Program-made: the position numbers and the translations under genes
IMG/VR virus record: IMGVR_UViG_3300047362_000988
Location: 1-41,548 of that record
Reading direction: 5' to 3' (one strand)
Origin: a virus
Length of the DNA: 41,548 bases
In this document: piece after piece, positions 1-41,548 of the stretch
Layout of the letters: the number at the start of each line of letters is the position of its first letter
How positions within the stretch are numbered: position 1 is the stretch's first letter
The notes under the pieces: generated by a model
The model's input: only the letters and a program-made list of their open reading frames with translations
Databases searched by the model: none
What the model was told of the DNA's origin: nothing

Positions 1-336
1 TGATTCAGTTGCTCTGTATTTTGCAAATTTACCCTTTTTAATCTTTTTAACTAATTCAGCTTCACTGTCGTCCATGTGACCATATACGTCATTACTTGTT
101 GCTGCGTTTACTATTTCTCCAGCATCTCCAATAAAATAAGTTCCACCTGCGAATTCTTCTCCATCCATATCTAGATCCCATCCTCCAGCATCTAATGAAT
201 CTTTAGAAATTGTAAATTCTTTGCCATCTGCCTTTGAAAGAGCCGATGCTAATTTTTGTGCTATTTTAGCAGTATCTTTCTGCTTCATAACCTTTGCTTC
301 ATTGATAAAATTATCGAAGTTAGTATATAGTTTCAT
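1..336 (-). CDS. Partial small protein with capsid-targeting-like N-terminus (3' end outside window)
   Basis: An open frame starts with ATG at 336-334 and runs off the left edge after 112 codons without a stop. The N-terminus MKLYTNFDNFINEAKVM resembles the capsid-targeting peptide of T4 internal proteins (M-K-T-Y-Q-E-F-I-A-E-A). It carries an I-N-E tripeptide that fits the I/L-x-E rule of the T4 prohead protease gp21. After it comes a lysine/alanine-rich helix and then a glycine- and aspartate-rich segment (DAGGWDLDMDGEEFAGGTYF) that looks like a small beta domain. The start follows the 875-aa gene by 12 bases, so the two are probably co-transcribed. The product is not recognised. A head-packaged role is inferred only from the N-terminal peptide and the neighbours. 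Confidence 0.7.
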   Translation of the reverse strand, partial: MKLYTNFDNFINEAKVMKQKDTAKIAQKLASALSKADGKEFTISKDSLDAGGWDLDMDGEEFAGGTYFIGDAGEIVNAATSNDVYGHMDDSEAELVKKIKKGKFAKYRATES

Positions 337-348
337 TTTCTATAGTTT

Positions 349-2976
349 TTATTTATTGTATATATCCTTTATAAAAGATTCTAGAGTTAAGTTAACTACT
401 TGCTTATTCGTAATTTCTTTAAAAATTCTTTTTCCATATTTAGAAAGCTTGATTCCTTCTTCACTTACCATAAAAAATCTAGAATTTCTTCTCATCCATC
501 TTTTACTGTCAATAGATTTTTCTTTTAAAATATTATTGAATTCTTCTTCTGTTAATATTCCATCCGAAAGAGCTTCTATCATTGCGTTTCTAACCCTTGC
601 AGATCTTCCAGCTGTTTTTGCTGGATGCTTGTCTGTATACTTTCTTTTTATTTGAATTTTAGATTCAGAAACTACAGATTCACCAATACCTGCAATATCT
701 GAGTATTTAACCTCATGTTCTTCTCCGTCTTGATCGATCGCAAATACCACATCATCGTGCCACATTTCTGCATTGTCGTCATTATTAGAATCCGGGTTAT
801 AAACTATTAGTTCAGTACCATCTCCTAACTGAATAAACATGTCGTCTTTATTCTTAATTGCTTTTAATAACTTTTTCTTGTTATATTTTTCTTCTACTTT
901 TTCGCCTGCTTTTAAAGGAGCCATATCCTTATACATGCCATATAACCAATCCATAAAGTCAGGTGTATTTTGAAATACTTTCTTATAATCTTTCTTAAAC
1001 TTTTTTAAGAAATCATCCCAGTTTTTAGAATCGGATGCCATCAAATGAATATTTGACATTACACCTTCTGTTATAACTAATTTTACATCTTTGTTTTTTC
1101 CAGCTACGGCGTCGTCTAATTCTTTAGTTAAAGACTTTTTCTTTGCTGTTAAATCAATTAATTGTTGTCTTAATTTTGATTTTTCATCACTTCCTTCTTC
1201 AGCAGCAACATATACTTTAACTATATCTTTCATTTTATTAACCGTTTCTCCAAACTCCTTTGAAATCTTGTTAATAGAACGAGCTTCATTTAAGGTAGAT
1301 TCTTCTAGTTTTTTAGAAGCTAAATCTTTATCTTTTTTAGAAACGTTATCTAAATAAGAACCATCTCCCCAGAATTTAACAACTAGTTCAGTTTGAGTAG
1401 TTGAATACATTCCTGGTTTGTAAACTGCAATATCTCTTAGTTTTTTATTAGAAGAGATAGTTTTCTTCATAAAGTCTAGTGCTTGTTTCTCGCTTCTAAA
1501 CTTTTTCATAGCACTTACGCCGTCGCTATAAATAACTTCATAGTTTTCAGTAACTGATGATTCATCTAGTTTATCTAAACCCCAGTAGTTAGCCATGTCG
1601 TATTTTACTGGATAAATTGCTAAATCTCCAACATTACCTTCAGTCGCTTCTATGTTTTTAGCAAGATAGAAATCTCCAGCTCCTTCTTCGTAGCCCCAAT
1701 CAGCTGCGTCTGCTTTCATTTCTTTCTTAAACATTTTAGCAATTTTCTTAAAATTACCAATAGCAATTATTTTTACAACATTATCATTATAATCTATACC
1801 CTTATCTCCTACTTTTAAATCTCCTTTAGCTTCAGTAACTACTGACTCATAGCCATCATATTCATATACAACTTTCTTGTTTCCTAATGCTGATGCCATA
1901 GCAGAAACTTCAATCCAATTTACTTTTTCGCCATCAGGTCCTTCCCACTTACCTTTACCAAGGCATGTGTAAGTGATACCATTGATTTCAATAGTTCTAC
2001 CTGCTGGTGCCATCTTTATAGAGTTGCCGGCAGCTTTACCCTTGATTTCTTTTTCATTGTAGAAATCATCATATTCATCTTCATAATCGTCATACTCAGG
2101 CTCTTGATACCATGATTGGTTTGGATCTGATTCTGCTTCTTGAGTAAAATCATGTCTTTTCCAATTATACCTAGGATCTGTGACTAAAGCTGGAAAAAGA
2201 GTTTTGCGCTTTTTATCTTTAGTTTTTATTTTACCAAACGCTAAATCGATACCAAGTTGTCTTAATTCTTTAAATGAACCTTTCATTGTTTTAACGTCTT
2301 CTTCAGTATATCCGTTCATAGTTGCAACTAAGTCATAGTAATCCATACCGCCAAATTCTCCATAGCCTTCATAGTCTCTTTCTTTCCAAGAATTACCCTG
2401 GTTGTCGTACATGTAAACGTCTATTTTATTTTGAGGTTCTGAACCAATCTGATCTCCAGTATCTTGTGTCATCCATGAGAATTGACCTTCAGCTATCATT
2501 TTTTCATGTAACATTTGAGCACCTGTTGTTACAATATTTAAATAGCTTTCAGGAATTCCATTTGCAAAGTTATGAAGTTCTGGTTCGAAATCTGGCATAC
2601 CACATGCATATCTTGGATATGTTGCACCTTCAGTATTTACAAGAATTGACATTCCATAATACTCTCCTAATTCGCCCCTTTCAGTATTACAATATAGTAC
2701 GAATACTTGAGGAACTTGAACCTTAAAATTTGATTGCATAGGATAATCTGGATGACATCCTAATTCTTTAGTAGTATAGACTTCTAATGAATCTAATTCA
2801 GAAGAATATTTACTTAATTCTTTTAACGGGATAGAAGCTCTTTGATTAAATAGATCTCCCCAATAAGAAGGTTTTCTTAAAGAGTATTTTCCAGAAACTC
2901 TTTTATATACTTTATATAAATCAACGTTTTCATTCATTGAATTTACAAAGCTTTCAAATGTTTTTTTAGTGCTCAT
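349..2976 (-). CDS. Modular 875-aa polyprotein, probably virion- or head-associated
   Basis: This protein appears to be a string of small domains joined by short acidic linkers. I read an N-terminal F-E-S-F peptide (residues 7-10), a module to about 290, and an Asp/Tyr/Glu-rich linker (291-310). A small beta module follows (328-366), then modules at about 385-470, 479-555, 567-634 (coiled-coil-like), 639-690, 700-764 and 772-855. The linkers include ESVVTEA (377-383), ESSVTEN (472-478), STLNEA (560-565), LVITEG (633-638) and ESVVSES (766-772). The C-terminus has TLESFIK (864-870), like the targeting-type peptides on neighbouring proteins. The last folded module is basic (IKRKYTDKHPAK... then RSARVRNAMIEAL). 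There are no catalytic motifs I can name. The linkers contain L/I-x-E sequences compatible with prohead-protease cleavage, so processing in the head is a reasonable inference, not a demonstrated fact. Confidence 0.7.
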   Translation of the reverse strand: MSTKKTFESFVNSMNENVDLYKVYKRVSGKYSLRKPSYWGDLFNQRASIPLKELSKYSSELDSLEVYTTKELGCHPDYPMQSNFKVQVPQVFVLYCNTERGELGEYYGMSILVNTEGATYPRYACGMPDFEPELHNFANGIPESYLNIVTTGAQMLHEKMIAEGQFSWMTQDTGDQIGSEPQNKIDVYMYDNQGNSWKERDYEGYGEFGGMDYYDLVATMNGYTEEDVKTMKGSFKELRQLGIDLAFGKIKTKDKKRKTLFPALVTDPRYNWKRHDFTQEAESDPNQSWYQEPEYDDYEDEYDDFYNEKEIKGKAAGNSIKMAPAGRTIEINGITYTCLGKGKWEGPDGEKVNWIEVSAMASALGNKKVVYEYDGYESVVTEAKGDLKVGDKGIDYNDNVVKIIAIGNFKKIAKMFKKEMKADAADWGYEEGAGDFYLAKNIEATEGNVGDLAIYPVKYDMANYWGLDKLDESSVTENYEVIYSDGVSAMKKFRSEKQALDFMKKTISSNKKLRDIAVYKPGMYSTTQTELVVKFWGDGSYLDNVSKKDKDLASKKLEESTLNEARSINKISKEFGETVNKMKDIVKVYVAAEEGSDEKSKLRQQLIDLTAKKKSLTKELDDAVAGKNKDVKLVITEGVMSNIHLMASDSKNWDDFLKKFKKDYKKVFQNTPDFMDWLYGMYKDMAPLKAGEKVEEKYNKKKLLKAIKNKDDMFIQLGDGTELIVYNPDSNNDDNAEMWHDDVVFAIDQDGEEHEVKYSDIAGIGESVVSESKIQIKRKYTDKHPAKTAGRSARVRNAMIEALSDGILTEEEFNNILKEKSIDSKRWMRRNSRFFMVSEEGIKLSKYGKRIFKEITNKQVVNLTLESFIKDIYNK
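358..367 (-). promoter_or_regulatory. Candidate promoter element GGATATATAC
   Basis: A minus-strand copy inside the last codons of the 875-aa gene (Lys-Asp-Ile-Tyr). It ends 21 bases before the ATG of the left-edge gene, and one base differs from the main form. Confidence 0.4.
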
Positions 2977-2996
2977 TTTTATTTGTATTTGTTTAT

Positions 2997-4076
2997 TTAA
3001 ACTCGGTTAGGCTTTATTTTATATTTAAATTTACCTTGTGTAATAGAATATATTTGTAATTCGCTAGTTTTTCCAGGTAATTTCTTGTAATAGTGAAAAG
3101 CTACTATTTCATGATCTTTAGACTCTATAAAAAGGAATGGAGTAGGTATATCTCCTACTGCTGAAATTACATCGTCTTGTATTTCAGTAAATGTTCTAAC
3201 GGAAGGCTCAGTCTCTATTATACTTTTAATTTTTTCTGCAGTTTTAGAGTCACTTAGCTTTCCTAATTCTACGTCATTAAATTTAATTACTAATGCGCCG
3301 TTATCTTTATCTCCAGGACCTATTTTAAAATCTCTTTCACTAGAAGAAAGGGCCTGAATATCTGTCTTAGTTAAATTTTGAATATGCTTAAATCTTTTTC
3401 CACCTACAGTTCCCCATTCATTTATCCAACCTCCACCGGCAGCCATATCTTTACCATCTCCGTCCGGGTTGATTTCTTCAATATTATATTTTACTGCGTC
3501 ATATAATGCCGTTAACTTCGGTACATAAGTACTATTAATTCCCTGGTGTTTTGCACCTGTTCTCCAATTTTGTAACATGCCCTTTGACATTTGAGCTTCT
3601 TTTAACTCACATTTACCAAGGGGTGGTTTAATTGGTGACCACCTTTCATTATATAATTCTAAGTCAGTATCGGCCGCACCTCCACCTATTTTTATATTTT
3701 CTACAATATACGCTAGCATTATTTCTCCAGCACCAATTCCATTATCGTCTCTTCCAATATTAAACAATTCGTTTGCTTCGCTTTTATTTAACATTAAATA
3801 TTGAAAAACTACTCCGAATGTATCGTCATCCATTTTAGAAAGCCATAACCTACCATCAGGTTGTTGTTTAACATCCTGTGTTGAAGTAAACTTAACACCT
3901 TGCCATGGACACTTATTCTTTTTAAATGTTCTATTAATTGAATTAAATAAATTCTGTTGGGCAGATTTACTTCCGGTCGTTGCAACTCCAATATAGGATT
4001 CTATAATTAACGCTTCATTTTCAGCATTGGTTTTTGCAGCACTATGTAGTGCTCTTTCAAAATCGTACCTATCCAT
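2997..4076 (-). CDS. 359-aa protein with possible PD-(D/E)XK nuclease signature
   Basis: I do not recognise the family with certainty. The central part has G-I-G-A-G-E (residues 113-118), a GGG turn (131-133), D136/D138 and then E157-L158-K159. A glycine-glutamate motif, followed by an acidic residue on a strand and an E-x-K, is the arrangement of restriction-endonuclease-like (PD-(D/E)XK) active sites. It is followed by a conserved-looking KGMLQNWRTGAKHQG stretch. The C-terminal third (about 245-359) is a beta-rich domain. LIIES (24-26 reads I-x-S; I25-E26 is adjacent) near the N-terminus is only a weak match to head-processing sites. The ATG overlaps the end of the ligase-NMNAT gene (stop at 4069-4071), which implies translational coupling and a shared role in nucleic-acid processing. 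An alternative is a non-enzymatic virion protein. Confidence 0.6.
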   Translation of the reverse strand: MDRYDFERALHSAAKTNAENEALIIESYIGVATTGSKSAQQNLFNSINRTFKKNKCPWQGVKFTSTQDVKQQPDGRLWLSKMDDDTFGVVFQYLMLNKSEANELFNIGRDDNGIGAGEIMLAYIVENIKIGGGAADTDLELYNERWSPIKPPLGKCELKEAQMSKGMLQNWRTGAKHQGINSTYVPKLTALYDAVKYNIEEINPDGDGKDMAAGGGWINEWGTVGGKRFKHIQNLTKTDIQALSSSERDFKIGPGDKDNGALVIKFNDVELGKLSDSKTAEKIKSIIETEPSVRTFTEIQDDVISAVGDIPTPFLFIESKDHEIVAFHYYKKLPGKTSELQIYSITQGKFKYKIKPNRV

Positions 4077-5943
4077 TGTTTTCTAAAAATTGTTTAAATG
4101 TTAATAATGATTCAGCAACTTCATTTGATTCTGAAGTACCTACTGAATCTTCTAATTTTTTCTTAAGTTCGCCATACATTTTATGTAATGCTTTGGGTGT
4201 TGTTGACTTAAATAATCCTTCATCTCCGTCTAGCATTGCGTTTCTAACCTGAGTCGCTGAAATATTATCATCTGTTCTTGGAATTTCAAATAATCTAAAG
4301 TCGCTTCTAACTCCAAGATCTTCTCTATAAGAATCTTTATTTACTTGGAATCCGTAAGTTTTCATTCTATCACTTCCTGTTCCCCATAATACAGGTTCAT
4401 ATTTAGGTCTCATTGCATTGAACATAGTATCAATACCTCCTGTTGGAATTACAAAAATTTCTTTTAGGAATGGATATTGTTTTTGAACCGCCTTAAACAT
4501 CTTAAGTTGCGTTTTTTCATCATAAGGTCTTTTAAAAGCGTCTTCTTTTTTCTTATTCTTTGCTTTGACTAATAATACTACAACAGGATATCCATTTTCT
4601 TTGTGTATAGTTTCTAATACTTTAGCATGTCCAAGTGTAAATGGTTGGAATCTACCAACAAACATATTTACTAATTCTCCTCCTTGTTCAGGATGATCTA
4701 CCTTAAGCGCTTCATTTAAATTAACACTAGTCTTTACTTTGTTATGTAATATAAAATTGTTAAAGTCATATATTGAATTTTCGTCGGTGTTTTCAACGAA
4801 TATCTTTTTATCTATTTCTTCTACTATATTATTTAAATGCTCTATCATTTCTTTATTTAGAATATCGCTTTCTTTATTTCTCTTTTTTCTAAAAGATCCG
4901 AGCGTTATTTTAAATAATTCTGAAAGTATTTCGTTTTCCACTAAAGAAAGTGTGGTTTCGTTTTTAATGTATTTACTATTTAGTTTAAATACGCTATGGC
5001 TTGCAAAGTCGGCTGATTCAAAGTTAACTCCTATAAATTTAGTAGAATTTTCATTTACATATTTATTAAATATAACGGACATTAATTCAATGTACCTAAG
5101 ATCTGCTGTTTCTTCGTTTAGTTGAACAGAGTTCATGTCAAATGAAGAAAGATATTCGATTAGATCAGCTATAGTAATCTGATACATGTGACTAGATTCC
5201 TTAGAGTTGCTCTCGTTGTTTCTAGTAAAGTCTTCTAATTTAAAAGATTTTACTTTCTTTCCGTCTATAAATGAAATTATTAGACCATCAATCTCAACCT
5301 CAAAATCTTCATTCAATATTGGTGAAGTTTGATTTGGATTAAAAATCTTTATTATTTTCTGTGTAAATGAAGTTTTAAAATCCGTAGATCTATCATAGTC
5401 AAACGACTCTACAAATTCTTTATCTGACATAGATAAAAGATTTATTAATTCTGTTTTTTGATTTTGATTTAAAGTTCCATCAAATACTATGCTAGGTCCT
5501 TGAACTTCTAATTTTTTTGCCCATTTGTTTAAAACAGAAGGGTCATAAATAGTTTTTTTAACTTTACCTGACTCAGATAACGTTTGTATATGTGTTAATA
5601 TTAAATTATTCTTAGGAAGTTTAGTATATTTGTATTGTGATATTTCTAATTCAGGAAGATATTCAAATCCAAATTTCCAATCCGTTGGCATTTCTTCTTT
5701 AATTGAAGGATCTAAACTTTGAATATGTTTAACCCCTGTTTCGTATAGTCCTACGATAGTTCTATCTATCATATTCATACGAATATCTCCAGATTTAAAA
5801 TATTCAAACCTTTCTACGTTTCTTCTTACGTGAAAAGATGAACCTTGTATTTTTTCAGTAACTAAAATTCTATTTTTCAGAAGATCCTGAAATGCATTAA
5901 TGTTAGTTTCTTGAAATACTTGTCTTATTTTTTTAAGTGCCAT
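4069..5943 (-). CDS. Fusion of ligase-like nucleotidyltransferase and NMN adenylyltransferase-like domain
   Basis: Two catalytic domains are visible. The N-terminal half matches the covalent nucleotidyltransferase (RNA/DNA ligase) superfamily. It has motif I E-K-I-Q-G at 30-34 with K31 as the likely AMP-lysine, motif III FGFEYLPE at 91-98, motif IV EIDGLIIS at 217-224 and motif V-like KSFKLED at 232-238. A helical region (about 250-410) follows. The C-terminal part (about 425-600) is a HIGH-superfamily nucleotidyltransferase: GRFQPFTLGH at 430-439 contains the T-x-G-H signature, and ISATQVR at 561-567 is the ISSTxxR-type motif of NMN/nicotinate-nucleotide adenylyltransferases. The tail ends LLTFKQFLENNG, close to capsid-targeting peptides, and LNEAL at 409-413 lies between the domains. 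A fusion of a ligase with NAD synthesis chemistry suggests RNA or DNA end repair linked to NAD, but the substrates are unknown. Confidence 0.85.
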   Translation of the reverse strand: MALKKIRQVFQETNINAFQDLLKNRILVTEKIQGSSFHVRRNVERFEYFKSGDIRMNMIDRTIVGLYETGVKHIQSLDPSIKEEMPTDWKFGFEYLPELEISQYKYTKLPKNNLILTHIQTLSESGKVKKTIYDPSVLNKWAKKLEVQGPSIVFDGTLNQNQKTELINLLSMSDKEFVESFDYDRSTDFKTSFTQKIIKIFNPNQTSPILNEDFEVEIDGLIISFIDGKKVKSFKLEDFTRNNESNSKESSHMYQITIADLIEYLSSFDMNSVQLNEETADLRYIELMSVIFNKYVNENSTKFIGVNFESADFASHSVFKLNSKYIKNETTLSLVENEILSELFKITLGSFRKKRNKESDILNKEMIEHLNNIVEEIDKKIFVENTDENSIYDFNNFILHNKVKTSVNLNEALKVDHPEQGGELVNMFVGRFQPFTLGHAKVLETIHKENGYPVVVLLVKAKNKKKEDAFKRPYDEKTQLKMFKAVQKQYPFLKEIFVIPTGGIDTMFNAMRPKYEPVLWGTGSDRMKTYGFQVNKDSYREDLGVRSDFRLFEIPRTDDNISATQVRNAMLDGDEGLFKSTTPKALHKMYGELKKKLEDSVGTSESNEVAESLLTFKQFLENNG

Positions 5944-5953
5944 ATCTTATTAT

Positions 5954-7327
5954 TTATCTTCCGTACTTTATAACGCCCATTAATTGATTAATAGCGGCAA
6001 ATGTACCCGTTAATTTCATAGTTTTTCCTTTATATACGAAAACTATCCCTTCGGTTGGTATAATAGATTCTACTCCACCAATTCTATCTAATCTCTCTAA
6101 TTCTTTCATTACCTTTTCGATCTGAGCAACGCTTCCGCCTTTCTTAATTTTATCAGCCTCTGTTCTAATCTGATTATGCAATCTTTGCATTTCTTTGTCA
6201 GGATTAGCTGCTACAAAATTGGACGCATTTTTAAGAATTATAGACCCTAATTCTAAAAATAAATCTTCGAAAGGTCTAATGTTTTCTTTATATTTCTTTT
6301 TAACATCTTCTTTGTCGAATTTCTTAACCGCCGCTGCTTCATCTTTTCCTATTTCCTTTGCAAGACTTCTCATGTTAAGAGTTTTCTTATCTCCATAGGC
6401 CCATCTTAATAATAAACCTTCTTTATAGTCTTGTTGTAGATTAGGGAAATTTTCATCGATAGTTTCTCTCCACCACATTTCATGATACCTAGAAACCTCG
6501 TCACTATCTGTTAGATTATAACGATCTCTTAGTGCTTCAATTTGTTTTATAAATTTAGCATGATTTTTTTCAAAATCAATATCTTTTCCTAATTTTAATA
6601 TTTGAGGGGGAATTATTGTAAATGTTTTTTGAACATCAGCATCAACTTCTTTTAATGCGGAAACAAGCTCTCCTGCTATTTTTTGCTCTCCAATAATATT
6701 TCCATTTCCATCAGTTTCCTTAATATCGTGGAATTGTAAAACATCTCTTTCATAATAAATAACATTAGGATTCTTAGAGTAAATTAATTCCATATTAATA
6801 AAGTTCTTACCTTCATTAAATATAGACTGATCCTTCATCTTTGGAAGAGCTTCATTTAGGTCTTTAGCAGCAAACACATATGTTTCTCTTACTAAAGGAA
6901 CTTCATGCTCTTCAAACATTTTTATAATCCCGTCTAAATCGACTGGGCTAATTAATTGGCCTTTATTTCTAGAAAATAGAGTAACTCCGTTTCTTACGGT
7001 GGCAAATAAATTTTGGCCGTCTGTTTTTTCTGTTGCAACTTCTTCAAAGTTTAATTCTCCTTGAAGACCTGATTTTACTATTGTTTTAAAATCTGCAAAC
7101 GTTAAATCTTTCTCATCAAATGGATGTGACATATGCCCTGCAGCACCGCCTTCTAAGATTAAAGCTTCTTGTAGATTAGAAAACTTCTCAACGATAAATT
7201 CGTCAAATGTTAAAATTTTATTATCGTATCTTTCTGATAAGAAATGAGCAACATATTCTTCTCTAGTCATACCTTGCATATCTGCATGATGCTGAATAAA
7301 GTCTACGAAGTTGTTATCTAGTTTCAT
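5954..7327 (-). CDS. RNA/DNA ligase-superfamily nucleotidyltransferase with internal capsid-targeting-like peptide
   Basis: Motif I is E-K-T-D-G at 100-104, with K101 as the expected adenylated lysine. A motif Ia-like FSRNKGQ follows at 118-124, a motif III-like INMELIYS at 177-184, motif IV EGIVF at 426-430 and motif V KTMKLT at 435-440, near the end of the 457 residues. An unusually long insertion separates motifs III and IV, including EGLLLRWAYG at 303-312. Residues 1-60 are not part of the catalytic domain. They include TFDEFIVEKF (40-49) and closely spaced I-V-E, L-Q-E and I-L-E tripeptides, as expected of a cleaved head-targeting leader. The enzyme could join or cap nucleic-acid ends; polynucleotide specificity cannot be told from sequence. 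It sits 10 bases upstream of the second ligase-like gene. A perfect palindrome abuts its start codon. Confidence 0.8.
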   Translation of the reverse strand: MKLDNNFVDFIQHHADMQGMTREEYVAHFLSERYDNKILTFDEFIVEKFSNLQEALILEGGAAGHMSHPFDEKDLTFADFKTIVKSGLQGELNFEEVATEKTDGQNLFATVRNGVTLFSRNKGQLISPVDLDGIIKMFEEHEVPLVRETYVFAAKDLNEALPKMKDQSIFNEGKNFINMELIYSKNPNVIYYERDVLQFHDIKETDGNGNIIGEQKIAGELVSALKEVDADVQKTFTIIPPQILKLGKDIDFEKNHAKFIKQIEALRDRYNLTDSDEVSRYHEMWWRETIDENFPNLQQDYKEGLLLRWAYGDKKTLNMRSLAKEIGKDEAAAVKKFDKEDVKKKYKENIRPFEDLFLELGSIILKNASNFVAANPDKEMQRLHNQIRTEADKIKKGGSVAQIEKVMKELERLDRIGGVESIIPTEGIVFVYKGKTMKLTGTFAAINQLMGVIKYGR

Positions 7328-7344
7328 TTATATTACTAATATAA
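7328..7344. promoter_or_regulatory. 17-nt perfect palindrome abutting a start codon
   Basis: TTATATTA-C-TAATATAA has two 8-base arms around one base and ends at the base next to the ATG (7327-7325) of the ligase-like gene. Its position would let a dimeric repressor, or a weak RNA hairpin, block translation or transcription of that gene. It is AT-only apart from the centre, so chance is possible in this AT-rich DNA. Confidence 0.35.
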
Positions 7345-7391
7345 TTAAAAAAATCGACCTAGAAAAATTATAAGCCAATTTTTTTTTTAAT

Positions 7392-7595
7392 TTATAATCC
7401 TTTTACCCAGGATTTAAATAGGTCCCAGTTACGAGTTGCAAATACGCCAAATGCAAATCCAGCATAGATTTTATAGCCAAACGCCCATAGGGCAAGTCCA
7501 GCGATAAGGCCTAAAACACCTTCAACTCCGTTTGCAACAACCCAGGTCTTAACTGCATTAAATGCCTTTTTAATAAATTCAATTAATTTTTTCAT
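7392..7595 (-). CDS. Small membrane protein, two predicted helices
   Basis: The 67-residue product has an amphipathic basic N-terminus (MKKLIEFIKKAFNAVKTW). Two hydrophobic segments follow at about 25-40 and 42-54, separated by a short YK turn, then a basic tail. The size and topology fit small phage holins. But no endolysin is nearby, and the gene sits between a putative head polyprotein and a ligase gene. The N-terminus K-x-x-x-x-F-I also loosely resembles the targeting peptides of its neighbours, so a virion membrane peptide is an alternative. It starts 12 bases after the 525-aa gene and is followed by a 64-base gap containing a run of ten Ts on the plus strand. Confidence 0.6.
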   Translation of the reverse strand: MKKLIEFIKKAFNAVKTWVVANGVEGVLGLIAGLALWAFGYKIYAGFAFGVFATRNWDLFKSWVKGL

Positions 7596-7607
7596 GTTAT
7601 TGTATGT

Positions 7608-9185
7608 TTAGTTAGTAGCCACGGATTCGTTACATAGTGAAACTAATTCTTGTGCAATCTTTTTTGCTTTAGAACCTTTATGTCCATAAGATTCAACTGT
7701 ATCTAAAGCATCTTCCATTTCCATGCCATGTAATTCTCCCATGTCTCCTCCTCTTTCGTCTAAAAGATCTTGTAAGATATTTTCAGCTTCTGATTCGTTA
7801 ACTACAGATTCAAATGCTGGAACTAATCCAGTTTCTGCATAAATGTCTGCCATCATCCATTTTTTAGATTTTTCATCCCATAAATAAACGAATTCTGCAC
7901 CAGCTTCGTAATTTGCGTTTTTAATATAATCATTAATGCTCTTAATATTACCTGTCATTAAATTAGAATCTCCGCCGTAGAAATTAATTTTCTTAATGTC
8001 TTTATCTAGACCTGAATTGTCTCCATTCTTAAGAACGAAATCTACATTCTTACCGCTTTTAAATGTTGATTTAATAATAGGTAACATATTTTCTGGGTAA
8101 GAATCGTAGTGAGTATAAACTGAAGTAATATTTCCCTTTCTGTCTATTTTACCAAATTGGCCTCTAGTTCCTTCATTAAGAACGATTGTAGCTGACTCTT
8201 CAATATAGTCTGCTAAACCTGCATCATCCCATCCTAATTCTCCATCTGCTAATACCGCTTCTAAATCCTCTCTTTTACCCTGCATAGTAATTTCAGGGTG
8301 ACCAGTTGGTCCTGATTTTACCATATCGATAATTTTAACGCTATTCTTCTTTAAGAATTTTAAGAAATCTTTATCTTTAGGATTCATAGCGTCCATTGTA
8401 ACGGTTGCTTCAAAAATAAGGTTAGACTCCTTTAATGATATTTCTTCTTCTGATAATTGGTATTCAACGCTCTCATTAGCTGCATTAAAACCTACTAATA
8501 ATTTTTCAGCGGTTGAACCTTCACCAATAGATTCTAAATACATTGCTGTTCCTTCAGCAATTCCAGGACCTGACCATCCCGCTGCATTTGAAATTCTAGA
8601 ATAATATTCATCTAGAATTTTCATAATGTTTTTTGCACCAACGATAATTGCATGTTTTCCTAAAGATTCAGGAGAAACTGAAATACTGTTTAATCTACCT
8701 TTAATAATTTTTTCAGTAGCTGATCTCGCTGAATGAAAGTTAGCATCAGTTAGAGCTTCATTATATAAATATTTAATAGCTCCTAAATAAGTTACTTTAT
8801 CTGCTGTTAGACTTCCTAACTCTGCAAAAATCTTTTTAAATTGAGTTACTACCTTTTTAGCATCTCTCTTATATCTAATATCTAAGGCTTCTGAAACTTG
8901 CTCTTCCGACTCTTCCGTTTCTTCAACTTCTTTTTCAACTTCAACCTCAATTTCTGCAAGTTCTTCTTCAGAAACGTCTCCAAATATTTTTGAGATGATT
9001 GTTTCTTTTTGATCTTCTTCTAAACCTTCAAAAGAAGTTAGTCCTAGTTCATCTAATATAGTGGCTATTTTACCAACAGCCTCTTGTCTTTTTAAATTAT
9101 TTTCTTCTCTAAGTTTATTAGCGTTCTCTTGTTTTCTGATCTCAGTAAAAGACTTAAAAGAAGAAATTTTATTGATTTCTGCCAT
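7608..9185 (-). CDS. Modular 525-aa polyprotein, probably head-associated
   Basis: The N-terminus has SSFKSFTEIRKQE (8-20), similar to the peptides on neighbouring proteins. A charged helical region and a Glu-rich stretch (72-98) follow. Further modules lie at about 99-235 (helical), 260-330 and 338-450, with a small C-terminal helical module at about 466-518. The third module starts TRGQFGKIDRKGNITSVYTH and continues with DSYP and a GD-S-L motif. I recognise this layout (TRG...H-x-D-x-YP...GD.S.L) from a phage domain of unknown function. Linkers include EQVSEALD (95-102), IVLNEGT (334-340) and FESVVNESEAE (458-468). The last shares ESVVxE with the 875-aa protein. L-N-E and related tripeptides could be prohead-protease sites. 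A candidate promoter element lies 32 bases upstream, overlapping the end of uvsW. No enzymatic activity can be assigned. Confidence 0.7.
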   Translation of the reverse strand: MAEINKISSFKSFTEIRKQENANKLREENNLKRQEAVGKIATILDELGLTSFEGLEEDQKETIISKIFGDVSEEELAEIEVEVEKEVEETEESEEQVSEALDIRYKRDAKKVVTQFKKIFAELGSLTADKVTYLGAIKYLYNEALTDANFHSARSATEKIIKGRLNSISVSPESLGKHAIIVGAKNIMKILDEYYSRISNAAGWSGPGIAEGTAMYLESIGEGSTAEKLLVGFNAANESVEYQLSEEEISLKESNLIFEATVTMDAMNPKDKDFLKFLKKNSVKIIDMVKSGPTGHPEITMQGKREDLEAVLADGELGWDDAGLADYIEESATIVLNEGTRGQFGKIDRKGNITSVYTHYDSYPENMLPIIKSTFKSGKNVDFVLKNGDNSGLDKDIKKINFYGGDSNLMTGNIKSINDYIKNANYEAGAEFVYLWDEKSKKWMMADIYAETGLVPAFESVVNESEAENILQDLLDERGGDMGELHGMEMEDALDTVESYGHKGSKAKKIAQELVSLCNESVATN

Positions 9186-9217
9186 TTTATTATAAAATTT
9201 AATTTTGTTTCGTTATT

Positions 9218-9227
9218 CTATATATCT
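9218..9227 (-). promoter_or_regulatory. Candidate phage promoter element AGATATATAG
   Basis: The element on the minus strand overlaps the last codons and stop of uvsW (Gly-Asp-Ile-stop) and ends 32 bases before the ATG of the 525-aa gene. It is one of several near-identical copies at gene junctions. Confidence 0.45.
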
Positions 9228-10726
9228 CCTTCAAATTTGACTTTCTTAATACTATACTCAAATTTCTCTTGTTTATATATTTTCTGTCTAGCCTTGCTAT
9301 GTTTATATAGATAATTGTCCCATTCGTCAGTTCTAATGTCATCTACAAAATCAACTATTAATACTGCCTCTTTTGATTCATGCTGTCTTAGACCTCTACC
9401 TATAGACTGTCTGATGATTACCTCGGACTTAAAAGATTCTGTAAAGAAAATGTTATGTATTTTCTTAATTGATATACCCGTTGAGAAAGTACCATAACTC
9501 GCGACGATAACTACCTCGTCACCTGCTTCCATTTTCTTTTTATATTCTTCTCTAATATCTTTATCTGTTCCACCGTCTACATAATAGACTCTTTTGTCAG
9601 TGTTTTGCCTTAGATGTTCGTATATTTTTTTACCGTGTTCAATTCTATGAAATAACACCAATGAATTCTTAGGAACTCTTCCTATAACGCTACATATAAA
9701 GTTTAATCTACCAAAAGAATTAATTATATAGTTTTGTTCTAATTGAAAAACATCTTTTCTATCATACTTGTTAAATGCTAATTCTTCGAATGCCTTTTTG
9801 CTTGCTTCAGGAGCATAATCCATTTCAATAACCTTTACTTTGCATTTTGCAATATGTCCTTCTCTTTGTAAAAAGTTTGCTTTTACTTCGCTGATTACTG
9901 GACCTGTCTGACTCATTAACGTTAACTTGTCCAAAGATCCATCTTTAGGAATTGTACCTGATAAACCATACTTATATTTTGCGTTAGTACATTTTTGTAA
10001 TATCGTCTTAATAGAATTGGACTTTGCTTTGTGTGTTTCATCTACAATAACTGCATCGAATTGTTGAAAGTATTCTTTGGATTTTTTAACTAGAGATTGA
10101 TATGTACCTATTACTACATTTCGATCTGACTTTATTTTTTGACCTGCGTATATCTGTTGTATTTTTAGTTTTATTCTATTCTTATTATTGTATTCATGAA
10201 AATCTTCGTGAGCCTGTACGACTAAAGAAACATTAGGAACTATAAATAATATCTTTTCTGCTTTTTCTTTTTCTAACATGTATGCGACTGTTAAAAAACT
10301 AATAAGTGTTTTTCCGGCTGAAGTCGCTAATTCAGCTAAGCACCTTCTAAATTTAAGAATGTTAAATGATGTTTCTACCTGATAGTCTCTTGGCGTAAAT
10401 TTACTACCCTTAAAAAATTCTAAAGCCCATTCTTCAAAGGATTCTGCATTTATGTTTCTATCAAAAAGTCTTTGAATTCCATTGAGTTTTAGGTCAAACT
10501 TATACTCCTTACATATGAGCATAACATATCTCCAAAGACCAGCAGGAATCCACTTATCGTCTTTAATATATGAAACATATCCGTCCCATATTCCTTTTTT
10601 AACTAGAGGATTAAATCTCCAACTATCAATTCTTTTAGTTAAAGATATTTTAATCTGCTCTAATTCTAATTCCTCAGCTTCGTCTATTCTAAGAAACTGA
10701 TTGTCTTCCGTTAGAGTTAAAATCAA
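9218..10726 (-). CDS. uvsW: UvsW-type DNA/RNA helicase
   Basis: This is a superfamily 2 helicase of 502 residues, almost the length of T4 UvsW. Visible motifs are Walker A ATSAGKT (134-140), DETH (229-232), SGT (256-258), SYGTFSTGIS (410-419) and QSIGRGLRQ (440-448). The N-terminus FLRID...WRFNP...GIWDGY aligns with the T4 UvsW N-terminal domain. UvsW unwinds R-loops and branched DNA and helps replication change from origin-driven to recombination-driven. The neighbours uvsY, primase and gp32 support this. The in-frame start is TTG at 10726-10724, directly preceded by AAA and a TGA. An ATG at 10733-10731 lies in another frame and would join this frame if one A of the A4 run were absent. So the start is either TTG or hidden by a one-base indel. 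Confidence 0.95.
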   Translation of the reverse strand: MILTLTEDNQFLRIDEAEELELEQIKISLTKRIDSWRFNPLVKKGIWDGYVSYIKDDKWIPAGLWRYVMLICKEYKFDLKLNGIQRLFDRNINAESFEEWALEFFKGSKFTPRDYQVETSFNILKFRRCLAELATSAGKTLISFLTVAYMLEKEKAEKILFIVPNVSLVVQAHEDFHEYNNKNRIKLKIQQIYAGQKIKSDRNVVIGTYQSLVKKSKEYFQQFDAVIVDETHKAKSNSIKTILQKCTNAKYKYGLSGTIPKDGSLDKLTLMSQTGPVISEVKANFLQREGHIAKCKVKVIEMDYAPEASKKAFEELAFNKYDRKDVFQLEQNYIINSFGRLNFICSVIGRVPKNSLVLFHRIEHGKKIYEHLRQNTDKRVYYVDGGTDKDIREEYKKKMEAGDEVVIVASYGTFSTGISIKKIHNIFFTESFKSEVIIRQSIGRGLRQHESKEAVLIVDFVDDIRTDEWDNYLYKHSKARQKIYKQEKFEYSIKKVKFEGDI

Positions 10727-10744
10727 TTTTCATTTAACCTTTTT

Positions 10745-11179
10745 TTACAATCTTGAAATATCAAGGCGATTCTTTATTGCAAAGCCCATATTATCAAGAG
10801 TTTTTACTGAACCTTCGATGAAGGCCTTTTGGCTTTCAAGTAAATCCAAAATTTGCTTGTCGTCTGAAAGATCCGCTTCAATAAACCTTTCTCTTTGTTT
10901 ATCCGTAATCTTATAATCAAACTTATAATATTCAATCCATTTTTGTTTATACATCTTATCGACAGTTCCTTTTTGTGTTCTTATTTTACCTCCTATAGTT
11001 GCAAGGTTTTCAACTAAAATCTGCCTATAACTCAATGTATATGAGCTAACTTCTTCCAGGTTAATTCCTTCTTTTAAATTTTCGGTTAATTCCTTAATTT
11101 TAGAAGTCCATTCTGATCTTTGGTTTGCTAGATATTCGTCGAGTTGGACAATCTTAGATTTATTAGATTGTTCTGTCAT
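10745..11179 (-). CDS. uvsY: UvsY-like recombination mediator
   Basis: The 144-aa helical, charged protein ends in LDNMGFAIKNRLDISRL. This resembles the C-terminus of T4 UvsY (GFAIK followed by a helix ending in a basic/acidic tail). The middle part, with KWIEYYKFDYKIT and ERFIEADLS, resembles the YY/S...D pattern of the family. T4 UvsY is 137 aa and loads the UvsX recombinase onto gp32-coated single-stranded DNA. The gene sits immediately upstream of uvsW (18-base gap), as in the T4 uvsY-uvsW arrangement, and downstream of gp32 and primase. Sequence similarity is low in the N-terminal half, so the call rests on the C-terminal motif, size and context. Confidence 0.75.
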   Translation of the reverse strand: MTEQSNKSKIVQLDEYLANQRSEWTSKIKELTENLKEGINLEEVSSYTLSYRQILVENLATIGGKIRTQKGTVDKMYKQKWIEYYKFDYKITDKQRERFIEADLSDDKQILDLLESQKAFIEGSVKTLDNMGFAIKNRLDISRL

Positions 11180-11190
11180 ATTGTATTATA

Positions 11191-11397
11191 TTAAAATAAT
11201 GAATTATTAGAATTTCTTTTCACATATACTTCACTTTTAAATTTCTTTTTAAATTTAGGAGTGATTTTAATTTCTTTTTCTTTATGGTTAACGTCGGTAG
11301 AATCAAACCCTAAAATCATTTTAAGATTTTTATGTCTTTTACCATCTTCTTCGAATTTGTCAAGTTCGTCGTTTACCATATTAATATAGTCTATCAT
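11191..11397 (-). CDS. Small 68-aa protein between primase and uvsY
   Basis: I do not recognise the family. The product is charged. Its acidic N-terminal helix (YINMVNDELDKFEEDGKRHKN) is followed by a very basic segment, ITPKFKKKFKSEVYVKR (about 45-61), and a polar tail. The ATG overlaps the primase stop (ATGA), so the two are translationally coupled, and uvsY follows after 11 bases. The basic stretch could bind nucleic acid or a replication partner. The position inside a replication operon makes this plausible but unproven. Confidence 0.65.
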   Translation of the reverse strand: MIDYINMVNDELDKFEEDGKRHKNLKMILGFDSTDVNHKEKEIKITPKFKKKFKSEVYVKRNSNNSLF

Positions 11398-12473
11398 AAA
11401 TAATAAGCATCTAGTCGTGAATCACTAAAATACTTATCTATATTTGATAGGCATTTGTTTTTTGTTTTCCATGCAGCAATTACAAGATCGTTAAGATCCT
11501 TAATACTGCTAGGATATTTATCCATCTTTGTTTCTGACATAAATTTATCCCATGTAAACACTTGTTTTCCTCTTTTAAGCTTTTGCATCATTTTATTTTT
11601 ACCTGCTTCGTCATTATCAAACATGTATCTTATTGTGGGTATTTCATCTAATTCGTCAGTGGATCTAGTAACAGATGCCAACGCAATAGAGTTGGGCATA
11701 AATAGAGAATCTAAAGGTCCTTCAAACACAGTACAAGGCATTTGAAAATTAACTGTCATAATTCCAAAGAGAGTAGATAATTTCTTAGCTGAAATAAGCT
11801 GCTCTTCTTCTAGTGGAATTTCCTTATTCATTTCTTGATATATTTTTTCTATATCATAGGTTAAATACCTTGAATTCTTAGATTTTCTAAGAGACCTGCT
11901 CTGGAATCCTATTATCTTTCCTTCAGGCGCAAGATTTAAAACCAATATTCTTTTATCTCTAGGTGAATATAGGAAGTTATTTAATTTTTTATGTAGAAAT
12001 CTATTCTTTAAATAAAAGAATGCAGGATCGCCTGGTTCTATTTCTACAAGCTTAAAAGCTTCCTTTAATTCTTTTCTAGTAGGAGATAAATCATATAGGG
12101 TTTTAAACACGCCGTGCTGAAGGGTGTCAACTTCGTTCACAGATACCTTGTGTTCCTTAATATACTCAATGATTGTAATAGAATCTTGAGTATCTTTAAA
12201 TTTTAGATGGTGATCTTTTAAAAACCCATAAAGATCAGAGTGCTGACCGCAATTAAAACAGTGAAATTGTAATGTCGCCCAATATAAATTACCTCTTTTT
12301 TTATGCGTCTCACTATGTGAATCTCCACAATAAGGGCATGCCAGGTTTAAACGACCTGGCATTTCCTTAATCATGTGCTTGTTAGGATCAGAATGTTCTT
12401 TTACACAAACTTGTTTAACTAAACTTCTGACCTTTTGCTTTAAATCTTCTGTGATTTTAGATTCCGATTTCAT
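11394..12473 (-). CDS. 61: DNA primase (T4 gp61-like)
   Basis: The protein has an N-terminal zinc-binding module with CPYC (C46, C49) and CFNC (C72, C75), separated by an aromatic/basic loop, as in DnaG/gp61-type primases. A TOPRIM-type catalytic core follows, with FEGPLDSLF (250-258, catalytic Glu251) and MFDNDEAG (284-291). The length of 359 aa is close to T4 gp61 (342 aa). It synthesises RNA primers for the lagging strand together with the gp41-type helicase, which is not in this window. The gene overlaps the end of gene 32 by 17 bases, so primase translation is likely coupled to that of the single-strand binding protein. Confidence 0.9.
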   Translation of the reverse strand: MKSESKITEDLKQKVRSLVKQVCVKEHSDPNKHMIKEMPGRLNLACPYCGDSHSETHKKRGNLYWATLQFHCFNCGQHSDLYGFLKDHHLKFKDTQDSITIIEYIKEHKVSVNEVDTLQHGVFKTLYDLSPTRKELKEAFKLVEIEPGDPAFFYLKNRFLHKKLNNFLYSPRDKRILVLNLAPEGKIIGFQSRSLRKSKNSRYLTYDIEKIYQEMNKEIPLEEEQLISAKKLSTLFGIMTVNFQMPCTVFEGPLDSLFMPNSIALASVTRSTDELDEIPTIRYMFDNDEAGKNKMMQKLKRGKQVFTWDKFMSETKMDKYPSSIKDLNDLVIAAWKTKNKCLSNIDKYFSDSRLDAYYL

Positions 12474-13404
12474 CTAAGAAAGAATCAAGATCATCACTAT
12501 CCGATGTAGAAGTAGATGCTTCAGCTTTAGTAGGCTTAGATGTCATTGATTCTGGAAATTCAAAATCTGCATCGTTTCCTGCTGTAACTGCCTCTTTAAC
12601 CGCTGCTTTTTTAGCAGTAGGTTTTGGAGAAGAAATAACTGAGTCTATCGAAGAACCTGGGTTAAGGTATTGTCTTAAAATACCGTTAACAAAATCAAGA
12701 GTTTCAGCATCCCACTTTTTATATCCGTAAGGATCTAATGAAGGTGCAGAATCTAATTCAGACTTAATAGCTGTCATAGCTTCTTGATTTCTTTCTGCAG
12801 GTTTACCATCTACTGCAATCGCTGATCTAGTTGCTGAGAATTTAGACTTATCATAGTTATTATATTCACCCTGGCGAGTAATAATAAGTTCAAAGTTCTT
12901 TCCTTCAAATAGGTCATAAATCTGAGTTGGTTCTCCAAATGCAGGCTTAGTTTCTTCCTCGATTTTTTCTTTAATTTTGTAACCGAATTTAAATACTTTG
13001 TAAGTTCCTTCTAATTCGGGGTTTTGAGGATCTTTCACTACTTTAATAAGAGAGTAATACTGTTCTCTACGCTTAAGCTTGTCGCTCATTTTACGGTCTA
13101 CTGCTGAATCACTCTTACGAAGTTTGAAGAATGCGTCTGCAATTGGACACTTATCTCCTACAGTTGAAGGTGAATCAATAAGTCTTCCATCGCCGTTAGC
13201 GTCAGTTAGCCAGTGTACATACTTTTTAACTAATGAATTTCTAGGGTTTGTTGGGTTTGGAACAAAACGAATAAGTGCTTTGTAAGTTCCGTCTTTACCA
13301 TCGTCTGCGGATGGTTTGTAGATCTCATTTGTAGAGCTTGAGCTCTTTGTTTCATGAGTTTCAACGTCTGAGACGCTGAGGTTAAAAATGTCAAAATCTG
13401 CCAT
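12457..13404 (-). CDS. 32: Single-stranded DNA-binding protein (gp32-like)
   Basis: The core carries the gp32 pattern: KYVHWL (61-66), YYSLIKVVKDPQNPELEG (116-133), VFKFGYKIKEKI (137-148), DLFEGKNFELIITRQGEYNNYDKSKF (split here as FEGKNFELII at 166-175 and NYDKSKF at 183-189). The C-terminal tail is acidic (DSDDLDSFLDEIGI, 302-315), the region by which T4 gp32 contacts replication partners. The 315-aa length matches the family (T4: 301). T4 gp32 binds zinc through His64 and three cysteines. Here H64 is present, but only one cysteine (C86) exists in the whole protein, so the classical zinc site is absent. The 132-base leader is the longest gap in the window, in keeping with regulation of this gene. 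A promoter-like element lies 98 bases upstream of the ATG. Confidence 0.92.
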   Translation of the reverse strand: MADFDIFNLSVSDVETHETKSSSSTNEIYKPSADDGKDGTYKALIRFVPNPTNPRNSLVKKYVHWLTDANGDGRLIDSPSTVGDKCPIADAFFKLRKSDSAVDRKMSDKLKRREQYYSLIKVVKDPQNPELEGTYKVFKFGYKIKEKIEEETKPAFGEPTQIYDLFEGKNFELIITRQGEYNNYDKSKFSATRSAIAVDGKPAERNQEAMTAIKSELDSAPSLDPYGYKKWDAETLDFVNGILRQYLNPGSSIDSVISSPKPTAKKAAVKEAVTAGNDADFEFPESMTSKPTKAEASTSTSDSDDLDSFLDEIGI

Positions 13405-13536
13405 GTCTTTAATTACTTTAATTTACGTTAATGTCTTTAATCTTAAAAAACTTTCAATAGTTATATACGAGATTCCAAAAAGGTTTCACATAAATAACTA
13501 ATCTATATATTCGTATTGTGGGGGTAGGGGGATGAG
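13405..13536 (-). promoter_or_regulatory. Leader and promoter region of gene 32
   Basis: This is the largest gene-free stretch, 132 bases. On the minus strand it holds, in order, a C5-TA-C5-type tract just after the preceding stop (13520-13531 read as G runs on plus), the element GAATATATAG (13512-13503) and a TATATAAC sequence around 13468-13461. The last part is an A/T-rich leader with no Shine-Dalgarno motif. T4 gene 32 is autoregulated through its mRNA leader; an analogous operator is plausible here, but I see no convincing hairpin or pseudoknot by eye. Confidence 0.45.
13503..13512 (-). promoter_or_regulatory. Candidate promoter element GAATATATAG
   Basis: A minus-strand copy of the junction element, 98 bases before the gene 32 ATG. 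An identical 10-mer lies before gp25 (41357-41348). Confidence 0.35.
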
Positions 13537-13728
13537 TTATGAATCAGAATACGTAGCGCCTGTTTCGTCAATCCACTTAGAAGATGAATTTGGAAGCCTT
13601 GCCAAACCAGCTTTTCTTAAAATATCTACCATTTCATTTTCAGATATTCTATTTTGATTTACCATATCGCTTAAAATTTCTTTAAGCTTTAGTAAATAAA
13701 CAGGTGGAATGTTATTTTCTTTACTCAT
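13537..13728 (-). CDS. Small 63-aa protein of unknown function
   Basis: I do not recognise this product. It has an amphipathic helical N-terminal half (VYLLKLKEILSDMVNQNRISENEMVDILRKAGLARL). A short polar C-terminus with W and Y residues follows. The helix-turn-helix-like spacing of the two helices may be coincidental. Its ATG follows, by only 3 bases, an AGATATATAA element of the class found before other transcription units. It is flanked by the two largest non-coding gaps in the replication region, so it may be transcribed separately. It could be a small regulator or an early accessory protein, but nothing proves that. Confidence 0.6.
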   Translation of the reverse strand: MSKENNIPPVYLLKLKEILSDMVNQNRISENEMVDILRKAGLARLPNSSSKWIDETGATYSDS

Positions 13729-13731
13729 GTT

Positions 13732-13741
13732 TTATATATCT
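13732..13741 (-). promoter_or_regulatory. Candidate promoter element AGATATATAA
   Basis: A minus-strand copy of the junction element. It ends only 3 bases before the ATG of the 63-aa gene. A promoter -10 there would make a leaderless or near-leaderless message, so this copy is less certain. Confidence 0.3.
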
Positions 13742-13779
13742 TTTAAATTATGAAACTTTATGGGAGAAAGTAAGTATAA

Positions 13780-13822
13780 CTTAAGCCTTTAAGCCTCAGT
13801 GGTAAATCTAATCTTCAGTGGT
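13780..13822. repeat. Two short direct repeats after the resolvase gene
   Basis: On the plus strand CTTAAGCC (13780-13787) is followed at once by TTTAAGCC (13788-13795). TCAGTGGT occurs at 13796-13803 and again at 13815-13822, where the second copy lies in the last codons of the resolvase gene. The function is unknown; they could mark a protein-binding site or a past small duplication. Confidence 0.5.
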
Positions 13823-14476
13823 CGACATCTTTGCTCTAACAAAATGAGTTAAAAAGTATGCATCAACTAAATCGTCAAAGGGTTTTGGTATTTTTTTAGA
13901 AGGTCCAATTTCCTTCACACAAAAATCTAAAAGAGAGTGTTCTGCTAGAACTTGATCTCTTAATACATTACTTAAGAAGGCATCCCATAATTGAGACTTA
14001 TTCATGTTTCCTTTTCCAGCGTGTTTCTTAATTGTAGTGGGAGCAATGGTTTGAATGTCTAATATTTCAAGTTGACTTAGCATTCTTTCTTTAAGTATTG
14101 CTGCGCCTGCAGCCATATCTATAATATTATTAGTTCCCATCTTTGAACCAAAAGAAGTTCCTTCGAAGGAAATAATATACTGCTTCTTTGTTTTTGTAAT
14201 ACCCGTTATTAAATTAATAATGTCATCTGCGGTTTTAGCATACCTTTTTATCTTTGCTAATTCAACGCTTGAATAATCTGCACCATGTTTTCCCCAGTCG
14301 GGTTGATTAATAAGGGTAACTCCCTTTAAATGAGATATATCTTCTTGCCATGCTCTTTCTTTCTTAGTGCCTTGGCCTTCTTTTATATATGAAATAAAAT
14401 GATACTTATTGGTGTCTTCCTGATATATGCATATCCCTGGAGAGTTTAAAGAAAAATCTACTGAAACGTAATTCAA
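13808..14476 (-). CDS. RuvC-like Holliday junction resolvase
   Basis: The protein has an RNase H-type fold with the acidic catalytic residues of RuvC: D7 in VSVDFSLNSPGICIY at 4-18, E105 in IISFEGTSFGSK at 101-112, and D201/D202 and D205 in FDDLVDAYFL at 200-209. The P-T-T-I-K-K-H-A-G-K-G-N-M-N-K segment (146-160) matches the conserved loop of RuvC-like enzymes. It probably cuts branched DNA before or during packaging, a role played by gp49 (endonuclease VII) in T4. The start must be TTG at 14476-14474, because the first in-frame ATG lies far inside the catalytic domain. The TTG is one base after the stop of the upstream gene, consistent with translational reinitiation. Confidence 0.85.
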   Translation of the reverse strand: MNYVSVDFSLNSPGICIYQEDTNKYHFISYIKEGQGTKKERAWQEDISHLKGVTLINQPDWGKHGADYSSVELAKIKRYAKTADDIINLITGITKTKKQYIISFEGTSFGSKMGTNNIIDMAAGAAILKERMLSQLEILDIQTIAPTTIKKHAGKGNMNKSQLWDAFLSNVLRDQVLAEHSLLDFCVKEIGPSKKIPKPFDDLVDAYFLTHFVRAKMSTTED

Positions 14477-14477
14477 A

Positions 14478-14846
14478 TTAAAATTGTTTTCCGATAGCAG
14501 CGCCTAATCCAGCACCAACTAATCTTGAAGTTAATAAATCGTAAAATATACCTTTTTGAATTCCTAACACTTTAGCAACCGTCTTACCTATTGTTTTACC
14601 TAAAGCAAAACCAGTAAGTCCACCAAAAATAGAACCCAAGAAACCTTCATTTGTAATTTCTTCATTAAATCTTTCAAAATCAAATGTTCCGTCTTCATTG
14701 GCGTATTGTTTAGTGAACTCTTCTAAAGCCGCATCCACCTTTTCTTCTAACTCATCAGTCCATTCAGATTGTAAAGATTCCTGTAATATTTGGATCTCAT
14801 CTTGTGTTACGTTTTTATCGTCTAAATATTCAAAAAATGTTTTCAT
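14478..14846 (-). CDS. Glycine-zipper membrane protein with capsid-targeting-like N-terminus
   Basis: The N-terminus MKTFFEYLDD closely resembles the T4 internal-protein targeting peptide (M-K-T-Y-Q-E-F). An acidic helical region with an I-L-Q-E site (20-23) follows. The C-terminal half is hydrophobic and glycine-rich: GFLGSIFGGLTGFALGKTIG (68-87) and VGAGLGAAIGKQF (110-122), two likely membrane-spanning glycine-zipper helices. Such a combination suggests a head-packaged protein that inserts into a membrane during DNA entry, or alternatively a small lysis or envelope protein. The ATG is 22 bases after an AGATATATAA element. The resolvase gene follows immediately. Confidence 0.65.
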   Translation of the reverse strand: MKTFFEYLDDKNVTQDEIQILQESLQSEWTDELEEKVDAALEEFTKQYANEDGTFDFERFNEEITNEGFLGSIFGGLTGFALGKTIGKTVAKVLGIQKGIFYDLLTSRLVGAGLGAAIGKQF

Positions 14847-14868
14847 GTTACTTGTTATAATTATTAGG

Positions 14869-14878
14869 TTATATATCT
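14869..14878 (-). promoter_or_regulatory. Candidate promoter element AGATATATAA
   Basis: A minus-strand copy that forms the last codons and the stop of the 186-aa tail gene (Glu-Asp-Ile-stop). It ends 22 bases before the ATG of the glycine-zipper gene. Confidence 0.45.
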
Positions 14879-15429
14879 TCGTCTATTTCTAAGATAATGT
14901 TAAACTTATTGTAATAAAAATTTAAAGTAAACGTAGAAAAATCTGCAACATTGCTTGACATACTTAGTTCCAATTCACTAATAGAATTTAAAATTGGTTT
15001 TTCAAATACCGCACTCATCACATGTATTCCTTCTGAATCTAATATTTGTAGTTTTAAATCGTTGATAAATGGATCTCTATTTTCCTTTGAGTAGTAATAT
15101 AATAAAGTGTCTTGCATTATCCAATAGTTAATATAACCGTCAAGTAATTGTAATTCTATTGAAAATTGTCTTTCAACAGTATTCTGTATTGGAATAGAAC
15201 CCCTATGATACGTTATAGTTCCATCGTTAGGGGATTGTTGTATAGGATCAAAATTTATACCTGGCATTGACAAACCTTGTATTGAATAGTTTACAAAATC
15301 AATAGGTTCACTTATTAAATTTCCTGGCATTTTATTTAAGTATGGTATATACTTATCTCTAACTTCCTTTGGTACGAAGGTTCTAGGGAATTTAAAATTA
15401 AATAGATTATTTCTACTGTTTAAAATCAT
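14869..15429 (-). CDS. Tail-tube-like or baseplate protein (gp19-like, tentative)
   Basis: The 186-aa product is beta-rich. It has a central section of the tail-tube type: RGSIPIQNTVERQFSIELQL, then a tyrosine-rich WIMQDTLLYYYSKEN (about 102-116). Next come an I-x-L-D-S-E-G strand, an F-x-x-P-I-x-x-S-I-S-E-L-E-L segment and a final strand pair TFTLNFYYNKFNIILE. This is the order seen in T4 gp19-type tubes and related hub proteins, which are 160-190 aa. I cannot tell tube from tube-initiator or hub subunit. The ATG overlaps the stop of the 685-aa gene by one base (TAATG), and the gene closes the structural block. Confidence 0.5.
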   Translation of the reverse strand: MILNSRNNLFNFKFPRTFVPKEVRDKYIPYLNKMPGNLISEPIDFVNYSIQGLSMPGINFDPIQQSPNDGTITYHRGSIPIQNTVERQFSIELQLLDGYINYWIMQDTLLYYYSKENRDPFINDLKLQILDSEGIHVMSAVFEKPILNSISELELSMSSNVADFSTFTLNFYYNKFNIILEIDEDI

Positions 15430-17486
15430 TATATAATATTTACTTTTCCGTAATAAAGCAGGGATTCAGTTTCTCCGTTCTTTATGTTAATATAAAACTT
15501 ATCTGAAAATTTATTAGTGTCTGCTTGATCAAATCTTACTGCAGTAGATCTTGGAACTTTAAAAAATACTTCTCCTAGCCCTAAATCTATATTTGGAAAT
15601 GAAGGGTCATGAGCTATTCTTTGTTCTGTTTTCCCACTTTTTATAACTAAAATTATATTTTCAGCACTTACAAGAGATACTGCTTTATTACCTTCTTTAG
15701 AACTTTGCACCATATTAAACTTTATAAAATTATCTGAAACTTTAGATAATTTTAAAGTAGTTTTTCCTTTTCCATAGAATTTTATCTTATCTAATTCTTC
15801 CGACTCAGTTGAATCCGTATTGACATTAGAAGTAGATGCACTTATATTATATGTTTCTAAAGCGACAGGAACATATTTAGTCTCTCCTACCGTAGGTCTT
15901 ATAGAGTTCACAAATTGGTTAAGCTCTCTATTCACAGTGGTATTAGGAAGCTTATTGTATATTATAGTGGGATCTACGTTTCTAAGGTTTATTTTTTCCA
16001 TCCTAGTACCGTACTTTTTGGTATTTGTAGAAGTCATAGTAGAAACTTTAATAATTTGTGTATTATCAGTTTCGTTATAAATTCTCATAGTGTGTCTTAT
16101 AAAAAACGCACTAGCGATATTTGCATTAAATATAATAGGTCTGAAAGGGATAGTAGCTTCATAATTTGCGGTTTGAGTAAATGTCATAAATGAAGTATCT
16201 AAAAAGTCTAAACCTATTTGTTCGCTAACTTCTATGTCATGAAAAATAATTATATCATCACTAGTGGTTTGTAATCTAGTGTTTATATAATTCTCAAAAC
16301 CTTGTCTTGATCCATCCTTAGTTCCATAGACTTGAAAATAGTCCATGTCTTCTACCTCTTCTATATTCGCGGCTAAATCTAAGTATTCATCTTCTCTAGC
16401 AACAGTTACGTCTATTGTGTCTTCTACGTTAATATATTCTATACCAGCTTCTTCAGTGATTGAATTTATTAGTTTTAAACTAATGTCGTAATTTGTGCCA
16501 TCTAAAATAGAATCTACGCCTGTTCCAAAAAAAGCTTCATTAAAATCTTCATTCTTCGTACTATCCTCCATGTGAATTAACGAAGGAATTTTAATCTGAA
16601 TGTATTTAGAGTATGAAGTATCTCCTAGTACAAAGGAATTAGGATTACTAATTTCAAAGTTAGAATGATTTAAATATACAATAGAGGTAAAATAATTTTC
16701 TGTTCCGTTTTGTCTCTTAACTTTTACTTGAAACATGAAACCTTCTTTTCCTCTAGCTCCGAATGAAAATCCAGTTTTTAAGTGTAATCGTATTGTATCA
16801 TAATAGACTGCATCCACTATTGTGTCGCTTACATTTGAAAGGCTAGAATCTGTTCCATTCCATTCAGAACTATCTAAATACGCTAAGTCATTCTTTAATA
16901 ATCCCCATTTTCCGTCAAAGGAAGAAGGTACTGCATAATATCTTCCCACTTCACCTGTTGCTGTTTTGATACTATTGCCAGTTTCTTGTTCTGGTTCAGC
17001 AAATAAAGGATTAGCTCTATTACCTACATTTATTTCTCCTCCATTTATTATTTCTCCTGATAGGTTTTGATAAGTATATTCAAATTTACCATTTAACCCT
17101 GGGGTATAAATATATGTACTTCCTATTAATTGTGTAGTTGAACCGTTTATTGAAAATCCAGCAATGTTATCAATAGAAGCATCTGATAAATCAAATTTAT
17201 ATGTTTTTCCGTTTTTTAATACTAGCTGTCTAGAGGCAAAATCATTGATGTAAACATATCCATTTATTACCTTTACGCTAAAATTTACAACGTCAGATCC
17301 AAGTTCATGAATTAAAAACCTAGAAGCAGATGGATTATTTACTTCAGTGTTTAAAAACTTAAACTGACTTCCATTATCGTCGTTCTCTATTCTTGCATCA
17401 TCAACATAATCAACATGTTGATCGTGATACATGAACTCCATTAGGATGTCATCGTCAAGTCTTAAAAATTTTGATGATTGTGCCAT
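15429..17486 (-). CDS. Large virion structural protein, 685 aa
   Basis: The composition is typical of virion proteins: Asn/Ser/Thr-rich, beta-stranded, without signal peptide or transmembrane segment. The N-terminus MAQSSKFLRLDDDILMEFMYHD looks like a baseplate or fibre attachment segment. Middle parts are irregular beta domains, and residues about 430-500 carry an IPFRPIIFNANIASAFFIRHTMRIYN stretch (split here) with a more globular character. The C-terminus is beta-rich. It lies between the putative envelope-spanning protein and the tube-like protein, one base from the latter. I do not recognise a family. A baseplate or tail role is inferred from position and the end-to-end gene packing. Confidence 0.65.
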   Translation of the reverse strand: MAQSSKFLRLDDDILMEFMYHDQHVDYVDDARIENDDNGSQFKFLNTEVNNPSASRFLIHELGSDVVNFSVKVINGYVYINDFASRQLVLKNGKTYKFDLSDASIDNIAGFSINGSTTQLIGSTYIYTPGLNGKFEYTYQNLSGEIINGGEINVGNRANPLFAEPEQETGNSIKTATGEVGRYYAVPSSFDGKWGLLKNDLAYLDSSEWNGTDSSLSNVSDTIVDAVYYDTIRLHLKTGFSFGARGKEGFMFQVKVKRQNGTENYFTSIVYLNHSNFEISNPNSFVLGDTSYSKYIQIKIPSLIHMEDSTKNEDFNEAFFGTGVDSILDGTNYDISLKLINSITEEAGIEYINVEDTIDVTVAREDEYLDLAANIEEVEDMDYFQVYGTKDGSRQGFENYINTRLQTTSDDIIIFHDIEVSEQIGLDFLDTSFMTFTQTANYEATIPFRPIIFNANIASAFFIRHTMRIYNETDNTQIIKVSTMTSTNTKKYGTRMEKINLRNVDPTIIYNKLPNTTVNRELNQFVNSIRPTVGETKYVPVALETYNISASTSNVNTDSTESEELDKIKFYGKGKTTLKLSKVSDNFIKFNMVQSSKEGNKAVSLVSAENIILVIKSGKTEQRIAHDPSFPNIDLGLGEVFFKVPRSTAVRFDQADTNKFSDKFYINIKNGETESLLYYGKVNII

Positions 17487-17500
17487 GTTTATTTATTTTT

Positions 17501-18307
17501 TTAGAATCTAAGGAATTTAGGTGACCAATAAATACCTAATCCTATTGAAGGACCAGTACTAATTACCTGGTTATTATTAAGGTTAAGTCCATATTGGAAT
17601 CCAACACCTATTGACCATCCTGCCCTTTTTTCATATTTTTTATTTAATCTATCGTTTACTAAATTAATATTCTCAATATTAGTAAAAGTTATACCTTCGT
17701 ACGGTGTACTTATTTTAAGTCTATCATACCCGTTATCTGTTATAATAGCTGCACTCAATCCAATTCCCTGTTCAATATTAAATCGGGAAGAAAAAAGACT
17801 ATATTGTCCGCTATCTCTTAAAAGTGATATTTGACCATCAAACCTTCTCCAGTTATATTTATCAAATTTATTTTCGTCAGCTACATTAATTTTAATAGTG
17901 TCTTCTACGACTGTAACTGCTCCGCTTGCATTTATAATAGAATCTTTTACATTAATCGTAGTTGACAAAAGACTATTTACGTTTTCTAATTCTGTATTAA
18001 TATTTAATTGCCTATTATATTCTTTTATAAGGTTTTTATTTTTTTCAGATAGAGTATTAACATCATACTCAAATGATCTTATGCTTGAAACCAAATCTTT
18101 GTTTTTGTTTTTCTCTAATACAATAGTATCTTGCAAGGCCTTATAATTATTTAAATTTCTATCAGATACCTTTTGAATTTGCTGAATTTCTCTTTTCAAA
18201 TTTTGATTAGAATTACACTGTTGTAAAAGACAAAATATTAGAATTGCTAGTCCTCCAAAAAGAATTGCATTTTTATATAGTTTATATGTACTTGTTATAC
18301 TTTTCAT
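17501..18307 (-). CDS. Membrane-anchored coiled-coil protein, possible spanin
   Basis: The 268-aa protein has a basic N-terminus and one transmembrane helix (about 13-29, AILFGGLAILIFCLL). A long Asn/Lys/Leu-rich coiled coil (about 35-125) follows, then a mixed domain and a C-terminal stretch of alternating hydrophobic residues (about 228-268). That stretch ends in F and contains GVGFQYGLNL and IGLGIYWSPKFLRF. This looks like a terminal beta-strand pair of outer-membrane proteins with the usual C-terminal Phe. A protein anchored in the inner membrane and reaching the outer membrane is what a spanin does. No Rz1-type lipoprotein is seen beside it. It sits between the fibre gene and the 685-aa gene, so an entry or tail-associated function is also possible. 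Confidence 0.65.
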   Translation of the reverse strand: MKSITSTYKLYKNAILFGGLAILIFCLLQQCNSNQNLKREIQQIQKVSDRNLNNYKALQDTIVLEKNKNKDLVSSIRSFEYDVNTLSEKNKNLIKEYNRQLNINTELENVNSLLSTTINVKDSIINASGAVTVVEDTIKINVADENKFDKYNWRRFDGQISLLRDSGQYSLFSSRFNIEQGIGLSAAIITDNGYDRLKISTPYEGITFTNIENINLVNDRLNKKYEKRAGWSIGVGFQYGLNLNNNQVISTGPSIGLGIYWSPKFLRF

Positions 18308-18311
18308 ATCA

Positions 18312-21300
18312 TTAGTAACATATTGTATTGCCGATTGACGTAGTTATCTGACCCGGGGGATACGTAGATGTACTACCCACCTCTGCACAGAAGCTTCTTT
18401 GGGCGCCGCCTGCTAAAATGAATGATTGTTGATTTCCACCTGAATCAGTGTAGCTGCCTCCGCCGCCTACATAGAGATTTAAGTTAGTGAACGTATGAGT
18501 TCTAGTTTGTACTACTGGGCACTGTTCAGGTGTTATGTTTCCTGTATATGTAAGTGAAGTACTACTGCTATTAGGATGTCGGATAGTAAACGACTGGCCG
18601 GTCAGGCCCAGAGCAATTGGGGAACAAGCCATATCTGACTCTATTGTTATAGATCCATTTCCACTTGAATCTGGTGCGTTAGGTGTAATGATTAAACTAG
18701 TATGAGGTGTTTCCACTATCGGAGTTCCCGGATTACCTGATATAGTGTAATATACTGTATCACTTCCGTTTCCTGCTCCAACATTAAAATCACTTACGCT
18801 AAAAGTAGAATTAGTGGTCGTAAGATTATAATTATATGAACCTTCGAAACCGTCATTCGGATCGAATTCATCCAACGCATTACTGTTTGATTTACCTAGT
18901 GGCTGAAAATTAGAAGGAATGGTATCACTGCCAGTACCTGAATCATCATCATAGTGTCCAAACCTTACTTTTATTTGTTGAGAAGGATCTATGCTAAGTA
19001 TATCATTGACAACATCAGGTTCTAATAAAACCGTCATTATTACTTTTTCATATCTTCTAAAATCTGTATCCTGTTGATACGGTCTCCATGAATGAACTGA
19101 ATTCCATGCCGTCATCCCATTGTTAGTTCCTAAAACATCATAATTTCCGTTTAAGGCCCATGTATAAACAACATTAGCGCCAGGTACAGTATGTTGAACA
19201 TCCTGTTCTGTCCACCAGTCTAAGGTTTCAGTATAAGTGTAAGGATCTACATACTGTACTAAGTGGCTAGAATCTATATTTAAAGATGGGTATAACGATT
19301 GTATTTCAGCAATATTAAAACTATTTACAACGGGTAATATTTGAAATGCTACTTGAGAAGTTCCACCATTACTCACAGGATCTATCAGTATTTGAAAGGG
19401 CTGTGTGTATGCTCCTTTAGAACTAGTAAGACTATCTCCGGAACTGGCTACCATTTGCGGAGGATATACATAACTGTTAGTTTCTGCATTGTAGAATGCA
19501 TGTCCAGTTGTATTACCCTGAGCATCGCTAGTTATACTGCGATGATATGCGCCTTGTTTTTCGGTAGGGCACATATCGTCTTGACCTGGAAGATCATTTA
19601 CCCATGCACCATGATTAGAAGGTGCTAGATTATAAAGAGAGGAAGAATCGTCAGATGCGTCTGGTAAGCTATAAAAATACTTCTGTGTGGTATTATTAAA
19701 CTTAGACCATGAAGATTGAACTCGTGCATTATATGGATTAAAACTACCATCTGTGGGAAGCCCTTGCATTTGATCTTCATTAAATGAATTTAATCCCTTC
19801 GCTAAAGTATACCAACGTCCGCCGTAATGGAACACATCTCCCTGGCTGTATGTTGTTGCAGTGTTATAATTTCCTTTATCATTCCATGTACCTATACCAA
19901 CTCCACTAGCTAAATTACTACTATCTGGATATAGTCTTTCATTCCAATTAACAAACCAACTATATGCACCCGTATTGCTATTAGTATTGTTTAAACCTCC
20001 GCCTCCCGGTTCTCCTGTATATGGTTTAGCCGCTACTTCAATGCGCATTAAGGCAGGTTTATTGGGTTCTAGGCCTATGCTATTAGGGTTTATAAACGTA
20101 CCTGTAGGGCTAGGAGATATTTTAAAGGATTCAACAGCTGTTCTTAGAGTGCCTAAATCAGCAATTCCTGAAGGAGCTGACTCGCCTGTAATAAATTTAG
20201 CATTGGTTATAAATTGTATATTAACAGGTGGAGGAGCAGTTACATTATAATATAAATCTGCTACCCCTAAATATATTAATTGAGGATTTTTATAAAGTTT
20301 ATACTCCGTGTTATTTTCGTCATTACTAGTTTCTAACCAAATGTCAGTAGTGTCTGTATCGAGCGTAGTACTTATATTATTATTAGAACTTGTCATAGAT
20401 AATTCACCACCTCCTAAAATATTAGGTATTTCGCTATTTTGTGGAGAAACTATATAGTCAGCGTTAGTCGCTACATTAAACTGAAATGAATTTAAATTAG
20501 GTACAGTATATGATACAGTACCATTTGTCCACGTTTGTCCATTACACAAATACCATCCTTCGTAGTCTGTTCCTGCAATTCCTCTCCCTACTGTTATCTG
20601 AATTAATGTAGGGTCAACTGACATATCAGATATTGTTTGAGACTGTTCAAAATTAGAAGAGCTTTCATACACCTCATCTAAAAATGAGACTATAGTACCT
20701 ATTGGTATACCTGCTCCTATTTCTCCCGGAGTTTTAAAACCGATAGTTCCATCTGAATCTAAAGCTACTGCTATTTTACCATCGACAGGATCATTTGGAG
20801 TAGGGTTAGAAGGATCAGCCGTATTGATTCTGAATATACTTCCTACGAATTCAGCTGAACTAGAAGCCACTAGAGTGCCTGTAAATAAAACTCCATTAGC
20901 ATAGTCAATCGACATCATTTCATTTCCAGATAAATCACTAACTTTAAATTTATCAGCTGAATAATTAAATTCTCCGGTGCCTCCTGCAGAGTTAAACTTA
21001 AATTCTATAGTACTAGTAGATGTATCTGAATCAGTTTCTAGATTAATATCTAAATATTGATCGTAATTTTTTTCAGAAAATAACCTAATATTTGAAAATG
21101 AATAATTAGAGTTTTTGTTAATGTTTAAAACTCCTCCTAAATTACTTAAGCTTATATTTTCGTTATATTCTGGATCGTTAGAAGCAAATCCTATAAGTAC
21201 TGATGTGGGGGGATTATCCTGGGGTGTACCTTCGCTATTAATAGGCGTAATGGTTTTTATATTAAGATTTCCATTTGCCCATGTACTAGCGTCTTTCCAT

Positions 21301-21533
21301 TGCGAATTAGTACTTGTATCTGCAGGTCCTTGGGTTCCTTGTGGTCCTTGGGTTCCTTGTGCACCTTGATCTCCAGTAACACCCTGTGCACCGGTTTCGC
21401 CAATTGAACCAGTAGCACCCATAGGTCCTCCTCCATTAGCAATAAGCTGATCAAAGTTATAATTGATTTTATCTAGTTTCTCTTGCTGAGTATCTGACTG
21501 TAAAATCTGCTTTAAATTAATAGGTATTGGCAT
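18312..21533 (-). CDS. Collagen-like tail fibre or adhesin (1073 aa)
   Basis: The N-terminus has the KINYNFDQL motif (22-30), followed by 12 uninterrupted G-x-y triplets (36-71), a collagen-like rod. Residues about 275-360 contain GWYLCNGQTW and a TVPNLNSF sequence, the hallmark of a phage tail-collar domain. The long C-terminal part is Ser/Asn/Thr/Gly-rich, aromatic and likely receptor-binding, with a GGGG-S-Y segment and two nearby cysteines close to the end. It is a paralogue of the next fibre upstream (1110 aa) in the N-terminal third but lacks its Hint domain. It follows an AGATATATAA element by 23 bases and precedes the coiled-coil protein by 4 bases. It probably recognises host surface sugars or proteins. 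Confidence 0.85.
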   Translation of the reverse strand: MPIPINLKQILQSDTQQEKLDKINYNFDQLIANGGGPMGATGSIGETGAQGVTGDQGAQGTQGPQGTQGPADTSTNSQWKDASTWANGNLNIKTITPINSEGTPQDNPPTSVLIGFASNDPEYNENISLSNLGGVLNINKNSNYSFSNIRLFSEKNYDQYLDINLETDSDTSTSTIEFKFNSAGGTGEFNYSADKFKVSDLSGNEMMSIDYANGVLFTGTLVASSSAEFVGSIFRINTADPSNPTPNDPVDGKIAVALDSDGTIGFKTPGEIGAGIPIGTIVSFLDEVYESSSNFEQSQTISDMSVDPTLIQITVGRGIAGTDYEGWYLCNGQTWTNGTVSYTVPNLNSFQFNVATNADYIVSPQNSEIPNILGGGELSMTSSNNNISTTLDTDTTDIWLETSNDENNTEYKLYKNPQLIYLGVADLYYNVTAPPPVNIQFITNAKFITGESAPSGIADLGTLRTAVESFKISPSPTGTFINPNSIGLEPNKPALMRIEVAAKPYTGEPGGGGLNNTNSNTGAYSWFVNWNERLYPDSSNLASGVGIGTWNDKGNYNTATTYSQGDVFHYGGRWYTLAKGLNSFNEDQMQGLPTDGSFNPYNARVQSSWSKFNNTTQKYFYSLPDASDDSSSLYNLAPSNHGAWVNDLPGQDDMCPTEKQGAYHRSITSDAQGNTTGHAFYNAETNSYVYPPQMVASSGDSLTSSKGAYTQPFQILIDPVSNGGTSQVAFQILPVVNSFNIAEIQSLYPSLNIDSSHLVQYVDPYTYTETLDWWTEQDVQHTVPGANVVYTWALNGNYDVLGTNNGMTAWNSVHSWRPYQQDTDFRRYEKVIMTVLLEPDVVNDILSIDPSQQIKVRFGHYDDDSGTGSDTIPSNFQPLGKSNSNALDEFDPNDGFEGSYNYNLTTTNSTFSVSDFNVGAGNGSDTVYYTISGNPGTPIVETPHTSLIITPNAPDSSGNGSITIESDMACSPIALGLTGQSFTIRHPNSSSTSLTYTGNITPEQCPVVQTRTHTFTNLNLYVGGGGSYTDSGGNQQSFILAGGAQRSFCAEVGSTSTYPPGQITTSIGNTICY

Positions 21534-21556
21534 TACTTCTTTTTATTATTTATGGT

Positions 21557-21566
21557 TTATATATCT
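21557..21566 (-). promoter_or_regulatory. Candidate promoter element AGATATATAA
   Basis: A minus-strand copy in the 59-base gap between the two fibre genes. It ends 23 bases before the ATG of the 1073-aa fibre and does not overlap an upstream gene. Confidence 0.5.
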
Positions 21567-21592
21567 GTATTAGTACTATATCTTAATAATTA

Positions 21593-24500
21593 TTAGTTAT
21601 ATTTCTGTTCTTGTTCCTGATTATGACAAAGCACACCATCAGCTATATAAACATCATCTGCTTCAACATCTATACTATAAGTATTAGATGTCTTTTTTAC
21701 ATATTCATTACTGAAAACCTTAGTCCATTTTTCATTTACATATATAAATTCTCCTAAAGATATTTTACCAGCCTGCTTAAATTGAATTATATTATTGTGT
21801 TTTACCAAAACAGGGTGTTCACTCGTTATTTTAGTTAGACCTTTATTAATATCCATATATGATATATGTGTTCCTTTTACTATGTTTACAACTGTAACTG
21901 TTGAGGCTTCTTTAATTAGTTTATTTACCTTAAAATTTCTCCATTCTCCACTTTCTCTTAATCCACCTATTTTATATGAAGATAAGCTGTCTCCTATTTG
22001 TAAGTTTTCAACTTTTTTAAATTTACCGTTTGACATAGTTATTAATGTTCCTTCTACGTGACATGGTCCCCAGTTAAATTGAATAGAGGTAGTACCGGTC
22101 TGTGACATCTGATAGTTAATATTTGTAAGACTAAGGGTAACATCGCGATTTATTCCGTTATTTGTATTTGATGTCAAATTAACATTTACCGTTTCATTAC
22201 TATTATCTACACTGCCTATACTACCCGAAACTCCTGTAGGTAGATTAGTTAAACTAAAATTAGATGTACTCAAACCAGGCCCATCCCACTCAAATTCTGC
22301 AACGACGGTACCGTTACCGACGCCAAATTCTGGATTAATATCTGTGAAGTTAAACACATAGCCGGAGCCGAATCCGGAGCCTCCACTACAATCTGATAAA
22401 GTAGGAGCCATAGAATTAGAATTAATTTCTCTATATTCTGAAGAAAGTGAATCAGCGATAACTATGTTTGGTTGCTCCCCTATTATAGGACCGTCTTTTA
22501 CTAGGACTAGAGGGTGTTTTCCCGTGTCAGCTAGGGAGGTTGTACCAGACGAATGAGATGCATCTCCTCTTACGTATATTTGATCTGTAATAAAGTTAAA
22601 ATTTATAGCAGAAAAATTAGAAAAAGGTAAACTAACTGCATTTCCTGCAAGTGTACCATGGGCGTCTCTAGCATAGAATGTTAATGAATTTGTTCCTGAT
22701 GTATCACATGCTGCACTACTTGAATTTGCACCACTAGCTAGGTGCCATGTCCTATTGTAAGGAATATAATTATCTTTAATCGTAGCGCCTTTAAATTCGT
22801 TGTCTGAATTATTCCAATATTTTCTATAAGTCAATTGATAACCGGCAGGTATGGATATATTATAACTACCTGTAAAGGCATCTGTATATGTAACGCTTCT
22901 CCACCATCCAGTTGTAGGAATTACAATCTGATTAGAAGAATTAACTGACCATATATGAGAATTTGACTCATAATCTGTAAAATCAGGATCGTTAGTGTTT
23001 GAATTTTGACTATTAGCGGTAGGATTTCCTTGAAAATCACTAGACACATGCATTTCAACAAAAACAGGATTATTACTATTTTGTATGGTTGCTAGAGAAA
23101 CGGGTTCATTATTATATGTTGTTTGAAAAATATCAACTGAATTTCCGTCAACATCCCATAGACCTTCTCCATACCACATCCAACTCTGTTGGGGTTCGAA
23201 CACATGTTTTAAACCTGTGAATCCTGTGCCATTTTCATAATATCTTGCTATTCCGCCAGGTACTGCCGAATGTTCTCTAAAAAACCATCCGTCATCAACT
23301 TCAATTCCATTTTCATAAACTCTAATACCTGTCGAAGATGAAGGATTGCTAGTTCCATCGGTTGTAAAAGAAGCGTCACTTAGCCAAAAGGTATCTATTG
23401 AAGTACCTCCGCTTATATCAGCAGTCCACTGTCGCGTTACAGGATTAAGAGAAGCTGCATATCTTGCTGAAATATCAAAACCATCTTGATCAGGGGAATC
23501 GACATATTCATGGTACCCTGCTGAAAAGTCTGTTGTTTCAGCTGTAGAATCTAAATTACCCCATTCATATCCATAACTGCCTAAAAAAATAATACTAACA
23601 TGTTCTCCAAATACGATATGCTTTTCATCTCCGGAATTATTTTGAATATTGCCCGGGTATCTTCCGCTTTGAGACCCTGATTGATGAGACTGTGTAATAA
23701 CACCTGTGCTAGTATCGGTTGAAAGAGAAGTTTCAGATCCTCCATATATGCTTTTTCCGGGATTAGACGTAGATGACACTCCCAATGTATAATGAAATCC
23801 ATTTAAATTAGGGGTATCATATGATATAATTCCGCCATCTCCCCATTTTCTACCATTACATAAATACCATGCGCCAAACATTCCATCTGGCCTACCTGCT
23901 CCAAAGTTCGTTCTAATGTTAGTCGTTCCACCTGTACTTAAATCTGTAACAGTTGCATTATCGGTATAAAAATTAGAAGAATTAAAAGAAGTAGAAGGTA
24001 TTTTAACAATAGATCCTATAGGTAACACTGAAAATAAACTTGAAACATTTTCCCAAGTAACAGTTCCTATATTATCATTTGATTTTAATACATTATTTAA
24101 ATTAGCTTGGTGATTAAATTTTAAGCCTCCTACTACAAATTCTACTTTTTTACCAGGTTGAGTTGCATCTACGTATAAAGGATAATTTATTACAGAGTTT
24201 TCACCTAAAGTATTAATATTTCCAAAATTAGAAATAAAATTAAAATTAATATTCCTTTGAAAGTCTATTTCATATCTATAACCGGAACTGGCGTCGTTGG
24301 GCTTTATTTCGAAAACAGAATTAGCCACTGTTCCAAGAATTGGATCAGACACATTATTTATTCCAAAATTAAAATAGTGAGAACTGTCGTCACTATCTAA
24401 TGAAAAAGATGATGCTGAAGAGTACCATCCCTGTGATGGAATAGAAGCCGCTCCATTTGTTAAAACATTAAAGGCTCCATTGCCAGCAAGGTTTATAGGG

Positions 24501-24925
24501 GTTGTTGCAGTTGTTCCATACCATGGACTTAGATAATCTCCATTGGCGTCTAAGTTAGAATTGGTACCGATTACGGGAATAGCCATACCTGCAACTCCGA
24601 TTTGAACAGATGGCCAAATTACCTTTTGATAATAATTATTTCCATTTTCATCAACGCCGTTAAGTATTGTGCTTTTCCAGCTTCCAACAGCCGAAGGACC
24701 TACAATTCCTTGAAAACCAAATGGACCTTGATTTCCTTCAGTTCCCGTTTCACCCTTATCCCCTTCAACTCCATTAGGACCTTCTAATCCAGATGGACCC
24801 AATGGACCTCCATTTCTAAGAAGGTTAAAATTAAAATTTATTTTATCAATTTTATCCTTTGACCACCATTCATTGCTGTTAGGATCTAGATCACTCTTAA
24901 AAAGTTCTTTGATTCTTATGTTCAT
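21593..24925 (-). CDS. Collagen-like tail fibre with C-terminal intein-like Hint domain (1110 aa)
   Basis: The N-terminal KINFNFNLL motif (28-36) is followed by 13 G-x-y triplets (40-78). A tail-collar segment with GAWYLCNGRKWGDGG and DTPNLNGFHY comes next, then a long adhesin-like region. Residues 955-1102 (nt 22063-21620) form a Hint domain. Cys955 starts CHVEGTLITMSNGKFKKVE, with the block-A pattern ending in LQIGDSL. TSEHPV (1034-1039) is block B with the conserved Thr and His. The domain ends in ADDVYIADGVLCHN, the block F/G sequence with His1101-Asn1102. Only eight residues follow, beginning with Gln, so full protein splicing is not expected. N-terminal cleavage or a cross-link at Cys955 is. 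The gene ends 59 bases before its paralogue. Confidence 0.85.
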   Translation of the reverse strand: MNIRIKELFKSDLDPNSNEWWSKDKIDKINFNFNLLRNGGPLGPSGLEGPNGVEGDKGETGTEGNQGPFGFQGIVGPSAVGSWKSTILNGVDENGNNYYQKVIWPSVQIGVAGMAIPVIGTNSNLDANGDYLSPWYGTTATTPINLAGNGAFNVLTNGAASIPSQGWYSSASSFSLDSDDSSHYFNFGINNVSDPILGTVANSVFEIKPNDASSGYRYEIDFQRNINFNFISNFGNINTLGENSVINYPLYVDATQPGKKVEFVVGGLKFNHQANLNNVLKSNDNIGTVTWENVSSLFSVLPIGSIVKIPSTSFNSSNFYTDNATVTDLSTGGTTNIRTNFGAGRPDGMFGAWYLCNGRKWGDGGIISYDTPNLNGFHYTLGVSSTSNPGKSIYGGSETSLSTDTSTGVITQSHQSGSQSGRYPGNIQNNSGDEKHIVFGEHVSIIFLGSYGYEWGNLDSTAETTDFSAGYHEYVDSPDQDGFDISARYAASLNPVTRQWTADISGGTSIDTFWLSDASFTTDGTSNPSSSTGIRVYENGIEVDDGWFFREHSAVPGGIARYYENGTGFTGLKHVFEPQQSWMWYGEGLWDVDGNSVDIFQTTYNNEPVSLATIQNSNNPVFVEMHVSSDFQGNPTANSQNSNTNDPDFTDYESNSHIWSVNSSNQIVIPTTGWWRSVTYTDAFTGSYNISIPAGYQLTYRKYWNNSDNEFKGATIKDNYIPYNRTWHLASGANSSSAACDTSGTNSLTFYARDAHGTLAGNAVSLPFSNFSAINFNFITDQIYVRGDASHSSGTTSLADTGKHPLVLVKDGPIIGEQPNIVIADSLSSEYREINSNSMAPTLSDCSGGSGFGSGYVFNFTDINPEFGVGNGTVVAEFEWDGPGLSTSNFSLTNLPTGVSGSIGSVDNSNETVNVNLTSNTNNGINRDVTLSLTNINYQMSQTGTTSIQFNWGPCHVEGTLITMSNGKFKKVENLQIGDSLSSYKIGGLRESGEWRNFKVNKLIKEASTVTVVNIVKGTHISYMDINKGLTKITSEHPVLVKHNNIIQFKQAGKISLGEFIYVNEKWTKVFSNEYVKKTSNTYSIDVEADDVYIADGVLCHNQEQEQKYN

Positions 24926-24928
24926 GTG

Positions 24929-27900
24929 TTATGCAATTATTTTAGAATGGACTCTTAATTTATAGGAATATCCGGGTTTTTTATTATATATTAATCTAAA
25001 GTCCAGGGGCTTTTCCGCAAAACTTCTAATTTCAAAATTAGTCAATTCAAGATATCCTCCTGAAAAAATGTCTTCTACATCAGAAATACTATTTAACTCG
25101 GATGAAGAACCAGCAATCTGCTTTCCATATATTTTTATAGAATCTATTAAAAATCTTGGAATAATGTTTTCTCTAATGTAAATATTTACATCGTCTTCTA
25201 GCGTTGTCTTATCTCCAAATGAAGATTTAGGTTTTACATATCTATTATAATAAGAAGTAATTTTATCCTCTTTTAGCTCTTTAATAAAAGAATCAGCTAC
25301 ATAAAAATCTATGTATATTTTTTGAGAATCTTCAAAGAAATATGCTCCTTCGTTTTCTTTTTCATCATATCTAATTATATCCAGTTCAGTTAAAGATGAA
25401 ACATAAATAGTGTCATATGAAGAAATATTATATTCATTCTTAACTTTCATTATAGTAGATGCCATGAATGATCTTTCTTCTATGGGACTTAGTGTACCAC
25501 TTACTGGAACCGACCTAGAACCTCCATAGGATCTAGTGTAATAATCATTAGAGTATTTACTTTTAAATAAATTTAAATCCTTTTTATCTATTGCTATTTC
25601 TCCAATCAGAGGGTATAGTGGTAATTTATCGGTTTCTTGGCTTAATTTAACAACTGTTCCTCCTTCTTCATTTACCTTGTGGAAAAAGAAATTTTTAATA
25701 AAACCATAGTTATCGTTTAATTTTAAATTAGAAGAGAACATGCAATTTATTCCTGAAAATCTATTATATCTTATATAATCATGATATGCATTTTCTTCAC
25801 TTCGAGCCCATTGATTTCTGCTAGTATTCTCCCATGTACTTACAAGATCGGTGTCTATGAATTTGTACTTTTCATAAGGAGATGTAAAAGTTATAACATC
25901 TCTAAACAATGGATCATATGAACCATTCATTCTTTTTAAAGTAGTATAATAACCTCCATCTTCTCTCGCAACTAAATCATATCCTATTTCCTTATTATTT
26001 ATTTTAAAAGCCTTTGGTTTATCATCATCAGTTTCTACAGTCAATATTGAAGTTTTTATAAATTCAACACCGTCTTCTATATGAATAACATAATCGTTGT
26101 TTGAAATTTCACCTAATTCGGAAACAGTAACATAATCAATTTCTCTATTCGAGTTTATTCTATTTGAAAGCCCATAGGAAGTAATATCTTGTAAAATGTT
26201 GTTCCATCCTCTTTCACCGCCTCCTGCATATTCTAGGGGTGTATTGTTAGGAATTATACTAGGTTGTTGCAGTGATATATTTTTATCAACTCCTTCTACC
26301 GTCCATTTATATGCCTGATCAGTAACTATTATATTGTTATCGTCTATTACCGAAACAACTTCAAGTGCATACATTCCATACCCTGGAGCATCAAATAGTA
26401 TGTATGAATATTCTTCATTTATTTTAAATATGTCTTGTGAGAATCTAGGTGCATCTAGACCTACTGATTGAGCAGAAGATTGTATTTCTGTAGTACCTGT
26501 TCCGTCTCCCCATGAAGAAGTACCTCCAAATTCTAAAAATCCACGAATTTTAGTGTTCTTTACTTCGTCACCTCTTTTTAAATCTTCAAGAGTGTATAGC
26601 AAATATCTATCTAATTCTTTTACATCATTTATAGAAACTCTAAGGTTAATTAAAATAGATATTGTTTTAAATTTATCGTTTTTAATTACTTCTATTTTAA
26701 CATCATCGTTTATATCTTCTTCAGCTGGGTTTGCGTCTTCATCTGGCGTATGATAGCACAATATAGTAGACATCTTATATCCATTAACAGATGAAGAAGG
26801 TGTAAATGAAATAGGTTCATCTAATTCAAATTCCTTTCTGTCTTTATATACATATCTTAGACCTTTAAATACGCTTGAAGAAAAATTCATAGAATCTCCT
26901 TCTCCAAATATAGTATACATTTGGTGTGGAATTGCATTTACCCAGTTTTCATTAGAATCAAAACCGCCTGTATAATTCATAAAATAACTAAAATAGTCAA
27001 AGGACGTATCTTTAAATGAATCTGAAAGATATTCATAGGTTCCTTTTGTATTTCCAACTTCCACATAATCTCTAATAAGTGGTATGCTGTTTTCATTTTT
27101 TAAATATGAAGGTATGTTTAACAAATAGAAATGTTCCATGTTTAATTTCTGAGGATCTCTATCAGAAAAAATAGAAATATCAGAAGATAAATTATTTACA
27201 CCAAATGCCTCATTGACATTTAAAATATAAGGTAAATTTCTAGAATTTGTAGAATTCTTCAACGAAAATTTACATATTGTTGGAATTATTCTAGAATTTA
27301 TAGAAGTTTCTTTTAAATTATTTTCATTTAACCTGTCATATTCACTTTGGATTACATTAGAATCAACATCGTTTTCAGTACCATCGTCTGCAATGACTCC
27401 AGTCAAAGATTTAAATTTAAATGAATTTAAAGAATCATCTCCAGGTCTATAAACAATTTCAGAGTCTTCGTTAATCTGGGCGACAGGTATAGTGTAACCC
27501 GACCAAGGTTCACCATCTAAAGATATTCTAGTAACGTTATAAGAATCTCCCGTCCAAAAAACTTCTTTAACCTGTACATATTCTCCATCGGTAGATGATT
27601 TTAAAAAGTCTCCTTTTTTAATAAAATCTCTAAAGTTTCCTCCTGAAATAATTACAGCCCAATCAGGACCTGTAAATGTATTACTACCTTGATTCGGTTC
27701 TAATACAGAAACGGAATATGCACTAGAAACTGAAAATTTATCTTCATCATTTTTATATTGAATGCTCTCTAAATCTAATGCAGACGTATCCGAGTTTGAG
27801 GTGTCGTAAAAATCAAAATTAAAATCTTTAAAATCATATGCAGAAAACTTTCCAAATGGAGTTTCATATAAAGTATAAGAGATTAGATCTAAATCAGACG

Positions 27901-29707
27901 AAAAATTAACAGGCTTATCAAAAATAACCCTATAATTATCAGAATAAGGGTCTTTAACTATTTCTATTATTTTTACAAAAACATCTTTGTTTTTTTCTTT
28001 AACATAATCTCCTATTCTAACGTTACCTATTTCTAATTCAGATATAAGTATTCCTTGTGAAACAGCACATCCTCCAATCATTGTGTAGATTTCATAATCT
28101 CCAAGAGACAATCCTCCCGTTACGGTTCCACCTTCACTGATAAACTCATTATACTTTTTTTCAAAAATTTCATTAGCATTAGTAGAGCTTTGCATATTAA
28201 TAAAAACATACGGATTAGAAGAATGTATTCCGAAAACCGTAGTATTTTTATTTCTACCCTGAGAATAATCGTCTATAATAACTTTGTTTTTTATAGACGT
28301 GGCTTTATATGGTATTACTTCTGCATTCCTTATAGCTGCAGCTAATGCCGCTGCAATTTGAGAAGTATTACCCTGTGCAGAATATCTATTTTCTTCAAAA
28401 GTACCTATTTGTAGATTTTCATCTGCTATTAAAATAAAGTCTCCTAAATTAAAGTTTTCTATACTAATTTCTAAAAGGTCTCCTAAAAATATTTTGTCAT
28501 TATGAGAAGGAGATTGAATTATATCTAGCTCGATAAACCCGTTAAAGGGTTCTTTACTTATTACAGGCGTATTAAAAGGGTTCTTTACTTTATTTACAAA
28601 TAAAGAAGAATCACCTCTATATGAAGTAAGGATTTGATTACCATTTAACCTGGTTTTTCTAAATCTATTTAATATATTATGAAAGTTTTGATTAGAATCT
28701 TTTACCCATCCTAAAATAGGCTGTGTAATATCCGTAAGAGAAGGTAAATTATCGCTATCAACAGAGCCATCTAAGTTTAAATATCCGTGTGTATTTACCG
28801 AGTTAACTAAAACCTTTCCTTCTTCATGAACATCTACGAATAATCCGAAATATCTGTAAATTTCATAATCATTAGCATCATTATCATCAAATAAAAATTC
28901 TAAATTAAAAACATTATGTGAAATTATTCCATTTCTTTCAAAGCTCGTAGTTAAAGTGTTATTTGCTAATATTTCTGGAAGATCTTCTTTTATATAATCG
29001 TCGTCAATATAGTCAGACTTTTCTATAAATCCACCCAACATTACATCAATACCATTAAAATACGTAGGGTCATCTAATTCGAAATTAAAATCTATGTGTG
29101 ACTTTGGAAGAAGAGGATCGTTAATATGGCTATTTAAATATCTACCTAATTTTGAATTATTAGTCAAATCAAACGTCTTAATAAGAGTTGCATTTGACAG
29201 CATTTCTTGAATTCTAGAATTTTGACCTTCTACACCTTCCCCTATGTTTTCTTTAAAATCAACATCTTTAACCCTGTAAATAACAAATTTTTCAGGAACG
29301 CTTTCTTCTAACCATATCGGAGCGAATATTCTACACTGCTCATCATATACCTTTGTAAAGTTAAAAGAAGCTCCATAATTATATAAATTCTCGTATTGTG
29401 TAGAATAATCAGAAGATACGCCTAAATCGGTAAACTCTCTTCCGAGTCTATATCTTTCATCTTTACTTAGTCTTCCATAAAATTGAGAAACATCCCTACA
29501 ATATTGACCGGAGTCAGATATAGGATATTTTTGAAATTCAGATTGAGATAGAGTTCTACTCGCCTTTATTGAACTCAAATAAATATCTTCATTAGAATCC
29601 GTAACTAGCTTTACGTTAGACGTAAGCTTTGGATTAGTTCTTAATAAGGCAAATGATTTGTTTTTATGTAAACTATTCTTTACCGCTGTGTTAATAATTT
29701 TCGCCAT
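24929..29707 (-). CDS. Very large virion protein, 1592 aa
   Basis: The N-terminal segment ALLRTNPKLTSNVKLV (20-35) is followed by DSNEDIYLSSIKASRTLS. This resembles the start of a structural-protein family I have seen in several large contractile phages, although I cannot name a specific domain. The rest is a long series of Asn/Asp-rich beta domains with no transmembrane segment. At 4.8 kb it is the longest gene in the window. It lies between the 1257-aa protein and the Hint-containing fibre, from which it is separated by three bases. A baseplate or fibre-base role is inferred from position. An AGATATATAC element is 27 bases before the ATG, so the unit probably has its own promoter. Confidence 0.7.
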   Translation of the reverse strand: MAKIINTAVKNSLHKNKSFALLRTNPKLTSNVKLVTDSNEDIYLSSIKASRTLSQSEFQKYPISDSGQYCRDVSQFYGRLSKDERYRLGREFTDLGVSSDYSTQYENLYNYGASFNFTKVYDEQCRIFAPIWLEESVPEKFVIYRVKDVDFKENIGEGVEGQNSRIQEMLSNATLIKTFDLTNNSKLGRYLNSHINDPLLPKSHIDFNFELDDPTYFNGIDVMLGGFIEKSDYIDDDYIKEDLPEILANNTLTTSFERNGIISHNVFNLEFLFDDNDANDYEIYRYFGLFVDVHEEGKVLVNSVNTHGYLNLDGSVDSDNLPSLTDITQPILGWVKDSNQNFHNILNRFRKTRLNGNQILTSYRGDSSLFVNKVKNPFNTPVISKEPFNGFIELDIIQSPSHNDKIFLGDLLEISIENFNLGDFILIADENLQIGTFEENRYSAQGNTSQIAAALAAAIRNAEVIPYKATSIKNKVIIDDYSQGRNKNTTVFGIHSSNPYVFINMQSSTNANEIFEKKYNEFISEGGTVTGGLSLGDYEIYTMIGGCAVSQGILISELEIGNVRIGDYVKEKNKDVFVKIIEIVKDPYSDNYRVIFDKPVNFSSDLDLISYTLYETPFGKFSAYDFKDFNFDFYDTSNSDTSALDLESIQYKNDEDKFSVSSAYSVSVLEPNQGSNTFTGPDWAVIISGGNFRDFIKKGDFLKSSTDGEYVQVKEVFWTGDSYNVTRISLDGEPWSGYTIPVAQINEDSEIVYRPGDDSLNSFKFKSLTGVIADDGTENDVDSNVIQSEYDRLNENNLKETSINSRIIPTICKFSLKNSTNSRNLPYILNVNEAFGVNNLSSDISIFSDRDPQKLNMEHFYLLNIPSYLKNENSIPLIRDYVEVGNTKGTYEYLSDSFKDTSFDYFSYFMNYTGGFDSNENWVNAIPHQMYTIFGEGDSMNFSSSVFKGLRYVYKDRKEFELDEPISFTPSSSVNGYKMSTILCYHTPDEDANPAEEDINDDVKIEVIKNDKFKTISILINLRVSINDVKELDRYLLYTLEDLKRGDEVKNTKIRGFLEFGGTSSWGDGTGTTEIQSSAQSVGLDAPRFSQDIFKINEEYSYILFDAPGYGMYALEVVSVIDDNNIIVTDQAYKWTVEGVDKNISLQQPSIIPNNTPLEYAGGGERGWNNILQDITSYGLSNRINSNREIDYVTVSELGEISNNDYVIHIEDGVEFIKTSILTVETDDDKPKAFKINNKEIGYDLVAREDGGYYTTLKRMNGSYDPLFRDVITFTSPYEKYKFIDTDLVSTWENTSRNQWARSEENAYHDYIRYNRFSGINCMFSSNLKLNDNYGFIKNFFFHKVNEEGGTVVKLSQETDKLPLYPLIGEIAIDKKDLNLFKSKYSNDYYTRSYGGSRSVPVSGTLSPIEERSFMASTIMKVKNEYNISSYDTIYVSSLTELDIIRYDEKENEGAYFFEDSQKIYIDFYVADSFIKELKEDKITSYYNRYVKPKSSFGDKTTLEDDVNIYIRENIIPRFLIDSIKIYGKQIAGSSSELNSISDVEDIFSGGYLELTNFEIRSFAEKPLDFRLIYNKKPGYSYKLRVHSKIIA

Positions 29708-29734
29708 TTATGAATAGACTCTATTTTTGTTAGA

Positions 29735-29744
29735 GTATATATCT
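29735..29744 (-). promoter_or_regulatory. Candidate promoter element AGATATATAC
   Basis: A minus-strand copy in the 57-base gap upstream of the 1592-aa gene, ending 27 bases before its ATG. Confidence 0.5.
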
Positions 29745-29764
29745 TGCTTCGTTACAGCGAGATA

Positions 29765-32700
29765 TTACCTGAATGGGCGAGCGTCAAAGTCATAAAGTCT
29801 AGATGAATAGAAGTCATTGTAACCGGTAAAGAATCTTCTTCTATTCCACCACCAGTTAGTTATTCCACTTCCTGAAGCACGGTATTTAGTAAGCATTACT
29901 TTATTAATACTGTTCTTATTTGTTCCAACTGCTCTATATTTAGCGTATACTTCAACATCAAACCTAAACTCATTTTTATAAGTATCTATGATGTCTAGTC
30001 CTATTTTCTTAGAATATGTCAAGTTTGAGAATGTGTTTCCATATATTCCACCTAATCTACCTTTACCTGTTGCGTTCTTTCCAAAGTAATCGGTCATTCT
30101 ATACTGAAATACCATATCTACTGAAATCGCATTTTGGCTTCCACCTTCTACTATTTTTTTACCATATTTTGTAGGACCATCTACTGATAAACTTTCTTGA
30201 TTTATAGGTGAAAGATATAAGAAAGATCCACAAGAAAGACCACCTAATAAATATTTGTCTTCCTCTGTAAATGAGTTTTTAATAGATTTTCTAGCTATAA
30301 CTGTACCGCTATTATCTTTAGGTCCAGATTCGCTACCATCTCTAAAAGTAATCGTAAGAGGTTGATATGCCGTTTGTAATTTGCCTCCTAGCTGATCGTT
30401 AGATCTTTTTACCGCATATTTTGGCATTGACACTGCGCCTGTTGAAATAATTTCACTTAAATTCATTCCGGAATTTTGTTCATCTCCGGTAGCGTCTTGA
30501 ACTAGTGGATGAAATTTTGATAAGAAAAGACCACTATCATATTCAGATGCACCTAATTGTGAAATGGAAACTACATCAGGTGAATCACCAGTATTACCTA
30601 AACCATTAAATGTACCATTCCAAATAAAATCATCACTACCACCTAGATCACTAGTTAGACCGGTATGAATAGCCGTGAAAGAAGCATTAGTGAAGTCTCT
30701 TAAGTGAGTTCTATCTTGAATCCCAGTAGTACCAGATACCGTGTATGATAATCCATATTCTGCGGTTGTTACACCTGTTAAATTTGCCTTTCTTGTTGCG
30801 TCTGCGTCAGGGTTTGTAGTTGAATATAAATTACCGTTATTTGCTAGATTTTTAAATCTGGAATAAACAAATTGACCATTTAACTGTGTAGATTGATCTG
30901 GAGAATCTGCAAAATGATTGTATGAATTCGCATCTCCTGTTAAGTTTTGATAAACGACAGGTACTTGATCGTATCGTGCTTCTTGTGTATAATAAGAATC
31001 GTTTGACACCATTGAATCAGGTGCCGCGTCAGAAGCTGGCTTTAGATTTCCTGTACTTAGGTCAATTATACCTAATCCAAATTCTTGTTCAGAAGTAGAA
31101 ATATATGCAGGCTGTTTTAAGTCTCCTACTATTCTGGCACATAATTCAAGATCGGATGCCTTGGTATTATGTAATTCTATCTTAAAGTTTTTAGTTACTA
31201 TATAGCCTTTAGTTTCTCCTGTAGGAGCATCATCTACATAATATCCTGCGAATATTTTAGCAGTAGAATTGTTTTTAACTAAAGTAACATCTCCGTCTTC
31301 ATCTATAATTTTAACTTGTAATTCACCAACTGCTCCAGAAACCTGTGCTTGTAATCTTTCTAATTGATTTTGCAATTCTAATAGTTTATCATATACACTA
31401 ATGGGCGTTTGTTCTCCTGTTAAAAATCCTGAAGCAACAGTATCAGCTTGGTGTGCGTAATAAGTATCTCCTGCAGTAAATCCATCGTCTAAGTGAGTAA
31501 ATAATCCTTGAGACTCTAAATCATCGTTGATTTCTACCTTAACATTATCTAAATCGTTTTGATTAACTAATGTATTAGCTCCGTCTGTTGCTATTTCTCC
31601 TTCTGGGAATGGAATAGTAATTATCTCAGACCATTCTGATTCAACTGGTGTTTGTGGAAAACCAGCTTCAGAAACAGATTTTACCATTAATTCTATCTTT
31701 TCTCCAGGTTGAATTGGTAAATCAATAGAATTAAAATTAATAGCTTGTGAATCTTCTTCAGATTCTATAATCCATCTATAACCTCCATCAGCTTGCTTTT
31801 CTCTTTTTCTAATAGGTCCTTTAACTTCAACCCAGTTTGAAAAAGCAGCAGTCTTTTTATTAAATTTAATTTGTTCTATTACAGAAGTTTTACCAGTAGC
31901 GGAAATGTATCTATATCTTGCTACGAACTGAACCACTTCTTGTGAAATTTCATCACCAACTTTTTTAGCGTCTGGAATAGACCAAAAACCTCTAACTCTA
32001 TATTTTGGAGTTACCTTTGGTAATTCATTAGATTCCGCAATAGCCTTTATTTCGCTAACGCTTGAAGAAAATACCTTTGTTTCTGCCTCTTTTTCTCTTA
32101 CTAAAGAAACTAATTCATTCTTTTCCCTATTTCTTTCAATCTTAGAAGAAAACTTTTTAGTAGCAATTAATTTTCTCTTCTTTTTAATAGTAGTGTCTAA
32201 TTTCTTAATTACTTCTTTGGCTTTTACTTTATCTGCCTTAATCTTCTTAACTTTTTCAACACTAGCATTATCTGTTAAATGCTTATTAATCTGAGTAACT
32301 TTAAAGTTGTCTACTTCAACTTCTGGCGAATCTGGAATAAGACCTTCAGATGCTGGTGGAATATAATCTACTTTAAGAGCTTTGATAAATTGACCAAAGT
32401 CTGCAACTTCTTCTTTATAATATTTTGCAAGTGTAGTAACTATGCCATCCTCATTTTGAATAGTTAATTCATTAGAATAAAACGCAATACCTGGTGAAAA
32501 ATCAGTAGCAGGTATTTTAGAAATAGGATCGATTGGTTTTACAAAGACAACTTGCCTTTCGTCAAACCCAACTTTAACGTCTATTGAAACTGATGCGTCA
32601 ATATCTTTATAAATTCTTAATGCTTTTGCTCCTATTTTTATAGGTGCATATCCTTCCATTAATGATAATTCTACCTGAGAAGTAGAAGAGTCAATAGAAG

Positions 32701-33538
32701 AAACCCTATATCTAGTATTATATTCCTTTGTATTCACGACCAGTGAATCTCCTACTTTAAGAGATTCAGTGTCTTTCATCTCCTTATTAGAATCTGAATA
32801 TGTTAATTTATTTAAAGTGTATACTTTAACCGTTTTAGTTTGAGTGATTCCATCTACTAATAGGGTTTTCTGTACATTTTCTACTTTTAATACATCTAAT
32901 TCTCCATTGTATTGGATAGATCTAATTGGCATGTCAACCGTTTCCGCATCTATTCTATATTTTAATCCATCTTCTTTTATTTTAGAGATAAATTTAGAAT
33001 AGTTTACATCGTTTTGACCTTTAAATATTTCATCAAAGGCCTCTGTAGAAGAAACATGATCTTTGTCAAAAATAAATCTTTCTGTATAAACTCTTTCTGT
33101 GTCTACTGGAATTTGACCCTTTACGTCTAGATTAATAGTTAATAATGGGTTTAAAAAATCCTCAAAGAAATCATTTAATTTAGTGTTAAATTCTTTAGGG
33201 GTTGCTAAATTAGTAATAGGGGCTGAGGGGCCTTTTAACTTTGAAGTATGTATTCTTCTATAAGAACCATCCTTTAATCTTACATTAGCGCTTGATGTAT
33301 CTAATCCACTTATAGACGTTAAATTCTTATCAATTCTTTCAATTTCTCTTTTCAAAAATCCAAACGCTGGAATTTGAATCGCTGTCATTTCTCCAGTGCG
33401 ATTGTCAAATAAATCAATTGTAACTGTTTCTTTATCTGTAGAAATAGCCTCATTGATACGCTCAAAAGTTTCTAAAGAATTAGTGTTTAATTCAAGAAAC
33501 TGTTCAAGTAGATGTGATATAGAATTGCTAGCGCTCAT
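29765..33538 (-). CDS. Large virion protein with fibronectin-III-like domain, 1257 aa
   Basis: The N-terminus is helical and acidic (HLLEQFLELNTNSLETFERI). Beta-rich regions to about 400 follow. A Lys/Glu-rich helical segment lies at about 410-505. Residues about 505-645 read like a fibronectin-type-III-like module, with paired ARYRYISATGKTS and LMVKSVSEAGFPQTPVESEW strands. A second short coiled coil (YDKLLELQNQLERLQ) follows, then a beta-rich C-terminal third. The product is not assigned to a known baseplate protein. The position, between the 662-aa virion protein and the 1592-aa protein with a one-base gap upstream, argues for an extended baseplate or fibre network. Mass spectrometry of virions would show whether it is structural. 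Confidence 0.7.
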   Translation of the reverse strand: MSASNSISHLLEQFLELNTNSLETFERINEAISTDKETVTIDLFDNRTGEMTAIQIPAFGFLKREIERIDKNLTSISGLDTSSANVRLKDGSYRRIHTSKLKGPSAPITNLATPKEFNTKLNDFFEDFLNPLLTINLDVKGQIPVDTERVYTERFIFDKDHVSSTEAFDEIFKGQNDVNYSKFISKIKEDGLKYRIDAETVDMPIRSIQYNGELDVLKVENVQKTLLVDGITQTKTVKVYTLNKLTYSDSNKEMKDTESLKVGDSLVVNTKEYNTRYRVSSIDSSTSQVELSLMEGYAPIKIGAKALRIYKDIDASVSIDVKVGFDERQVVFVKPIDPISKIPATDFSPGIAFYSNELTIQNEDGIVTTLAKYYKEEVADFGQFIKALKVDYIPPASEGLIPDSPEVEVDNFKVTQINKHLTDNASVEKVKKIKADKVKAKEVIKKLDTTIKKKRKLIATKKFSSKIERNREKNELVSLVREKEAETKVFSSSVSEIKAIAESNELPKVTPKYRVRGFWSIPDAKKVGDEISQEVVQFVARYRYISATGKTSVIEQIKFNKKTAAFSNWVEVKGPIRKREKQADGGYRWIIESEEDSQAINFNSIDLPIQPGEKIELMVKSVSEAGFPQTPVESEWSEIITIPFPEGEIATDGANTLVNQNDLDNVKVEINDDLESQGLFTHLDDGFTAGDTYYAHQADTVASGFLTGEQTPISVYDKLLELQNQLERLQAQVSGAVGELQVKIIDEDGDVTLVKNNSTAKIFAGYYVDDAPTGETKGYIVTKNFKIELHNTKASDLELCARIVGDLKQPAYISTSEQEFGLGIIDLSTGNLKPASDAAPDSMVSNDSYYTQEARYDQVPVVYQNLTGDANSYNHFADSPDQSTQLNGQFVYSRFKNLANNGNLYSTTNPDADATRKANLTGVTTAEYGLSYTVSGTTGIQDRTHLRDFTNASFTAIHTGLTSDLGGSDDFIWNGTFNGLGNTGDSPDVVSISQLGASEYDSGLFLSKFHPLVQDATGDEQNSGMNLSEIISTGAVSMPKYAVKRSNDQLGGKLQTAYQPLTITFRDGSESGPKDNSGTVIARKSIKNSFTEEDKYLLGGLSCGSFLYLSPINQESLSVDGPTKYGKKIVEGGSQNAISVDMVFQYRMTDYFGKNATGKGRLGGIYGNTFSNLTYSKKIGLDIIDTYKNEFRFDVEVYAKYRAVGTNKNSINKVMLTKYRASGSGITNWWWNRRRFFTGYNDFYSSRLYDFDARPFR

Positions 33539-33539
33539 A

Positions 33540-35528
33540 TTATCTTAAAATATCGTATTCAAACGTTTTATTTACTTCATCTATACAGATTATTTCTATG
33601 TATGGAATATCACTTATCAAAGATGATGATGGAATGGATAATTTTTGTGACCATCCATTATTCTTATCTGTCCATAGTGTAATAGAATTAGTTGATAGAT
33701 TTTTAATTTTATTTTTAAAAGTTACTCTGACTACCTGTCCTTTTTTCCAAGAAGACACGGTATCGTCTAAGTATATATTTAGATTAGAATCAAAGTCCTC
33801 GTTCTGGTCTGTATAAATTCTAACTAAGTTATCAAAAGTTTTAAGTCTTTGCCAAACAGCTTTAGTTCCAGATTCAGAAGGTAAAAAAGGGCCATCTGAA
33901 TTAAGCTCTCTTTCGTTAATAGAAGAGACAGTATCATAAACATACGACTGACTTAAATTATAACCAAAATTAGAATTATTTATTCTAACTTTACCGTTTC
34001 CTGTTTTATCAATGGACACTCCTGTGTTACCCGACTCTAATACGTCTGTGTTATATTGTATTTCCGCAGGAATTACACCAGATATCACCTGGTTTAACCT
34101 AGAATTAGTATTAGTTATTAAATCTAAAAGTGTTCTTTCATCTTGGAAATTTAATGTAGCATTTTCTAAATCTGCTTCTACCGAATCTAATCTAGTATTT
34201 AATCCTTGTAAACTTTCTGAGTTTAGTAAAAAGCTCTCTAGCATTTCTACCTTCTCTGCAATCGCATTATATCTTTTATTAGCGTCTCTTAATAGTTGTG
34301 CTGCATTTTCTAATGTAGACGTTGTATCTAGGAAAATATCCATAGAGAATGTTGAATAATCATTGACATTCTTTTCAACACCAACATTGTCTAGCGAAGA
34401 ATTAAATTTTAAATTTAATTTAAGAGCAAATGCATTACCATTAAGACCTGTAACTTCGTTAGGTTTGTATTTTGTAAGCTCAGGAATATACCATCCATCA
34501 TTGGTTGTATCTTCTTTCCAATTATCTAATAATATTATACCGTATAAATTCGTTGCTTTATTTCCATTATTAGACTTAGAATATAAATCATAATAAACTA
34601 GTATTGCATTGAATCTAAAATCTCCACCTCTTTGTGAATAATCTAATATAGTATTTAGCTTTGGATCATTAATTATTTTAGAATATGCACTTGCATTAAA
34701 ATCAATTCCAAAACCAGGTATTTCATTAACATTCGTATTATATGTGCCATCGTCTTGATCGGTATATGTTTCAAGATTTAAATATGGATCCGGGTGTATA
34801 TCATCTATAGATCTTCCAGATAAAGCTTCTCCTGGCGTAAATTTAATATTATTAGTATTGAAAGGAGAAGAAGTTAATAAAACCTCAGGAGTATATCCTA
34901 CTGAAGAAGGAACGTTTACAAATATTTCATTGTATTGTTGACCTTTATAATTTTTATCATTGGTTACATCTATATTTCCAATATATTTGATGACTTTACT
35001 ATATTCTGAACCCGATTGAAGAGAATCGTCTAATTCTATCATTCTAGAATATCCCGTAGAAACCTCTTGGGAAGTTGCGGTTCTAACTCTAAACGCGTTA
35101 ATGTGATAAAGATATTTAAAAAATATTTTTTCTGCATCACTTTGAAATAATACGTCGTCAAAATCGTCATTGCTTTCAGGGTTTAAAAGCATATTCTCTA
35201 AATTCAAAGCATAGCTTTGAAAAGTTTGTGCAAAATGAACGTTACCGTTTCCATCATGCAACGTATCGTTATAAGAACTAGCATTTTCACCACCTCCACC
35301 TTCGAATAATCTATTATATTCGATATAGTTAGGTCCAACATAATCAGGGTTATTCGGATCGCTTTGAATTGAATCTGCATATACTGGCAAGTCTAATAGC
35401 GCAAATTTAGAAAATTCAAAATTAATATCTGGATTATAATAGGCGCGAGTAAGATCTCTTGCTGCGTTAGCAAAAGCATACATCGTACCGCCCTGTTCCT
35501 GTGGAATCCTTATTAGTGGTGTAGCCAT
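33540..35528 (-). CDS. Virion structural protein, 662 aa
   Basis: The N-terminus has TPLIRIPQEQGGTMYAF (3-19) followed by a FANAARDLTRAYYNPD-like stretch and NFEFSKFALLDLP. I recall similar openings in structural proteins of other large phages (IR-x-P-Q-x-QGG), but I cannot name the domain. The protein contains a helical heptad region (about 405-475, LRDANKRYNAIAEKVEMLE and later DSVEADLENATLNFQDERT). A beta C-terminal domain follows, with TKAVWQRLKTFDNL and WSQKLSIPSSSL. It starts 24 bases downstream of the 182-aa fibre-like gene and is one base upstream of the 1257-aa gene. A baseplate-associated trimer is the likely context. Confidence 0.7.
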   Translation of the reverse strand: MATPLIRIPQEQGGTMYAFANAARDLTRAYYNPDINFEFSKFALLDLPVYADSIQSDPNNPDYVGPNYIEYNRLFEGGGGENASSYNDTLHDGNGNVHFAQTFQSYALNLENMLLNPESNDDFDDVLFQSDAEKIFFKYLYHINAFRVRTATSQEVSTGYSRMIELDDSLQSGSEYSKVIKYIGNIDVTNDKNYKGQQYNEIFVNVPSSVGYTPEVLLTSSPFNTNNIKFTPGEALSGRSIDDIHPDPYLNLETYTDQDDGTYNTNVNEIPGFGIDFNASAYSKIINDPKLNTILDYSQRGGDFRFNAILVYYDLYSKSNNGNKATNLYGIILLDNWKEDTTNDGWYIPELTKYKPNEVTGLNGNAFALKLNLKFNSSLDNVGVEKNVNDYSTFSMDIFLDTTSTLENAAQLLRDANKRYNAIAEKVEMLESFLLNSESLQGLNTRLDSVEADLENATLNFQDERTLLDLITNTNSRLNQVISGVIPAEIQYNTDVLESGNTGVSIDKTGNGKVRINNSNFGYNLSQSYVYDTVSSINERELNSDGPFLPSESGTKAVWQRLKTFDNLVRIYTDQNEDFDSNLNIYLDDTVSSWKKGQVVRVTFKNKIKNLSTNSITLWTDKNNGWSQKLSIPSSSLISDIPYIEIICIDEVNKTFEYDILR

Positions 35529-35552
35529 CTAATTAAACTTTTTATTTTATAA

Positions 35553-36101
35553 TTAAGCAATTGTAGCGTTATAAGAACCTACAATATACCATTTTCCGTT
35601 GTTATCTCCCATTAAGCTAATACTACCACCTTGTAAAACGGTAATAGATGTTGCACCGTGAATTAGTGCACTTGTTAAGTCCATTGTAAACTCAACATTA
35701 GCGGCAATTGTTAATAATTGTCCACTAGTAGAAGCACCTAATGAAATAGGGTCAGAACCAGTGTACTCATATGCACCTAATGAAGGGGTTGCTGTGGGGA
35801 AATTAGCGGTATCTGCGAAAGAAACCTGTAAAGATTTTTCTAAAATAACGTTCTCTTTAAATGTGGATTCTACTCCTGATTCAAGAGAAGATCCTGTTAC
35901 ACTAAATGTAGATAAAGAACCGTTATTTAAAGAAAGAGTTCCCGCAGAAACAGCACCTGTTAAAGTTAACGTAGAGTTTGTCGTGTCTAGAACGTTTGCA
36001 ATTAAACCTAATTCTTCGTTTACATTATCAAAGTTATTATTGATAGTAAGTCTAGAAGAAGAAAGGCTATGCGTTCCTAAAATTGTTGTAATACTTGCCA
36101 T
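35553..36101 (-). CDS. Small fibre-like structural protein, 182 aa
   Basis: The N-terminal TINNNFDNV (19-27) matches the I-N-x-N-F motif of the two collagen-like fibres. The rest is Ser/Thr/Gly-rich with short alternating strands (TLTLTGAVSAGTLSLNNGSL and similar). It ends GDNNGKWYIVGSYNATIA, typical of a trimeric beta-helical fibre tip. It is short for a fibre and could be a connector between baseplate and longer fibres. The gene is separated by one base from the gp7-like gene and precedes the 662-aa protein. Confidence 0.65.
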   Translation of the reverse strand: MASITTILGTHSLSSSRLTINNNFDNVNEELGLIANVLDTTNSTLTLTGAVSAGTLSLNNGSLSTFSVTGSSLESGVESTFKENVILEKSLQVSFADTANFPTATPSLGAYEYTGSDPISLGASTSGQLLTIAANVEFTMDLTSALIHGATSITVLQGGSISLMGDNNGKWYIVGSYNATIA

Positions 36102-36102
36102 T

Positions 36103-38880
36103 TTATTTAATTGTTAAGATGTTTTTTCTTGTTATGTTTTTATTTCCGTTAATATCAGTTAATTCTAGCTCAATACTATACTCTCCCTTCGTGTCAAATA
36201 AGTATGTCAGCCACTGATTATCATAATATATATCTTCTTTTTTTACACTATTATTTATCAATCTCCATTTCTGATTAATTACACCTGGCATTTTAGTTAA
36301 ATCGTATGAAAACGTCATATGATTAAGAAGATTAATAGCACCGTGGTCATCAATAACGTAGGTATCGTTAAAGCTAGGGTTATAAGTTTGATATTTAACA
36401 AAGCTGCTAGGGTCTATATTTCCCGTGGTTGTTGTCGCGTTGTAAAAATCATATAATTGATTAGGTTGCTTAGAAACAACTAACATATAATTACATAGAT
36501 CGGCGCCATCAAAGTTGTTTGTTATATTGCCATCTGTATCTTCATATACTGGGTTCCAATTAAACTTGGTAAAGATAGGCCATTGATTAGGATTTAAATT
36601 ATTTAATTCTTCTTTCAGATTTTCCCATGCAGAAAAATCAGTATTAGAAGTAGGATATGTAGAAATAGGAGAATATTCTTCAACTATTTCAAGACCTGTT
36701 AAATTGTCTATTTGCGAAACAGAAATAGTACCGTTTATCGCTCCATTTATTTCTAATTTAAACGAAGAGTTTAAGTCCGGACCTACTCTCGTTTGATCCC
36801 AACTAATAGAAGGTCCATCATTCCATACCTGCTTTCTAAGTTTTTTCCATTGATATGGTCCGGTTGTTTCATTAAATCCAGTAGGAGTATTTGAGTCTGC
36901 AAATCTTCTAACTATTGAAAACTCTTTTCCGTCTTCATCGCTATTTAGATAATTAGCTCTATCTAATGTTAAATAGTATGTTGCTATATTTTCTTCAACT
37001 GTGTTTAGGTTTTCTCTTCCCCATTCCCAAGAAGATCCGGCTTCATCCCATTGATATTTATAGTTAGACCAATCTAACTCAGGTGTTAGCCTTTGATATA
37101 CTCCATATATTTCTACATTTTTAGATTTAACATTAATCTTTTCGTTATGACTAACACTTCTAACGTTATATAAATCCCAAAACGCAACATCTATAGAATA
37201 TTCACCAATGTATGGTAATATTAATGGTAAAGTATACCAGTCTTCAATCGGTCCTCTCACACTTTTAGAATATCCTCTAGGACCTTTGATAATCCATTCA
37301 ATTTCATATACACTTCTTTTCCACCAATCATCCCATGTCAAAAAAGGATCTTGTAAAGTTGATTGTCCATTTGAGTGTAAAATATTTGCGTCATCGTCGG
37401 TGTCATTTGCATCTATATAAGTAAAGTTTGCATCGTCCCATGTGTCTTTAAGAGAAGTTCCTGATAAAATTAAAGGAGCTCCTACGGGAATTCCGGCAAT
37501 AGTATTATAAGAAGACATATCTTCATCATGCCATTCCGTGTAAAATGATCTAATAGAAGCTTCTATTGTGTTTCTAATAGATTTTGAAAAAGAAAATATA
37601 TCATGACCTAGGCCTTCTAATCTATAATCAACTTTTCTTAAATCTTCTATATAAATAGATTTTACTTCAGGAAAAACTTCATAGTGGACATCTTGCCCTG
37701 CATTTTGAATTTTTATTTGGTGTTGATTGTTCCATGTTCTTTGACTGACGCTATCAAAATAATCTCCTTCGGCAGTAATATCGACTATCTTAGCATTAAG
37801 GGGTAAATACTCTCTTTGTAATTTACGCTTTAAAGCATATAATTTTATTAATATTTCATCAGGTGAAAAATCGGTTATTTCTTCTACCTCTGGTAAATCA
37901 AATTCATTTAACCTTCCAGTAGGAACATTTAACCTATACGCTAAAGAAAATCTAGAGGTTTTCTTTTGATTAGAATTAGGTAAATTAGTATTTCTGCTTT
38001 TCTTTGCTAGGAAACCTACTTCAGTTTGATTAGCAACAGGCACCACGATCATTTTTCCAAAACCTTCTGCCTTTTCGTTTATATTTAACCAATACTCTCT
38101 AAGGCTTACATTGCTATATCCGAAAAAATCTATTATTCCCAATAGGGCTTTATAAGTTCCTATAAATGGCTTTATAGTTGAAGCCTGTAGTAAAAGCTCT
38201 TTTCTTTTTGCATTTAATAGTTTATAATCTACTCCTAAATCTTTAATGTCAGAATCTCTAAATATTAGATAATCCATTTCGTCAAGATTAAGGGCCATAT
38301 TTGTTAAAAGAGTTTTAAGCCTTTCGTCTTCTGCAACAACTTCACCGTATACTTTTATTTCGGCTATTTTGGTTTCTACACCATCCTGGTTTGCGAATAC
38401 TTCTAGCTTTCGTATATGAAATCCTTCAATTTCAGAACTTAAAGCTATATTAGCCAAACAAGCAGTGGGGTGTAAAGCAGTTGCATTTAAAGGAACTACC
38501 TTAAATCCCTCAGAATCTAGTCCATTATAGAAAGAACTATCTCTCATTTCGCTAGTTTGGAAATTATCTACATTAACCTCATAATCTCCATTTTTCATAA
38601 CACCACTGTATAGAAAAATATCCTTACTATCGCCATATTCGGAAACAAACTTAAATTTAATAGTATTATTATTAGCGTCTGCTGAAATAGGATGAACAAA
38701 CCTCACATTATCTAATTCATCCCTAACTTCTTCTAATACGTATAGATTTAAAGTCTCATAAAGGCCTGCTGATATTTCATTTAAAAAAACAGTACCTTTA
38801 GAATATCCTAGCGTACTATCGTATTCTAAATTTAATTCGTTAGAATTATTATCAAAAAATCTAAGATTTTGATATGACAT
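36103..38880 (-). CDS. Large baseplate wedge protein in the gp7 position, 925 aa
   Basis: T4 has the order 25, 6, 7, and here the 925-aa protein follows gp6 after the small 89-aa gene. Length is close to T4 gp7 (1032 aa). The N-terminal part contains a helical segment, PFIGTYKALLGIIDFFGY (238-255), and a long helix-rich region (330-360). The remainder is beta-rich with a PKD-like module at about 524-585 (YEIEWIIKGPRGYSKSVRG, then IGEYSIDVAFWDLYN). A second module ends the protein (DTKGEYSIELELTDINGNKN), so this domain is duplicated. I see no direct sequence match to T4 gp7, so the identity is positional. Confidence 0.6.
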   Translation of the reverse strand: MSYQNLRFFDNNSNELNLEYDSTLGYSKGTVFLNEISAGLYETLNLYVLEEVRDELDNVRFVHPISADANNNTIKFKFVSEYGDSKDIFLYSGVMKNGDYEVNVDNFQTSEMRDSSFYNGLDSEGFKVVPLNATALHPTACLANIALSSEIEGFHIRKLEVFANQDGVETKIAEIKVYGEVVAEDERLKTLLTNMALNLDEMDYLIFRDSDIKDLGVDYKLLNAKRKELLLQASTIKPFIGTYKALLGIIDFFGYSNVSLREYWLNINEKAEGFGKMIVVPVANQTEVGFLAKKSRNTNLPNSNQKKTSRFSLAYRLNVPTGRLNEFDLPEVEEITDFSPDEILIKLYALKRKLQREYLPLNAKIVDITAEGDYFDSVSQRTWNNQHQIKIQNAGQDVHYEVFPEVKSIYIEDLRKVDYRLEGLGHDIFSFSKSIRNTIEASIRSFYTEWHDEDMSSYNTIAGIPVGAPLILSGTSLKDTWDDANFTYIDANDTDDDANILHSNGQSTLQDPFLTWDDWWKRSVYEIEWIIKGPRGYSKSVRGPIEDWYTLPLILPYIGEYSIDVAFWDLYNVRSVSHNEKINVKSKNVEIYGVYQRLTPELDWSNYKYQWDEAGSSWEWGRENLNTVEENIATYYLTLDRANYLNSDEDGKEFSIVRRFADSNTPTGFNETTGPYQWKKLRKQVWNDGPSISWDQTRVGPDLNSSFKLEINGAINGTISVSQIDNLTGLEIVEEYSPISTYPTSNTDFSAWENLKEELNNLNPNQWPIFTKFNWNPVYEDTDGNITNNFDGADLCNYMLVVSKQPNQLYDFYNATTTTGNIDPSSFVKYQTYNPSFNDTYVIDDHGAINLLNHMTFSYDLTKMPGVINQKWRLINNSVKKEDIYYDNQWLTYLFDTKGEYSIELELTDINGNKNITRKNILTIK

Positions 38881-38882
38881 TA

Positions 38883-39152
38883 TTATCTAATTTTTTTATC
38901 GTCCTTTTTCATTGTGTATGACTTATAAATTTTTAAATAATTTACAGAATCAACCCAATCTGCTAATACCTCTTGAACGAAATTTACAAAATCATTCATT
39001 TGGTTATTTCTCCATATATGGCTAGATATAGAATTTTTTAACATGTTTTTCCTATAATCGTTTCCTAAATTTTTTCTATCATCAAAAACTGTTTCTCTAA
39101 TAGAATAAATTCTTTTTTTTCTACTTTTAAAAAGACCGTTAAATAATTCCAT
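38883..39152 (-). CDS. Small 89-aa protein between gp6 and the gp7-like gene
   Basis: The product is very basic at both ends (FKSRKKRIYSIRETVFDDRKN and KKDDKKIR). It has a helical middle with HIWRNNQMNDFVNFVQEVLADWVDSVNYLKIYK. It overlaps the gp6 stop by one base (TAATG) and is followed by a two-base gap. A small baseplate component or assembly factor is likely by position. It is not recognised as a T4 protein. It could occupy the functional niche of gp53, but the sequence does not show this. Confidence 0.6.
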   Translation of the reverse strand: MELFNGLFKSRKKRIYSIRETVFDDRKNLGNDYRKNMLKNSISSHIWRNNQMNDFVNFVQEVLADWVDSVNYLKIYKSYTMKKDDKKIR

Positions 39153-40972
39153 TATATAGCTTTCCTATTTTTAGCTTGAACCTTCGCAAAGATTGTATTT
39201 TTAACAGCTGGTTCGTCAAAGTATATTGATAACGCGGCCTTTTCACCTGTTTTAACAGAATCATCTACCATTGATCCGTCCGAATCTAGCCATCCTCCTC
39301 TGAATAATGCTACCTCTTCTTTTTCTAAAATTATATCGCCAAACGAATCTAAGTTAATTACATTTTCGGGTAAAGGAGCTCCAGGCTCAAAATTAACTTG
39401 AGAAGTAGTTACGTTTCTTTTAAAGAAAACCATTTTTTGTTTACCATTACCTATGTCTTTTAACACAGGTGTAGAAGGTGTAACAGTAACTGTCTCAGAA
39501 ATATAATATCCTAATCTTCTAGCTGTTTCTTCTTTTTCAGAAGTAAATTTTACGTTCACAGAATCTATTCCTTCTATTGCTTCTACTATGGCAACTATAT
39601 CTGATTTTGGAAGGCGGTCTCTTCTAGTTATATTAATTAAATATTCTGCAACTTTAGATCTTATTTCAGTAGCAAGATTTGCTTTAGTATACCCTTCAAA
39701 ATATCTTACTTTAATGTCCATTCTAAAAAATTGGGGTTTAGGATCCACGACTTTTACTTCTGTCGTTACCATCTGTCTTCCTGATTTTTCTAATAATCCT
39801 AAAATACCTTCTTTTTCTATTTCTGTAAAAAAGAATTCAGAAGTATCTAGAGAAAAGTAGTCTTTATTATTTTGTAACTTTTTAAGAGTATTAGGTAACA
39901 TAAATAGATAGATAACATTATCATCATCTAAATATCCATCGTCAGTTGTATTATATGCGTCTAAATATGAAAACATACCATATCTTGATAGAAAATGCTC
40001 ATAGTTATCTGGTGTTGCTAATACAAATGAGTGTGATTGTAATGGAGCAATCAGCTTTGTTAATTCAATATCTTCAGGGTTTGCTCCCATTTTAGGAGCT
40101 ACTGTAAATTCAGATTCTAGTAGTTCATTTAGATCATGTGTATTTCCTAGTGAATCTGTTCCTTCTGTCTTAAATTTAAACGATAAGTCTGCTCTTCCGT
40201 TTAAATTACCCATAGCTCCTTCAATTTTTAAATATTCTACTTCTATTGTAGATCCCATTTCAGGAATTTCTCCAAAAGATCCATTTCCAAAATAAAGATC
40301 TAATCCTCCAGTTATACCCGTTCTTACAATATATCCTTGAGTATTTTTCTTCATGTCATACAGTGAATCGTATTTTGTCCAAAGCGCTGAGTTAACTTTT
40401 ATTCTAACATCGCTATGATCTACCATTGATTTTGTAATTACGTTAAAAGATTGAAAAGATTCTCCAGTTGAAGTAAGCTTTTGCGTTTCATATTCACCTT
40501 GAACAACGGGAGCATATATGTAATTTGAATTTGATTTTTCTAATCTAAATTGATCGTTACTAGTTCTTAGAGTATATTTAAGACCGTTATCTTTACATTC
40601 TATAGTAGCATTTGCTGGAATATTTAATGCATCTCCAGTGATATCGTCTAAATTAGAAACGCCTAATCTAAGTTTTATTTCACCAACGGCGGCAGCTCCT
40701 CTAAATGCATCATGACCAGCCAACCTAGATATTCCATAAATGGATTCAGGGTTTTGTGCTGTTAATATGTTTTGCTCTACTGTAGAATCTTCAATATAGA
40801 AGAATATTAATCTTCCTATTTCTGAAATGACATCTAGAATCTGCGAAAAGGGAGAAGCTGTTGTAAAAGCACCTTGTACTTCCCCGTATATCCTACTAAT
40901 ATAGGATCTCACGTCTTCAATCATTTCACCAGCTTTAATTCTGGATGTCGATAAAAATTTATTATCTGCCAT
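39152..40972 (-). CDS. 6: Baseplate wedge protein (gp6-like, baseplate-J family)
   Basis: The 606-aa protein has the layout of baseplate J/gp6. A helical N-terminus (about 12-72, ending FFYIEDSTVEQNI) is followed by a SIYGISRLAGHDAFRGAAAVG segment and a beta domain with IPANATIECKDNGLKY. Next comes ITGGLDLYFGNGSFGEIPEMGS (about 215-236), a characteristic G-N-G-x-F-G loop. The C-terminal part has VRYFEGYTKANLATEIRSKV and LPKSDIVAIVEAIEGIDSV, typical of the family core. gp6 dimers form the iris ring of the baseplate inner wedge. gp25 lies immediately upstream, as in T4 and other contractile injection systems. Length is close to T4 gp6 (660 aa). Confidence 0.88.
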   Translation of the reverse strand: MADNKFLSTSRIKAGEMIEDVRSYISRIYGEVQGAFTTASPFSQILDVISEIGRLIFFYIEDSTVEQNILTAQNPESIYGISRLAGHDAFRGAAAVGEIKLRLGVSNLDDITGDALNIPANATIECKDNGLKYTLRTSNDQFRLEKSNSNYIYAPVVQGEYETQKLTSTGESFQSFNVITKSMVDHSDVRIKVNSALWTKYDSLYDMKKNTQGYIVRTGITGGLDLYFGNGSFGEIPEMGSTIEVEYLKIEGAMGNLNGRADLSFKFKTEGTDSLGNTHDLNELLESEFTVAPKMGANPEDIELTKLIAPLQSHSFVLATPDNYEHFLSRYGMFSYLDAYNTTDDGYLDDDNVIYLFMLPNTLKKLQNNKDYFSLDTSEFFFTEIEKEGILGLLEKSGRQMVTTEVKVVDPKPQFFRMDIKVRYFEGYTKANLATEIRSKVAEYLINITRRDRLPKSDIVAIVEAIEGIDSVNVKFTSEKEETARRLGYYISETVTVTPSTPVLKDIGNGKQKMVFFKRNVTTSQVNFEPGAPLPENVINLDSFGDIILEKEEVALFRGGWLDSDGSMVDDSVKTGEKAALSIYFDEPAVKNTIFAKVQAKNRKAI

Positions 40973-40989
40973 TTTTAATTTTAGTTTTA

Positions 40990-41343
40990 TTATACATAGA
41001 CACCTAGTTGATATCTATTATCAATTCTTATGTCTACAAACACCATGTGTCTATCAACTTCTTTTGTGAAATCGACATCTACTGTGACGTTAAATTTACT
41101 AGCTAAGGGAACATATTTATAAATTTGTTCAGCAACTACCTTTTTAAGTAAATAATCATTATAACTTAAAGAGTATACGTAATCTTCTAAATTTGCACCA
41201 AATTCAGGTTCACCTAAAACATCTCCTCTTCTTGTAAAAAGAACAGTTTCTATCTGTGTCATTAATCTAGCTAAATCAGAATTAATTTCTAACGTAGAAG
41301 GATTAAATCCGGGATCACCTTTTGCTTTTATATAAAACTCCAT
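40990..41343 (-). CDS. 25: Baseplate wedge protein gp25
   Basis: The 117-aa product carries the gp25 hallmark: a helix-turn segment, SDLARLMTQIETVLFTRRGD, followed by EPEFGANLEDYVYS (about 45-58). It ends in a beta-pair with VDVDFTKEVDRHMVFVDIRI. T4 gp25 is 132 aa and shares a fold with the T6SS protein TssE. It nucleates sheath assembly and is part of the inner wedge. The ATG is preceded by an A/T-rich leader without Shine-Dalgarno motif and follows the upstream gene after 16 bases. gp6 follows after 17 bases. Confidence 0.92.
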   Translation of the reverse strand: MEFYIKAKGDPGFNPSTLEINSDLARLMTQIETVLFTRRGDVLGEPEFGANLEDYVYSLSYNDYLLKKVVAEQIYKYVPLASKFNVTVDVDFTKEVDRHMVFVDIRIDNRYQLGVYV

Positions 41344-41347
41344 TTAA

Positions 41348-41357
41348 CTATATATTC
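41348..41357 (-). promoter_or_regulatory. Candidate promoter element GAATATATAG
   Basis: A minus-strand copy lying just after the upstream stop and 4 bases before the gp25 ATG. That is close for a transcription promoter of gp25 itself, so this copy is uncertain. Confidence 0.3.
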
Positions 41358-41359
41358 TA

Positions 41360-41548
41360 TTACGAGTGCATCATCCAATCGGTGCCCTCATCTGTTTTTA
41401 TTTCTTCAATCACAGCCTCTAGTTCTCCTTCACCTAGGCCTTGAATTGCATCGGCATTAACTTCAATATTTCCAGGTAATGCAAACCCAAATATACTTAG
41501 CTTTTGACCTAATGAAATTTTAATTTTTGCGGCGCAATATCTAAAAAA
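41360..41548 (-). CDS. 3' end of an unidentified gene (5' end outside window)
   Basis: An open frame enters at the right edge and ends at TAA (41360-41362), giving 62 residues. The visible part reads through KIKISLGQKLSIFGFALPG, then NIEVNADAIQGLGEGELEAV, an acidic helix and a tail ending WMMHS. It is compact, with a beta-hairpin-like start and an acidic helix. Too little is visible to assign a function. Its position just before gp25 in a baseplate operon suggests another tail or baseplate protein. The frame has no internal stop and sits immediately upstream of a normal start codon, so it is a real coding end. Confidence 0.7.
   Translation of the reverse strand, partial: FFRYCAAKIKISLGQKLSIFGFALPGNIEVNADAIQGLGEGELEAVIEEIKTDEGTDWMMHS

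Follow-up and report, generated by a model that had tools for sequence, protein, structure and literature searches.

The internal proteins IPI, IPII and IPIII of phage T4 carry a capsid-targeting sequence (CTS), a short N-terminal peptide with aromatic residues at positions 4 and 7 and [IL]xE at positions 8–10, and gp21 cuts it (PMC9026906). In the IPIII propeptide, residues 4 and 7 direct targeting and residues 8 and 10 direct processing, and in T4 an Asp at position 10 blocks processing but not targeting (PMC9026906). For T4-like phages, entry of diverse cargo by way of the CTS has been suggested (PMC9026906). Early-acting injected proteins have precedents in IPI and Alt of T4 (PMC9026906) and in the Dar proteins of P1 (PMC9024508). 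P1 DarB is a very large packaged protein with an N-terminal head-targeting signal (PMC9024508), and in the phiKZ-like phage SPN3US the prohead protease gp245 cuts several head and ejected proteins, some of whose propeptides are cut multiply (PMC10052503). Polyvalent proteins (Iyer et al. 2017, PMC5512222) are phage proteins built as mosaics of several domains, for which packaging and injection have been predicted; they have been likened to viral polyproteins, with release ascribed to embedded peptidase domains (PMC5512222).

The locus described here shares with the T4 system a peptide with the same positions, a protease of the gp21 family and the gene order portal, core protein, gp21, gp22, gp23. 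It differs in that T4 has few tagged proteins whereas dozens of families, including enzymes, are tagged here; there are also internal and C-terminal tags, a protease fused to the scaffold, and cutting sites at module starts. P1 uses another signal, a head without a separate scaffold system and few cargo proteins. The SPN3US protease has AxE specificity and mostly long propeptides, no shared short tag has been reported for it, and most head proteins are left uncut. Compared with polyvalent proteins, the mosaic proteins of our locus have several modules in varying orders and would likewise be packaged, but Pfam and PHROGs searches found no peptidase domain in them, and their sites match the prohead protease instead. 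In searches of the open-access literature, neither this tag family nor cargo polyproteins cut by a prohead protease turned up.

Layout of the cassette

The window is the whole stretch of DNA that was analysed, 41,548 bases of a virus record; almost all of its genes lie on the minus strand. The left 9.2 kb are the cassette of the original prediction, the middle holds gp32-like, primase and UvsW-like genes, and structural genes lie on the right side, including a weak gp25-like match. A collagen-like tail protein (21593–24925, minus strand) has a Hint/intein-like region at its end (CHVEGTLITMSNGKFKKVENLQIGDSL ... VYIADGVLCHN). This fragment contains no head genes, and we infer a prohead protease from relatives. 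The protease family searched for in the window, PF04586 (Peptidase_S78), had no match; it is the wrong family, and the window is a fragment. The peptides quoted in the original prediction, in the cassette and in a 122-aa protein beyond it, are all present where it placed them. The genes and tags are as follows (a slash marks the proposed cutting position):

1–336, minus strand: left-edge protein, begins MKLYTNFDNFINEA, cut off by the left contig end
298–336, minus strand: N-terminal tag MKLYTNFDNFINE/AK of the left-edge protein, P = 0.01 alone
349–2976, minus strand: 875-aa tagged mosaic protein, proposed cleavable polyprotein
367–387, minus strand: near-C-terminal tag TLESFIK of the 875-aa protein; the G003 homologue has TLESFINE/A and then continues
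2941–2976, minus strand: N-terminal tag MSTKKTFESFVN of the 875-aa protein (KTFESFVN), with the targeting aromatics and no E at the cutting position
2997–4076, minus strand: 359-aa protein within the cassette, no tag found
4069–5943, minus strand: 624-aa fusion of an RNA-ligase-like domain and an NMNAT/PPAT-like nucleotidyltransferase (ligase-NMNAT)
4072–4107, minus strand: C-terminal tag LLTFKQFLENNG of ligase-NMNAT (peptide TFKQFLE), targeting aromatics present, cutting site absent
5954–7327, minus strand: 457-aa nucleotidyltransferase/ligase-like enzyme (ligase), TEKTDGQN motif, tagged
7151–7162, minus strand: second ligase site LILE/GGAAGHMSHP, start of the conserved enzyme, in 38/38 distinct relatives
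7187–7219, minus strand: predicted capsid-targeting tag KILTFDEFIVE/K of the ligase, 18.4 bits, E47 invariant in 29 sequences
7608–9185, minus strand: 525-aa mosaic protein, proposed cleavable polyprotein
9141–9164, minus strand: divergent N-terminal tag SSFKSFTE (SSFKSFTEI) of the 525-aa protein
14817–14846, minus strand: tag MKTFFEYLDD of the 122-aa protein (gene 14478–14846)

Neither the 67-aa gene product at 7392–7595 nor the 359-aa protein has a convincing tag. When the window tags were scored alone with a profile from relatives, KTFESFVN (23.8 bits) and TFDEFIVE (18.4 bits) were matched by none of 5,000 shuffles. The tags of 1–336 and 7608–9185 and the C-terminal tag of 4069 were weak when taken alone (P 0.01–0.02), and MKTFFEYLDD could not be fitted by the profile because it starts too near Met1. 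These cases were decided by orthologues. The full-length orthologue of the left-edge protein (G003 102498–103832) retains MKLYTNFDNFINEAKVM, orthologues of the 525-aa protein start MQKLKSFEQFATEA or MEKLKSFEQFAKVK, and KTFESFVN is common to the 875-aa and 1072-aa homologues. MKTFFEYLDD has a D at T4 position 10, and orthologues of the 122-aa protein start MKTFNKYLVEE. Behind this CTS-like start, the 122-aa protein (minus strand) has a glycine-zipper hydrophobic C-terminal half (GFLGSIFGGLTGFALGKTIGK...) and is kept in about 30 relatives; it could be a packaged membrane-active protein.

The tag is enriched in relatives and has T4 spacing

Relatives were collected via the ligase gene (80 loci kept of 239 confirmed stretches, on contigs of up to 212 kb), and seven relative contigs were read whole. 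The N-terminal tag in these relatives has the consensus M-K-[HK]-[IV]-K-L-[FY]-E-x-F-[ILV]-N-E. The original prediction was to fall if no motif were enriched over shuffled proteins, and this did not happen. On the seven contigs, [FY]xx[FY][ILV]xE lies within the first 25 residues of 3–8 proteins per contig, against 0.2–0.6 in shuffles. With a 14-column profile, 36 of 394 body families were tagged, compared with 0–1 in 20 shuffles at the same cut-off, and 33 of the 36 survived leave-one-out scoring. Both aromatics are conserved in all of these families (36/36 each), [ILV] in 34/36 and E in 30/36. At the DNA level, the pattern MKH[IVM][KQ]LFE[QE]F[IVM]NE was found in at least 120 IMG/VR stretches, and the same codons permuted were found in none.

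The conserved columns match T4 CTS spacing exactly, with the aromatics at 4 and 7 and the cutting residues at 8 and 10. As a positive control, the same regular expression applied to T4 returned the known internal proteins IPII and IPIII plus gp61.1 and nothing else. A small-residue bias at P1' of the N-terminal tags was considered as a further argument and dropped, because it is unclear: P1' is often K (8/36), with A in 7/36, and is not confined to A, G or S. The claim of a cassette of tagged proteins held in that the tags are there, but the system is wider, with tags scattered across the whole genome.

A tblastn search of named phages with the bare tag gave no match. No isolates carrying tags were found: PTm1, PAU and MaF61, which among isolates are closest in gp23, had no excess, nor did Mel-JY01 with the tag regular expression. 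The distant huge phage LR756500 (462 kb) had 12 matches in the 200 kb read, and its gp23 shares 52% identity with the G003 protein. A search for bacterial genomes carrying the ligase gene, which could point to a host, found none; gp23 relatives in phages of Bacteroidota hosts hint at Bacteroidota as the host phylum. The tag peptide MKHIKLFEQFINE can serve as a string for screening isolates.

Prohead genes in the relatives

The original prediction was also to fall without a gp21-type prohead protease gene, but a family of this type (S77) was detected in 14/15 large relatives and, among large contigs selected solely for the tag, in 18/21. The core protein encoded between portal and gp21, the position of gp67/gp68 in T4, has a tag at its start in 14/14 distinct cases. 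gp23 (PF07068) was found in 4/7 large contigs. The gp21 protease continues into an acidic, gp22-like scaffold region in the same protein. This region contains repeats of [FY]xx[YFH][ILV]xE, which resembles the tag, and might be viewed as a series of cutting sites. PTm1 also has an annotated fusion of the gp21-gp22 type. Taken together, the enrichment, the identical spacing, the tagged core protein, gp21 and the T4 control agree with the T4-like capsid-targeting reading put forward originally, and the tag as a predicted capsid-targeting sequence is well supported at the sequence level.

Several other features of these loci were recorded. Fusions of the gp21-gp22-like type lie at G003 132108–134168, G007 147160–149622 and G011 111307–113367. 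A second, shorter gp21-family match (132-aa frame) lies far from the main one in G017, G018 and G019 (234–236 kb contigs). Behind gp23 lies a gene for a charged protein of coiled-coil-like character (G003 135884–137269, G011 114992–116560, G007 151308–152288) that is tagged in G011 (KLYEQFVNE) and tag-like in G003 and G007; perhaps it is a second core protein.

In T4 gp61.1 (AF158101 18966–19130, L359), the CTS and 28 further residues align with the junction of propeptide and mature N-arm in gp23 (score 82, shuffled maximum 52), and the protein ends in a Lys-rich tail. Cassette proteins of the marine phages contain a GMGxVxLP..GSGD..KKKK stretch that resembles their own gp23 N-arm (G003 134324–135763 vs 104155–106026; also L026, L033, L049 and others). 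The T4 protein (phrog_1823) has the same layout of CTS, copy of the mature gp23 N-arm and Lys-rich tail, but it is 54 aa long and the one such protein seen in T4. Internal proteins with a mimic of the capsid N-arm may be a general type.

Mosaic proteins with sites between modules

Multidomain members of the tagged set look like cleavable polyproteins, a feature absent from the original prediction. Modules are common to the 525-aa and 875-aa proteins and recur, in other arrangements, in proteins of relatives. Their candidate inter-module sites are:

664–684, minus strand: GESVVSE/SKIQIKRKYTD, 875-aa protein
1066–1086, minus strand: VKLVITE/GVMSNIH, 875-aa protein, module common to other proteins
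1285–1305, minus strand: EESTLNE/ARSINKISKEFGE, 875-aa protein, module found behind other [ILV]xE sites in relatives
1546–1566, minus strand: DESSVTE/NYEV, 875-aa protein
1831–1851, minus strand: YESVVTE/AKGD, 875-aa protein
7794–7814, minus strand: FESVVNE/SEAE, 525-aa protein
8172–8192, minus strand: ATIVLNE/GTRGQFGKID, 525-aa protein
8409–8429, minus strand: ESNLIFE/ATVTMDAMNPKD, 525-aa protein
8889–8909, minus strand: SEEQVSE/ALDIRYKRDAKK, 525-aa protein

The SKIQIKRKYTD-type module is found elsewhere directly behind an N-terminal tag (MKKFEEFIGE/GKITLKRRYTE). For hand-picked modules, [ILVMF]xE lay just upstream of the module start in 18/18 distinct contexts of TRGQFGKI, 13/13 of GNAFG and 8/8 of KIQIKRRYT, scored within 14 residues upstream against a background of 29% and with a list chosen post hoc. 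The totals for hand-picked modules include the regular expressions M9, M18 and M20, which hit module interiors and have no site. The automatic junction tests are less biased. They placed [ILV]xE within −3 to +7 of 1142/1774 junctions, where 406 were expected (maximum 480), while [ILV]xD and [ILV]xK were depleted and [AGSTNQ]xE was nearly flat. The reversed Ex[ILV] was enriched as well, since E is the first residue of the linker. After similar contexts were reduced, the count was 610/919 against 239 at random (maximum 278 of 500), with contexts still partly non-independent and most of them supplied by one large linked group. In an unfiltered test on all proteins, tail fibres and acidic repeats drowned the signal, which was weak.

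The linker E[ST]x[ILV]xE[AGSKN] occurs 0.3–2.4 times per 1000 aa in cassette proteins and 0–0.12 times elsewhere; in the window there are 5 in the 2,660 aa of the cassette set and 0 in 10,683. Its degenerate form, E-S-V-[VI]-[NT]-E/A, corresponds to the final stretch of the tag (FESFINEA vs xESVVNEA). Both aromatics are kept in 1/113 distinct internal linkers, and A, S or G stands at P1' in 96/113, a count for which the search pattern itself allowed A, G, S, K and N. The cutting Glu is kept in 2/35 C-terminal tags. In these linker and C-terminal counts, the columns used for selection are not evidence. It thus seems that natural variation has uncoupled targeting and cutting in both directions. 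The linker DNA has a mean identity of 0.68 over 21 nt and consists mostly of GAA-TCA/TCT ... GAA codons, but codons vary.

Tagged enzymes

Orthologues of the ligase at 5954–7327 have an N-terminal tag in 38/38 distinct sequences, followed by a variable spacer and then [ILMV]xE directly before GGAAGHM in all 38. In the window, the ligase tag is displaced by an extra upstream N-terminal extension that itself reads NNFVDFIQ. LR756500 has a tagged ligase as well (MKFLKSYEEFLNE), in which the ligase starts MKFLKSYEEFLNENLILEGGSYGH. The LILE/GG site was considered as proof of cutting, but this argument was weakened by the untagged Mel-JY01 homologue, which has IIAE/GG; the conservation may be structural. 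TEKTDGQN is invariant among the orthologues. The top Foldseek match, to T4 Rnl1, had E 0.13, and folding of the ligase with a search of solved structures gave no firm match.

Ligase-NMNAT has the C-terminal tag in 32/32 distinct orthologues and E at the cutting position in 0/32. Its C-terminal half is NMNAT/PPAT-like (Pfam CTP_transf_like, 4.5e-9). The best Foldseek match of its N-terminal half is T4 Rnl2 (5e-7), with a TM-score of 0.2–0.4 and a model of pLDDT 70. Among the other tagged proteins are a GNAT-like acetyltransferase, a PGA_cap-like protein and a nucleotidyltransferase of the poly(A)/CCA type, as well as AAA-like and ATP-grasp-like proteins, both of whose identities fall below Pfam cut-offs. 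The predicted cargo functions are RNA ligase, NMNAT, GNAT and CCA-adding-like.

NAD restoration of the NARP2 type is made up of NAMPT plus NMNAT. NAMPT (PF04095) was absent from the ten relatives searched, which leaves a full NARP2-like pathway of NAD salvage unsupported. The suggestion of injected repair or NAD enzymes is tentative: ligase-NMNAT is tagged, but its NAMPT partner was not found in these relatives. An NAD or repair role for the tagged enzymes is speculative, and an anti-defence role for RNA ligase or NMNAT is a guess.

Discussion

These results suggest that T4-like phages of a large uncultured marine group fill their heads with many tagged proteins, some of them cut, and deliver them with the DNA. 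We put the probability of head-cargo targeting as a whole at roughly 0.75. A tag with T4 CTS spacing would bind the prohead scaffold, the fused gp21 protease-gp22, and so enclose the cargo. At prohead maturation, the gp21-type protease would cut after [ILV]xE, trimming N-terminal tags, and mosaic proteins would be cut between modules at degenerate tags that have the cutting site alone. C-terminal tags retain the targeting half alone and would stay on the protein. The freed proteins and domains would stay inside the head until they are ejected together with the DNA. Scaffold binding, cutting, packaging and ejection are steps that we infer from T4. As to purpose, we guess that the cargo acts early after entry into a new host, to take it over or to counter its defences, for instance by RNA repair. 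Against this view, large folded proteins would have to traverse the portal and tail, or be retained.

What we propose as new concerns the 525- and 875-aa proteins, mosaics whose swappable modules are linked through degenerate tags; these proteins would be packaged as polyproteins and cut by the prohead protease. We rate slightly above an even chance the idea that this protease dices such modular polyproteins into effector domains in the capsid, with a full tag meaning entry and trimming, a tag without E entry with the tag kept, and a tag without aromatics cutting alone. It is rather unlikely that tags serve targeting only, with whole proteins entering and being trimmed and the [ILV]xE between modules being uncut acidic linkers or recombination joints. 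The fairly similar linker DNA is what would be expected if short repeats aid domain shuffling, and the enrichment of Ex[ILV] at junctions also fits, but [ILV]xE is enriched where [ILV]xD and [ILV]xK fall below expectation and [AGSTNQ]xE hardly moves, P1' is mostly a small residue, and linker codons still vary.

The enzymes could instead be ordinary replication, repair or NAD enzymes that act in the producing cell alone. Their genes lie near replication genes, NAMPT is absent and, to our knowledge, T4 Rnl1 and Rnl2 are not internal proteins. This we consider improbable, since the ligase tag is conserved throughout while the spacer behind it diverges freely, and every ligase-NMNAT orthologue keeps its tag. 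A general role of the tag in docking proteins to the tail, baseplate, replisome or membrane rather than to the head core might be argued from the cassette adjoining UvsW-like helicase, primase and gp32-like genes and not head genes; it is nevertheless very improbable given the tagged core protein between portal and gp21, the conserved cutting-site residues and the same signature on T4 internal proteins. Phe-rich N-termini produced by simple inheritance or chance, through paralogy or biased composition, have a close to negligible probability: some multidomain families are paralogous mosaics and the clustering is approximate, but the 36 body families are unrelated at E 1e-4, and neither N-terminus shuffles nor the permuted DNA pattern reproduce the signal.

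If head-cargo targeting is correct, the split between targeting and cutting by natural variation parallels the split made by mutation in T4 genetics. The grammar of the tag would then be a predictive rule for which cargo is cut, and natural C-terminal and cleavable linkers would be on offer for loading phage heads with proteins. The tag would make head cargo readable from sequence alone, and it nominates dozens of candidate injected proteins in abundant uncultured phages.

Follow-up and report, generated by a model that had tools for sequence, protein, structure and literature searches.

A BIL-like Hint domain at the end of a phage fibre, with a conserved lysine in its short tail

Which host a phage infects is determined by its fibres, whose maturation is understood in only a few cases. 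The window, a viral stretch of 41.5 kb (IMG/VR record IMGVR_UViG_3300047362_000988, positions 1 to 41,548), encodes an 1110-aa protein in which a collagen-like stretch (residues 40-77) and an extended fibre body precede the C-terminal Hint domain (Table 1). Genes in the neighbourhood of the fibre gene encode homologues of baseplate wedge proteins, further large proteins and a T4-like replication set (gp32-type SSB, primase, helicase, UvsY), and the replication and baseplate wedge neighbours therefore most likely assign it to a T4-like myovirus. The adjoining fibre gene (18312-21533) resembles the Hint fibre in its N-terminus, collagen-like stretch and collar-like region while the Hint domain is absent, and a search of the window record found no second Hint domain. 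The viral relative L015 repeats the gene order of Hint fibre, similarly sized large protein and ~270-aa protein. Elsewhere in the window, positions 4069-5943 encode a 624-aa protein with a C-terminal cytidylyltransferase-like domain, possibly a nicotinamide-nucleotide adenylyltransferase. Four features go beyond the initial annotation of the fibre end, i.e. Pro at position -1, a family-wide lysine tail, a hypervariable upstream module and the adjoining Hint-less paralogue.

Table 1. Features of the Hint fibre gene and its neighbour (window positions).
Feature	Position	Strand	Evidence
Fibre protein with C-terminal Hint domain, 1110 aa	21593..24925	-	ORF; profile matches to collagen-like and tail-fibre proteins; baseplate wedge genes lie upstream
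Collagen-like Gly-X-Y stretch near N-terminus, residues 40-77	24695..24808	-	Pfam Collagen E 7.8e-4; PHROG tail-fibre matches; sequence
Beta-rich module directly before Hint, residues 856-954, last residues Trp-Gly-Pro954	22064..22360	-	AlphaFold beta strands; hypervariable between relatives
Hint domain, A-type BIL-like, residues 955-1102 (148 aa)	21620..22063	-	Profile, tblastn, alignment, AlphaFold/Foldseek
Cys955, block A nucleophile, position 1	22061..22063	-	Shared by all complete relatives in the first set
Block B Thr1034-Ser-Glu-His1037 (TxxH, within TSEHPV)	21815..21826	-	Thr and His invariant in 33-row alignment
Thr1034 codon	21824..21826	-	
His1037 codon	21815..21817	-	
Asp1091, block F	21653..21655	-	Invariant in 33-row alignment
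His1101-Asn1102, block G, Asn cyclisation site	21620..21625	-	Invariant in 33-row alignment and 54 tabulated sequences
C-terminal tail QEQEQKYN, residues 1103-1110, then stop	21596..21619	-	Sequence; pLDDT ~39
Lys1108, proposed acyl acceptor	21602..21604	-	Tail lysine in 32/34 independent clusters
Neighbouring collagen-like fibre without Hint, 1073 aa (internal comparison)	18312..21533	-	ORF, profile matches

Fold and active site of the fibre end

The initial annotation had placed a complete Hint domain at 21620-22063, and these limits hold exactly, from Cys955 to Asn1102. PHROG, tblastn and AlphaFold/Foldseek show that the resemblance is no coincidence. In a profile search, PHROG 38766 (virion structural protein) matched residues 954-1104 (E 1.2e-11). 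By tblastn, the 156-aa end of the protein matched 67 phage records, mostly across the whole domain and at 25-30% identity; they include tail or structural proteins of phage NCTB and of jumbo phages of Erwinia, Dickeya and Yersinia, as well as helicases of Vibrio and Lactobacillus phages, in which the match is a true intein. An AlphaFold model built with 33 sequences reached a pLDDT of ~90-98 over most of the domain and ~39 at the last residues. Foldseek matched this model to BIL and intein structures with E 1e-7 to 1e-9 and TM by target length 0.76-0.81; for Tetrahymena BIL2 (6y75/6tmm), Clostridium BIL (2lwy) and the Ssp DnaB and gp41-1 inteins, E is 5e-9 to 3e-6 and TM 0.77-0.81. A nine-sequence profile likewise found Tetrahymena BIL2 (E 4e-9) and CthBIL (E 3e-6) as its best PDB matches. 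The best matches in BFVD are phage fibre-like proteins, some of which carry the name ‘Hint domain containing protein’. With Pfam, the Hint domain stayed below the cut-off for the window sequence alone and the PF07591 search of the record was negative at the family level; the domain is too divergent for this cut-off, not absent. Intein_splicing (Pfam) matched 23 of 33 relatives at E<=0.01. Weak profile matches to AXH, DNA polymerase II and radical-SAM were put down to cross-matching, either with the Hint fold or with inteins that these models contain. We are nearly certain that the domain is a real Hint domain of the BIL type.

The blocks A, B and G called by the initial annotation, i.e. Cys955, TSEHPV (Thr1034/His1037) and His1101-Asn1102, could all be located and are conserved. 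In an alignment of 33 rows, most of them 25-45% identical to the window domain, only six columns are invariant (Cys1, Thr and His of block B, Asp of block F, His and Asn), and these are the intein catalytic residues. Cys1 and His-Asn are present in all 54 distinct complete domains from the first two viral contig scans (in three rows with an offset tblastn start, the Cys was read by eye), and the search patterns of the first scan contained neither of the two motifs. Loss of Cys955 or of the block-B His had been named as evidence against a working Hint domain, and both residues turned out to be conserved. More distant relatives carry Ser instead of Thr in block B in a few cases and other residues in place of the block-F Asp. 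The C-terminal position and the lack of Cys, Ser or Thr at +1 were also read correctly, as His1101-Asn1102 is followed by only eight residues (QEQEQKYN) starting with Gln1103; the +1 residue is not conserved in the family.

Different parts of the fibre are constrained to different degrees. L014 carries the identical protein; in the comparison with L012, identity is 86-100% for most of the fibre, ~90% in the Hint domain and only ~20% at residues 901-950, with a dS of 1.0 in the module before Hint versus 0.09 in the rest (~ten times). Against L015 and L029, the Hint domain is 52-68% identical and better conserved than almost everything except the first 50 residues; dS between L015 and L029 amounts to 0.37 in Hint, 1.06 in the body and 1.58 in the upstream module. 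The dN/dS of the Hint domain is 0.33-0.38 in window pairs and 0.08 for L015/L029. Given its low identity and high dS, the module before Hint, the fibre's most variable part, is either exchanged, as if by recombination, or fast-diverging, and the Hint domain may also act as a recombination anchor.

A family of phage fibre ends and its tail lysine

IMG/VR was scanned twice for relatives and, after a prediction on tail lysines had been recorded, three more times. The scans yielded >50 distinct relatives, nearly all at the protein end and carried by phage proteins of the fibre, tail and baseplate that are not otherwise related. N-terminal partners vary from collagen-like fibres, Ig- or lectin-like stalks and Pro-Thr-rich stalks to a tail-tip protein and, in the later scans, a baseplate-hub domain (L233). 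Most relatives are joined by a poly-Gly linker (Gly at -1 in 35/54), and Pro at -1 occurs in all five sequences of the window clade, to which it is restricted among the 54. His-Asn is followed by 3-22 residues in 51 of 54 complete domains, and in the other three (L150, L152, L158) by a ~240-aa region with a Laminin-G-like lectin domain and Lys at +1. In L187, the Hint domain precedes PKDELSKAPEGR and a peptidase S74 chaperone (Pfam E 2.3e-8), and S74-like sequence was seen by eye after Hint in L224, so that each of these two proteins has two self-processing modules in tandem. Four viral proteins (L221, L229, L230, L234) contain at least two tandem Hint-like domains, often joined by His-Asn-Lys-Gly-Cys or similar. 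Stand-alone Hint-like proteins, possibly partner proteins, are encoded right after the Hint fibre in L010 (15698-16159, NCTB BN7874_135) and L067 (5480-5941), with Cys1 and the block-B His lost and His-Asn kept.

A scan of bacterial genomes with the family alignment returned no relative by tblastn and therefore provides no host or prophage link. C-terminal intein domains are already named in some GenBank phage records. In the open-access literature, we found no functional study of Hint domains in phage fibres; the searches led to inteins in terminase and ribonucleotide reductase. The main text of a virion mass spectrometry paper on other Erwinia jumbo phages (Eneladusvirus) does not mention inteins. 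The BIL/Hint class is already known; judged by the literature covered, novelty lies in the tail lysine and in the analysis of conservation. The fibre end belongs to a widespread family of phage fibre ends that is apparently undescribed.

The tails of the relatives comprise 1-31 aa after His-Asn and contain lysine far more often than expected. In the first set, clustered at 60% identity, 21 of 22 clusters had a tail lysine compared to 11.9 expected from the C-termini of other ORFs at the same loci (p=5e-5, approximate like all p-values here because clusters share ancestry). The prediction recorded thereafter was borne out in new clusters at 50% identity, where lysine was present in 15 of 16 tails against an expectation of 7.2 from other ORF C-termini (p<5e-5) or 10.1 when tail residues were shuffled among tails (p=3e-4). 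Altogether, 32 of 34 independent clusters carry it (about 16 expected), including L299, the tail of which has a second HN inside and was read by eye as LKDPDG.... Simple charge can be ruled out as the reason, since arginine is not enriched but lies below expectation (5.9 vs 11.8 in 34 clusters), and so can Shine-Dalgarno coding, with an SD-like string in only 6 of 33 tails. Minimal tails consist of K alone (L226, L232, L250) or KV (L222), and the exceptions are L153 (QLHQHDYN) and L227 (RCDVDAGGDCQ, Cys at +2). Within the window clade, tails are strongly diverged and lysine is kept at +5 to +7. In L187, self-cleavage of S74 would again leave a short lysine tail after Hint. Two domains (L289, L290) end with HQ or RQ without any tail, i.e. 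Asn and the lysine-bearing tail are missing together. A residue that is conserved as lysine but flexible in its position, within a disordered tail and beside a conserved thioester-forming active site, is what one would expect of an amine acceptor; some other amine-specific role could also account for the lysine.

Self-processing of the fibre and competing explanations

We consider it likely that the Hint domain self-processes the fibre, the function that had been suggested by the initial annotation and that gains support from the conserved catalytic set. The accompanying statement that Hint domains without a +1 nucleophile usually cleave or form thioester-linked products is consistent with published A-type BIL domains, which give mostly cleaved products (PMC7664689, PMC7765530). 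In our best reading, to which we assign a probability of roughly 0.45, an A-type-BIL-like Hint domain would process the fibre with Lys1108 as the probable acyl acceptor; the acceptor role of the tail lysine, taken by itself, is tentative. The fold, the catalytic conservation and the tail lysine statistics are direct results, whereas the chemistry, including the sequence of its steps and the end product, is inferred. The fibre would fold and trimerise, and Cys955 would attack the Pro954-Cys955 bond, as suggested by the Hint active site, so that the hypervariable module would terminate in a thioester. The amine of Lys1108, in the same or a neighbouring chain, might then take over the thioester to form an isopeptide bond, a step proposed from the family-wide lysine conservation and the BIL2 precedent, before cyclisation of Asn1102 would cut Hint from the tail, in line with the conserved His-Asn. 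The fibre would thereby lose Hint from its end, with the lysine tail serving as a cap or as a cross-link. We favour lysine as the acceptor because a lysine-specific, flexible tail adjoins a conserved thioester-forming site and because BIL2 joins a substrate C-terminus to a lysine epsilon-amine by an isopeptide bond (PMC8616854). The combined loss of Asn, tail and lysine in L289/L290 was counted in favour of this reading, while the lysine-free tails of L153 and L227 and the not obvious benefit of a branched 8-residue fibre end were counted against it. The strongest objection for the window protein is Pro954. Pro at -1 hinders N-terminal cleavage in intein expression systems, and thioester formation may therefore be slowed or prevented in the window protein, even should it proceed in relatives with Gly linkers.

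Should Pro954 block the thioester step entirely, Asn1102 would only remove the tail peptide and Hint would stay as a part of the tip. Pro at -1 in all five clade sequences, beside a hypervariable module and instead of the Gly of most other relatives, would fit such clipping, but Cys955 and the block-B TxxH, residues of the N-terminal step, are kept in the window clade under purifying selection, which makes it improbable. Alternatively, hydrolysis of the Cys955 thioester and Asn1102 cyclisation might simply remove Hint from the finished fibre in a maturation or release step, with an outcome comparable to peptidase S74 chaperone domains and an incidental or indirect role of lysine. The invariant catalytic set, the C-terminal position in fibre and tail proteins and the mostly cleaved products of A-type BIL domains (PMC7664689, PMC7765530) all agree with this. 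We nevertheless find it less likely, as it leaves the lysine-specific, position-flexible tail unexplained and as the S74 chaperone co-occurring in L187 shows that Hint is no simple substitute for S74.

The initial annotation had further proposed that the fibre could be attached to host surface groups, i.e. that its thioester is passed to host amines and the phage becomes covalently bound. The position in a fibre and the conjugation of substrate to other proteins by BIL2 (PMC8616854) would be compatible with such adhesion, which is nonetheless very unlikely: the fibre's own tail lysine would compete, and relatives include baseplate-hub and tail-tip-like proteins. Nothing favours host attachment above a link within the fibre; the lysine kept in the short tail instead suggests that the fibre supplies its own acceptor, in cis or on a neighbouring subunit. 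A functionless intein relic at the end of the fibre gene, as the missing +1 nucleophile and the 148-aa sequence without a homing endonuclease domain might suggest, seems hardly credible in view of catalytic residues that are invariant at 25-45% identity, low dN/dS and a C-terminal placement that recurs in unrelated proteins.

It is conceivable, at somewhat long odds, that many phages possess a built-in, ATP-independent ligation at fibre and tail ends, where the Hint thioester would be joined to the short-tail lysine in cis or between subunits, resulting in isopeptide-capped or stapled tips. A large family with a full intein active site and a near-constant tail lysine makes chemical self-modification of fibres a specific, testable claim. 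If true, these domains would provide short ligation modules of natural origin that bring their own acceptor, which bears on the old question of the purpose of BIL domains.

Relation to known Hint systems

The domain has the fold of the Hint superfamily with blocks A, B, F and G (AlphaFold/Foldseek, alignments) and the sequence marks of A-type BIL domains, i.e. Cys1, TxxH, His-Asn, no +1 nucleophile and a variable host protein. An intein is ruled out by Gln at +1 with only eight residues following; an intein at a conserved site of a conserved protein by the variable fibre end and the absence from the neighbouring fibre paralogue. Hedgehog (Hog) Hint domains, which lack His-Asn and have a sterol-recognition region, do not agree with the His-Asn and the 8-residue tail found here. 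The pretoxin HINT domain (PT-HINT) of polymorphic toxins also resides near the C-terminus of long filamentous surface proteins but precedes a toxin domain, while here only a short tail follows; it was ruled out, with no PT-HINT match in the record. Peptidase S74, an intramolecular chaperone of tail spikes and fibres, is likewise a C-terminal self-processing domain, but its fold and Ser/Lys chemistry are unrelated, and it was rejected as the window fibre has no Pfam S74 match.

The closest phage counterparts, the Hint/intein tail proteins of NCTB and of Erwinia, Dickeya and Yersinia jumbo phages (PHROG 38766), contain the same domain at 26-31% identity and share the position at a collagen-like fibre end and the short lysine tail, but have Gly instead of Pro at -1. 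With A-type BIL domains (Amitai 2003; Dassa 2004; CthBIL 2lwy), the window domain has in common the Hint fold, Cys1, TxxH, the C-terminal His-Asn without a +1 nucleophile, and the location in variable, non-housekeeping proteins, here a fibre with a hypervariable module. Its distinguishing marks are the terminal or near-terminal place in phage fibre and tail proteins, the short tail with its lysine, a conserved Trp/aromatic insertion that separates block A from block B and, in the window clade, Pro at -1. The best solved relative by both profile and fold is Tetrahymena BIL2 from the BUBL1 polyubiquitin locus (6y75, 6tmm), which lies between two ubiquitin-like domains in a eukaryote, whereas the C-terminal partner of the phage Hint domain is a short tail and its isopeptide activity is putative.
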